NCBI GenBank assembly: GCA_020081605.1
Contig: JAHREC010000045.1
Span: 2,604,001-2,668,000, forward strand
DNA from: Albifimbria verrucaria
Lineage: Eukaryota > Ascomycota > Sordariomycetes > Hypocreales > Stachybotryaceae
Length of the DNA stretch: 64,000 nucleotides
Direction of reading: 5' to 3'
Shown here: piece by piece, positions 1 to 64,000 of the stretch
How positions within the stretch are numbered: the first letter of the stretch is position 1
Layout: each line of letters starts with the position of its first letter
Program-made: the position numbers and the translations under genes
Notes under the pieces: model-generated
Seen by the model: only the letters and a program-made list of their open reading frames with translations
Database searches by the model: none
What the model was told of the DNA's origin: nothing

Positions 1-752
1 AACAGGAAATCAGGTGGATACGGGGAGTCATGTGGTCTCTCGTGTTGGAGGCTAGAGAACATGTGGTAGCCAAGGGCTTTATGGAAATTGGGAAACTGGA
101 AAGCGTTGCTGTTTCTGAATCAGCGCATGGCTTGCACGTTATGACTAGCTATTTTCCTTAGTGGGCGAGTCTGCGAGACTGCAAATTAATCGTTAAAATA
201 ATCCATTCACTTTCATGCTTCACCTGTCGAGGGCCTGTACTCGCGGATTTTGCGGCTGTGATTAAGAGCTCCATGACCATCTCTTGGTGGCAAGGGAAGA
301 ATAATTATACTATTGTGATTTTTATCATCGAGCAAATACACTGATTAATTTGTTGATTTGCTATGAAAAGTTCAGTTGTATTAGTTTAGCACGTAATAGA
401 TACCATCTGCGTTATAACTAACCGTTGTTCAATGTAGTACTGCGACGACGCTGGTTCTCGCAATTCTCTTCGAGCTTATCAGTTGTACGTGAACAACTAG
501 GCGTGATTTCCCATGCCTAATACCAATTTAATAACGTTTGCCATTCTGGCCTCTGTGAGAGGCATGTGTTGGCACAAAATATCCGGCATCAAGATATTGT
601 CACTGAGTCAACATGAGCTGACACCAGTTGGCGATGATTCACGGTCCTTACAAGGTGTAATATAGAGTTATATATTTTGACAGTTCCTAAAACCACCACT
701 GCTACCTCAGAGCTATACAGGTTTGCGGAACATTGGTAGGTCCCCAACGATA
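1..752. other. Intergenic, no gene seen
   Basis: No open frame with coding character or a recognisable family is visible on either strand. The sequence is fairly AT-rich and probably holds the 5' region of the gene that starts at 753. Confidence 0.5.
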
Positions 753-1563
753 ATGACTAAGTCCACCCACATGTCTTCAGGTCATCGATCACACTCACCC
801 GACTCTGAAGATTTACCAATCTATACAGACTGGTTGTACTCCAGATACTCGAATGCACAGTACATGAAAGTGGCTATATTGAGTGCGACACTCGCTAACC
901 ATGATGAATAGTATTGTCAAAGATGCAGCTTGGTTTGGAGACGAGTTGTGGGACCTAAGCTCTTTCGTCACTGATGGTAACCATACTTATCAAGTTCATG
1001 GAATCGGAGAAGTCTCTCTACCTGTTCGAATGTCACTGGTGAGTCGCGGAGATGATCTCGATCAGAGCCTGTTACTTTCATGCGCCTTGTATGTCCCAGA
1101 TGCTCCAAGCAACATACTCGCTGGTGGTGCCTCCCGACATCTCGAGTTTGTTCCTACCATTATCAGCGGTGAGTACCTTGCAATTCTAAGATCAAGCCGT
1201 GTGAAAGAAGTAGCATGTTTTCGAATGTGTCAGGAGTTTCAACACCCGGTGCTGGTTCTGAGCAGCCCTCCATTGGGACCTGCGATTACTAGAGATCATC
1301 AATTAATTCTGAGGGATTTTCTATGGCCCATGTTGGAGCGTCAAACATGGGCGAGAGTTGCGGCTGGGGAAAGGAACTCTTTATCTCCAGAGCTGGGCAA
1401 TTTGTTGACCCAGTCCCAACAACAATGGGTCAATGCTTTCTTCGAATCAGAGGCTGAATTCATGAGGGTCTTCAACTTGAACATCATACGTGGTGCTGCT
1501 TGTACAGCTGGGCGTCATACTTTGAGTGTTCTCATGGATTTTGAGACATTCGATGTGAATTGA
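753..1563 (+). CDS. Copia-type retroelement-derived protein, one intron
   Basis: The ATG at 753 opens a frame that runs to 859. An intron at 860-911 (GT donor, GCTAACC branch site, TAG acceptor) then joins phase-correctly to the long frame ending at 1563, giving about 253 residues with the supported splice. The protein resembles the protease-region segment of Copia gag-pol: a DWL start, an N-A-H site with AWFG created by the splice, a Gly-Ile-Gly-x-Val turn, and the later ALYVPDAP motif. Many fungal genomes carry such stand-alone host-like genes. The catalytic Asp-Ser-Gly of the retroviral-type protease is not present (Ser-Arg-Tyr-Ser-Asn stands there), and no integrase or reverse transcriptase follows. 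It is therefore a domesticated or decaying remnant. Its function is unknown. Confidence 0.6.
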
Positions 1564-2087
1564 CGAAGGCCTTCGTCCACGGAAATAAGAACGAGTTAGA
1601 GCCCATGGAACGATCATAAAATAAATTTTGATCGGTTCTCAATGATTCATTGGTGACATTGAGTAGATAGCCACAAAATCATTTCAAGGTAAAATGGTTC
1701 TAAAGTGTCATATTATGATTTCAGTTCCTTTGGGCCAATCTTGTCAAAGCCAAGCTTCATACAATCCTCCAAGCGATCTACCTGGACTAAAGTCACAATC
1801 TTTGGGTAATCTTAGCATTACTTCAGCTTGTGTCAGCCCAAGTAAAGGTATGAAGCAGCAGATAGGCTGATCTGAATTAACCATCACTTTGTGTATTCTG
1901 CGCAGTCCAATTTTTCGACGAGGTAACTCAATCCGTCATTCCTATGTTCATCTATTTGCCACAATTGCCACTCCGATCTCTCCCTCCTGTACAGCCCCTA
2001 TAGGCACCCAAGGATACAACACAGGCTTTCGAAGCTCTTGTAGTAGGAAACAACTACTCCCGCTGATATCAAAAGCATGAGCCAGGT
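1564..2087. other. Intergenic, no gene seen
   Basis: Convergent spacer between the retroelement-derived gene and the minus-strand unknown gene. The short open frame near 1889-2080 has no recognisable feature and is not called. Confidence 0.5.
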
Positions 2088-2628
2088 TTAAATGTCTTTG
2101 CCCATGGCGACCTCCAAGTCAAAAAGAGCATTTCGAGCTTTGGTTACGGCCACCGTGAAATCAACCACAGCCTTGTTGCTTCCTCCTAGGTTGGGGGTGT
2201 GCTGGATAAATTCATATTTAGTCTTCAGATAATCCAGACGCTCAAACTCATGCTTCAAGTAGAATTGTCTGCCCAGCTGAAAAGCTTCATCGGCATTCGA
2301 CCATGGGTAACCGACGATGATAAGGCCTAAGGAATTGCTGAGGCCTCCAGTAAGGTCATCTATGCCTCCCACTTTCTTTTTAGATGCTGTGAGATAGTTT
2401 TTCAAGTCTTCGTTGAAGTTCATAAAGTTTCCCAGCGTTTGGAGTGCTGCACGCAGTGCTTGTGATTTGTTGAATTGGTTCTGAGTCACTACTCTGCCAT
2501 TTGCTTTAGGATCCGGGTTCATCTTGGATACAGGAGCATTTCCGCCCTTGCTAAAAACAACAGGAAATATTAGTAGATTCTCAACAGGGATGGCGCCAAT
2601 ATACGTACGTTCCTGGCTTATAATCCAT
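2088..2628 (-). CDS. Hypothetical protein, 160 aa, one intron
   Basis: The start is the ATG at 2628 (MDYKPG). A 58-nt intron (2551-2608, GTACGT donor, T-rich tract, TAG acceptor) joins in phase to the exon that ends at 2088. The product is a soluble, mixed-charge protein with no signal peptide or membrane segment: a K/N/P-rich start, then an alpha-helical-looking body containing a hydrophobic strand (LGLIIVGYPWS). I do not recognise the family. It lies on the same strand, downstream of the serine protease gene at 3483-5771, with about 850 bp between them. A functional link between the two is only a guess. Confidence 0.6.
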
Positions 2629-3482
2629 TTCGACAATTAACGACAGCAAATAGCTATTTAGCAAGTTGAATAGTTTAAGACTGCTTGTCTTTAACACAGG
2701 CCACAAGGAAGTCGTCGCTGAAAGCCGCTTTTATAGGAGCAGGCTAGGGGTGTTTCGTTTACCTCTCAATGGTCTAGATGCTTCTATCACGGCTTGTTTA
2801 ACATGTTCCCTAGTTTCAGCTCGATATCAACAACTAGCGTAAATAATCTAGACTTCTGAACCTTGTAGCGTCTTACTTGATCGAGCTGGATTAAATGGTG
2901 GCTGGCTGAGTATTATATGTGCCCCACAAACGATTTTCCCGAAAGTGAAACAGTCTATCTCGAACCTGGATCATGGAGTTCGTCAATGCGTATTTGGATT
3001 GGTCCAGGTTGATGGTGGCTGAAATTGCGGATACCAATAAAACCCATGTTAGTTGTTGTTCAGCGACCATTTGGGGTCTAACTTGCGCTCCTTTCAAGGA
3101 ACACATTGAGCTATAAGACTACATGGATGTTTTGGGATTGAAGTATGGCGTGGCGAATATTGGCTGTTAGAGGCGCAAAACACATTCGGTCTATGAGATG
3201 TCTCCTGTCCGATATGTATTACAACTATTATTTAGAACTTAAGTCAAACTTCAACTCTACAAGGAAAGACAAAACCAAACCATGGCAGTCAAGTTGTCTT
3301 CAAACAAATCAATATGTACCACTTTTGTAGGAGATGATGGTGACATAATTGTATTGTACAGGAAAGATGATGGAAGAAAGACAACAACTATCTGTAAAAA
3401 TTCACGAATCAGGTTGTAGCAAAAGATATACCATGTTTGGTATCAAATTAGAACTACTCGAAGTAATATTTCTTGTGATATC
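2629..3482. other. Intergenic, one weak ORF
   Basis: A 71-codon minus-strand frame at 2891-3106 starts with ATG and could encode a short peptide, but it shows no motif, intron structure or family resemblance. Nothing else stands out. The stretch probably contains the promoter of the 2088-2628 gene and the 3' region of the protease gene. Confidence 0.35.
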
Positions 3483-5771
3483 TTAAATATTTCCCTGATG
3501 ATTCTTCACGATAGCATTGATAGAACTAAGTATTTGAGGACCATGCGTGACGAGTTTGTCTCCGAATTTATCCAGCAGCTTCTTGAGCGTTGCTGTTGCG
3601 TCCGTGAAGAATCCTTCCTCATCAATGGTCCTTAACTGTTCCGGAGTTGCGTTCTCAATCGCACTGGAAAGTAATGTTGCCGCTAGAGCTCTCATTGTAA
3701 TAACAATGTGCATGCTTTCCGTGAGCGAGGCCCCTGCACTAGATTGGGAGAGAGAGTCAAGGAAGTTATGTTGTGATCTGAACTGATGCTTTTGAATGGA
3801 TTCCCATTTGATATTGGAGAAGCAATCTTGCTTGGACTTCATTGAATCAACAAAGTCTTTATAATGGTCGCCGAGGTCAATAGCGTTCTTCAGTCCTTCG
3901 AATGGATCTTGAGATCTTGAACCAGGGTTAATTGGCTGTGTATCCCATTTCCACTGGTTGTCATTTGCATCCCAGCTATGTGTACTGTCTCCATTTCCTG
4001 TACCGGTCGTTTTAGCAAATTCTTCAATGGCAGAACCCGCGGCTACAGCTGCTTTAATTCCAACAGGAATCCACTTCTTGATTATGTCAAAAATCCGTCT
4101 TCGTTAAGGATTTTGTGATGCTTGCAGCATGCATCAAATGTGGCGTCGGCGAGAGCGGCCTGGTATAGGTGCTTCTTGAGGTCGGCCTCTTCATTAAAGC
4201 CACTGCCCTCGGCATTGGACTGCCCTTTCTGAAGTGACCTCACCAAGTTGTTAATTGCCGCATTTGCAACCATACTTACCGGCACCCCGCAGGTCCCAAG
4301 ACCACGGGGAGAGAAACATTACCCATAGACTTAGCCGCATTTCCAAGAAAGTCGAAAAAGCCTTCAACAGCAGCAGCGTCGTTCAAGTCCTCATCTTCAA
4401 AGCTACTTTCAAAGAAGCCCCAAGGACCTTTGTACCTATGCTCATGATGTCTCCAAATCCAAACTCCTCGCCTGCAAATGACACCTTGACTTGAAATGCA
4501 CCGCCTTTGATAGAGATAACTGGATCAAACGCGTTGACAAGCGGTAGTTCCGCTATGTCTTTAGGAACATTTTCAGGAACATAACGAATTTCTCTCGTTA
4601 ATTTCACAGAGCTATCCATCACGCTGATGTAACGGCTCATCGGAATGCCGTAAGGACCGATTGGGGTCCCGGAATTAATGGCTCCCCATAGGCATGCACT
4701 CCGATAGATGAAGCCATGAGATCCGAGACATATGGATACGGTACATTTGTTGAAGGGTTGATGTTGGTAGCATTTAGGCTGTAGAAGATGGGAGAGCCCG
4801 ATTGTCCTTGACGACTCAATTAGTGCTGATAGACTTTAGATTTCTGGATGAGGTGCTTACCACCATAGGCATCGATCGTGTACTGGATCATCTTACTCCT
4901 CGCGAGGTTGAATGTGGTTGGTTCCCAGCACTCATACATCTCGGCTCCATGTTCGCCATCCAGTTCCTTGTCTCCAGGATATCCAACAATACCGAGCATA
5001 CTATTGTTACCTTGAAACGGGGTGTTTGTCCATTTGATAGGTTCTCCATTTTTTCCGATCTCTTTGAAACTCTTGTCAAGCTTTACCCAAGCAATATCAT
5101 ACTGGCGACCCAAGTCTTGAATCCATCCAATGGTGGTTCCAACTACCTTGCCATAGGCGACCTCAACGTTGGATATGTGTCTGCCACCAGAGTTTTGAAT
5201 GGATTCGGCGCCTTGATAACCCAGGTAGGCAACAATTGATTTCACTTGGCCCATTCCGTAGGCCTTGTCGTAGACACAATGTCCGGCAGTGACCAGAAGA
5301 TCGGGACGAATGAGCCAGCCAGTGCCCATCATTTTCACATCGGCCCCGTTTTTCCTGAAAACTAAAGACAGCTTCGCTACGGCTGAAGTTATGTGTGTTA
5401 ACTTAAACATCTACCACAGTAGAAAGTATAGTGGATTCAATCTTACATCGATATTTTCCACCAGGAGCGAAATGTGAAGGATCTACTTTCTTTCGCTGGT
5501 CTGTGCCAATAACCGACGTTTTTAAACCACCAGGCCCTTTGGTGCCGTCAGTCTTGAGCAAGAAACTCTTCTCAATTCCAGTCGCTGGCTTATGAGAAGA
5601 TAGGGAATCGTCGGCTAGCAGACTCCACATTGGAACGGTAAAATCGCTGTGATTCTGTATCGCTGTTGCTTTCAGGCTGTTGATACCCAGCTCATGATTT
5701 GTCTCAATGTCCGATGAGTCTATGCTGGGCTCAGCATTGCTGTCCCCGGGACGATGTATAACTGGTGACAT
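3483..5771 (-). CDS. V8/trypsin-like serine protease with long C-terminal extension
   Basis: The ATG is at 5771. An N-terminal region of about 105 residues precedes a PA-clan protease domain with all three catalytic positions: TAGHC (His), QYDIAW (Asp) and GQSGSP (Ser). Two introns are supported: one after codon KYR (GTAAGA donor, TTCAG acceptor near 5363) and one splitting the Gly-Gly-Gln-Ser-Gly stretch (about 4815-4870). The C-terminal half, about 350 residues, is rich in helices and contains three acidic-Gly-Phe-Phe motifs (near 4340, 4095 and 3612). It matches no family I know. There is no signal peptide, so an intracellular role is likely. As read, the frame is offset four times, each at a homopolymer (4684-4687, 4418-4421, 4285-4288, 4089-4093). 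Either the gene is broken or the assembly under-calls these runs; I favour the latter. Confidence 0.7.
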
Positions 5772-6010
5772 TATGGATTTGTTTATGGAGGCAACCGGTT
5801 CACAAAGTCTTTATGGGAACATGAATGGTATGTCGTGAGGGTCGGTTACAGAATGAAGAATCAGCAGCCGAGGAGTGAAATAACGACCAGGGATATGCTG
5901 TCCAAGAACTGTCGGTAAGGAACAAAGGTAATTGCCTTGTAAGGTTTATTGGCCTGGCTGTGATTATTCAATGCCCATCAAGATGATATCGAAGGTGCAG
6001 TGGCATGTAT
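5772..6010 (-). promoter_or_regulatory. Upstream region of the protease gene
   Basis: Non-coding stretch directly upstream of the protease start codon, presumed promoter by position only. No specific motif is claimed. Confidence 0.3.
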
Positions 6011-6247
6011 TTATATTTCCAACACATGAAAGTGGCTGACTGGAAATGCCCTTTTGGCCACGCCAGGCGATGCATGCGTGTTACTGAATGGGTACTGTGC
6101 ATGCTTTACCATTTCTTCAACTAGACGAGCTTGAGATTCGTCGTTTTGGGCTTGGCGGTCCAGGTAATACACCCCGCTCTGTTCCACTTTGTTGCCGGTA
6201 ACCCTTGCCTCGAGGGACCAGCTTTGGGTCAACAAATTTGCTTCCAT
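6011..6247 (-). CDS. Possible small protein, 78 aa
   Basis: An intronless ATG-to-TAA frame with codon usage like that of nearby genes, encoding a charged peptide (QNDESQARLVEEMVKHAQ) with no signal sequence or membrane helix. It lies 240 bp upstream of the protease start on the same strand. No family is recognised, and it may be an orphan exon or chance. Low confidence. Confidence 0.25.
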   Translation of the reverse strand: MEANLLTQSWSLEARVTGNKVEQSGVYYLDRQAQNDESQARLVEEMVKHAQYPFSNTHASPGVAKRAFPVSHFHVLEI

Positions 6248-9200
6248 GAGCAGAATTGAAAGATTTTGATACGGCTACCCTGTTACATTAACATTCAAAT
6301 ACATGAGTCATGGGATCATGTTGCAAAGAAGAACAAAACACATCCAAATGTTATATTAAACTGACCTAGCTCCTAAATAGTTTTTGCGCCTTTGGACACA
6401 CCCTAAACTGTTAAATGTGATTTTAACGGCCAATCTCAACCCCTTCATTGTAAAATTAGAACCTAGCTCCTCCTTGAGTGGTTATTAGATAACAATGTGG
6501 TATTTTACCTCAGCCATAGAATCACTTGTGATTGCCTGGGTTTGTACAAATGAACTGCATTTGAGCCCTGGACGCAGATCTTGAAACTATCGATGGATAT
6601 AAGTTTAGTCTACATCTAGAAAGTATGAATGCTTGAGAAGCAACTTTACTCAGCTGCTTTCACTTGACTCCTTGTTCGGACGTACCAGCTCTGCAAACTT
6701 GTGCAGCATTTGAGACCATGCATCGTTTGTTGTGTCCATGTCTTACTTCCCGCTGCCCAGGCATCATTCTTTTGTCTCCATAAAACCCGAGTTCTCTTCT
6801 CCCATTCACCAATGGGTTAGTCTAGCTGATCTTTCCATATTACTCTAGCTTTGCTTGTAACCACACTGCGACATCGCTCAAAGACCCCGCTTCCGTTGTG
6901 AGCTGAAGAAGAGGGTCTATCTGCATATGCACATCCCCAGGTTAGTCCATAGGATGATGCAACCCCACTGAGTCCCATAATGCACCAGTAATTGCAGACC
7001 GCTTTGGTCGCTCATACAACCGACAAGCCCATTACGATTAAGATCAGCGATAACGGGGCGCTGAAATGCCCATGCATGTATCTAGCATAATTTATTGACC
7101 GGACTATGCGGCCACCAAAAGAGGAGTGTGGTACTGTACATGAGGCCGGGTTTCAACTGTAATTGGTTACCACTGTACATACTCACCGAGACATGCAGCG
7201 TAAATCGAAAGTCCTCTTTGCAACCATGGTATAACACTTCATACTTGTTTAGCTCTTCCATGGGGATGGAACAACAATGAGAGGTGTATACGTAGTTGGC
7301 TATGCTATAGCTGCCCAACTACCGATAACCACAAAGCAAATTTTGACCATGCACTCGATATAATAGATGAGTATAAGTTCCCTAAATCTTCCACTTATCT
7401 CATTGAACGTGCGAAGGCCACATAGGGGTCACGAGCCCACGGCGTCTTAGTCAATATACCGGTACACAAAGCAACTTAATATTGTTCTGTCCATCCTGGA
7501 TATGCTATGTAGATCTTTGAAGTCACGAGATGCCGGGACTTTTATCATCAGCTAATTTACTAACTAGCTAATGTCACTAGGTGTCTCCCTCGTCTAGTTG
7601 GATAAAATCCATGTCTGGTACGTAGATGTGGCCCTCGCACATTCAATGAGATAGGCGAAAGTTAGGGGACATGACCGGTAAACCCTAGCAATGAGAGTAT
7701 TAGACAGTCAAGACACACCAAACACCACACGACCAAAAACAATTAAACTGTATGAACTTTAAAATTGAATGTATTCACAACTTAGGAGATATCATGATCA
7801 ATTACCAGGTCCCAGATTAAAGAGGGCAGTCAGTCTTCAGTATGAACACGTCTAAGAATTGTGTTAGGTTCAATGATCGAATCAATAAGCATTTGTATCA
7901 AGAGACCTGATGATTATAAGAAATACATGCACTACGTCCTTACTCACATTTCCTACAATTCGAAGTAAGCAGCAAATAGTGTCATCTCTATTGGCGATCG
8001 CTCTTGCTTAGATACGTTAGTTAAATGTACGCTCTATGGATAACTTATACCACCAATAGCCTTTCAATCTTCAAAGCTGATTGTGATACATAGTAGACTT
8101 CATGTCATGATAAAATGTCACTAACGAAACTAAAATTCTGTATTATACCCCAGAATGCCATGCTTTGGTTTATATCTAAGCCCAATCTAAGGTTTTCTTG
8201 AATACCCAGTTATGTTTCATCTGCTTATAGGAATGCTAAGTTTGTGAAAATGTCTGTTTGTACTATTTTGGTGCTTGGCTGGTTTGCCTAATAGTAGTGT
8301 GTGAAGGTTAAGCAACTTCTTCCAAATTGCTTCTGGTGGCTTCAAGGACGCCAAATGCAAGGCTAGGGCATGGCTGCGCCTGACTTCACATGATAAAATG
8401 CCTGATATCGCAAACGCCCTATCCATGATAGGTCCAGGCGTTCGGTTTTCAACTCAAGGGTTTTGTGAAGCATCAGATATCATTTGTGGGTTAAATGATT
8501 AGGGCTTGTCCCGGTTCGCGTTATTGCTGTCTTTGGATAAGATGTCTAGAAAATTGGCTTTGATACCAGTCACAGGATTAGAATGAATAGTCCATCCTTC
8601 AAATGCAAGCCACGAAAGCCCAGCTAGAATTCCGAGATTTCGCCAGAGACTTCATTCCAGGCCTAATTTAAACAACAAAGGTTGCTTGAGGCATGGCCCT
8701 GCTGGAAGGATTCATCAATGTTCCTAAATTCTCATCTCCCAGTATTTCCTAACCATTGAGCGCTGAGCCCTTCTCCGCGAATTGGAGAAATTCTCTTAAC
8801 CTACGAGGTGTTGCAGAAGACATGATCGTTCGAGCTATACTGCCCGAGTGATGACAGCGAGTTATCTGGCACTTCTATCTCCAATCAGGACGGCCCATTG
8901 TACTATTGGATTGCTGATCTAAGTAGTTTCGTGAGGATATGATAAATAGATGGGCATATGTCAGAAAACGCATTTCTCCCATGACATATGAGAGTGGAGG
9001 GAACTTTTGCTCGTGAGGGAATAAAAAAGCCCCGGGTACCAATTTTTAGTAACAGTACGACTTGAATAGGCATTAATACAGCCTCCAAGAGAGCCAGACT
9101 CCCACATTGGCTTAGATTTGGTAATGGTGCATGAAAATTTGTGCAACACTGTCAATGGTCAAATCACTTCAGCCGCTTCAAATGAAAGGAGCTGATGGAT

Positions 9201-9690
9201 ATGGCCAGGCCTGGTCTACCAACTAGCGAGAACGGTGATCTCGATTCTCGCTGCATACTGTATCTCGGAAGTATAAGATCTAGAACCAATCTACGACGGG
9301 ATATTCCATGCAGGAGGGATCATTTATTAGTTTGTATTTCTTCACGAAAGAATAACGCAGCCCTAGACCCGGCCATGTCAGCTCCGCAGTACATTGCTGT
9401 TACATTCTGTAAGACGTGCATATACGAGCTGATGTGCAAGTATAGCGCATTTGCACATTTATATGGTGATTCAATGTAGAGTTTTACCGTAATTGGGTGA
9501 GAATCTCTCATTTATTGCGTGGGCTGAAGTATTGGTTTCTCCACATGACCCATCGTTTCAGCATTTGCATTATGCACAAGTAAATCTCCCCGACTTGCAT
9601 ATAGTGATCAAGGACACATAATAAAACATGTTCGAACACCTGCTCAAATAACTTAGTAGCATGCTGTAGATCCTGTCAAGTATCTTCTTC
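6248..9690. other. Gene-poor 3.4-kb stretch
   Basis: Only short open frames (60-94 codons) on both strands, none with a family motif, plausible splice structure or consistent codon use. I see no terminal repeats or transposase remnants. It could hold a decayed gene or long regulatory DNA. Confidence 0.5.
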
Positions 9691-11262
9691 ATGTCGTGCG
9701 CCATCATAATGCGTCTCGTCATTGCCTTAATCTCGCAAGGGTTTCTCGCCCTTGCGGTTCGCGCTGCTGGTTCTCTCACTGACTGTCTTCGTACTGCTGC
9801 GGTTCCAATCGCTTCCTCAGCCCCTACATCATACAATATCCGTCTTCCCTACAAACCAGTCGCCGTCGCAGTCCCCACATCGACTTCTCAGATCGCGTCT
9901 GCAGTGTCGTGTGGCGCTAAATATGCGGTCAGAATAACCGCCAAGAGCGGTGGCCATAGCTACACCTCCTCAAGCTTTGGTGGAGAGGACGGCCACCTGG
10001 TCATTAACTTGGATCGCATGTATGCTGTGACAGTTGCAAGTGATGGTACTGCTAAAGTCCAAAGCGGTGCAAGGCTCGGTCATGTTGCGACTGAATTGTA
10101 CAGACAAGGAAAGAGGGCAATTTCACATGGCACATGCCCAGGGTATGTTGGATTTCCCAATCCACTAGTTCAAATCGCGATATGCCTGGTCATAGCTAAG
10201 TCAAAAGCAGTGTTGGCATCGGAGGTCATGCCCTCCATGGAGGACATGGCATCGTCTCACGAAAGTATGGCCTTACTACAGACTGGATAAAAAGCGCGAC
10301 TGTTGTTCTCGCCAATGGTACTATAACACGCTGCTCAGCAACTGAACGACCAAATTTATTCTGGGCGATCCGGGGTGCAGGTTCGTCCATGGCAATTGTG
10401 GCAGAGATCGAGTTCAACACTTTCGCCGCTCCTAACAACATAACATATTTCGATATTGACCTCGTATGGGATGTCAAGAAAGCCCCTCAGGTTCTCCTGG
10501 ATGCTCAGGAGTTTGCAAAGGGCATGCCTGCAGAGCTAATCACGTCTGTGACATTCAACAATGATGGCTACTACCTCCGTGGGGCATATGTAGGCGGAGA
10601 TGCTCCTTTTCGAACAGCAATCCAACCGCTTCTTAACAAGCTGGGGACCAAAGTCTCTAGTGCAAAGACGGTCGGATGGATGGATTCTATCACGCATTTT
10701 GCGGGCACGGCAGAAATTGACATAACCACACCTACCTATAATGAGGTATGCAATCCGCTTCTGGCATTGACTTTCGCTGACGATCCAAGCACGAGAACTT
10801 TTATGCTTCAAGTATCACAACACCTGCACTATTGAAAACTCATTTTCAATCTCTCGTCAACGCTATTGATAAGATTGGCTTCACTACGAGCCGCACTTGG
10901 TTCATGCATATGAATTTTCTTGGTGGCCAGTACTCAGCGATAACTCGACCTAAATCCAACGATACTGCCTACGTTCACCGGGATGAGATGCTCCTTTTCC
11001 AGCTGTATGACGGCGTTCCACTAAGTCAAAAGTATCCATCAGATGGGTTTTCAATGCTGCAAGGATTCAGGCAAAGCATTACTAACGGACTGAATGTCAA
11101 CGAATGGGGAATGTATGCCAGCTATCCTGATTCGGAGGTGAGTGGAAGCGATGCGCCAAGGTTGTACTGGGGAAAAATTTGGCAAGGCTGGAACGGATCA
11201 AGAAAGATTATGATCCAGGTAACGTGATAAGGTACCGTCAGTCTATTAAGCCTGCAGAGTAA
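9691..11262 (+). CDS. AA7 family oligosaccharide oxidase (berberine bridge-like FAD oxidase), secreted
   Basis: Three exons (9691-10142, 10211-10745, 10790-11262) give about 486 residues. The ATG at 9691 or the one at 9709 leads into a signal peptide ([19 protein letters not shown]). The FAD_binding_4 domain shows SGGHSYTS with the flavin-linking His and HGTCPGVGIGGH with the second, cysteinyl flavin site, as in glucooligosaccharide and chitooligosaccharide oxidases. The C-terminal BBE segment ends in a YDPGN motif followed by R-Y. Family members oxidise the C1 hydroxyl of sugars to lactones and produce hydrogen peroxide. The frame is offset once near the end, at the A run 11173-11177, where one missing A restores the DPGN ending. 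Its neighbours are sugar-acid genes, so a role in extracellular glycan oxidation fits. Confidence 0.8.
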
Positions 11263-11604
11263 ATAAGGGGATGATCCGGAAATGTTTCTGTCATTGCTAG
11301 GAAACAGGGTGCGTTGGCTCTATATGAAGAGTGGGTAGTCTAAGTAAAACGCTATTTTGAACCTATTGAGAACGAGAACTGCCCATAAAGACAAAGATAT
11401 CATGCGATATCATTGCCTTTCTCTAATTGATCTTTGGCATATGGGTAAACCTGAACCAGTCAATTTGCGTGAATTCATTGGTGTATTCGTATAATCAAGA
11501 GTGAACATAGCCACTATGACTTTGAAGAGTCCAATCTGCAGAAGAAAACAGGCATGCTTAATATAATTCAAAATAATGATAATCGCTTTACATTCTTCGT
11601 CATC
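11263..11604. other. Convergent spacer
   Basis: The 3' ends of the AA7 oxidase and the MFS porter face each other here. No coding signal is seen. Confidence 0.5.
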
Positions 11605-13298
11605 TCATAGTTTGTACACAAATAATGGGCTCTTGTCCCCATGAGCTCCAACTCTTCCTCGGTATACTGGGCGCGAACCTCCGCTTCGCTAATCTTGGAC
11701 CTCTTCTTGTTAATATTCAGAAGCAACAATTCCAAAGTAGCTGCCGCCAGTATGCCGCCGGCCGCAAAGCCAAGTGAAGCGCCATAGCCAGTGGTATACT
11801 TGGGTTTCTCGTTGTCCTTGTAGATATAGCTGCCGTATACACCACCGAGAGTACCTGCGCAAGCTAGGTACGCAATGCTAATAGCTCGCTTGGTCGAGTT
11901 AGGTGTGTTATCGACGTTCCATGCTGTGACACCTGGAAGAATAGGGTACATTCCAGAGCAAGCCAGGCAAACTGCAAAGTAACAGGCGCCAAGATTTTGC
12001 TTGATGAATTCGGCCTTGGCCATCAAAATAGAGAATGCAACCAGGACGCAAAGCTGTGGTCCGACAATAAAGGGCATTCTCCACTTGTACTTGTCTGCGA
12101 AACGTGAAAGGACATATGAGGAAATCGCACCACAAAGATAAGGGGATAGTCATCAGCTGGGCATTTGAAGAAGTAAATCCCATGCCCTTGGTGATGGATG
12201 GCATGGAGAACTTGAGGCCATAGTTGGGAGCAGCGTTTGACCATGAGCAAATGGTCAACAGATACACTTTCCAGTCCTTGAGAACGTCAAAAAGCGCATC
12301 CTTGTCGAAGGTCTTCTCCCGGTACTCGCTGGTGTTAGTGACTCGGCGAGCAGCTTGGCGAAGGATGAGGTATCGCTTTTCCTCATCGGTAAGCCATACT
12401 GACAAGGTAGGCGAATCAACCAGCAAGAACCAGGTGCCAACAGACATGACAACGGTAAATAGACCTTCCACGAGGAAGATCCATCGCCATGCAGCAAGGT
12501 TTCCAGCACCATCGAGTTTAGCAATAGCAAAAGCCAGGATACCAGAGAAAGCACCGCCCGTAGCAGCCGAGGTATAGAGAATCGCAACTCGAGTTTGGGT
12601 CTCATATGGCAGATACCACTTCGAGATAATGAGAAGAGCGCCAGGAAGAAGCCAGCTCTAAGCGACGAATTAGCATATTTCTCAATTTCAGATAAAGTAG
12701 GTGACATACTCAAAAAGACCAAGCAAGATGCGGACGGCACATAGCTGGCCAAAGTTGTGAATAAAAGCTGTGCCAACTACCACAGCTCCCCAGATGAACA
12801 TGATAAAAGCCATATATCTCGAGGGTCGTTCGAACTTGTTGAGAATCATGTTGCTAGGCACTTCGGCCAAAATGTCTGCAACATATCATTAGCCCAAGTC
12901 CAGAGGCAATGGAAGTCGCGTACTGACAAGGAATAAAATAAATCGAGAGAGCAATATTGTACTGATCTCCGGTCATGCCGAGATCCTCAAGTAAACCCTC
13001 AATTTTAGCATTTCCGATATTCGCCTTGTCGATATAGGCCACCAAGTACAGAATAACAAGCATAGGCATCAATCGCCACTGGTTTTGTCAGGCTCAGAAT
13101 CCCATCATTGGCAGTAGCTCATTATACTCACGTCAATTTTAGCAAGAACTTTCTTTCTCTTCTCTTCGGGAAATTCTCGACAAAGTCAAGTTCCTCCCTC
13201 GTAAGACCACCCCGTCCGGTAACTTCTTCATGCTTCACATCTGTCGGCATGCCCAAAGACTCGGCGTCCTTCTCGACAGAGCTGCTGTTTAGAGCCAT
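11605..13298 (-). CDS. MFS porter, anion:cation symporter (allantoate permease-like) family
   Basis: The start is the ATG at 13298 (MALNSSSVEKDAES), and the chain has several introns. The N-terminal segment ends in the AKID-WRLMPMLVILYLVAYIDKANIG signature of fungal ACS/Dal5-type porters, and GLFEAGFFPG and LLGDK-like ends are also present. Many hydrophobic helices are visible, and about 12 transmembrane segments are expected. It sits in the plasma membrane and should take up an organic anion such as a sugar acid. The frame is offset at homopolymers 13168-13170, 12644-12645, 12142-12145 (two bases) and 11637-11640. The true stop is then at 11605-11607, not 11568. It is divergent from the sialidase-like gene, so the two share a promoter region. 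Confidence 0.8.
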
Positions 13299-13928
13299 AA
13301 TAACGCTTGTATACTTATGGACTATTGTGAAGATATTGTCAAGAATGAAGAAGAGTCGCTTGAGGTGTCTGGGTGTCCTCGCATTTGCGTATGGACGTAG
13401 GCATGATATATCCCACTTCTCCGTATTTTGCAAGGAAGACTTTCCCCGGAATCATCCCCATGGGGTTGTGAAACTCTTCCAGGGGCCCCGCACATACCTC
13501 TCCAGGCGAGAGCCGTAGTGCTAACAGTAAGCTTTCAACCGCTCATGCGTTGATGAAGCCGGAGAGAAAGCCGAACGCCCCCTAACACCCTCGGGTTATT
13601 CTCCATGCCACCCCGCATCTAGACTGTCTCCCAAGTGATTTCCTGGGGCTCGGCGAGTTGTCCTAGCCTAGCAATCACAATGCCGTAATGACATAGTTGC
13701 AGCACTGAAGCTAGCTTGGCGCGGAGTTTGGTCCTGTACGGCCTTGACTCGGAAAGGTCTAGAACCCTACCAAACTCCTTCATAATTACCAATGGTGGCT
13801 CAAGTACCCAGCTGAACAAGATAATTCACTGCATCATTCTCTAATCAAGCGCATTCTCCTAGCTTCAAGCTTGCGCTCATCATACACGCCCACACACTGT
13901 CATACGATCATACCTTTCACTTGCCACC
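13299..13928. promoter_or_regulatory. Shared divergent promoter, MFS porter / sialidase-like gene
   Basis: 630 bp lie between two start codons that point away from each other. The positions imply co-regulation. I do not name a specific operator. Confidence 0.45.
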
Positions 13929-15077
13929 ATGCAATTCCCAGCCTTTCATAGCGCTGCGATACCTGCGGCTACTATCCAATCCCACGCTTCAAATCTCCTA
14001 CAGCTCCCGGACAAGACACTACTATGTGCTTGGTTTGGTGGAGTCACAAGAAGGGCTCCCAGATATCCGGATTTGGTTATCTCGCCAAGAACCTGGTTCC
14101 AGCGTATGGTCTGAGCCAAAGAATATTGCTTCAGTTGAAGGTCGCAGTTGTCAAAACCCAGTACTCTTCAGGGCACCAAAATCTGGTGACTTGTGGCTAT
14201 TCCACACTTCCCAAGATGCTGGGAATCAGGATGGAGCCGTTATCATGGCTCGCACCTCTAGTAACAACGGCATTACCTGGTCAGAGCCACGGCTGCCATT
14301 CGGAGACCGTACTGGTGCATTTGTACGCCAACCACTTGTAGTTTTGGAAGATGGAACCTGGGTCCTACCAATCTTCCATTGCAGATCAACACCTGGCCAT
14401 AGATGGATTGGCAATGACGACATTTCGGCAGTTTTCTATTCCAAGGATGACGGCCAAACATGGGAAGAAAAGGTTGTGCCCAATAGTATTGGGGCTGTCC
14501 ACATGCAAATTCTACCTCCGGCAAAGGGAAAGTCAGAGTATGTTGGACTTTTCCGTAGTCGCTGGGCTGACAACGTTTATCGATCAACATCAAGTAATGG
14601 CCTAGATTGGGCCGCACCTAAGCCTCTTGATCTGCCTAATCCAAATAGTGGTATCTGTGCCGCTCGCCTCTCATCAGGGAAAATTGCATTGGTATTCAAC
14701 CGTTCTGCTTCGGCACCAGAACTAGCGAAACGAGAGGGACTCTATGATGATATTACACCAGAGGATGACAAGCGCCCTAATCAGAAATCAGCGGTCAGCG
14801 GCAAGACCGCAATTTGGGGTACTCCTCGCAAGGCCTTGACTGTAGCTATTTCTGGAGACGAGGGTCTCACCTGGAAGGAGAGAGTCTTGGAAGATGGTGA
14901 TGGTTTTTGCATGACGAACAATTCAGAAAAAAGACTAACCGGGAACTGAGCTACCCTAGTATCTTTGCTGAGCAGACTGAGTCAGAGGATGTGGTACATA
15001 TTGCCTTTACATTCCACCGACAGTACATTAAGTATGTCAGAATCGCTGATGTTGAGAAGTGGATCGACTCTGCATAA
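13929..15077 (+). CDS. Sialidase-like BNR/Asp-box six-bladed propeller protein
   Basis: The ATG at 13929 sits in a good Kozak context (CCACCATGC), and no intron is needed. The product is about 383 residues. Four Asp-box motifs are visible: SSNNGITW, SKDDGQTW, SSNGLDW and SGDEGLTW. The opening region (HSAAIPAATIQSHASNLLQL then CAWFGG) is typical of the BNR_2 family. There is no signal peptide, so the enzyme is probably intracellular and may act on an imported glycoside or sugar acid. The frame is offset at about 14036-14043 (two bases missing or one extra) and at the A run 14927-14932, after which it reads RELSYPSIFAEQ to the stop at 15075. The exact substrate cannot be told; family members cleave sialic acid, Kdn or other residues, and some have no hydrolase activity. 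Confidence 0.75.
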
Positions 15078-15425
15078 TGTTAGCGATTATGAATAGATAA
15101 AGCCATAGGAGTCGGGTTAGACAAGTAAAAGAATGAATCGAATACTCCAAACTTGAACTAGATTTAGTTGTTACAAGACTAATAATTCATGAAAAGATAT
15201 GTTGATTAGTGAGTAATTGGGTTATTGAGCAAGACCTACAAGTATCGATATTGTCCATTTTTAGCTGTTAGATATTGAGGTTTCTAGATAATGAAGATTT
15301 CTGTTCATTCAAATAGCCTGAACGAAGAATCTAATATTCAGCTTTTACTACTAAGTCGACAACTTGTAACGCTGTACAATTGGAGTTGGTAAATCTTTAT
15401 GTTATTCTATCTAAATTCGGTACAT
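15078..15425. other. Convergent spacer
   Basis: AT-rich 348-bp spacer between the 3' ends of the sialidase-like and aldolase genes. No gene is visible. Confidence 0.5.
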
Positions 15426-16410
15426 TTATACGCTCCACGACTTTGTCTTTTCGTCATTTGCCAGTACAGACAAAGTTTCTAAAGCCCATTCTTTAGAAGC
15501 TTTGTTTAAGGCGGAATATGGCCTCCTCATCTCCCAAGTCTCCTCGTTGTCGAGACCTAAATCTCGGCCAAAGTAGTACCACGCACCGTATTTGGTCATC
15601 GCGATACCCTTCTTGCACGCCCATTCGGCATTGGCCACTTTAAACTGCAGCTCCTTTGCCTCGTCGGTTTTACCTGCCTTCCAGAGATCATAAACCGCCG
15701 CCGTGGAGCCAGGGAAGATGTTGCCCATTCCAGTGACGCAGCCGCTGCCACCAGACTGCAATGTTGGTAGAAGGTAGTCACTGCTACCACCAAATACACC
15801 GAATTGTTCGTGCTTGAATTTGCTCGTAAGCCTCACAAGCTTACCCACATTGCCGCAGGTCAGCTTCACAGCCACAATGTTGGGATGGGAGGCCAGTGTA
15901 GTCAGTTGATCCGAGTCAAGATCTACGCCTGACGTAACACCAGGGAAGTTGTATACGACGATCGGAAGAGGCGATGCATCAGCTACTTCCCGATAGAATC
16001 CAATTATAGCATCGCTCGACAAAGCCTTGGCCCAGTAGCTAGGGGAGAAGAAGCCCAAATGTCGCGCCAGCGCTGGCAGCGTCTTGGGCGTTGAGGATGG
16101 TTTCACGAGTTGATTGCGCAGAAATGCCAGCAACGATCGGGTAATTCGGTTTTTGTAGATCCTTGACTGCACGGGCTGCTGTTTGTATCACTGCTTTGCG
16201 TTCATCCGACGTCAGGAGCGCAAGCTCGCCGTTGGTACCCAGATAGACGAGACCATGCATGCCTGCACGCACCAATCCCTGACATTGCTTGTACATGGAA
16301 TCATGGTCAACTGATTGTGACTTGTCCCCAGCCTTGTATAGAGTGACAACTGGGGTGTACACCCCTGGAGGTAGGGGCCTTGACTTGGCGGCAATAGTGC
16401 TGGAGGACAT
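15426..16410 (-). CDS. DapA/NanA-superfamily class I aldolase
   Basis: The start is the ATG at 16410 (MSSSTIAAK). The single exon gives about 328 residues, the usual length for the family. Diagnostic positions are the phosphate/carboxylate loop LGTNGE (GTxGE), the catalytic Tyr in VVYNFPG and the Schiff-base Lys in IVAVKLTCGN. The family includes N-acetylneuraminate lyase, 2-keto-3-deoxy-sugar-acid aldolases (such as fungal GaaC) and 4-hydroxy-2-oxoglutarate aldolase, all of which release pyruvate or a 2-keto acid. The frame is offset at the run 16042-16045, where two missing bases give the usual L-P-P-S-Y-W. Neighbours (sialidase-like protein, porter, AKR, hydroxyacid dehydrogenase) suggest deoxy-keto sugar acid catabolism. 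Cytosolic. Confidence 0.8.
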
Positions 16411-17075
16411 TTTGAGGTGTAGATGGTAGTTTCGGTCGTGTTGCGTGCGTACAAGAGGTGGAAGGGAAAATGAGAAAGCGGCTGTATTCGTACGATATGA
16501 GAACTGTCGTTGCGCAGAATTATCTGGGAGAAAATCAACGGGATCTTGTCCTTGTGCGGAGGAGCCCTTGATGCGGAGTAAGAGCTGGGTTTCTCCACAA
16601 TCATTCTTCCTCACGAGATGCAAATGTCACGATCCCGGACTCGGACTTCTCTCCGATGTCTACTGCCTTTGATGACGGCCCCACTGGCTTGCTACCATGA
16701 GTGCCGAGTTGAGACAGCATTTCCGTATTGAACCCGGCTGTGAGGAATGCTTAATGGCCAGTGAAGTGATTTGGCTGCGGAGCTTGTAAGCCGGCATGAA
16801 GTCCGCCAGCACGATCCACGCACTTTTCTGTGCCACGGCAATTAATTACGAGATTTGGCAACTTCCGGGGCAAAGGAGAACGAAATGGCCCTCAAGGCCC
16901 GCCTTATTCTTGCAGTATGATAGGAAACTCATCCTGGACTTCTCATCTTGACTTCGCATCACGAAATCTCCGCATTCAACACATCTCAAAACCCACCCGT
17001 GAACCACTTGGCACGAAAGCGGTCATCATTCTTCCCATCAGCGTTTTTCCTAACATAATCATCTCTGGTCGGAAA
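16411..17075. promoter_or_regulatory. Shared divergent promoter, aldolase / hydroxyacid dehydrogenase
   Basis: 665 bp between two divergent start codons. Presumed common regulatory region by position. No motif is assigned. Confidence 0.4.
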
Positions 17076-18851
17076 ATGGCGACTGCACAGCAAGAGGTCG
17101 AGAAGTCCCCGCTAATAAGCCTCTCTGACCTCGGCAAGCACAACGTTCGATCAGACTGCTGGATTGCTGTCCACGACAAAGTGTGGGATGTCACGAACTT
17201 CATCAATGAACATCCGGGAGGCCCAACTGGTAAGCCTCCCTGTAACATCCTTTGTACCAGGCCGGTAAGCCGTAGCTAGGCATACTAATACGCTGAATAG
17301 TCCTCCTGAGCTGTGCTGGCTCCAATGCTACCAAGCTATTTGATGAGGTGCATGCGCCAGACATCCTGGATGACTTACCGCCTGAACTCTTCAAGGGTTT
17401 TCTGGAAGAAGCCAGCCCAGATGTCCCGGCTGCAACCACAGAATTGGAGAGACGAGACGCACCACCTGTAGCAACATCTTCCTCTGCACAAAGTATGCCT
17501 GCGCAACCCGAAGACTCAGAGATTCCTCCGTTGGAATCCATCCTTAGCGCCGGTGAATTTGCATCTGTCGCGTCTAAAGCTCTCACTCCAAAGACGTGGG
17601 CATTCTACTCCTCCGCCGCCACAGATTTAATCACACACGCAAAGAACAAGGAGCTGGTACGGAGAATCATGATTCGACCTCGAGTTTTGCGAAATGTCAC
17701 AACGGTCAATTTCGAGACAAGTATTCTAGGATTCAAAAGCTCAGCACCATTCTTCATTGCCCCAGCTGCAATGGCCAAGTTGGTGCATCCTGATGGTGAA
17801 CTGGCACTGAGCCGTGGTGCCGCCAACGAAGGAATCCTCCAATGTGTAAGTGACAAGGCTCATTTTTGGTGTCGACTATGTCTAACGTGCTCCCCTATAG
17901 ATATCCAGCAACGCTTCCTATACGTTACGATCAATAGTCAAGGCCGCGCCTGCGGGACAACCATTCTTCTTCCAACTATACATAAATAGGGAACGCCATA
18001 AGACACTGGAAATACTGAAGAATGCCCGTTCATTAGGTATCAAGGCTATTTTCGTAACTGTGGACGCAGCAGTGCCCGGAAAACGAGAAGCCGACGAGCG
18101 AGCCGCGCAAGCGATTACAATCCGATCTGCTATCAGCGGTGGTGAAAGCAGTAAGGACAAGAAGGGCAGTGGTCTTGGCCGACTCATGGCGCAGTACATC
18201 GACAAGGCCCTGACTTGGGAAGACCTTGCATGGATTCGTGAGGCAAGCGGTGTTCCCATTGTTCTCAAGGGTGTCCAGACAGCAGATGACGTAAGGAAGG
18301 CCGTCGAATATGGTGTCGATGGTGTTGTTCTCAGCAACCACGGAGGTCGGTCGTTAGACACGTAAGTTCCTCCAACACATCGTCCATTCAGTTAAAGGCT
18401 AATCAGTTCTTTTAGTGCTCAAGCAAGTATTCTTGTCCTGCTTGAACTGAGAGAGCATTATCCCGAGGCTTTCGAAAAACTGGAAGTCTACGTTGACGGA
18501 GGCTTCGAACGTGGTTCAGACATCCTCAAAGCGATTTGCCTTGGTGCAACCGCTGTAGGAATTGGCCGACCTACCTTATACTCACTTGTTTATGGACAAG
18601 AGGGACTTGAGCACCTCTCACAAAGTAAGAGATTCTACACTATCGCTTCCCTGGTAAGCAATTACTGACCATTCATCTGCGTAGTTCTGAAAGACGAGCT
18701 TGAGACATCGATGCGCCTTTGCGGCATTACAAGCCTCGATGAGGCCACGCCAGACTTAGTAAATACTCTTGATATAGATCATCTGGTGGTTCCTAAGAGC
18801 CACTCGCGGCAGCCGTTGCGGCGGAGAAGGGTTCGAGCATCAAGGCTCTGA
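17076..18851 (+). CDS. Cytochrome b5-FMN L-2-hydroxyacid dehydrogenase (cytochrome b2 / L-lactate dehydrogenase-like)
   Basis: Five exons (17076-17229, 17301-17845, 17901-18361, 18416-18624, 18685-18851) sum to exactly 512 codons with no frame offset, so this gene is intact. An N-terminal cytochrome b5 domain holds the heme ligand in NEHPGG and a second His in FDEVHAPD. A low-complexity hinge follows, then a TIM-barrel FMN domain with LKGVQTADD (active-site Lys), SNHGGRSLDT (active-site His) and VDGGFERGSD for FMN phosphate. It oxidises L-lactate or a related 2-hydroxyacid to the 2-keto acid and passes electrons through heme. It lacks a mitochondrial presequence, so it may be cytosolic. In its cluster it could finish a pathway that yields lactaldehyde or lactate. 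Confidence 0.85.
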
Positions 18852-19830
18852 GAACATATTTGTATTATGCCAATAAATAGCGTAAAGCAGAACATTATGT
18901 AATGGGTTTCAAATCCTAATTTCTGACCATTACTATCTTTTTTTTATTCCTTGATGAAGTTTGTCTTGCCATGTCCGTCTAGCCATTTAGAATCAGACCA
19001 TTCACAGGACAAGGGCTCCAAGAGCATGGCTCTTCCTGAGACGAGGGGTTTTCTTTTCTTTTCACTCAAGTGAGAAGTACATCCAAATCTTGTGTTCTGG
19101 TTCAATCATAATAATAGTGTATCCTGGTTGTCAAATGCGAATAGAGATCTCCTCTCGAGCAGCACGGTTGCAAAGATAAATTAAGCCAAGGACGGAGGAT
19201 CATGCCGTGACGGTAGTCGTAAGCTTGACTGCCTTGTAGCAGTTTCCTGTAAGAAATGAGGCCTTGCATGTGTTGTTTCGAAGCCAAGAGGCATTGTTGA
19301 TCAAATATTATTAAATGTAATCCCTTGTCACGCTATATGCATCATGCTCATGTGCAGGGTAACCAAACAACTTCAGCTTCGCTAGAGAAATTCTGTACTA
19401 AACAGGCATAAACAAGCAAGGATTAGTTATGCACCACAACGTCTTCTGGTGCTTAGGGACTAGCTCTGATTCTGCTCCAAGGATGTTCGACCTCCACAGC
19501 ATCCTGCGTCGGAGAGAAGCCCGGCATGGGACGACACGAGTCATGGCCCACGCTATGGTCTAAGCTCCCCGCACCATGGAATCCACGTATGCAGAGCGGT
19601 ATGGCACCCGACCGGCTTTCGGCGAGCTGAAGGATATGGCGGGGTGTTTGGCTTGAGGTGGGGAAGTGCTACAGCGCGAAGGGCAAGCATGTGAGGTGAA
19701 GCCAAGATTATATTCGGTATATGCCTGCTGGTTGAGAGCATGGACAGTTATTCCTATCTTTAGCGAAAAACGATTAGTGAACTGCTAAGAAAAGAGCAAG
19801 CGACGGACAAAATAACAACATCACAGCATC
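18852..19830. other. Intergenic, no gene seen
   Basis: About 1 kb between two plus-strand genes. It holds only short uninformative frames and a T-rich run near 18950, and presumably the AKR promoter. Confidence 0.5.
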
Positions 19831-20980
19831 ATGGAATACGTAAGGTAGGTCGGCTTGGCAACCACCGGCCCATGCTATCCCCTAACGCAACTACAATGTA
19901 TTCATTCATTCTGACATTCTCCAGGCTCGGGAACAGTGGGTTGAAGGTTTCGAAAATAATATTAGGATGCATGGCATTCGGATCCCCTAATTGGGAGGGC
20001 TCCCCATGGACCCTAGGCGAGGAAGAGGGACTGAAACTTCTCAAAGCGGCGTACGACAATGGCATCAATACATGGGATACGGCCGACACCTACTCTAATG
20101 GAAAATCGGAATTGATAATTGGTAAGGCTTTAAAAAGTACAAGATTCCCGCCAGCGGGTCGTCATCTTGTCGAAAATCTTCAATCCCGTCATGGACGACG
20201 ACTCAAGACCACCCAGCGTCAACGATGGAGCATTGGTGAATCAGATGGGCTTGTCCCGTAAGCACATTTTCCATGCTGTGGATAAGTGCTTGGAACGCCT
20301 CGACACTGATTACATTGGTGAGCTGCTTCGTCGCCGAACTCGAGAACATTCCTCTAACAAAGTGCCACCATAGATGTCCTCCAGCTCCACCGCCTCGATC
20401 GCGAAACGCCCCAGAAGAAATAATGCGTGCTCTCCACGAAGTAGTACAATCTGGCAAAGTCCGTTATATTGGAGCTTCTTCCATGTATACTTGGGAATTC
20501 GCTCGGCTGCAGTACATCGCGCGATCGAACGGTTGGACAGAGTTCATTTCCATGCAGCCATTCTACAATCTGCTTTACCGCGAGGAGGAGCGTGAAATGT
20601 TACCTTTCTGCCGGGCAAGTGGTGTTGGGGTCATCCCATGGAGTCCAATTGCTCGTGGTTTGCTGGCAAAGCCCTTGCAAAAAGAAAACGACGAGGGCGG
20701 GTCGTTGCGAAGCCGCGTGGATAAGAAGACGGATCGTTGGTTTGCTGATGCGAACCTCGACATCATCAATCGTGTGGAAGAGATCGCGAAGAAGAAGGGA
20801 GTCAGTATGGCACTTGTGTCAACTGCGTGGGTTCTACAGCAGGGCTGTTGTCCCATTATAGGGCTCAGCTCAGAAGCTCGTATCACAGAGACGCTGGGCG
20901 CGCTGAAGGTGAAATTAACAGACGAGGAATGCAAATACTTGGAGAGTGAATACCGACCTAGAGGGATTCAGGGCATGTAA
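19831..20980 (+). CDS. Aldo/keto reductase
   Basis: Three exons (19831-19844, 19925-20317, 20374-20980) give about 338 residues. The first exon codes only MEYVR, and splicing gives MEYVRLGNSGLKVSKI, the classic AKR start. The catalytic set is visible: Asp and Tyr in WDTADTYSNG, Lys in ILSKIF and His in LQLHRLD. The NADP-binding end is IIGLSSEARITE. It interconverts carbonyls and alcohols in the cytosol, and in this cluster it may act on a sugar or aldehyde intermediate. The frame is offset at three homopolymers (20132-20136, 20147-20149, 20409-20412). The last exon from about 20413 is open to the stop. Confidence 0.8.
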
Positions 20981-21144
20981 ATTTTGGTATGATTAAATTT
21001 GAGCGGCTCATTATATAGATCTGGAACAGCATGAATCTTGAAATGACACATAATGTGCATTGTTTATACGAAAGCTGAATCCTGAATCGAGTCTATGTTT
21101 TCAGATTTTTATTCTTCATTATTTTCTTTTATCTAACCCAATAA

Positions 21145-23412
21145 TCAAGTATTAGGACGTTCGATCTGATATTCCACACCGTTACCATACCCTGGCATTG
21201 ACGGCGTCTGACCAGGCCCTATGAGCGTTGGGTCAAAATTAAATACCGGGGACAGCCCAAAGCTCATGCCATAATCGAAAAACATGTCTCCTCCGGCACT
21301 TGGCCAGATTGGATCCCCACCATTGGCGAAGGTGAGATCGGTCGTGCCGTTGGTGCCACCGTTTCTCGTCGCTTCGTCCATCGCCAAACGCTGTAGCTCT
21401 CCCTCTTTGTTAGGATTGAGCATCGCGGCCATTTTCTCGAGACCTGGCACCATAAGCTTGGCAAGGTGCCATCTTCCGGTAGGTAAGGTTTGGAAATGCT
21501 GTACAAGAGTCGTGGTCAAGTTGAGGACACGGTCTGGATCGACAAGTTCGCTCCCGTACTTGACTGCCACCTTGATCAAGAACATGCAGGCGAATGCCGT
21601 CATGCAGTGGAGATAGGAGGGCATACCAACAACACCGGCAGCAATGTCGGAATCAGAGAGGATCAGTTCAAGAGTAGCTATGGCGACCAGGACAGCCTCG
21701 TTCGCACAGTCAAGAAGATAGTGAGGTACAGGGGTATCGCCATTGAGACCACGAAAAATGTGGGAATACAGATGCAGCTTGGCAAAGTGAAAATGCAGGA
21801 GTGCGCCTTTTCGCGGAAAGTAACCGATTTGTTGATGCTGCCCTGCCATGAGTGTTAGAAACAGATGATTCCTCGCTGTACATTTGACTCACCCCCAATC
21901 GCACTCCCCCAATGCCTAATCCAGTTATCCAGTTGTTTTGCGAATTGTGAGATTTGATGGAGATATGCCCGGGAATCGGCTGGCCCTTGTCAGGGCCGAA
22001 TAACTCTCGGATGCTTCCAAGAATGCACAATAGCGCCACTTGACTCGTCAAACGTTTGTCTTCGTACGTCGCTATAGGAGAGTCCAGGAAGCTCTGCCAT
22101 TCCTGCATGGACGGGTCGCCTTGGAGAATAGCAGGTCGCCCATATAACGTGGCGAGGTGCTGATCGCAAATATTAAGAATATACCACAGTCTAGCTCCAT
22201 CAGCGGCGTCCTCGTTCTGCTCCTCGATCGCACGGGTGTAGCTGTTGTGTAAGTTGGACTCGGCTGCGCGCCTTATGGCGTAGCCCGACAACATCCAAGA
22301 CATGTCGCTCAACCAATATGACGCTACGCACATGGCGCGCAGGTAATCGCGGTCCAGTCGCCGGTCGAACATTGACTTTTCCACAATGCGACGGAATTGA
22401 GCGCTACATATGGGATATACGTTGTCTGCTTGTGGATCATGGAGAGCAGCAACAGTGAGAATGGCAGCTGTGAGTATCGGGCTTCTGCGCCTCAAATCGT
22501 CTAGCGATTGGCTTTTGCACCCGGTACAGTATATGAAGGCATCGAGTCGATCGCGATAGAGTCGGAATAGGCGCTCCGCGTCTTCTAGCCGTAATTCGCC
22601 GCGCTCGATGAAATCGTCTAGCCCTGGGTTTCGGTGGCTCAACGGGGCGTCAGGAGATCGCAGGGCTCTAAGCTTCGTAAGAGCATACAGCGAATGGATA
22701 GGGACGGCGGGAAGATCTTCGTCTCGAGGAGATATTTGTGGCGAGTTGTCCATAGACGGTCCATGGGTGTGATCCTGCGTCGACGGGCCTAAACGAGAAT
22801 TGTGCCCATTAGTCCCGTCGAGGCCAGGTCGCTCAGCAGGTGGTGATGAGGACTGCTTCAGTGCTGATATTTGAAGTGGTGGTGGTTCCGGCAATCCGAT
22901 CTTTTTAACCACATCTCGCAGGGTGCAATGTAATTGTTCGATGTCCATCAGAAGGGCTTCCGAGTATCTAAGAAGACTCAGCATCCAATTGATTAGCGAG
23001 TCTGAAATATTGCTTACTGCGTCTTTTCGTCAATGATGCTCTGCAGATTCTTGCTCAAGACGCAGCCCAAGTCTCTTTCGGCGCATCTTCGACATGGCGG
23101 ACCACCCTCGTCCATTTGACATTTGATCTGCGGTTGCGACAAGTCAATTTCAGGAACCCTGCCACGACAAGCATTAATGACGGACCTTAAGTTTACGGCA
23201 CGCAGCGCATGCCTTGATCCTTCTAGAGATTTGAGGGATAGACTGGTCGCCGTTACCGCCTGAGGCGAGAAGCTAGAATCGAACTTGTTAGACTTGATGA
23301 GCATTACATCACGCTTCTCCATCGACAATCCGGTCCCGGAAGCAAAGTGCAGGGCCCTTACCGTCAGCGCCTGCGCGCCATCGCTGGCCTCGCTCCACGT
23401 GCGTTTGGCCAT
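21145..23412 (-). CDS. Zn2Cys6 transcription factor with fungal_trans domain
   Basis: The start is the ATG at 23412 (MAKRTW; further upstream ATGs in frame to 23433). Exon 1 is 23362-23412. Splicing creates the C6 zinc cluster, C-A-A-C-R-K-L-K then C-Q-M-D-E-G-G-P-P-C-R-R-C. A further intron falls after DEKTQ with a GCTAATC branch, and another falls after GIGGVRLG. The middle homology region (KLRALRSPDAPLSHRN, then SGYAIRRAAESN) resembles regulators of sugar or nitrogen catabolism. The main exon 21900-22984 has no frame offset. It lies next to the AKR, convergent by 165 bp, and is the best candidate regulator of the 11.6-21 kb block. Confidence 0.8.
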
Positions 23413-24194
23413 GACATTTGCCATGCAGAACAAATGGCATACCCAGCGACTCCTTCAGCAAACAGGGACTCTTCCCACTTTACGATATCTTTCTCCCAAG
23501 CCGAGAAAAAATGAGGGGAAAGTTTGAGTTGCTGACGACCGCGAAAAGTTGGGGAGGGTCCTCTCAGTATGGGGCGTATGATCCGTCGGATACGCTTGTG
23601 AGGCAGACTAAGGAGAACCAAGTTCTGAGCCAGGGAACTAGTGCAAGGTTTAGCAGCGCGGGGTCAGAGGCTAGTTTGTTCTGGGGTTTCATCAAATTTA
23701 TACCATTGCATAACACTGCTAGACGGGTGTGGACGCTGTTAGCGTCTCTTTGATGGGCTCCCACCATGAGCGACTCAATGTGGCTGGACTCCCAGGCTGA
23801 TCCTGGGTTGGCGAGTAAGAGTCCGCGGAAACCGTAAAGTTGGCCTGAGAGGTCGGTGACATCCCTCAAGTGATGTGTGTCAATGTTCCAATGATGACAG
23901 AAGCTCATGCATAAGGCCGAGTCAGTCAGTTGCAGCACTTCTCGAGTTGTCATTTGTCACAGGTTGGGGCACGTCACAGTTCTTCTCCATTAACGATGCA
24001 ACACACTTGGTCATCTAAGCGTTCTCCTAACTGTCCAAGTTTGCAACTTTAATTCGCTAACCTATTTTGCAATGACATACCATTCCTATCTCTGCTGGCG
24101 CGTTACGGTAGCCATGGTCAGAAAGCCTTTCTGGACGCTCTCCTGAAACCATGGCTTGCTCTCAGCCCTGCCGATATCCGTCCAAGAACTTAAA
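23413..24194. other. Intergenic, probable promoter of the 23.4-kb regulator
   Basis: Open frames of 110-130 codons occur on both strands (for example near 23564-23953), but they overlap one another and show no motif, so I do not call them genes. Confidence 0.4.
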
Positions 24195-26579
24195 TTACAT
24201 AAATAGAGCACCTCCGTCATTGAATATCCAACTCATAGGGTCGCTATTCTCATTCTGGAAAGCACCAGGTGGCATCTCAGTCGTATGTTAGCTCAGAAGA
24301 CAGGATAGGTAATTCTTTTGACTTACTGAAAGCATGTCCCAATTCTCAGGCAGATCTTGCATATTGTTCACGTCACATTGTAACTGAGCAACTGTTTCCT
24401 CAAGTATGGGAATGCAAACTTCCAAGGCTTTTTCTGCGTCTTGAACCAGGTTCTTCACTATTGCCTCTCTATCAGTGCCAGCCATAAGAAGCTGCACATA
24501 GGTCTCTAGCAGCGATGCCACAACATAGCCCTTAACACTAGTTTCTCCAACCTTGATGGAGAACAGGCACCAGTATTTTGCCTCTTTCAGAACTGAAAGC
24601 AAATCAGGCCGTAACGGTAAGGGGTTGAGGCTTTCTTCCTCCGAGATGACGGTCGCGAGCTCGATTGCAATTACAATAGCCGCTTGGTATAGTACAGTGC
24701 TGAACATGCCAGGGTACTGATTGAAAGCCGTTGCAGCCAGTTGTTAGTAGGTGCCATGGCCGTATTCGATGGCTCATGTGCTTCAGTGCACGATTCTGGA
24801 TACGCCGTTCGCCATAACTTCATTGATGTTTCGACCACAACCTTCCTCGAAAATGCGTATGCAGTATCTCGCAATGCGGGCCCGAAATATGGTACGTGAA
24901 GAGCAGATAGGTAACGGTACAGCAGAAAATCTACTGTACGTAGTTCAGGTAATTGCTCGCCCTTTGCTTTAAATTGTGCAAGATTTTGCCGCAACACCTT
25001 GTAAGCACTCCTCAAATCTCTGTCAAGTCGTAGAGTTTCCGTGTATGTGCCACATGCGTTAATGTCATTGAGGAGTTTGATGACGGCAAGTCGTGCCGGA
25101 AAGCTGGACCGGAGTGCTCTCGCTACTGAGGTTTGTGTGTATTCAGCCGCGGGCTTTGGAACGGGATTCTCAGCCATTAACTGCTCGTCATCGAAATTGC
25201 TGGGGGTTCCGAATCATAATTATCGAGAGAAACCAGTGGAGGTCCCCGGAGGTTAGACTTGTCTGCAATGAAATCTCCAAGATTGTGTTCCATAACCTTC
25301 GACGCATCTCGGCAGCGAACAGGGTCATTTTGGGCAGCCGCGTTGGATCTTTGTGTAGTCCCATATACATGGCCTTTCTTACCAACGATCCAGCCGAGAT
25401 CCAGACAAGCTCTCCACCTACGTCAGCCAGTTCACGAGCTATCAATAAGAGTATATCCGTTTGCAGGTACTGAATCTGGAGCCGCGGCTTGTATACAGGC
25501 TCGGACAAAAGGTCTGGGCCTCATAGATCCATCGGGCTGCTGATGCCCTGAGAGAGAAGGTGTCATCATAAATCGTGGATCCGATAGCGAATATCAGTTT
25601 CAGTTGGACTATAAAAGCCATATTCGGCGCTGCGTCTGGCATCCATAGCGCGTCATAGTCTCGTCGGAGGGTTGGAATGTGTAGAATACGATAAACTGGC
25701 TCAATAGTTCTGAGATAACAGTCAAGGAGCTCATCGGCCACTGTCTTGGGAGGCAATTCTGTGGTTAGCGGTAGAGGCCACGGTGGTTTGCGGCTAGCCT
25801 TGATCACTCTTGCAAGGTGCTTCGAGGTATTAATCCCAGAAACCAGCGCTGTTGAACCGTTCATAATATCCGATTCAACCATGTGAAAACTTCACTCAGC
25901 TATCGATGGTCAAAAACTATAAAGCCCACGTGTGACTGAAGAAGACTTACAAAGACTACAGTGTTAATCCAATGGCTTTGGCCAAACAGGCGCGTCTTGT
26001 GTGATACGCTCCGACTGATTAACATAGGTTGCGAGCTCCCGTTCCGGTCTCCATGAATATAGTAGCTTTCTCCAAGTCCTGAGGCGATCGTTGTTGGAAG
26101 CTCAGATGGAACGTTCACAGTATTGTATTGTGATGAAGCCAAATGAGTTGCTAGCTTTTCCTGCAAACTCTGTTGCCGTAGTTGACTCTCAAGTTGTTTG
26201 ATCCTGTCTTCCAGCACTTCAACTTCACGAGTGCTTGAAGAAGTCTTGGTAACTGAAGATGCAGAGCTTTTTCCGACGGACGATGTGGGAAAGATACAGC
26301 CTAGGGACTCTGTACTTGTCTGGGAAGCTGAATCTTGGGGTAAGAGGCCTTCTATGTTTGAAGAATTGTTTGGTTGTAGAGGCCGCACTGCTTCAACAGG
26401 TCGTGTGTTGAAAGGGCTGGCCTCATAGACACAAGTTCCGCTCCTAGACTTAATGCAATTGTTACAAGGTGTCTCTCGATTACACTTAATTTTCCTCTTT
26501 CTACAGAGGACACAGGAACTGGTTTAATAGCTAGATTAGCCCACCTTCACCTTTACCATAGGTTGGATAGTCTTGGCAT
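24195..26579 (-). CDS. Zn2Cys6 transcription factor with fungal_trans domain
   Basis: The N-terminal zinc cluster is CVLCRKRKIKCNRETPCNNC followed by IKSRSGTC. The first exon is tiny; the ATG at 26579 and its intron are the least certain part. A coiled-coil linker (VEVLEDRIKQLESQLRQQ) follows, then the fungal_trans domain (SHKTRLFGQSHWIN, KAMYMGLHKDPTRLP, EMRRRLWNTILE). An intron near 24313 leads to a last exon ending at 24195 (NDGGALFM). The frame is offset at 25886-25889, 25507-25510, 25244-25247, 25202-25206 and 24712-24714, all homopolymers. Nuclear regulator, target unknown. It is co-oriented with two other regulators. Confidence 0.8.
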
Positions 26580-27205
26580 TGTGTGTCCCACTTACATTGC
26601 TAGCCTACGGCGCCGACGCTCAATTTCCGGCATTGCTACTAACAACTTACTCCGTAGAGAGTGCCAAGAATCAATTTGTCAGAAAGCAATTAGATCAACT
26701 GCAGAAAGCCGGAATTGGAAAATCTGAAGTTTGTGTTGAAAAGAAGAAGGATTCGAGCAAATTCACCAAATGGCGGGAATAAAAGTCGGTAATTGCACCT
26801 ATGGTCATTAAAGCCCGCCTTTTCCCGAGACGGAGACCGAGACCGCTTCACTCCGATTCGCTGGTGACTCCTCCGCTTTAATGGAGGTGAGATAGTACAC
26901 AAATGAGACGAGAAGTCAACTTTCCAAGTTCAATTTTTGGAAGAATATATTACGGTACTAGTGAACCTTGCAATCATGAGGGTATATCCAAAACTCCAGA
27001 ATAATATATTCCCGTCTTAGCATGCATGCTGCCAGAGCACTCCGGCTCATTTTCTCGTAGTCGTAGACGCATCCTGCTCGAGTCGCTCATTCACGAACCT
27101 GTTATGCCTCTTGTGTCCAAGTTGTCCAGTCTTGTAGCTCAAATCCAAGAAAAGAGTAGTTGGCCCAGTCTTCCGTGGAGTTTACCAATGGGAAAACACA
27201 AGGAG
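26580..27205. other. Intergenic, no gene seen
   Basis: Spacer between two minus-strand regulators. A 69-codon plus-strand frame at 26573-26782 overlaps the first exon of the upstream regulator and is not supported. Confidence 0.45.
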
Positions 27206-29262
27206 TCATGTTTTCAGGGTCGCTGTCTGCTCGGTCTGGTGACGCTCATCCCGTGAGCTTCGAATCCTTCTTCGTGCCTTCTCTCTTGCAGATTCCGCTT
27301 TTGTTCTCAGAGCTTTCAACACAATGGCTTTAGACCCCAGGCCATGGCTGACGCTCTCAGTAACCTCGAGATGTGAAAATACAAGGCCCATGGCCTCCCA
27401 AGCCCGCTCTGTGTCAGGGCCCTCTGGTTTCAGACAAAGATGCCACAAAACATATAGCGTCATGTGGTATTGGGGATATGCCATATGTGACCATTCATAC
27501 TCACTGAGCAGCTCATCCCTCGACGTGAAAAATCCTTCGTAAATGATATCTAGCGCCTCGCTAAGATTCTCTTCTGTAGCAAACTTGTGGTGCGCCCGGG
27601 ATTTTGAACAATGAACCAGCGTTGCCTTGTTATGAAATCAAGTTTTCTGTAGATGAAGCGACCGCAATTGATCACAAATAGTTGCCGTGGGATCAACGGG
27701 TTACAGTATGAAAAGCGTTCCTCCAACTTTGCTTTCAAATCGGACATTATCTGTCGTCGTGTAGTCTCCCCAGACTGCGGCGTGAGACCCTCGATCTTTT
27801 GCATAGCCTCGCTAACATCGACATGAGACAGTGACCAGGTCATTGGGGTCCAAGTATTGCGCTCCTGTGGCAACGACTTCATTCCCGGATAGAGCTCAAT
27901 ATCATCGACGTTTAGTGGATGCTTGACGTCTGTTTTGAGAAAGACGATGCTATTGTCCTTCAAGCCATAGTCTTCCACAGCACGCCCATCACGAAGCACC
28001 ATAAGCCACCACAGGCGGCGGCGAATCTCGGATTCAAATGGTGGTAGTCCAAGATGGGTCCCATCACGGTGCAGGCCCAGCGATTGAGCTATGCGCAGCG
28101 AGAGGCCATTAAGTATCCACATGCCTTTGCCACGGTTTTGTAGTCTGAGCACCGACTGAGATGATGTTAGTAAAGTGTGCTCAAAGATGGATCATTTCAT
28201 AGATCTCACAAGGTAAATGACCAGCGCCTGAAGTCCGGTCACAGTTGGATTGTCGAGAAAATCACCCTGTGCGAATGCTTGCTCTATACCTTTCTTAAAG
28301 CTGAAGAGGAATGTTTGCTGTTCTGAGCCGAATATGCTCTCTGCAACAGAGCCTCTTAACGAGACTGTCGCCGAGAAATAAACTGCAAAGCATAATGCCA
28401 AATGGTCGTGGGGTGCGGACGAAGGATTATCTATGACTGCAAACACCTTGGCTTCGTCTGTGGGACGATGCAAGACTTTGAGACTAATGACGGAATCCTC
28501 GTTGTTTGAGTAAATGCTCCACAGTTTCAGAGCAATTTGTTTGGGTGGGTGGAACACAAACGAGGGTTGCATAGGGCATGGAGCAGATAAAAGACCTAGC
28601 ACATTGAAAGGAGAGGGAGATTCTTGCTGAGATGATGTCGTCCTCGGAGTTGTCAACGCTGACTCAATGTTTTGCTCCTTTGGGGACACATTAAAACGCG
28701 TTCTAGAGAAGAGGAAACAAGAAGAGACTTACTGAACCGATGACCTTGGATAGAATAATGTCGTTAAAGTATTGACTCGAGGAACCCTCTGAACTAAGAT
28801 GTCGTCACCGGGACGAGGCGGTGTCGGTTCACTTTCACCTTCACCGGCCAGTGACCTAGGTGACGCGTCGGGCAAAGCCGCAGCTTCCGGGCCTCCGGAA
28901 ATAGTACTTGATGGTGTTTGGTATTTCGTACTATCCCGGTCTTTTGTGCTTACACCTGAAGCGATGGACTTCTCCAAGGAAGAAAGCCGAGACGCCATTT
29001 CGGCCATGATGGTCTTCTTAGTTCGACGAATCCGAGGCCCCACGGGTGGGTAAGTGCACGGCTTTCCAGCCCGCTCGCACCGAGCACATGGCTCCCTTCT
29101 GTCACAACGGACTTTCTTGACGTTGCATGCATTGCACGACCGGGAGGCAACGAGTCGATTTGTCCCGAGGCCGGGTGCTGGACTGGCTAGCGGAGACACG
29201 GGTTCTTGTGGCGAAGTGAGACTTGTCTCTGCGGAAGACGACACGGCTGTCGTGGGTGCCAT
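27206..29262 (-). CDS. Zn2Cys6 transcription factor with fungal_trans domain
   Basis: The ATG is at 29262 (MAPTTAVSS). A Ser/Pro-rich leader precedes the zinc cluster CNACNVKKVRCDRREPC then ARCERAGKPC, followed by a basic linker (RIRRTKKT) and a short coiled coil. Two introns are well supported: after FYPRSSVQ (GTAAGT) and after LVIYL (GTGAGA with a TACTAAC branch). The fungal_trans domain reads GMWILNGLSLRIAQSLGLHR and SEIRRRLWWLMVLRD. The frame is offset once, at the run 27595-27597, and the rest reads through to TATLKT at the stop. Nuclear regulator of unknown targets. Confidence 0.8.
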
Positions 29263-31002
29263 TGGTAGCTACTTCGGTCAAAAGCGATCTTAATGCCTTT
29301 GAGCCTCGTAGCCTAATTGAATAGAAGATACTTGGTACCGAGCTGGCTGGCTGTTGGCTCGGTCTTAAGCTTGGGAAGCCTTCAAGACCTGCGCGCATCG
29401 GTTGCAATCCAGGACCGAGTTTCAAGCCCGAGCGGGAATAAATCATCTCGCCCATGTCGGGCTCGGGCATAAATTAGCATGTCGATAGCCGATCCCTGCA
29501 ATGTGCAATTAAATCGGGCCCACTTCTGGATATCTCCTGGCTGACCAACCCTTGCTGCTGGTGCTGTGATGGTCACTACGTTTCCGGCCTGTCTCGACTG
29601 TCCTACCACACCTATTGCAGCGTAACCACAGCCTACTCTTCTCTCTCTTATTTTTACTGAAGCTTTTCGTTTAAAGTTTCAGGGATTCTAATTTTCAATT
29701 CGTTGCAAAGGGCTAATGTTTTTGTGGTGTGTTGAGGACACACATCATAGTGAGTGTTGCGAGTCACTGTACAGGAAAATTATTGGAGCCACGGATGGGT
29801 TTCCGCATACCTCTGAAGGTTTCTCATATACTGATTAACTCACATCCCTCCGAGATAATTACCCTTGTTCTCCATTGGTTTCCAAAGTTCAAGCATGAGT
29901 ATATATCCGGTGACCTCCTCATCAAGAGCGTCTTGTAATTCTTCCATCCATTTGTTCCGACCCCTAAATGCTCCATGCAGGAAGCCGATGCGATGTTGAG
30001 AGCTACAGTACAGTAGGTAGTCTCCACTATGGTAAGCTAGGTATCTCGGAGTAACTCTTTACATTAGGCTACTCCGAGCTAAAGGAACTTGCCTTCAGCC
30101 TGAGCAGCATGAATACCGTTTTATAGGAAAATGGTGCAACCATGAGCTTGCCTTGGAGAAGTAGGTAATGGCAGTCATGTTGCTTTCCACAACCCTTAAT
30201 CCCAGTTTCTTGAGCTAGCATCTATCTGAATCGCCGTCTGTGCCTTTTTTAGGTCGAACAAAACTTACAATACGACTGCCATTTTTCCTCTTTTTGTTCT
30301 TTTCTCTTTTGAACCATCGGTGCAGTTACAGGGCTCCTTGATATGGTGCGGCCAGCTCACCCGAGCACATAAGCGCGCGCATATCCCTACACCCAGTGTC
30401 AGCGCATGCAAGCTGGCGACAAGTGCGTGAACCAATCAATGCCAAAAAGCGGTCGGCCTTTCGACTCATGACAGATACTCGGAACCGCCATGGCCGCTTT
30501 GTCGGCCGCCCGACTGGCGGACCCTCTGGCCAGGCCTCGGCCCAACTGGACCTACCAGAAGAGTGATGCTAATGCTTCTGGACCAGCTGAGCGGCTAAAA
30601 TGCCTCCTTGATAATCTCGAAATCGATTGTTGTGGTTTTTATTAAACTGTTATGAAACCCAGCCTCTCGCTCGCGCAACCTGACATCTCGACCAACATGC
30701 TTAACTAGCCTTAGCCCAGCGCTTGGTGGTCTTAACTGGTCAATGCCAAAGGTCAAATTTAGACACGATGTATCATGTTTGCGTGCCAAGCCAACAGCGA
30801 TTGATAGCCTCGAATTTTACCAAGTTTCAATGAACATAAAATCCCGTTGTTATCACCACGGTGGCACAAGGCAAACCATCACATCATCTCCATAACAAAT
30901 CTCTTTACTTCACAAACTTTCAGAAACCTTGCAGGTTCATCATTCCGACTGCAGGACTTTGCCCTCATATCTTCTGCACTGTTAATTTTTCTCGAGTATA
31001 TA
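29263..31002. other. Gene-poor stretch
   Basis: 1.7 kb without a convincing gene. A GC-richer island near 30340-30580 may be promoter DNA. No repeats or RNA genes were recognised. Confidence 0.45.
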
Positions 31003-31482
31003 ATGTCCAACGCGGTTGTTTTACGTCGTGGTCATGTCGAGCTTGAAACGAGTTTGCACTATCCACGCAGTGACTGGCGCCCCTCCTCTTCCAATTCCAT
31101 CAGACAACGATCTCCGAGGAGGATGATGCCTTTCATCATTTGTGTTCACCAGGAAAATTGCCATTCTTGCGTCTGCCAAGACTCTAGAGGGAGGCATACG
31201 ATGGTCGACTCCACACATCACAATTCCTACCGCAGAAGTGATTGGCAGCAAGTACCATATCACCAAGACTATTACTCCACGCGCTACGGAAATGAAGTTT
31301 TGGCGTTGCCAGCACCTCGTCACTCATATGTTTCCGAGACGCCTCGTGCGCAACCATTGTCGCTACTGCCTTATCAGCAGCCCTCTAATACGAATGCTGT
31401 TGTCTATAAGCCTGAAGTATATCAGGATTCCAGAGGGAGGCTCTACTCTGTGGATGCATATGGTAGATCTCGATGGGTTTAA
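31003..31482 (+). CDS. Small hypothetical protein with two QDSRGR repeats, 159 aa
   Basis: The ATG is at 31003, a single exon with no frame offset. The protein is rich in Tyr, Ser, Arg, Gln and Pro. It contains two imperfect copies of one unit, CQDSRGRHTMVDS...RRSDW (middle) and YQDSRGRLYSVDAYGRSRW (C terminus), separated by about 65 residues. No signal peptide or membrane helix is seen. A TATATAA-like string at 30996-31002 abuts the ATG, so the true start could lie further upstream or downstream. I do not know the function; the repeats suggest a structured or interaction-prone tail. Confidence 0.5.
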   Translation: MSNAVVLRRGHVELETSLHYPRSDWRPSSSNSIRQRSPRRMMPFIICVHQENCHSCVCQDSRGRHTMVDSTHHNSYRRSDWQQVPYHQDYYSTRYGNEVLALPAPRHSYVSETPRAQPLSLLPYQQPSNTNAVVYKPEVYQDSRGRLYSVDAYGRSRWV

Positions 31483-33143
31483 ATAGCTTGTCTTCACTGT
31501 GAAGCTGACAATGTGGTGAAGAGTCAAGCGGGCACTACAATCGAATGTAACATAGAGTGTTTGCAAGACAGCGGAAAGGGTGGCGTGCTTTGTATTTAAT
31601 GATTAATGAATTGAGACTGAGTTGTTATCACAATGAACTTCTTATCATTTAGTATTACTTGGGTTGGGTCAATTTGAGGGTTAAATGTTATGGCAGAGAA
31701 GGCTATGTTGTAAATCAATGCCCTGGCGTGATGCATCACAAAGGGGCAGCTATGAACAAAGCAAATGAATTTCCTTCTTACAGAAATTAATTCCCACTCA
31801 GTTAGCAAAACAATACCCGAATATTCCCATATTCTTGCATTTAGAGATCAATAGTGTTGTTCTAAGGTCGCTGACTGCAACATGTAATTTTTCAAACACC
31901 ACGGTTTCAGGATTCTTAATTGATAGAAACGCCTCTTAAACCTCCAGACTTTGGACTACTTGCATAAGTCTTACAACCAAGTATCCTTCAACAAAACATA
32001 CTAGAATATATTACTTATTAAATTGAGAAAACGTTAATTCTCCCGTAATACAGAGTCTCAGGGCAGGTGCTATATACCTCATGGGTTCGCCTCTGCACAC
32101 TACAAGGCACCTAAGAGGGAGTTTAGGGCAAGAAGCGCCTGAAACCTGCTGCCACCCCAACACTAGCAGTACAGGCACTGCATCTACCTGAGATGCATTA
32201 GCCGAAGCAGGGACATCGCCAGATTCGTTCTAGAAAATGCAGAAACAAAGCCTTGTTTCTGATTTATTATTTCTATGCCGGGGAAGTATAAATTATTCGC
32301 TTGACGTCACCAGGACTATCAAGCCACGGGTAGGCTCTGGGTGCTTGATATTCAGCCAGCAACATTTGCATATTTGACGGTGTTTTGATGGCGGGTGTGA
32401 GGAGTCTCCGGCATTCCCAAGACTGCTCGCTAATTGTCTATCTTGGGTTTGGTGCACTTGAGGTTGGAATAGTGCCTACGGTTTGGACATGCAGCCCGCA
32501 GTGTCCCGGTATCCTTATCAGCATGTTCTGTTTCGCCACAGGGTATGTCAACAGTATGGAATACCTAGTGTAGCTCAATTCAATTGCCCATTAATATCAG
32601 GGTCCACTTGTGGTTCTGCTCCAAATACGCTTGCGGATGGTCCAGATTAAAAACAAACCGACCTCAGAGCTAAGAAAGGCTTCTTCTTAACGTTATTCAG
32701 TCGCTCCGCTATTAAATTAAAGTACTGCGCTCTGTCCTCTACCTGGCCATATGAAAGCGCACTATTCGTTTGAAAGGCGTGCTCGGGTCTAATTGTCTCC
32801 ACTGGCTCGGGATTAAAATACTTGACTCATCTCGGACCCGGCTATTAACACTGGGAATTTGCGACCGAACTCGGTCATTTGCAAGCATGCTAGGATTTAC
32901 AGTTCTGACAACTGATTGCTCATTTGTTCAATAGGAGCACGTTCTCGTTTTCCGAGTCCTGCAGTGAGGAACGTCGGTCATAAGGCTGATCCTACTCCAA
33001 TATGGAAAGCCATAACCCTGAGTTCCGGACAAATAGACCGGCGTTTTGATCGATTTCGTTTTTAATAAATTACGACGCAGCCGCATGGCAATTTCTCTGG
33101 ATATCCTAATTTTGTGACCCATCCAAGGCACTTGTCGCTAGCC
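31483..33143. other. Gene-poor, AT-rich stretch
   Basis: 1.66 kb with only short frames. I see no terminal repeats, and no gene is supported. Confidence 0.45.
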
Positions 33144-34668
33144 ATGTCTACTACAATGGCATCTTCTACTTTCCAAGATATCCCCCGACAAAGAGCGATG
33201 CCGATGGCATACAAAGGGGCGTCGCGGAGGCCCTGTCCTCGGTCCAGGACTCAGACACGGAAAAGTCTACTCAGTTGAAGCCACCAGGTAGCGACGCTCT
33301 GACGGAGGTATGCAGGCATGGCTGGTGGTTTTTGGGGTCTGGTGCATAGGTTTCTGCAGCTTTGGCTGGCTGAACAGTATGTTGTTTCCCGACTTGCCCC
33401 TGTTTCACCATGAGAGCTAGAAGAACTGACACCATGGGTAGGTGTCGGCGTTTTTCAGGAATATTACCAGAATGAGCTGCTCGTTGGCTATTCCTCCAGC
33501 ACGATCGCCTGGATCCCTCGCTGCAGATTTTCTTCATGATGGGCATGGTACGTCCTTATTCATTTCGACTGCCGTATGATGCATGCTAAAACTCCCAAGG
33601 GTCCTATCGTGGGGTCATTGTACGATCATTTTGGTCCTCGTTGGCTGATATTGGGAGGCACCATTTTGCACGTTTTCGGAATCATGATGGCCAGCATCAG
33701 CACCCAATACTACCAAATCCTCCTGGCTCAAGGAGTGTGCTCTGCCATTGGTGTCTCAGCCATTTCACAACCTTGTAAGCACTCCTACATTGTTAAATTT
33801 TATCTTTTGGGGTGAGTTTCAGCTAACCATCCCAGCTTTCAACTGCATTCATGGTTGGTTCAACAAGAAACGCGGCGCAGCATTCGGAATACTTTCAACA
33901 GGGTCGAGCATTGGAGGTGTCATCTTGCCCATTATGCTAACACGCCTCATCCGCGAAGTCGGTTTCGGATGGTCCATGAGAATATCCGGCTTCTTGCTCC
34001 TTTTTCTTTTGATCTTGGCCAACCTGACCGTTCGGGCCTACCACCCCCGATGCCGCAAAAGATTACGGCTGCGCAATTGCGCAAACCCTTCACTGAGCCT
34101 AAGTTTATGATGTTGCTGACAGGGTTCTTCCTCTTCACCTTTGGCAACTTTATTCCGATCACCTTTCTACCAGTCCAGGCCCTTGCGTCTGGTATGAATC
34201 CGGATCTCGTCCAATACCTGCTCCCCATCTTGAACGCCGCCTCTCTTTTTGGTCGTCTTTTTCTGGCTTCTACTCAGACAAGATTGGCCGATTTAATGTC
34301 TTCGTCACAGTCTGTTTCTTGACTGCTATCTGGATTCTCGCGTTATGGCTTGTGGACATAAGCCCAGCAGCGCTCATCGCATTTGCCGCACTGTTTGGTT
34401 TCTTTTCGGGTGCTTATGTCTCCTCATTGCGCCGCTTATCATGCAAGTGTCGCCAATGTCAGAGATTGGCTTCCGTACAGGGCTCGTTTTCTTGTTCGCT
34501 TCAATCGCTGGTTTGGTAACAAACCCGATGAATGGAGCCATCCTGGATGGTTCTGGAGGTTGGACTGGATTGAAGGTGACTGCTGGTGTGTTCTGTCTCG
34601 CGGGTGCTGCTTCGGTAGCCGCGGGACGGATATATGCTACTGGGTGGAAATTACTCGTCAAGTACTAA
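33144..34668 (+). CDS. MFS porter, monocarboxylate transporter-like family
   Basis: Four exons (33144-33376, 33442-33547, 33600-33774, 33836-34668) give about 450 residues when six homopolymer offsets are allowed. The N-terminal cytoplasmic tail is acidic. The first membrane segment (WLVVFGVWCIGFCSFGWLN) follows G-M-Q-A, and the hallmark SLYDHFGPRW and GGVILPIMLTRLI segments of the fungal MCT (Mch) family are present. About 12 transmembrane helices are expected, in the plasma or vacuolar membrane, carrying monocarboxylates or related acids. The offsets are at 33182-33186, 33307-33308, 33515-33517, 34044-34048, 34258-34262 and 34422-34423. It is convergent with another MFS gene. Confidence 0.8.
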
Positions 34669-35040
34669 AGATTATATTTGTGAAGGCACATAGATTATTA
34701 GCTAAGAGCTTGATCAGCTCATTTGTACTTCTTTATCATAGACATGCTTAATAGATTCACGGGTGGTATACACAATGTCAACTCTCAACGCAGCTGTACA
34801 CTATGTACTATATAATCATGATGCTTGTTCCTCCTATATCCCATTGCCCTGATTCCATGCTGTCCCATATACCTGCTCCAAGTCGTTATATTCTACACAA
34901 TTCAAAACCATCCAAAATTTCCCAATCGGACAAAAAGACATAAGAAAGGGTAAAGTTGCCAATAGTAAAGCGCCCAAGCAACGGCCAGTCACGCGGCTCG
35001 GCCCGTCCGTCAGCACCAATTTCCTTTATGGTCAGCTCGG
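34669..35040. other. Convergent spacer
   Basis: 372 bp between the 3' ends of two MFS genes. Nothing else is visible. Confidence 0.5.
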
Positions 35041-36443
35041 TCAGCATCGCTCGCGCTTTCTTTCTATGTTGAAAAACATGGCCCAGAGGCCTAGGTCGTA
35101 AACAATTCTAAGGCTACCCCGATCACGAACGCGATCCAGAAGTTTTGGTGCCATGCAAGTCCTCCTGTGATCAGTGGACCCATGATTGATGCCAATATAC
35201 GCAGAGTGCTTGTAATTCCCATGACTGCCGTACGTTCCTCGGGTTTGACAACGGCAGCAATAAACGCAGCTCTTGGAGCTTGGTCCATGTTATTAAGTAC
35301 CGTACGGATAAAGAGAAGGGCGGCCGTTAATGCCAAGCTGTTAGGGAACGGGAATAGGAGCACTGCTATGGATGAGGGCAGATGCGTGAACACCATAGTG
35401 TTGAGAAGGCCAATGTGTCGAGCACAAGGTCCGGCGAAGGCAGTAGACACAGTGCCTAGAATAAAAGCCAACGACATGAGGTTACCGAGGCTTGATTTCG
35501 ACAAATCAAACTTGCGGTCGATGTAGTAGTTAGTCAGAGTATAAGTCACCATACTTTCGGCCAAAGCATCCAATATCAAAAGTAACCATAGCTTGTACAT
35601 GACGGAGAGGGTGCCTGGCGAAATGGTTGAGAATCGGCTGCCAGCTTTGTTCTTCTGCTGAGGTTCAGATGAATACTGTCTCTCGCCTCCGCCATGTTCT
35701 TCGTCTGAATCCGCCGGCTTAATCAATCGTTGTCTTTCCTTCGCGGCCTGTTCGATAGATTCCGTAGCTTCGGAAGCACTAGTCATGAGCATGGCAAATA
35801 CCATGTTGAGACCACCTGTGATGATATAGATCACGAAAATTGCGTGGTAAGACCGCACCAAAGTCCATCCCGGAAGAGCCTTTAATGCGTCCACGATGTG
35901 TCCAGATGCCACGAGGCCGGCAGACGCACCGACAAAAGCACATGTGACATACCAGGATAGGACATCGGCTCTTGTGTCGGAAGTCGTGAGGTGAGAAAGT
36001 ATTGATTCTTCGACGGCTCGAAAGGGTCCCATATCACTGCCCGTAGCACTGACAACACCCACCACGGCAGCAAAAAGCAGAACCCAGTAGTTTTCAAAGA
36101 GCAAGAACGATGCACCGGCGACTATCATGAGGAAACCTCCAATAAGGAGAACACGGCGTCGTCCAAAGCTGTCTGCCACCAAAGACAAACACAGGCCGAG
36201 TAGAACATCACCTAGAATGGTAAGGGTCATGAAAAGACCAATCTGGAAGTCGGAGAAGTTTAACTCGGCAAAGAACAGGGCGATGATGAGCCCTACTGCT
36301 CCAAATGCGAATGTACGGCATGTTCGAGAGATGATGATGAGCCAAGCATCACGGCCAGTGTTGTATACGGAAGACAGCCCCGATTCGCGGTATAGCCAGG
36401 AGGTGGCCTTGCCTACTTTCTCCCCATGCTGAACGAAAGCCAT
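35041..36443 (-). CDS. MFS transporter, single exon, 467 aa
   Basis: The start is the ATG at 36443 (MAFVQHGEKVGKA); an upstream in-frame extension begins with TTG only. The long exon is open and has clear helices, including the MFS motif A-like DSFGRRRVLLIGG between helices 2 and 3 and a charged loop (EQAAKERQRLIKPADSDEEHGGGERQ) between the two halves. Only one offset is seen, at the A run 35100-35102. With one more A the chain ends LYDLGLWAMFFNIE then a basic tail, with the stop at 35041-35043. Substrate unknown; possibly drug or small-molecule efflux. Confidence 0.7.
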
Positions 36444-39400
36444 ATCGGGATATCTGGTACCGATATTCTGGATCTGAAGGAGCAACTAAAGAACTGCTCG
36501 GGCCACATCTTTCCACGGCACTCACCAGGTTATATGGTTTCCGGACACAAGGCCGGCAGGGCGGAGCTCGCTAATATGGGTGAAGGATTCCTCCATATGC
36601 GAGAGCATCCCTACATGTGATAAAGGATCTTTCGTAGTCATGTCGGACTGTTGATACTACCTTAGAGATGTAATGCAGCAACATGCATACTCCACAAAGA
36701 ACGGTGGGGTGCACCTAATCCATCTGGTTGATTGGCTTCGGGGCTTGGCTTGCCTCGTCCTTTCCGATCCCTAGAGACCGAGTTTCAAGGGCACGTTGCT
36801 ACCCAAGAGCTCCACTCTCATGGGCCTGTCTAGACGTTGATTTGTACCATATTTGGAAACGGACCAACTTCTTCGGCGACATACGCGGCTTGTCGAGTTA
36901 GAAGGCAGGGTCTTGAGTGAGGATCTGCAGTCTCCTTAAAACAGCAGGATATAGCATCAAGTGAGATGCCCGCTTACAAGAAAGACGATGTAACATAACA
37001 CAGACGGTTAAGAATGAGTTGCCCGAAGTCCCAGGTCAATCCAGCGGTGCGCCATGTTGGGGTTTCTGCCCTGTTGTAAAGACACGTCAAAGTTACCGAT
37101 ACCAAGCTAAACAACATGCGAGCGCATCCTTTCAGGTCCTACCGAGGAACAAGGGGCCAATGGGAAACCGGGTCAACTTTCGACATGGGGTGACGGTTAA
37201 TTCGCACTGATTTCATCGCCTTGGCGAGACAACCTCGGCGGAAGCTTGGCGGAATAAACACCTGCTGAATGGGAATGTGGAGATTGGCGGGAAACAGGAA
37301 CGCCGGCAGGGGTCATTGCCGGGCTCCCTCCGCTGGGGCGCACATCGCAACTCAGTTCGGCAAATGCCTACAAGAGAAGTCAAGATGAGACCAAATTCAG
37401 GGTGTTTTTGGTGTTACAAAACCCGGAACATGGACCCGTGGATGCCCGGGAGGCTCAGTAATTTGTAAAATGATCCCTATTCCCGTCCTACCACCCCGGG
37501 ACATACAAGCCACATCGCCGTGTGTTACGCTACCATTGCCAAATGAGGACTGGTGATGGAGAGGGAAGTGTTGCCTCGCAGGACCAAGCACAGCCATATT
37601 GCCACCCTCCTACCTGTCAATGCAGCATTGACGGCGGAATCTGAAAGACAACGGTTATGCAGCCACGGATACTACGCTGTGCTGACTGATGCGCGGAACG
37701 GCAAGACGCGGCCGCTGCAGTATTACCCTAGCTGATAGCGTACCAGTCTTGACGAACGCATGCCCAAGGAGCGCGCGACGGGATCGTGCACTCGGGATGC
37801 ACCAAGGCAGCAATCGGCGAGTGTCACACCTTGCCTGACGTGAGATGAGGCTAAATTGGAATCAAGGACCATGTAGCTTTCACCGAGCACACCTGCCAGT
37901 CTGGAAGAGATGCCGGTCTCAACAGGCAAGAGATCACGATGACCCAGTCACACATAATCACTGGCGATACTGGCTTAAGCGCCATACATGCCTCTTGGAA
38001 GACGTCTCGGGAAACTAACCTGTTACGTGTCTAGTTGCTTCAGTGGCTCAATACGACAAGCCTTGGTGTTGACGCTGTAACGAACAGGTTGAAGCCTTCA
38101 CCGTCCAAGTCGTGCCATTGGTCGAGGCCAGGATGATGACTGTGCTGACCCGTCTCTTGGCCGAAATCTCGTCCCCATGGGAGTCTCATTGCATCCCATG
38201 GTATGATCTCGGTTGGTAAGGGTAGAACACCGAAGGCCATAAGCGCGCTAGCTCCGCCTTGTTTCCGTCATCATCGATATGGGATCTTGAAACCTGGTTC
38301 ACTTAATCAAAATTTAGGATCGCCCGGCATATACCCTCGCACATCCCCCAGTATCGTTCAGGAAGCTGAGAAAGTTTTTAAAATTTCAACTTCTTCATAG
38401 GATGGTGTGAAAGGCTTTCGGCTCACTCGCGGGAGACGGGATCTCATCCTTTTCGCTCAAGTTCCGAATCATAAGCGAAGCAGGACGTAGACTAACCATT
38501 GCTATATGTAGTGCTGTGCCTCTTCCTTGTGGGTCAACGACGATGCATTTGTCAAAACAGCCAGGTGTTTCGGGCGCAGAATGCACTCAGGGGTGAAGTG
38601 AGGGGAAAGCAATGTCCTCCCGATATGAGCACTCGCCAGTCTGTGCTGCTCTGAGGGTGGAATTCTCCGATCAGATTCGGTGCAAGAATGCGCTCCACAA
38701 GTGCGTATGCAGGGGGTAACCACAGCAGGTTTGGTCTGGTAACATGCTGGTCGAGCGCCCAAGCGCCCTCCCAGACTCACGGGTGCCTCCGTTCTTCCCC
38801 TACAGCCAAGTTTGGGCGCGAAGTGGACTAAATAAGCCAGATGCTGTCGTGGGCTGACTGGTGCATTGTTGCCCCCTGTATTGTTTGTGCTCGCCTGTTC
38901 CAGCTCATAACCAGTCACCGACACAGCATGGTTAGAATTTCTGTCCGTAGTAAAGATAATCAGTATTTTGTTCACTAAGGTTCATATTAAGCTCGTGTCC
39001 GTAACACGAACCATCTTCGCCTAATTGAGGAGTCTTACGATGCTAGTCATTTTGTGGCAGAGTTCCCTGTTTCGGCGATGTGCCCGCAAAGCAATCGATT
39101 GTGAGTAGGAGTAGGTCTGTCGTTTCAATTGAAAATAAATGAATTAAATGAAACAAAACCGCCAGAGTCAGGAAGCGCTTTTCCTCTGTAAGAACATCTA
39201 CAAACCCAATGGAATAGTAACACGGCCTGTAGGAAAGGCGTAGGGTAGCTGGTATTATGAAGCCCCTGGGTAAGACCAAACACACTAAATCACGCAGTTC
39301 ACCAACCACTACTGGTTAGGTCCAGGCTAGCGACTGATGTGGAAGAAAGCTGCCATCGTATCTGAGCAATTGAATTCCCCAGATAAGCCCCAGCTTATCA

Positions 39401-39560
39401 GGTTTCTCCCTAGAATGCTCCACATCATAGCAGATCTTGTCGGAATTGCACCCGTCCTTGCCGTCATCTCGTCTAGTCCCGTCTAGCCTCGGCCCTCTTT
39501 TCGCAAGAAGCCACATCGTTGACCATAGGCATAACCTGTGGCAACCCGTAACTGCGCTCT
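36444..39560. other. Gene-poor 3.1-kb stretch
   Basis: Several frames of 60-157 codons (the largest minus-strand, 38502-38975) have low-complexity translations without motifs, start contexts or introns. I cannot support a gene. It may be a decayed locus. Confidence 0.4.
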
Positions 39561-40568
39561 ATGCAGACTTTATCATTGTTGAGGTCTCACTCAAGATACT
39601 TAGCCGCGACCCGAGCAGCCATCTTCACGCCACGTGTTTCCACAAGATCATTCAGCATGGCGGACAAAATGAAGCGCAACCCGCATCCGGACTTCAAGAA
39701 AGTCGAGGCGTCTCGTCCTGAATGGGACGCATCGTCAAAGTTCCGCTATACCCAGACTGTTGCTCCTGACTGGAAGTTCGGCGGTGGTGCCAACGCAGCA
39801 GATGCCTCTGCTGGCAACAAGTCTCACGTTGCCATCGATCCTTACGAGGCCGACCGACCTGCGGGTTTTAACTATAAGCTGCTTATATCGGCCATCACGC
39901 CTCGTCCCATCGCCTTCATCAGCACTCGCAGCGCAGACGGCAACACAACCAATCTTGCACCCTTCAGCTACTTCAACCTTGTGAACCACGACCCGCCGCT
40001 GTTTGTTGTTGGCTTCACTAGACCTAACGGCGAAGCCAAGGACACGCTGCACAACCTGTTGGAAACGAAGGAATGCGTCATCAACATCATCTCTGAGCAC
40101 TTTATTGAGGCTGCTAATTCCACCAGTGTCAACGCCCCTTACGGCGCCTCTGAATGGGATGTCAGTGGTCTCACGCCTGATTATTCTTGTGAGACAGTCA
40201 AGTGCGCCCGTGTCAAGGAGGCTGTTTTTAGCATTGAGGCCAAGGTCGACAATGTCAGGGACTACAACAGTCGCGTGGATCCCAGTAAGAAGTCTTGTTC
40301 GATTATCACTTTTGAAGGTACAAGATTCTGGGTGCGGGAAGATGCGCTCAATGAGGACAAGAATCTCGTGGATCCTGAGGTATGTGATATTCCAGTCGGA
40401 TGCCAAACTGACTACTGCTGACACCACAATAATTAGGTCCTGCGGCCCATCAGCCGCTTGGGTGGAATTACCTATGGTAGACTCACTGAGGCTTTCGAAA
40501 TCCCCAGGCCAGACTTCGACAAGGATGTCGGTGGTCCAGAGGGGCTGAAGAAGCTCCACAAGGAATAG
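39561..40568 (+). CDS. Flavin reductase-like FMN-binding split-barrel protein
   Basis: Two exons (39561-40379, 40437-40568) give 316 residues with no frame offset. The N-terminal 35 residues (Arg/Ser/Leu-rich, ending RVSTRSFS) look like a mitochondrial presequence. The flavin-binding fold follows: LLISAITPRPIAFISTRSAD, then NLAPFSYFNLVNHDPP, as in the DIM6/NTAB family. The last exon ends GPEGLKKLHKE. It should bind FMN and may supply reduced flavin or act as a reductase. It heads a catabolic block with DUF3500, FAH and FAD monooxygenase genes. Confidence 0.8.
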
Positions 40569-40771
40569 ACAACGAGGGGTGTGGCTGAGAGATAGACAAC
40601 GTAGACATACTGGATCGGATGGTCCAAGTTTTCAAGCCATTATTACTTATTAGACGTTCTTGATAGACAAGTCACGGATAATATTCATGCAGAATCTAAC
40701 AGACGTGGGGCTCTAGACACCAAGTCTGCACATTTTCAATAAGATATTGTGCCCCTCCCATATGGCTGTTA

Positions 40772-42146
40772 TCATTTATCGCCTTCCCATAGGAACTCCT
40801 GCTTCTTTCCCTGGATGAGCGGTCTCAGTGCCATGCCATAGTCTCCTCCGTTTGGGGTTCGCAATAGAGTGTGAATGTGAAACCGTTCTGGCTCCTTGTT
40901 GGTCAAAAACACACCAGAATGGTGATCAAACTCAACAAGAACCACAGGGCTTTGGATTCGAAAGTAGAAGGCGTCCGCATCTTCGTATCCACCAATCCAG
41001 CAGAAGTAAGTTTCATGAAACCATGATCTTGCTCTCGAAATATGAATGCTTCGTGATTGCTCTGGGAGATAAAGATAGTATTGTGCCAGTATTTGAAGAA
41101 TGAGTTCTTGTTGCTCGCCGGTGAAGTCTGAGACTAGAACGCCTTCATAGGGAACAACGCGGTTATCACGATATGCTCCGCAGAGGTGTCTCTGATCATC
41201 GTGATTCCACCGACCATGTGGCATCAGAGGATCACGCATCTGTTTATAAACTTGAGCTTTTTCTGTACATCCTCTGGCAAGCTTTGCATTAGCTTTAGAC
41301 CGAGAATCTCCTCTTGCTCCAAAATGCGCGTGCCGCGATACGGGCCATCGTCGATAATATTAGGCTCTGCTCCTGTAAACCATGGTGACAGTACCATCTG
41401 CCTTCTGTAAAAAAATGCATTCAGGCAAAGGTGATGGCCGTAGAAAGCAAAACCCCATGGTTCTGATACAGAAGGTCCAGCGCCAAACAGAACAAAGTTA
41501 TAAGAGAACTCATTCATGACTGTAGGTGCCTCAACGAGCTCACCGAGAAAGCCGTTGATGCGCATTGCTGCCACGGCTTTACTATACCCTTCAGGTGACA
41601 GGGCCGCTTGGAGGACTCCCATGGTAGCTGAGCGGAGCTCCTCGTCGACTTCATCAAGTCTGATACCCTTAGGGCTAAGTAAGAATTCGGGGTTGGACCA
41701 TGTACGCCATTCTGGGGAATCGATGTGATAATGCGAGGCTTCTCTTTGTTGTTCATTCATTCGAGACACAGCAAGCTGCGCTGCTGAGACAACAGCCTCG
41801 ATGGGAACTCCTTGGTCCTCGAGCTGGAAGAGCCCTGGTTTGATGTTTCCTTCAGTCAAGTAAGCTTAGTCCCAAATATGGGAGCATGACTTTAATGATT
41901 TACCATCTGAACTGACCCTTTGAATGGCTCTGTGAGTAGCCCTTGCCAGTGCATATACAGAGCATGGAGCCAGGGTGGTTGCCCAGACTCTTTGAAAGCC
42001 GCAGCATACTCATGCGCATTCTGCTTCTGCATAAACTTGAACCTGTCAATGCTCAAGTCTGGCAAGAATTTCCGGAAGGGGCTTGCTTCTGGCATTTGGG
42101 AATTCGAATTCAATGTTTTTGAATCAGATTTCACTTCCAAAGACAT
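40772..42146 (-). CDS. DUF3500 family protein
   Basis: The ATG is at 42146. Exons are 41904-42146 and 40772-41849, with a 54-nt intron between (GTAAAT donor). The product is about 440 residues. It has the family landmarks: PEWRTWSNPEF, a FGAGPSVSEPWGF-type stretch with HHLCLNAFF, CWIGGYEDADAFYFRI, SPVVLVEFDHHSG and the C-terminal HIHTLLRTPNGGDYG. No enzyme activity is established for DUF3500 to my knowledge. Conserved His and Asp-rich motifs could bind metal, but that is inference. There is no signal peptide. Offsets are at 41916-41918 and 41248-41250. It is divergent from the FAH gene, sharing a 384-bp promoter region. Confidence 0.8.
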
Positions 42147-42530
42147 GGCGAAGAAGAAGACTCAATCTTGTGGAGATTGTCTGGAATTGGCACTGCAGCG
42201 AACAATCGCTCACACTTATTCCGATACTCTTTCAGACCTGACCTGCACTCTCTCAACATAATAAACACCAGCTGTCTTGAGGATCATGAAAGCGGGTCAG
42301 CACAGCGTCTCAATGAGCGGGGAATCATATTCCTATTGGACGTCAGCCTTTCCGATAGCGGATGAGAAAGCGGGTAATGACAGCCACTTATTTAAGTTGC
42401 AGAGGCTTGGCTGGAGAGCCTGTGGAGAGGCTGTTGAAATCACACTGTCGCATTGTTGGAGGTCTTTCAAGAAAAAGAATCTGAAGATGGCAGCTTCACT
42501 ATTCAAGCGTGAGTTTCCGTTCGTCCGCAA
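42147..42530. promoter_or_regulatory. Shared divergent promoter, DUF3500 / FAH gene
   Basis: 384 bp between divergent start codons. Presumed common control of the catabolic block by position; no named motif. Confidence 0.4.
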
Positions 42531-43664
42531 ATGTCGAGGATTATAGTGTGGTTGACTGGGAAAAAGGACTCGTTCGCTTTGTTCCAAGATCAAATACAGC
42601 GCAAGTGTTGATCGGGCAGCCTGTCAGAGATGACCTAGACGTAGGCATAGCTCTTCGCAAAGGATCTGAAGTCATCGTCGACGTATTCTCTGGGTCTTCT
42701 GTCCTTAGCCCCGGGAAACGTACTGGCTCAACCGAGATAATTGACAGAGTGCTATCGCCATTAGCTGCAAATGAGGTCGGCACTATTCGGTGCATTGGTT
42801 TGAACGTATGCTCTCACCCTTAGATTTCGTGTATAGATGCTAACACATCGAGCCATAGTATAAACAGCATGCCGAAGAAGTTGGCCTGGCGTTGCCCACA
42901 ACACCTACATTATTCATGTAAGCATGCAACCCGGTTTGGCTCATCGTAATGATGCACCAGGCTAAAAGCTACGTAGGAAACCAAGCACTGCCTTGGGTGA
43001 CCCATGGCCCAAGCCCACGATCTTGCCCAAGCTTACTCAGGTGGATGACTGCGGCGACTACGAATCTGAGCTCGCTGTGGTCATTGGAAAAACAGCGAAG
43101 AATGTTGCCGAGTCAGAAGCTATGGAGTATGTGCTAGGATACACAGCTTGCAATGACATTTCAAGCCGAAGCAGCCAATTCGCACAGAGCCAGTGGTCTT
43201 TCTCTAAAAGTTTTGACGGAGCTTGTCCCATAGGTAAGGCTTATAACTCGTTACTTTTGCTCGACATATTTGCCATACCTCCAAAATTGATCTAGAGCTG
43301 AGTGTATTTGTAGGGCCAACTCTTGTATCTTCTTCTGCTATTCCGGACCCAACTCAGCTGAGGATTCGAGGTTTGAAGAACGGCGAAGTCATGCAGGACT
43401 GTGGTCTTGAGTGAGTTGATCAGCACATTATCTCCAGGGTTTACTTACCAACAAACTAGTGATCTAATATTCTCGATTCCGAAACTTGTCAGCTTTCTGT
43501 CACAGAGCACTACCTTACCAGCTGGTACTGTTATCATCACTGGCACACCTGCGGGTGTAGGAATCGGCAAGAAACCGAAGGTGACTTTACGAGACGGCGA
43601 CGAATTTCACGTGGAGATTCTGCCGCATATCGGCACTCTTGTCAACACATTCAAGAATGAATAA
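42531..43664 (+). CDS. Fumarylacetoacetate hydrolase (FAH) family protein
   Basis: Five exons (42531-42805, 42859-42917, 42961-43233, 43314-43410, 43460-43664) total 303 residues if one base each is restored near 42550, in 42964-42967 and in 42981-42982. The start at 42531 is chosen because it makes the sum an exact multiple of three; 42487 is an alternative. Key landmarks are WEKGLVRFV, the metal-ligand block CGDYESELAVVIGK, QSQWSFSKSFDGACPIGP and ITGTPAGVG. Family members cleave C-C bonds of acylpyruvates such as fumarylpyruvate or fumarylacetoacetate, with a divalent metal. In this block it could open a ring-cleavage product. Confidence 0.8.
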
Positions 43665-43741
43665 CGTTACAGCCTTGACTTGAATAAGTGAAAATAGGCT
43701 AGATAGATGAAGCAAAGTGTTTCTAGTGCTGTGTCTATATT

Positions 43742-44205
43742 TTAACCTAGCAATAATGGAATCTGCTCCTTCAAATGCTCAACAATAGCTTGAGGCCCTT
43801 CCTTGACTTGTAACCCGTGCGGGATGGCGTAGGTCTTGATGTCCGGTACAATTGATCTTGCAATCTCTCTCATTTCATTGCTTTCTTCGATTGTCCACAT
43901 CGAAGCACAGAACTAACCCGAAGTCAGAATAATGATTTTAACGTTTAAATATGATATTACTCACGAGAATATCTGGCCGCAGCTCCTTGACTTTGGGCTC
44001 AACTTCCTCCTTGCCTGATGAAATGTAAGCTTTTGCTAATCCCTAGGTGTATGTGCTGTAGGATACCTATACAGTTTGCAACGTAGTCGATGGTGTACCG
44101 ATCCTTCAATTCTTCAACTACCTGACCAATCACTCGTTTGGCCCTCTCTGGGGCATTATTGACAGTTACGAGACGGTAGGGACCTTTGGGAGTGGCCGAT
44201 GACAT
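43742..44205 (-). CDS. Conserved-looking 124-aa orphan, three exons
   Basis: The ATG is at 44205 (MSSATPKG). Exons 44073-44205, 43965-44035 and 43742-43912 sum to exactly 125 codons. The introns are 37 and 52 nt. Short alternating strand/helix elements with an Asp-Ile-Leu-Phe turn (RPDILFCASMWTIEE) suggest a small alpha/beta fold. I do not recognise the family. It lies between the FAH and FAD monooxygenase genes, convergent with the first and divergent from the second, so it probably works in the same pathway. Confidence 0.6.
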
Positions 44206-44733
44206 AGTGGTTGTATTGTTTATGGAGAAAAGGGTTGGGTTAGGCGTAGAAATTGAAGTTTCTGAAGATGGTACAGATCGGTGCCAAAAGTTCAATAGAA
44301 GACTCCGATGGTGTTCATGAGATAAATATGCCGAGACTACAATTCAATTTGCCGAGGAGCCAGAATGTTACGTGTTAGCCACTCAAGTATCCACCTAATT
44401 GAGGGGCTGCACTATTGACATCAGGAAGCGTCGGATAACCTCAAGCCGATTGGTGAAGACGCCAGCGGCGGAGTTGACACTAAGGGTACTCAGTAGATGT
44501 GTAGAAAACGACCCTCGTCCGTCTTATCAAAGACAGATCTGGCCAACAACAAGCCGCCTTGTTGATCACAATTATGTGCCTATGATATATAGATGCTCTT
44601 GAAGCCTCTTTTGATGATTCTTTTTATTCGTGTCTGACATTTCACACACCCGACAAGTTTGAGAATCTTAACTTGGGCGATCCTTTGACCTACCATTTTC
44701 ACTTGAGACCGAAACATAATACATACATTCAAA
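44206..44733. promoter_or_regulatory. Shared divergent promoter, orphan / FAD monooxygenase
   Basis: 528 bp between divergent start codons, no coding signal. Regulatory by position. Confidence 0.35.
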
Positions 44734-46211
44734 ATGGCAACCAAAATTGCTTCTGAAGAGTCTGCGGACCTGGAATCACTTCCTATCATCATACTAGGAG
44801 CAGGTTAGTTGAGATATCCTTGCTCGATATCGCTGCAGGAGGAACACCGATTAACATGTGCGATAGGTATGGGCGGCTTGGCAGCAGCACTGGCTTTAGC
44901 AAAGAAAGGCTTCAAAGATATACAGGTCTATGAAGCCGCTGCAAATCTTGGATTCGTCGGTGCTGGTATTCAGCTAGCCCCGAATCTGGTCCGAATTCTC
45001 AGTCGTCTGGGCTGCTGGGAATTTATCGAGGCAGAAGCCAACGATGTTAAAGAAGCCAGCATTAGAGGTAGTGACTCAATTAGACAACACATTAGTGATT
45101 CTACTAACAAGAGCACTGACAGATGGAGCTTCTAATAGCGAACATGCACACGTGCACATGCCTGATCTTCGCGCCAAATATGGCTTCCCACATTGTACCG
45201 GACATCGAGCTTCACTTGCTGGAGGCTTGTATAAGGGCTGCCGGGAGCATGAAGCAATCAAATTTTATTTTGGCCATACGTTACAGAGCGTCGATTCATT
45301 CATACCACAGCCCATCATCACCGTGAAGTCATCTGACGGCGAGAGCCATCAGGTGAAGGGAGTGTTCTTTTGGCGGCAGATGGCATCAAGTCTAAAACAC
45401 GGACAGCATTACTAGCTGAGGTCGGTAGTACGATGAATGTGGAAGACTCTGGACAGGCAGCGTATAGGGTTCTGCTTCCTCGCGAGGCCATGGCCTCAGA
45501 TCCAGAGATGATGGCCCTTCTTGACAGCAATCAGGTTACTAGATGGATTGGAGAGAAGCGTCATTGGATTGCCTATCCCATCGCTTCCCGCTCCATTTAC
45601 AACATGTCATCTATACAACCCGACACAAACTTTGCTTCTGCGCCGTCAATGACCTACACCACAAAGGGATCAAAGGATGCGATGCTTTCCGTGTTCTCGG
45701 ACTTTTGTCCCCTCATTCAGCGACTTCTCAATTTAGTCCCTGACGGCGAAGTCTGTGAATGGAAGCTTCGAGTACATAAACCTCTCGATACTTGGGTTCA
45801 TGGTTGCGTCGCCCTCTTGGGAGACGCTTGCCATCCAACACTCCCCACCTCAACCAAGGTGCTGCTATGGCTGTTGAAGATGCAGCTGTGCTGGCGGAAG
45901 TGCTGTCGCGAGCACCAGACACATCCTCACAAACAATCAACAGGTGCCTGAGAGTGTACCAACTGCTCCGCAAAGACCGCACAGCCGCTTTAGTCGACTT
46001 AGCCGCTGCGTCGGGCCGAGCACTTCATTTGGGGCAAGGGGAAGAAAAAGAGGCACGCGACCGGTTGTTCGCAGAGGCGAAGACCAATGGAGGAAAGGTC
46101 CCGGATAAGTGGGCTTCTCCAGATGTCCAGGAGATGATTTACTCGCACGACTGTATGGAGACGGCGGAGAACAGGTTCAGCGAGCTATTCAAAGACACTG
46201 AATATGCCTAA
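44734..46211 (+). CDS. FAD-dependent monooxygenase, salicylate hydroxylase-like
   Basis: Three exons (44734-44803, 44867-45067, 45123-46211) give about 453 residues. The Rossmann FAD-binding loop is created by splicing (LGAG then MGGLAAALALAKKG), and the second FAD motif is VALLGDACHPTLP. Such flavoproteins hydroxylate aromatic or related rings with NAD(P)H and oxygen. Offsets are at 45368-45371 and 45843-45846. The nearby FAH hydrolase suggests hydroxylation followed by ring fission, but no ring-cleaving dioxygenase is seen in the window. Confidence 0.8.
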
Positions 46212-47238
46212 AGCATGTTAGCAATTATTAATTCAGTCAAGCCTATGGATGTTTAGTACATAAGTAAATATAGCTTCTGCTCTGGGGCGACCAAGGATTG
46301 ACTTGAATGCATGTATGCCCTAGCGCTTATGCAGATCCCCGGCTCACTCATCAACACACAGTAGCTTGCTTCGTTTATTGCTGCCCAGAAATGACAGATG
46401 GCACTGGGAAAGAATAGATAAGCCCAGGAAGAAAAGAAAAGAAAAAGGACATAAATAAACAAATGAAAAATAAACAAAAACAAAACCTACTCTAAACCCC
46501 GACAATGGCCTTCAAGCAAGGGAACTAATGCCTCGGATGATATCTTAAGAAATAGCCGCCTCATACATCTAGTCGCGCTTGACGCAGACATATTCGGAGA
46601 GGGCGACAGGTTAAATTAGCGGCTGACCAGGATTAACATCCTCCACCCCTTTCAATTGTTATCATCGTTTGATGCGAACTCTTCGACATTTGCTGGAATT
46701 CTGGTTTTACCAATGGGATATGGAATACTGAAAGTTAACTAGGTTTGAATTGGCATATAGAGACCGGAAACCTTTAGCATGTCTGTAGAAAATTCTTCTC
46801 ATGCTTGCATCAGAACCTAATTGAAGGGACTGGTGTGCCGTAAATTCAGGGAAACGATCCTACGGCACTCCATCTGTCCTATGCAATTTTGCCCTATACG
46901 TTTGGCCCCCAAACAAGGGGTCAAGCCAGCAGTCTGAGCACTTGATTGGCGGCCTGGCAACCCGCTGCATCAGATGCGGGTAAGCTTGTTATCTGCATGG
47001 CCCTTTAATCAGACAGCCAAGTCAGTCTTGGGTTAATTTATACATTGAATTTTGTATGGGAGACCAGGTGGCCCGGCGGTTGCCTCAAGTAGGACCAAAA
47101 TCTTTAACCATTCCTTTTCGCGCATTGACCCAACCTCACGGAGCCAGGGCTCTTCTCGAGCTCGGAGTTTGTGTCTGTAGAGCAAACTGCTCTCCGGAGC
47201 TGGACGCCATTGACAATGCAATCGACTGGGCAGGCTCA
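46212..47238. other. Intergenic, no gene seen
   Basis: About 1 kb between plus-strand genes. It has an A/T-rich purine tract around 46425-46490 and no supported gene. Confidence 0.45.
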
Positions 47239-48829
47239 ATGGGCCTCTCCTACACCCGAATGGTCAGGCCTTCAAGTGGTTCCCGACAACACCGATAAAG
47301 TATTCATACCGCGCGATGAACACGCCCCGAATTGAATCGAGAACACGAAGGCCCCGAGGTGTATCGAGAGTATACCGAGAAAGAACATGGGGCAGCGCCA
47401 ATCAGCGCTGTTGCCATAAGGACGCCCGTGTGGAAGAGAAAACGCGTTCTTATACCGGTGGTGATAGTGGTCATCATAGTGATTGGCGCTATCCTAGGAG
47501 GCATATTCGGATCGCGTGCAGCTCAAAAGACCGAGGCATCAGGCGCTTCGGATGACAGCGGTCCGCCATTGACTCCCTCGATCTCAGACTCCGACCCTAA
47601 GACCACTTCTGCACCACCCCGAGTCCTACAAGCAATCCTAGCACTGAGTCAACAGCTTCGAGCTCGGCATCTACAGCCAAGCCAGCACCAACATCGATTA
47701 AGTCAAGAACTATGCTATCTGCGGCATCGTATCGAAACGGCAAGACGAAAGAAAGTACGATTTTCTTAGCTTACCAAAGCCCGAACAGCGATTTTCAGAT
47801 TGCACGATTCACTAAAAGTGATGGAAAGGATACGGGCGAATGGCATGAAGCACAGTCCGTTGTGTCTGCTAGTCCACCTAAGGAGTTGTCAGGGATAGGT
47901 CTTGGTGTTGTTGTGCTAAATGGCCAGAAATCCACTGTGGATGACGTGAGTAAGTCACGAAGGGCGCACTGCGGAAATACTGACTAGGAGCAGGTTTATC
48001 TTAAAATGACTGTTCTCAGCTCATCAGATTTTATCATCCAATTCAGCTCCGATGCTTCGGGGACTCTAGACTTCGGCAAGTCAGGCGGAGAGAGCCTACT
48101 CGTATTGGCTCCGCTGGGTCCTTTTCCAACCTTGCCATGCATTCCAACTATCTTGTGTTTCAAACGGACGAAGGAGCATTGGACTTCAGAACACAAGTAT
48201 GGATAAAAGAAGATCAGTTCGCTCAAGATTTGCCGCAATACGATGAAGGGGCCCGTAACGGCACAAGATTCGCAATCGTGCCGTTGTCAGCAAGCTACGA
48301 GACGACCTATGAGGAAAAAGCCCTGGGAATCTTTTTCGATAAAGGTGGCTATGGGTTGAGCACCTTGGTGCCAAGCTCTTCTGATTTTGAGGGTCCTTTT
48401 TCAAGTAGGTCAAGCCCCGATTCTCTCATCAGAAATGATCTTCTAACATGGGCAGAATTTCCAAAAGATATTATGTTGCAGCGAAGCAGTTCTTTTACTG
48501 CGTTTTCCGTAGCACATTCGAAGGAGAAGGACGACGATTCTGTAGATGTATATGTGCTCTACCAAGACTCTTCACCTGACTTCAAGCTAGTTTCCACGAC
48601 GGATGGTGGAAAAACATGGGAAAAATCGTCACCAAAAGCCTTGAGCGGAGGTGATATTGGCACAAACATTGCTTGCACAAGTTTAGCAACTATCGATGAA
48701 AAGGGTTCTACCAGACTTGAAGCGGCTTCAGATTTAACGAGGTGTTACTTCGTGAAGGGTGGATTCATGACGGAAGTTCAATTTGATGGAGAAGATTGGA
48801 AGGTAATTGGAGAGGTACCGTTACCATGA
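47239..48829 (+). CDS. Single-pass membrane protein with fucose-lectin-like beta-propeller
   Basis: The ATG is at 47239. Exons are 47239-47945 and 47994-48829, about 515 residues when the runs near 47255-47257, 47325-47328, 47617-47620 and 48003-48006 are allowed. Layout: a cytoplasmic segment with PEWSGLQVVP and basic KRKR, one transmembrane helix (VLIPVVIVVIIVIGAILGG), a Thr/Ser/Pro-rich stalk, then propeller blades with repeated IFLAYQS and YVLYQDS-type strands and an Asp-box-like TTDGGKTWEK. This layout is common in fungal proteins annotated as fungal fucose-specific lectins. It probably displays a sugar-binding domain outside the cell; the ligand is not known. Confidence 0.65.
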
Positions 48830-48950
48830 GGATACAGTTATTTAATGATTGTCTCGTCGCAATACCCAAAACTGACGATGACTCAGGTACGTGGATATAA
48901 CTAGGGAGTTTAGATGAAATATAATTATGCAAAACCCTTGTTTCCTGCAG

Positions 48951-50440
48951 TCACAGACTAATTTCACTAGATCCTAGACCTAACCTATGGTTTAGAAGAT
49001 GGAAAATGCAGATACGTAATTCGACCTGACCTATGTCCAAGAACAAGGGTGCCTCCATACAAGGCTGCGCATGTAGGCCTGTAATCGGGCGGAAGCCAGA
49101 GGAGATGCTCTGCCCCCGACTGACCCAATTCTCGCTGATAGTTAGACCATCAACGTCTTTTTCCACCAAAGCCTGTCCTGGTACCTGCGTAATCGTGTCT
49201 GGCGCAGTTGTTGCTTTATTCGCCTCCAATGGTTTTATGGGACTGGTCCAACCTCCCACCCGTCTTTTCCCTTGCCGATTGTGAACAACACCAGTAAAGA
49301 GTTTGGAGTCCAGCTTATCTGACTCTGATTCTGCTTTTCTGACTGTAGCCAAGCCGGCTTTTTGGAGATACATCTCAAAACCGGACAATAGAGGCTCTAG
49401 AGTGTCTGGTACACGCGATAGCAAAGTAAACATACGTATCATGTCTTCCTCGCAATCGTTATCTAGGAGATCCTTGAATTCGGCTTGAAACTTGCTAGAT
49501 GATTTAGCAATCAGCGATTCGTTACATGTTGATCTTAGATGGGGTGCAGTGTCGACATGTAGGTATATTCGCACTCGCTCCTCTTCTTCATCGAGCCGTT
49601 GCTGGACTTTTTTCATGTATGTGTCGATTCTCTCTCTCGCAAGCTCATTCCTTTCCGAGTCATAGAATCGACCTGTTTCTTTAGGAACGGGGCTTCAAAA
49701 TGTTTTTGATACACTTGAAGAGTTTGAGTGTGGCCTTCTCCGGAGAATCCTATGAGACATAGCGATTCTATGAATGACTTGATGTGTCCATGATCAACCT
49801 TTGAACCTCTTCTCTGCTCTTCAATCAGTCTCAAAGTCGTATTTACGACCTTTTCAGAGATTTGGAAGAAAAACACATCCCGCCATTGAACTAGATGCAA
49901 CGTTTTGATAAAGTATATCTGCATTCTGCCTTCGTCTTGTTCACGTTGCACCCAGTGGCGATTAAGATATCGAAAGATATGGTTTATATAGTCAGCGGCC
50001 AAGACAAAGCGGCTCCATTCTCGTACATAGAAAGCAAGTAAGGCGTTTTCAGTGTAATGGTGAGATTCAATAACCAGTTGCTCGAGATGAAGACTTATAT
50101 GATCACGAAGATTCATGTAGAGGTCTTCACCAACTAGGTGAGCTAAGATAGCATATTAAAAACATATTTAATACTACATGCATAAGGACAAGACTCACCT
50201 CCAACCCGAGATGAAATAAACTTTTCATAATCATAGGTTCTTGAAAAGGTACAATAGTCATGGATAATGCTAATGAACCGCAGTTAGATTAGCCTCGCAC
50301 ACACAAAAGATTTCTCTTACCTGTTCATGTTCATATACTGTGGATGTGTAATTAGTACCTATCGTGTCAACGTAGCTCTACAAACGATATGAACAGGTAC
50401 GCACCGTAGTAAGATCTACGCCACCCTTCGGATTGGACAT
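48951..50440 (-). CDS. Truncated cullin-1 (Cdc53) paralogue, N-terminal repeats only
   Basis: The start is the ATG at 50440 (MSNPKGGVDLTTV), with short introns before the main exon at 50116. Cullin repeat motifs are clear: FRYLNRHWVQREQDEGR, YFIKTLHLVQWRDVF and later RMFTLLSRVPDTLEPLL. After about residue 300 the likeness stops (KLDSKLFTGVVHN...), and the frame ends at 48951, only 121 bp from the next gene. The cullin homology domain, the RING (Rbx1) contact surface and the neddylation Lys region are missing. A normal cullin-1 is about 750 residues. As a fragment it could still bind a Skp1-like adaptor, so dominant interference is possible, or it is a dying copy. One offset lies near 49680-49682. 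Confidence 0.7.
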
Positions 50441-50509
50441 TATCTTAGCAATTCCTGCGCTCAAATACGTCCAACTACATCAAACTAGTTCAACAAGTTT
50501 CTTTATACA

Positions 50510-53500
50510 CTAGCTTGTTTGTAACTCACCAATTTTCAAGATCCACCACATTATCGGGTCTGGGGGCATCCCTTCAGTCCTATTTCGTGCAACTGGAGGT
50601 TTCTGCTGTACCGCCTCTGGATCTACAATCCAGTTCTTCGTCGTATTGTCATCAGAAGAAGATGTGAGGATACTCCCATCCGGTGAGAAGTGGATGGTTC
50701 TGACCCAGTCGCGGTGACCTTCAAAGGTATCTTTATGCTCTCCGCTGCTAATATTCCAGAGTCGTATCCTCCAGTCGCTTGCTGAAGATGCGAGTAATTC
50801 CCCATTTGGCGAGAAATCAACAGCTAGTACATAGCCACTGTGGCCAGTAAGAACCTTGTGTAGTATACCGCCATCGGCATGCCATAGACGAACTTCTTGA
50901 TCGCTTGAAGCTGACGCCAGCAGTCTCGAATCGGGCGAAAAGGCGATACCCAAAATCTGACCTGAATGACCTTCTAGAGTATGTTTAGGAGCACCTGTTC
51001 TGGTCTCCCACACTTTGATGGCTGTGTCGCTGGAAGCTGAAGCGACGCTCTCTCCATCTGTAGAAAAAGCAACCGCATTAACACAAGCGAAATGATGGTT
51101 GGGCTCAAGAACATGAGGTATCTTGGAGGTATCCCACAACCTTATAGTGCAATCGCTTGAGCCTGATGCTAGAACGGTGCTGTCGGGTGAGAAGGCTGTG
51201 GTGTTAACCCAGTCACGATGGCCTTCTAACTTCTCAGCAATGCCTGACTTGATATCCCACAGTTGGACTGATCCATCGTTCGAGGCAGATGCAATCACCT
51301 GGCCATCATGAGAAAACACAACCGAGTTGACGGAATCGCGATGACCAGTAAACTCCTTGCAAACACCTGTGGTAAGATCCCACAGCCGGATTAAATGGTC
51401 GCTTGAAGCAGAAGCCAGCATGTGGCCGTCTGGCGAGAATGCAACTGCGTTGACCAAGTTGAAGTAGCCCGTCAAAGTCTTCACGGAAGCTCTTGAATGA
51501 ACTTCCCATAACCGGACAGTTTGATCATTTGAACCCGAAGCAAGCACTTGGCCATCGGGTGAAAAGGCAAGGGTAGTCACAGGACCATTATGGCATTCTG
51601 ATATCTCAACATGAGATCTGCTGGCAATACTCCATAAGCGTATCGTCCGATCGCCAGAACCTGACGCAACGAGATTGCCATTGGGCGAGAAGACGACGGA
51701 ATTTACCCAGTCTTTGTGACCTTCAAGAGTACATATAATAGCATTCTTATCGATGTTCCAAAGTCGTACAGTCCGATCACTACCTCCAGAGGCTAGCAGT
51801 CTGCTATTGGGTGAGAAGTCAAGGGAAAGTACATAGCCCGAATGACCCCTCAAAGTTTTCTTGTAGGCGCCGGTGTCGCCGTCCCATATTCGTATGGTCC
51901 GGTCACTGGAAGAAGACGCGAGACGTTTACCGTTGGAAGAAAATGCAACGGCAGTGACAGGACGATGATGACCTTCCAATATCTGAAGGCATGAGTCCCA
52001 AGCCTCTCGAATGCCCACTGCTGTCGGTATCTGATGGGCTCTCTGCTCCCAGAATCGCTTTTTCACCGCGCTCGTCTGTGGAGAGAATGTAAGAGCAGCA
52101 CCGTAAATTTGCAACAGGGCACGCTCAATGATTGACTGGAAGCTAATGATAAATCTTTCGGCATCTTTCAGAAACGAGATTAGAGTTGTGTTTGTGGTAT
52201 ATGCTGACTGCTAGTTGTTAGAGTTGTATCTTGGATCTCCTAGGACGACCTACTTCAACTTTCCTGCGGAGCTTTCTAACAGAGACGGAACCTTCCGCAA
52301 GTTTTCGCAGAAGACTTAGACTCTCTAGCCAGTACAGGAAATGGCTTTGCAGAAACTCAGATACTCGACCATTCTCAGAAAGGATATCCAAATGACTGAG
52401 CACTGCCTCACATGCATGATCAATCCAATATACGCAGGAGTACCCAGCCACAGCCAAAGGATCTGGATCAGGAGTTGTAGGATTATCGACAGATCCAAGT
52501 GTGCTTAAATCATAGATATCACGCTTCAATTTCTCGAAAAGTATATCTAGTGATGATGTGAACACAGAATGATGGACGCTGGTGTCTCCGTCTGGGAATA
52601 CCGAATTGAATGCATCATTGGTCAGGAAATCTTTGGCTGATTGGTGAATGATATAGACGCTGTCATCGCGGATCGTGAGAAAAGAACTGCATAGTTCCAC
52701 AATCCTTATAATCGATAGGGGTTTCTCAGAAATTTGCTTTGGTAAACCTGACAGTGTGCCCAACTCTCTTAAACGGAGTGGCCGGTATGCCACGGTAATG
52801 GTTGCTAGTAACATTCGACACAAGGCTGGCTGATCTCGTTTTAAGTCTTGTATTTGCCTCATCATGCGAGCATAAACCTGTTTCAAATCTGTCGGCATCT
52901 CGTCGATCACATCTAATGCTTCCCAACTCTCGACATCTCTTAGCTCCTTGACCACAAGAGACACCCATAGAAAGGTCCCATTGGCTTTTTCATGCATTTT
53001 CTCTCGAATCTGCTGCTGGAGATTCTTGTCATCTTGGATAGATGAAAGCTCTGACACGCTATGTCGGATATACGTGTCAACAGCCTGAGACACACACTCT
53101 GCGTTTTCTTTCAGTTCTAAACTCAACCTCAGTCGTGATACATCCACTCGAAGCTTGCGCTCAATATCAGGCCTGTTTCGACTGGAGACAATCCACTTGA
53201 GTCGTTTCGACAATGATGAAGTCTGATCAATGAGATCCAACAGCTGTGGTAGCCCGATCTCGCATTCATCAAGTGCGTCTATAATGAGGTAGATTGTGTT
53301 CGATTTGAGGGCTTGTAAGATATTGATGAATATTTCCGAAAGGGCAATCCATGAATTTTCATCTTCGAACAACTTTTTCCCAGCATGTTCATACTTTTTT
53401 CTAACATGCGATAGTAAAGATTGCTGTTGTTCTACCAGAAGGTATATCAGACCGCAGAGCACAGATGTGGCGTTATTGATTCTCGAGTCGGTGCCTTGGC

Positions 53501-53884
53501 AAAAGAAGAAGGAGAGCAGTGGAGTGAGACTTGGATCTACCAGTTTTGTCATGGATCGCAAGTGGTCGATAATGCCACAGAGAAGCATTGTTTTCCCTTG
53601 CCAGCATCACCTTTTACCCACAACAGACTGCACTGTTTGTCATCTCGCCAGTGTCGAAAGTCATTGTGGTCAATAATCCACATGTATGAGTCTTTTAGAA
53701 GGCCGCCCTTGGTCTCCTCAATACGCGTTTTATCATCCCGCGGATCTGTGGTCCGCAGATCAGCGATACACCGATCCTCTGTCTGATAGATACTGATGTT
53801 GTCTCCAACGTGAGCACTGACACGTGCATTATCCTGGCCATCGACCTTAATATTACCAGCAGTATTTGAAGAGGCTGCCATCAT
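50510..53884 (-). CDS. NACHT-WD40 STAND receptor (NWD2-like) with N-terminal amyloid motif
   Basis: Two exons (52254-53884, 50510-52207) with a 46-nt intron (CTAAC branch) give about 1,109 residues. Residues 10-32 hold a HET-s-type amyloid motif, GNIKVDGQDNARV then a Val-Gly-Asp-Asn turn. The NACHT domain has Walker A GDAGKGK-T (near residues 92-99), Walker B YLIIDALDE (about residue 200) and helix ATGTFLW-like ANGTFLWVSLV. The C terminus carries 11 WD40 repeats. Such receptors oligomerise after ligand binding and template a partner with the same motif. The frame is offset once, at the T run 53591-53594 inside Walker A. The divergent neighbour is the HET-S-like gene at 55243. Cytosolic. The stop at 50510 is taken at face value. 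Confidence 0.85.
50590..51985 (-). repeat. Eleven WD40 repeats of the NLR
   Basis: Eleven units of about 42 codons, each with a G-H...V..(V/L).FSP.G...AS...D..(I/V)RLW frame. They differ clearly from one another at most positions. These are diverged repeats, unlike the near-identical WD40 repeats of rapidly evolving het genes. Confidence 0.8.
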
Positions 53885-55242
53885 TCATGGATGGAAATGT
53901 CTGAGTCGATTTTTGAGACAATGTCTCCTCGTCTTGATCTGACCCCCACTGCCTTATGTGAGGGGCGGCAAGGGTGTTCACTTGGTGCCGTTGCAAATGA
54001 TAACCGCCAATACACGTGCAATCGATGGACAGTAGTGGGCAGAATAGTACGAATCAAAGTTCCCGTCCTTGTACTGCAACAATGAACTGGTTATGGCAGA
54101 ATAACAATCACGCGATGATGTGTTGATTCCTGAGTGTGCAAAAACGCTAAATTTCAGCCTCAATTCAGCTGAGCATGGGGACCAATAGTCAGTGAAATTC
54201 ATTTTCGATAGTTGCAATTAACTCCCACTATGTACTTTGGAGAGTATGCGGCTGTATGTAGATCAAGCCATGTGTAGCTGAAAATACAGCCGTATTTACA
54301 CATCCGCCATGTGATCTGCAGCGGCGGCAAGGTTAAGTATCACCATGCCCTCATGTCAAGAAGCGTAGTGGGAATGATGGCTGCTACTGCTATTGAGTAC
54401 ATATACCTAAACAATGCGAAACGGCGAGGGGTCGGGGCGGGAAGCCAGCCTTGGGGAAGATCCCGCAGCTAAGACAGTAGGATTGGTGAGCCATCTTATG
54501 GCGCCTACTCTTGCACTAGTTTCAAGACGGAATTTTAAAACGATTTCTGTCCATTCTCACAGACAACTGAGTAAAAAGAAGAAGACTGGGTCTTGTACTT
54601 CTCCTAATCAAGGTCTTATTCAGGATGATAAGTTAGTACAGGACAGGAAAAGAACAGCAGAGCATACTTAAATGAGTATTCACTTAATGTAACTGTTTCA
54701 TTTGAACAAAGTTGTAATACATGTCAGTTATCATTATCACTTATTCGTGCTGGCGACTGCCATCTTATTACTACCCACGGCAGCTACCTAAAGCAGCTTT
54801 TGGGACCTAATTTGGTACTATGAAACTTACATTCTGACTCAACTTAACGCTTATTGCTACAGCGATTGCAGCTACTATTTTACAGGGGCCACAACCAACG
54901 GCAGCCGCTATAGCGAGAACTGTTCAGTCAACGAACTTGAACTTGGCAGAATGAAGAGAAAACCGACGTCGAAAAGAACATGCCTGCTAGATTATGTCTA
55001 CTGTCAATATAAGTGATCCAGACCCAAGTTAGAATGCACCTGTGGAATGCAGAGTTCCTTTAGCTTGTAAAATGGTGGCTGAACCAGTCGGAAAGTTCAC
55101 ACCCTTAATCTGGTAACACAACCATCTCCTCTTGTTTCGCGATAACTGCATAATAGCATGTGACTTTTTCTTAGCTGAGGCTGATGTGCTTCCCCACGTT
55201 TCCTACTCAATCTCCGAGTCAATCCAAGTCAAGCAGCCCAAC
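53885..55242. promoter_or_regulatory. Divergent intergenic region of the NLR / HET-S-like pair
   Basis: 1.36 kb between two divergent start codons, with no supported gene. Only an 85-codon frame near 54414-54671 is open, and it has no motif. It presumably carries both promoters. Confidence 0.4.
54250..54293. repeat. Short inverted repeat
   Basis: Nine-base arms (CGGCTGTAT and ATACAGCCG) 26 bp apart in the divergent promoter. It could be a regulator-binding palindrome or chance. Confidence 0.3.
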
Positions 55243-56102
55243 ATGGCAGAAATCTTCGGCACCGTGGCCAGCGCTTTGAGCGTTGCCGCTCTCTTCAACA
55301 ATTGTGTGGATTGCTTCGAATACATTCAGCTTGGCCGCCATTTTGGAAAGGATTTCGAACGGTGCCAGCTGAGAATTGATATTGCGAAAACGCGTTTGAG
55401 CAGATGGGGTCAAGCCGTCAACATTAACGATCCCTTGAAAGAACCCCAGTTTGACACAGCGTCGCCAGATGATCCTGCAGTTCAACAAGTCAAGTCAATC
55501 TTGGAAGAAATTGCCCTCCTATTTCAAAGTATCCAGAAGACATCGGAGCGGTATAAACTCAAGTCAAAGCAGGAAGATCTAGTATGCTTCCAGGATGAGG
55601 ACATGTCATCAGTTGGACAAACCGTGCATGGCCGACTTGAGACTATTACTCGCCAGAGGCAGAAACGCACAGGCATCTTCAAGAAGGCAGCATGGGCATT
55701 GTACGACGGGAAGCATTTCGAAAAATTAATAGGAGAGATTATAATTTTCATGGGTGAGCTGGAAGAACTCTACCCCTGGAGAGCGCCATCCAAGGTCTGG
55801 TGATAGAAGAGGTTGGCCAGGTAGATGACGAGCCCAGCCTTTTAGCTCTGCAAGATGCCGCTGTTGACACCGATGCCGTCTTCTCTGATGTTGTGGCGCA
55901 GAAGGTCTTGGATATTGCTGGCAGAAACTCTGCCAAAGAAATCAAATCGATGGATACGGCAAAAGTGCTTGTTGGAGGCAAATGGAGTGAGGCAGCATTA
56001 AGGGGTGGCACAAGAGGACTGTCTGACCGCACTGAGAATGCGGCCGGTTCTATAACAGCAAGTGGGAAATCTGCTGTCCAAATTGGAAATCAATATGGAT
56101 GA
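55243..56102 (+). CDS. HET-S-like protein: HeLo domain plus C-terminal amyloid repeats
   Basis: The ATG is at 55243, single exon, about 286 residues, close to the Podospora HET-S/s length. The first ~225 residues are a HeLo domain: a hydrophobic N-terminal segment (AEIFGTVASALSVAALF), then NNCVDCFEYIQLGRHFG. The C terminus holds two 21-residue-type amyloid repeats ending DTAKVLVGGKW and SGKSAVQIGNQYG. When the repeats template into a beta-solenoid, the HeLo domain becomes able to insert into membranes and kill the cell. The partner is the divergent NLR gene. The frame is offset at the C run 55773-55776, so as sequenced the two halves are in different frames. Either an assembly under-call or a null allele; a similar break occurs in most genes here. 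Confidence 0.85.
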
Positions 56103-56465
56103 CCGGATTCTGTTTGACAATTGAGAGGGCACACCATTGTGTACTCTCGAGGTTGAGCCTGGGAAACAATGCGGCTGCGTTAACTTATTCAGGGCAATTT
56201 TGCTCCTAGCCGCAACTTATTTTACGTAGTATATTTCGTTTTAACATCCAATCATTCAAGGAATCTCTCAATCACAACACAGACTACTATCCATTTATTC
56301 GCTCAAGTTTCCACGGTGAGCACTATGAGTGGGATACTAATGAAGCCAACAGGCATGAAGGTCTCAAACGAGACAGGCCAAATACCTTCAATATTTCTCG
56401 TAATAATGCTTGGAGGCATCGCCCCAGAGCCTACAATGCCCTGTATAACTCCATTATGATGTCCA
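56103..56465. other. Convergent spacer
   Basis: 363 bp between the HET-S-like and subtilisin 3' ends. No gene is seen. Confidence 0.5.
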
Positions 56466-59400
56466 TCAACCTGTCTTATTATACTTGCCTAGAACCTTGA
56501 TCTGCGGCGTCTTGAAAACATCCCAATTATCAGCAGACTTAGGATTTCCGAACGGCCGAAGGGTCGCGAAACGAATCCTAAAAAAGTCAGCTATCATGCA
56601 AAGAATAAGATTCAATGAGAGAGTAGGTTTCAAACTTACGTGTAGGTACCCGGCTCAATTTGACTGCCATTGCCCAACTTTCCAAACCACCAGAACTCGT
56701 GATAAGAATTCTGTGTCTGTGCATTACGGAAGAGGTCAATTTGAGGGTAGGTCCATGTGTCATCAGGATCATCATATCGAAGGTCAATCCAATTGACCGA
56801 TCCGGCGCCGACCCAAGAGGTGGCAGGACCAATATAGCCATTTTGACCCGGCACAGGAGGATACTCCCAATTACGTTCTGACCAACCAGCCTCATAAACC
56901 TGTAATTATTAGAACATGAAAAGCAAAGTATCTGTGCTTGGGGAAGAGGCCTTACATCCCAGCGAACTTCCTTAGTTCCCCATATGATCTTGGAGTAAAT
57001 CTTCGGGAAATCCTGCTCGTTCGAGGAGAGGTCGAAGGTATAACTATGGTTTGTCAGTGGTTATAGGAGGCTTTGATCACATGTCGCACGTACTTCGACT
57101 TGTCTTGAATACTGATAAACCTCACATTAGATCGTGAAAACGGGTAGGTTGTTCGGTATATCGGGCTTAGTTCAGCCTTGAGGTTCGCAGCCAAACCTAG
57201 AGAATTATTGGCACAGAGTTATAATTGATCATTGAGACAACAAGACCTACCTGAATAAGGAACAGACAGCTGTTCGCCGTTGCTGGCAGAAACGAAAATC
57301 TTGCCACTGTATAGAGGCAAGGCCGAGGAATTCCAACCCAAATTGTTCGGGTTGTTAAAGTTTACCCTGAGATATGTTATTTTATATTCTTTATAGTCCA
57401 AATCTTTAGCACTCACGAAACAGTCTTGCTTTGACCTGGTTTCAAGGTAAACTCCCTTGGAAGGGATACTTGAACAGGCAATGAGATTGGTATTAACTCC
57501 GTGAAGCTTTTGAGTCGTTTCTCGCCAGATGTTGGAGGCAACTCGAACCATCCAGCGGCTTCTACACCTGCAGCTGCGTCATATGACAGCTTGTAAGTGA
57601 TGTCCTTAGAATCACCATTCGTAACAGTAAGGTCATGATAGCGCCTGAAGTAATGAGTATCGTTCAGTGCAAACTTTTCAAAGTTGAGCTCAGTGGTATA
57701 GTTAACCACTTTAAAAGCATTGATGAGACCGTTACCAACTTGAGGAACCGGAGCTGAGAAGCCATAGTCCTTGGCAGTTCCATCTGACCAGGGAAGAGCC
57801 GTCCCACTGGAGATAATTCGTTGATGCAGCTTCTTAGCAAATCCTTTGCCTAAATACAATGTCAACATATGAAGCTTTTAATGATAAGTGAAACTGAAGG
57901 AATAGACTAACCGTGGGTGGCACGTCCACCATGTGCACCAATGTACAAAGCTGCAACACCTGCAACATATGGAGCGGCCATTGAAGTTCCGGACAGCAAG
58001 GCGTATGTGCCATCAAGATAAGTGCTAAAGATCTACAACGAGTTAGATTTATGAATCTTCATAAGTGCGAGTCGATGCTTATACCTGTCCACCGGGAGCA
58101 GCAATATCTGGTTTGATTTGAAGGTCATTGGTGCCACCCCACGAGGTAAAAGTGTTTGGTCGGCCACCTGCGGGATATTCAAGACCTACGACAGCCTCAG
58201 GGTTAGTTGAGAAATCAGCTGTGACATTTCCTCCCGCTTTAATTGTTTCTATGATAGCCTTCCCAGCATCAGCCGTAATGAGACCGATTAGGCCTTCGTC
58301 GCTAGTGGTTCCTGGTGTAATGAGGGGTTCTCATTGTTGTAGATAAGGATGTATTCTGCACCGATTGCGAAAAGATTTTGCTGCTTGATAGTGAAAGTAC
58401 AAGTGCCTCGCCTAACAAGCGGGACTTTGCCCACCAGGCTAGGAGTGCCTTCGGGGTAGGGCTCACAGCCATCAGCAGGGTCGGATGTATCGAAGTTTAG
58501 GGGTACAACAGGCCAGCCAGCTACACTGGAGGGAAGTAGTAAGTCGAAGGTAAATAGCCAGCCTGTATAGTATGTCATCAGATGGTGTTTAAAATGAGCG
58601 CTGAGTAGATTAGACGAACCTTAGTAGTGTTGCTAACTCCGTCAACCGAAAAGGTCAGCTCAAAGGGCGAAGCGGGATACTTCTCCGTTTCGACAGAAGC
58701 GATAGCGAGGACATTTTCGCCAGAAGAGCCGCTGCTACCAAAGAAAGGTCCAGCAGCACCGCTGTTACCGGCACTTATTGTGACAACGACGCCTTCCTCG
58801 ACCAGGCGAGATGCCACTTCAGCCCATGCGCCGGTGCTCCAGCCACTGGGTCCACCTAAGGACAGTTAGGAACAAATCATGAAATACTATATCAAACTTT
58901 CTTACCAATGCTAGCAGTGATGATATCAACCTGCGTATGGTTTAGTTGTTAACTAATCAAAGCCAGTCTAACATGGGAACTTACACCGTCCTCGTGGGCT
59001 TTCAAGAAGGCTTCAACCAAGGTTGCCTCGTCTACACTTCCCTAGAAGTTGTTAGCAGTCATTTTAATTACAATGAATAAGAGCCAACTGACAAGTTGAG
59101 AGAAAACCTTGTACGAATAAACTGACGCTCGTGGTGCAACACCGGTCCAACTACATAAGAGTCAGCAAGGCACGTTAAAACTAAAGCGCAACCACACGAA
59201 CTATTCATTCTCACCCACAATAATTCCTGCCACGTGCGTACCTATAGCATAGTTAGATATAACTGCAGCCAGGTAAAGTGGTTCTTTAATATCTCACCGT
59301 GCCCCTGTAGGTCCAAGGGATCATCATCAGGTGTTTTGGGCTCAGCAGGCCAGACTGCACAAACGCATCAATGGAGTCTGTTCATGTTTTCGGTGGCTGA

Positions 59401-60108
59401 TATCATGGACCACAACTTACTGCCATCTCCAACAAAATCGTAGCCTCCAACGATTTTGAACCCTTCACCGTAGCCTCCTCCAAGCTGTTTTCAATTGAGC
59501 TTAGTGACAAAGAAATGCCAAGGGAGAAACTTACTGCAGGGTGGTCGTACCAGGTTCCCGTGTCCACAACGCCAACCTTCACGCCTTGGCCATAGATCCC
59601 TCGCTCATGTAGCTTACTTACTCCAGTAGCGTTGTGGGTGGTATAGTTACTGGCAGCTGCTGCGTCGCTGAATGAGGCTGGTTCAAGAGGGGCCAACGAG
59701 ATAAGGTTGTTAGGCCAGACGCGCAAGACGCCTTCCAGCCTCTGCAAGCTGTCTGTGTTGTGTGTGTTGGTCTGGATGCTTGCACCAGAAAATACCTGAC
59801 TCTCAAAATTCTTGACAACTATGATATCGGACTCGTCACTGGAACTGATACGAGCACCAGCAATACCCTATATTTGGTCAGCTCCTCCATTGCAGGTGTT
59901 ACAGTACTGGAAATCTCACCGGAGCATACTCAACAATGTAGCTCTTTGCAACAGGAATGGTACCATTGATTTTTGAATCATCTTCTTGTTGGCGTGGGTC
60001 AAGACGTTGAGCACTTCCCAAAGCAGGAAGTGCGAGAATGGCTATGCTGCTTAGTAGGAGCATTGTCACGATTCTGCAAAACGACTGAGGGATGCCTGAC
60101 ACCATCAC
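56466..60108 (-). CDS. Secreted subtilisin-like serine protease (S8A) with PA and Fn3-like domains
   Basis: The ATG is at 60108. The N terminus has a hydrophobic signal segment (MLLLSSIAILALPALGSAQ) and an I9-type propeptide (YIVEYAP). The catalytic triad is visible: Asp in GVVDTGTWYDHPA, His in QGHGTHVAG and Ser in LSGTSMAAPYVAG. A PA-type insert (GKVPLVRRGTCTF) precedes the Ser region, and Fn3-like C-terminal strands follow. More than ten short introns are seen. One offset lies at the G run 58324-58327. Members degrade proteins outside the cell or in the vacuole. Its neighbour is the HET-S gene, but secretion makes a direct role in that pair unlikely. Confidence 0.8.
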
Positions 60109-62000
60109 CCAGAGAATTTTGATGTGATTATACTATTTAAATGTTTTGAATAATTACATTTACCCATGGCTCATGTCGTGTGACACTCTCCAAGTAGCTC
60201 TGCCAACCCCTCCACAAATGCTACTACATCGTATCCGAGAACCGCTTGCCTCATTCTCTGTCTATGAGCGTGATTCAAACGTCAAAAGGATCCATGTCCC
60301 TGCATGAGACAAGCAGAATGCCACATGATGTGCTCACCTTCGGAGTTGGCGGCATATCTTGGCGCTTGTTCTCTCCTTGTCGTGCATCCAAATGCGACCA
60401 TTATAAGTATGATAAGGTCAGTGAACATGGTTATCTATAGTGGGCTCTAACAAGCTGAGGTGCATTAGTGGAATCCTTTCTTGGTTCTATTGGGGCTGCA
60501 TGCAGAACGTCAGACTCTCCGAAAAAGATGATAAAGGTCTTTGGATGATTTCAACCACTAAGAGAGGATAGATGGAGGCTCGTATCATGCAGTACGAGAG
60601 ATTGAACCTGCCCGATTGGGTGGAGAGGAAGCATCATATGCTAGGATTAGGTGCTAATACTTCAGTGCAAATCTGCGTCGTTCCAAGCGCAACGGCGGAC
60701 AGCATCAATTGGGTAGCATTGAGGGTAATTAATGGATGGTCTTATTGTTCTCAACAAGCGGTACAAACATGTACAAGAGGAAAGAGGATTTGTTTGACTT
60801 GATCTTGTTCTCATACTTGCTCGAATTTTGGCTATTCATTAATGAAGAGCGCAGACAAAACTCCTGCGTGTATACTCCTACGCGATCGATTTGGACATTC
60901 ACTTAAAGTATTAGAACGAAACAGCCGAATGAATGGGTCAGCTATGATCATCAATTTGAGTGGTGTAGGCCTACCACCAAGGTAGTATTTAGCGAACCCT
61001 TGGTGAGGAATGTGCATAAATTGTGGATTGAAGCATGTCTACTCTAACTACTTCCAAATGTCAATCCTTGACGGTGACTTCTTTACCTCGTATTGTGCAG
61101 CTACTATTGCGCCAAGATTCGGTGCTAAAATGTGCCGAGCCTTTTAGCATTCCATAATAACGTGTGGATAGTAATTCGTTATATTACGTAGCGACATAGA
61201 CGCCTAATGAGATGAGTTATAAATACAATATTTTTGTCGTTGACCATATACAAGCCGAGCCACTGATAGATATGAGAGTGATAATTTTACACTAATTATC
61301 TAGAGAAATAAATTAGAGTTTGTTCATGAGTGACTTTATTGTGATGCAGTGACAGTATATGTGAATAAGGTAAAGTCAACAATGGGAGATGACAACACCT
61401 TCGTCAACAACATCCTAGAACTTCTGCCATCGCCTACAGTCACAATCGTCTTACAAACTGCAAGAAGAACAGCTTATGACTTCCAAAGTTAAGCATTTAA
61501 AATCTTATCTGATTGGCACCAGTCACATTACAGTCTCTGAACTCATCTCCGTTGTCGTGGTTAGAAGCGTTGGCGTCACAACCACCAATGAGGTAGACAA
61601 CACAACCTTAACCACAATTTCCTGGGTTTCGCAGGGGTTTATAATTTACAACTGCAATGGTAGTATGGAATTAGATAGGTAGTGTTTATTCCACAAAGTG
61701 ATCCCGGTCTCATCGGTAACTCAATTCCCTATCCACTAATAACTACATGATGTTCTTCAAGAGCGCGATGCCATCTATCACGAGAAATATTCAACAAGGT
61801 TGCTTACCAAGACAAAAGCTGAGGTTTCTGACGTGGATTAGGATCTCGGAACCACGAAATCTATGAGAAAGGGGCGAATAGGAGGATGGAAATGCTACCA
61901 TCGTAGGGTTTCACAAATAATAACCGTATCATTTATTGATCTAATTCGGGTCTTTTCCGAGCAATTCATTCTACAATCTCACCGATTTATTTATTGATAG
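60109..62000. other. AT-rich gene-poor stretch
   Basis: 1.9 kb with short frames only. It holds the upstream DNA of the subtilisin gene. No repeats or RNA genes were found. Confidence 0.45.
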
Positions 62001-62922
62001 CTAATGCAGAAATGTTGAACGCAGAGTCAACGGTTGAGCCACCTCGTCTGCTTGCCGCAACAGCTCCTCAGCATCCCAGTTGGCTGATACAAATTTATTC
62101 CTCAAAAACTTGGCCTCTGGCGAGGTAAGCCAAACGCAGAAGCGACCAGGCAACTCCGCTTTAAATATGTTAGTTGGCAAGGCGTATCATAAAGGGCAAT
62201 ATTATTTGACTTACGTGCATCAGTGCCGCTTCCTGACATCTCGGTAAACACCACGCCAGGATGCATATTCACGACGTGAAAAGAAGGATTTTCTTCGGCA
62301 AAACATCCCATCAGAGTTAAAGTGGCAGCTTTTGTCGCAGCATATAGGCTCATGTTATGACCAATATAAGGAAAGCAGTGCATCTCGGAGCTGATATTGA
62401 TGAGCGTCGCGCCCTCAACTCCGGCGACAAATTTGGTGGCCTTGAGCGTGTGAAGAGAACTTAACACATTGGCACTAAAACCTGCAGTTACCTCGTCGGC
62501 GTCCAGTTCCGTGACCGGCTTGATTGGGGGCAATGAACCGGCATTCGATATCACTATATGGACGGACCCAAATTTCGTCGAGACTGCCGAAAAGGCCTTC
62601 AGCGTCTGGTCGAAGTTGGAAAGGTCAGCCTTAGCTGTCATAATCTCTGGTTGATGGCCCTCGGATACTCCTGCTGCAATTACTTCTTCTCGTGCAGCTT
62701 CCAAAACCTCCTCGCGTCGGCCAATCAATGATACCGACTTAGCACCGGCTTAGGCGAAGGCAATCGCAATTGCTTTTCCAATCCCAGAGCCACCACCAGT
62801 AACTACAACGTTCTTCCCAGCAGCAGAGAGTTCTTTTCTGTTAGGGAAATGAATGGATAGGGCTCATGGTGTTCAGTTTTTGTGAAGGCTTGCCTGGCCT
62901 GGGGCTCTTGGACGACGACCAT
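62001..62922 (-). pseudogene. Short-chain dehydrogenase/reductase with in-frame stop
   Basis: The start is the ATG at 62922 (MVVVQEPQARQAFTK). The NAD(P) loop VVVTGGGSGIGKAIAIAFA is followed by a TAA where the family usually has Gln or Glu, which stops the chain about 50 residues in. The rest continues in frame: ISSEMH (Ser), SLYAATKAA (Tyr and Lys) and PGVVFTEM. A 3' exon after an intron with a CTAAC branch ends at 62001 with FVSANWDAEELL. One offset lies at 62844-62846. The stop is a substitution (CAA to TAA fits a C-to-T change), not a homopolymer gap, so I call this a pseudogene with reserve. A sequencing error could still explain it. Confidence 0.6.
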
Positions 62923-64000
62923 GATTAGAAGCAATGAGTAGTGATGACAGTAAATGGCGAAGATCACAAATTCATAGGTAGGATCAGGACTTTCAAAAAA
63001 GTAGCAACCGTATTTCACCTATTTCTGAAGCGGATCTATCTGTTCCACAGTCTCGTCGCGTTTGGAACATTCCCTATTGTGTAAGTCCGTTAGTCCCCAT
63101 AGCTGGGATATTGCCTGCGAAGAAGCTTTCTCTAGCTGGCTTCACTTGGTGGGCCGCTACACTAGAAATGCTCTAATTCCGCTGTCATGGAGTAAACTAG
63201 TAATGACGGATTTATTGAGACGTCTAAATCCGAAAGCAATTTCCCGCGGATCTCCGCATAAAAAGTAAAACCCAGACTTGGGGACCAGCCCAGTGACTCA
63301 AGTATGAGGTTCCACAGAAAGTGAGCCCAGTGGTTTCACATGAAGCAGACTTACAGCAATATCACGGCCCCACGATTCCGGCGGGTCCCAGTAACCGTCG
63401 TGGCGTCCTCGGCCTTGCCCGTCATCACGGACATTGAAAATTGTCCGAGAAACATGCGAGAGCCATAGTGTGGCTCTCATTCAATGTCCGTTAACAAGCG
63501 CTCTATGCAAATCTATACCGCAGAGACGTCCACACAATGAAGTGACCTGGTTTCATAAGACTAGGAGCAAAGATATCTTTGGACTCTCTTCTATCAATTA
63601 TCTATGGTATAGTGATGAATTTCACTTATGGCGCGTAGTTCATCTTGGGGGCTGGAGGGCTTTGCTGTCGTCTGAAGTCCGGGATACTACTATAGATGGG
63701 CAGTAGGCCCCTCTGAAAGCATTTTCAAATCTATTACCAATGGAGACCATGACTGATGAATTGTAGTATGCAACTTGTCTTTCTGGAAGAGTGCTCCATG
63801 AGTCATACTGGTCTGGACTTTACGCTACCCACCCGAGCGTGTTGAGCGGAGACAAACCGAAGGGGAGATTGAGGGAAAAGAGACAAATCATTCGGATGAA
63901 GGCCTGTTTGTATTATTTCTTCGCCATCTCCAGATATTTAAATGAGAGGCTATTTCATATCGTTTATAACATTGTTATACGTTCTTAAGTTTTGTTCATG
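62923..64000. other. Intergenic to window end
   Basis: No supported gene; short frames at 63298-63988 on both strands are without motifs. The end of the window may cut a gene that lies beyond it. Confidence 0.4.

Follow-up and report, generated by a model that had tools for sequence, protein, structure and literature searches.

The closest described system is the nwd2/het-S locus of Podospora anserina. There (PMC3321046, PMC4344463) the two genes are divergently transcribed neighbours; the receptor is a NACHT-WD40 protein with a 21-residue N-terminal amyloid motif (r0) and no other effector domain, and the effector consists of a HeLo domain followed by two copies of the motif, r1 and r2. The NWD2(3-23) peptide was reported to seed HET-s fibrils and to convert 68 of 68 strains. 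The wider HRAM1 family (PMC4518210) is characterized by Asn at motif position 3, hydrophobic residues at positions 5, 8, 16 and 18, Gly at position 19, a PF11558 match and an adjoining NLR gene. Among 155 HeLo-related genes that carry HRAM motifs, published counts place 98 next to an NLR.

The window, a stretch of 64,000 nucleotides from Albifimbria verrucaria, harbors a gene pair of this kind. Open reading frame coordinates and Pfam domains define two divergently transcribed genes, an effector gene on the plus strand and a NACHT-WD40 receptor gene on the minus strand. Their start codons, at 55243 (+) and 53884 (−), are separated by the 1358 bases of a common intergenic region (53885-55242, no strand). 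As in the Podospora system, the effector combines a HeLo domain with r1 and r2, and the receptor has no effector domain other than a divergent, probable r0 at its N terminus. The sequence-only reading had proposed this layout, and the coordinates, strands, head-to-head orientation, NACHT and WD40 matches of the receptor and PF14479 and PF11558 matches of the effector with its two C-terminal HET-s repeats bear it out, as they do the assignment to the nwd2/het-S family. Neither gene is a single open frame: both change frame in the assembly. As a working unit the 'death pair' is putative, both frames being interrupted and the best Pfam match for a receptor motif in this genome lying on another contig. 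Ranking the locus as the strongest lead overstated its novelty because the layout is published.

The receptor gene is composed of two frames and a normal GT-CTAAC-CAG intron. The N-terminal frame (53549-53884, −) comprises the start codon, r0, a linker and the start of an NPHP3_N domain (PF24883, E 1e-7); a stop codon immediately precedes the start codon, and only a short N-terminal stretch precedes the NACHT region. The second frame with the NACHT exon (52254-53606, −; PF24883 E 4e-22, PF05729 E 6e-9) overlaps the first at 53549-53606 (−), where the frame changes at the Walker A motif. An intron of 46 nt (52208-52253, −; GTAGGT...CTAAC...CAG) links the NACHT exon in frame to the WD40-repeat exon (50510-52207, −), which encodes 11 WD40 stretches (PF00400, E 2.9e-126) and in which TRF found no tandem DNA array. 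An alternative 43-nt form of the intron, ending at the preceding AG, fits too.

The receptor motif r0 (53801-53869, −) covers residues 6-28 and exceeds the 21-residue type by four residues. It is located at the extreme N terminus and is followed by the NACHT linker, an arrangement also seen in relatives. The two HET-s motif models of Pfam, PF11558 and PF17108, gave no match to the linked receptor at E ≤ 1. With an ungapped profile of r1 and r2 the motif scored 5.8 bits, a value reached by 4 of 2000 shuffled sequences; profiles of r1 and r2 separately gave 5.7 bits (2 of 2000 shuffles as good) and 1.7 bits (64 of 2000). A gap-tolerant r1/r2 profile gave 25.6 bits, matched by none of 1000 shuffles and none of 6169 translated segments, a background that excluded 10 loci containing the pair or the motifs of two receptors on contigs C15 and C36, as well as segments bearing the pair's own motifs. 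With this gapped profile, 12 of 224 NLR N termini scored at or above the linked receptor, all 12 aligning without insertions. The motif thus lies near background in ungapped comparison but clearly above it when gaps are allowed, a mixed outcome for the refuting condition that the sequence-only reading had set, a receptor N terminus at background level. The HET-s-type motif predicted for the receptor N terminus is probably real although not typical: the Pfam models miss it, it is lengthened and it separates only with gaps. By its sequence, r0 appears to be a divergent, lengthened HET-s-type variant of 25 residues, differing from the 21 of Podospora, and its alignment to the HRAM1 motif needs four extra residues. 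If the insertions are taken two by two, the in/out pattern of a β-strand could be kept.

The effector gene starts with a HeLo-domain frame (55243-55803, +; PF14479 E 1.2e-50; phmmer to 2wvn E 2.8e-68) and continues in a prion-forming-domain frame (55758-56102, +; PF11558 E 2.9e-22; phmmer to 2kj3 E 1.6e-10); both matched solved chains are of the small s protein. The frames overlap at 55758-55803 (+), where the closest intact relative (P0001) reads through; r1 (55920-55982, +; 27.3 bits) and r2 (56031-56093, +; 39.0 bits), each of 21 residues, lie in a different frame from HeLo as assembled. The repeats share with the HRAM1 family the PF11558 match and the conserved positions listed above. They differ in the salt-bridge positions of HET-s (6, 11 and 13), where none of the three has opposite charges paired in r1/r2; position 20 of r1 is Gly, not Asn. 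The stop codon lies 7 residues short of the end of P0001, and the aromatic C-terminal tail falls outside the frame; in HET-s, F286 and W287 are required for activity.

At positions 23 and 33, which bear on the allele type, this effector has D23 and H33. The solved HET-S chain 2wvo has A23 and H33 in the alignment. Among 63 aligned relatives (of 120 listed) H33 occurs in 46 and D23 in 45. The Podospora reports state that H33P converts HET-S to the HET-s type, and that toxicity of HET-s requires D23A in addition to P33H. H33 would therefore fit a death-competent HET-S rather than a HET-s allele type, but it is no proof of this because HET-s needs D23A too.

The frame changes were compared with those in conserved genes of the same assembly. 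Chaperonin and cullin genes, grouped from their matches by eye, carry 0.42 net −1 breaks per kb. For this count 22 of 24 chaperonin-family matches were kept (C10:2446695 and C41:1256387 were dropped) along with 9 of 12 cullin matches; the single C15 match and the window's own two matches, which served as local control, were left out. The 19 junctions kept comprised 8 net −1 breaks, 7 of intron size and 4 others not scored as breaks. At this rate the pair should contain 1.74 breaks; 2 were observed where pieces meet, in addition to the early end of the effector. The neighboring cullin-like gene is likewise broken by a net −1 change. Since the control rate predicts about 1.7 breaks in the pair, the interruptions are most likely assembly errors. 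GT..AG candidates for an intron behind the effector frame change are present, yet intact relatives encode protein across them, and an intron was rejected as the cause. A programmed frameshift is unnecessary to explain genes that break at a rate similar to that of chaperonins and cullins, and low RIP indices speak against RIP-driven decay.

A genome search found one PF11558-type effector and two further NLRs with a canonical r0 motif, on contigs C15 and C36 and unlinked to the pair; one has WD-like repeats (by eye) and the other ankyrin repeats. The best PF17108 match in the genome is the C15 NLR (32.4 bits, above the cut-off), and the linked NLR is not listed. With the ungapped r1/r2 profile, built without receptor motifs, C15, C36 and the linked NLR scored 24.7, 23.2 and 5.8 bits; when the C15 and C36 motifs were themselves part of the profile, the values were 40.4, 43.6 and 12.4 bits. 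These extra receptors, together with the interrupted frames, set the locus apart from the Podospora system. No HET-s effector motif was found beside the C15 and C36 receptor genes, whose flanks were covered for ca. 4.5 kb on the upstream and 1-1.6 kb on the downstream side, and other HeLo loci gave no HET-s motif above 12 bits in the ca. 3.1-3.6 kb examined per locus.

Relatives carry source names including Fusarium, Ilyonectria and Dactylonectria. The closest, P0001, is an intact effector with 95% identity over HeLo and 81% over the prion part; no close NLR partner for it occurs among the 120 matches listed (best identity 62%). Two pairs with the source name Fusarium oxysporum, P0007/P0130 and P0013/P0281, likewise combine a HET-S-like effector (63% and 62% identity) with an r0-bearing NACHT receptor, but their r0 aligns ungapped. 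As judged by eye from the matches listed, both members of each pair have the same longest contig (2,572,738 and 14,177 bases, respectively) and presumably share it. The signs of adjacency in relatives are indirect, namely two presumed co-contig pairs and published linkage; order and orientation are not visible in these data.

Explanations that give the breaks or the linkage another meaning were weighed against these data. The pair might be decaying, with true inactivating frameshifts perhaps acquired after an incompatibility function was lost. The positions of the breaks, at Walker A and between HeLo and prion domain, the missing aromatic tail and the lengthened r0 would fit such a history. 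Divergence from P0001 is also 3.7-fold higher in the prion part than in HeLo, a ratio somewhat inflated by a few counted residues that are out of frame where the prion piece begins; among 20 control pairs (median 1.5, 5-95% range 0.91-2.49) one reached 3.7. Furthermore, this effector is less similar than P0001 to outgroups in 76 of 110 comparisons when the prion part is used and in 62 of 110 when HeLo is used. Against decay stand a break rate no different from that of the control genes, the broken cullin-like neighbor, the low RIP indices and the 95% identity of HeLo. Assigned changes are also similar on both copies, 3 here and 3 on P0001 in HeLo (3 unassigned) and 7 and 4 in the prion part (10 unassigned). 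We consider decay unlikely.

Slightly less probable still is that the unlinked C15 and C36 NLRs mainly drive the only HET-s-type effector found, while the linked r0 seeds poorly or not, its 25-residue rung perhaps having a different or insulated amyloid specificity. The PF17108 match, the higher ungapped scores, the single PF11558-type effector found and published suspicions of signaling between unlinked genes for some HRAM-type motifs point this way. However, paired insertions could preserve the β-strand pattern, linkage is the commoner arrangement, the effector search was confined to the HET-s class and to short flanks of the C15 and C36 genes, and frame breaks could hide a motif. That a HET-S-like gene merely lies beside an NLR with a motif-like N terminus by chance would agree with the missing Pfam matches, the near-background ungapped scores and the abundance of such NLRs (of 7984 candidates scored, 4799 reached E ≤ 1e-30). 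The gapped profile score, attained by no shuffle or background segment, the placement of r0 before the NACHT linker here and in relatives, and published linkage make coincidence very improbable.

We consider it likely that the locus is of the nwd2/het-S type, belongs to the canonical, HRAM1-like HET-s class and acts by receptor-templated killing through HeLo, the frame breaks being most likely assembly errors. By analogy with Podospora, the NLR would be kept inactive until a ligand binds the WD40 repeats; NACHT-driven oligomerization would then gather several N-terminal r0 motifs, which may fold into a β-solenoid and template r1/r2 of the HET-S-like protein. The HeLo domain would subsequently free its N-terminal membrane segment and permeabilize the membrane, causing cell death.

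The pair is a fairly ordinary instance of the known nwd2/het-S kind, its odd points being the lengthened receptor motif and the frame breaks. The control counts indicate that a single frameshift in this assembly is insufficient to call a gene dead. If the unlinked receptors do use the effector and the linked r0 has acquired another specificity, a linked receptor-effector pair would have been rewired into a many-to-one network. The pair adds a case in which the motif of the linked receptor differs in length from the effector repeats and canonical motifs occur on unlinked receptors. It thereby brings within reach of short-peptide tests how large a mismatch in length the templating of the HET-s β-solenoid tolerates and whether one effector may serve several receptors.

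The window (positions 2604001-2668000 of contig C33) belongs to a fungal genome assembly, G000, of 48.4 Mb in 41 contigs. On its + strand the effector HeLo frame at 55243-55803 matched PF14479 (E 1.2e-50) and, among solved structures, chain 2wvn ('small s protein', E 2.8e-68). A HET-s prion-forming domain with two repeats follows in a different frame at 55758-56102 (+; PF11558, E 2.9e-22; chain 2kj3, E 1.6e-10), which bears out the sequence-only reading of a HeLo protein ending in two HET-s motifs. The receptor starts at 53884 on the - strand and comprises a short N terminus, NPHP3_N/NACHT and 11 WD40 stretches, with an intron of 46 bases (52253-52208, -) between NACHT and WD40. Since its start codon immediately follows a stop codon, the motif region is the true N terminus, barring an upstream exon. 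The two genes are divergent with 1358 bases between their starts, and the nwd2/het-S layout of a head-to-head NACHT-WD40 receptor and HeLo effector was thus confirmed: het-s and nwd2 are likewise divergent neighbours in Podospora, and the orientation differs among other species (PMC3321046). At 57219-58620 (-) several overlapping frames resemble a protease of subtilase type that carries a PA domain; the PA domain matched PF02225 (E 1.6e-8, 58288-58620) and the subtilase label comes from reading, with no family match.

The HET-s-type motif (r0) that had been proposed at the receptor N terminus was recovered by a gapped profile but not by Pfam. Neither Pfam model of the HET-s motif, PF11558 or PF17108, matched the window NLR at E<=1, and it was absent from their genome-wide matches at E<=10. 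Motif profiles were built from 213 distinct repeats (r1/r2) of 120 effector relatives, with ungapped r1 taken from 112 and r2 from 110. Ungapped, the window NLR scored 5.8 bits with the r1+r2 profile (4/2000 shuffles as good, any match in 1475/2000), 5.7 with r1 (2/2000) and 1.7 with r2 (64/2000). With the same r1+r2 profile 13 NLR relatives reached 12.1-28.7 bits, and another five whose N termini resemble these scored 6.5-11.6. When gaps were allowed the window r0 scored 25.6, a value reached by 0/1000 shuffles (mean 10.3, maximum 20.9) and by 0/6169 translated DNA segments (maximum 21.1). Over six profile and gap settings a single shuffle in 1000 reached the window score under the loosest r2 setting and none did under the other five. 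Twelve of 224 NLR relatives scored at or above the window, every one without insertions. The NLR relative P0130 scored 24.5 and had no PF17108 match, so a Pfam miss alone does not exclude a motif. The window r0 is four residues longer than other motifs, the insertion being placed ambiguously as two plus two or as one block. Elsewhere in the window, a 21-residue stretch at 10012-10074 (+) scored 16.4 bits with the r0/r1/r2 profile (maximum in five shuffled windows, three frames, 11.6) and is probably a chance match.

In both effector repeats the N at position 3 and the G at position 19 are conserved, and position 20 of r1 is G. Positions 6, 11 and 13, read from the sequence, are K/G, M/S and T/K in r1/r2; these are salt-bridge positions in HET-s (PMC4518210), and the window repeats have no opposite-charge pair there. 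The effector frame has no aromatic C-terminal tail, which is required in HET-s and is missing in some natural relatives too (PMC4055769). At position 33 the effector shares H with HET-S, and at position 23 it has D, each the commonest residue in the 63 aligned relatives from the best 120 listed (46/63 and 45/63). In Podospora H33P converts HET-S to the HET-s type, and because HET-s becomes toxic only with both D23A and P33H (PMC3531502), these residues do not settle toxicity.

Two more frame changes interrupt the pair, at the Walker A motif of the receptor and between the HeLo and prion parts of the effector. Introns were rejected as their cause; at the effector junction P0001, the intact closest effector relative, reads through. 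P0001 (293 aa; 95% identity in HeLo, 81% in the prion part) ends 7 residues beyond the window frame. Two families of conserved genes in this assembly served as a control; grouping their matches by eye gave 9 chaperonin (Cpn60/TCP1) genes (22/24 matches used) and 3 cullin genes (9/12). The 19 junctions between successive matches comprised 8 with net -1 base, 7 of intron size and 4 others. A net -1 break occurred in 6/12 control genes, so small deletions seem to be frequent across the assembly, and the break rate of 0.42 per kb predicts 1.74 over the pair's 4189 coding bases. The neighbouring cullin-like gene (48951-50155, -) is likewise split into two frames by a net -1 break; PF00888 positions 33-185 and 181-305 of 620 matched, only the N-terminal half of cullin being recognised. 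Since these genes break similarly, the breaks in the pair are a poor guide to function.

The breaks most likely stem from assembly error, and RIP indices at the locus were low. Two observations count against assembly error. Relative to P0001 the prion part diverges 3.7x as fast as HeLo, a count that includes a few out-of-frame residues at the piece start; among 20 control pairs the ratio had a median of 1.5 (5-95% 0.91-2.49) and 1/20 reached about 3.7. Furthermore, the window prion part was less outgroup-like than that of P0001 in 76/110 comparisons.

At E<=1e-10 there were 396 effector relatives, and of 7984 scored NACHT candidates 4799 were relatives at E<=1e-30; the best 120 of each set were listed. 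The receptor's N-terminal 95 residues had 110 relatives at E<=0.001. Among the matches listed, by eye, effector P0013 and receptor P0281 share a longest contig size of 14,177 bases, as do effector P0007 and receptor P0130 (2,572,738 bases). For P0001 the best 120 NACHT matches listed held no close NLR (top identity 62%).

Genome-wide at E<=10, PF11558 was found in three places, the window effector and NLR N termini at C15:5963999 and C36:3550845 on two other contigs. PF17108 gave four, namely the C15 NLR (over the cut-off), effector r2 and two weak ones. Ungapped r0 scores with the r1/r2 profile, from which receptor motifs were absent, were 24.7 (C15), 23.2 (C36) and 5.8 bits (window); a profile containing the C15 and C36 motifs themselves gave 40.4, 43.6 and 12.4. 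The C36 receptor has ankyrin repeats and frames downstream in the C15 receptor look WD-like by eye. Among 21 HeLo matches, with about 3.1-3.6 kb examined at each of the other loci, a motif above 12 bits occurred at the window locus only, and the window prion piece matched nothing besides itself in the genome at E<=1. No effector motif of this class was found in the 9.9 and 9.0 kb read around the C15 and C36 receptors; upstream, the part outside the receptor genes is about 4.5 kb, and downstream it is 1-1.6 kb. Three HeLo matches of identical score (C34:43583, C37:199700, C31:39769) lie on small contigs of about 150-211 kb and may be recent duplicates residing on contigs that are small or subtelomeric. 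Repeated NLR N-terminal-like matches with one internal TGA each occur on C12, C17, C18 and C19 (L029, L031-L035); those on C17, C18 and C19 have near-identical positions, about 44.18 kb into each contig, and may reflect duplicated contig ends.

For Podospora it was proposed that a ligand causes NWD2 to oligomerise, which clusters r0 and templates HET-S; a 21-residue NWD2 peptide seeded HET-s fibrils and converted 68/68 strains (PMC4344463). Activation makes HET-S expose a membrane segment at its N terminus (PMC3531502). By homology, ligand-driven oligomerisation of the window receptor would cluster r0 and template the effector, which would then expose its own N-terminal membrane segment. An NLR adjoins 98/155 effector genes of this class, and first-repeat gaps are mentioned for a small fraction of effector sequences (PMC4518210). 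The passages cited here, which support no claim of absence from print, describe no linked pair whose r0 is lengthened. The window pair belongs to the known nwd2/het-S kind; its unusual points are the receptor motif and the canonical receptors at unlinked loci. Earlier work already suspected that genes without linkage can signal to each other (PMC9815663). Given the canonical r0 of the C15 and C36 receptors and the single effector of this motif class found in the genome, a possible, though unlikely, reading is that one effector serves several receptors, the C15 and C36 NLRs among them.
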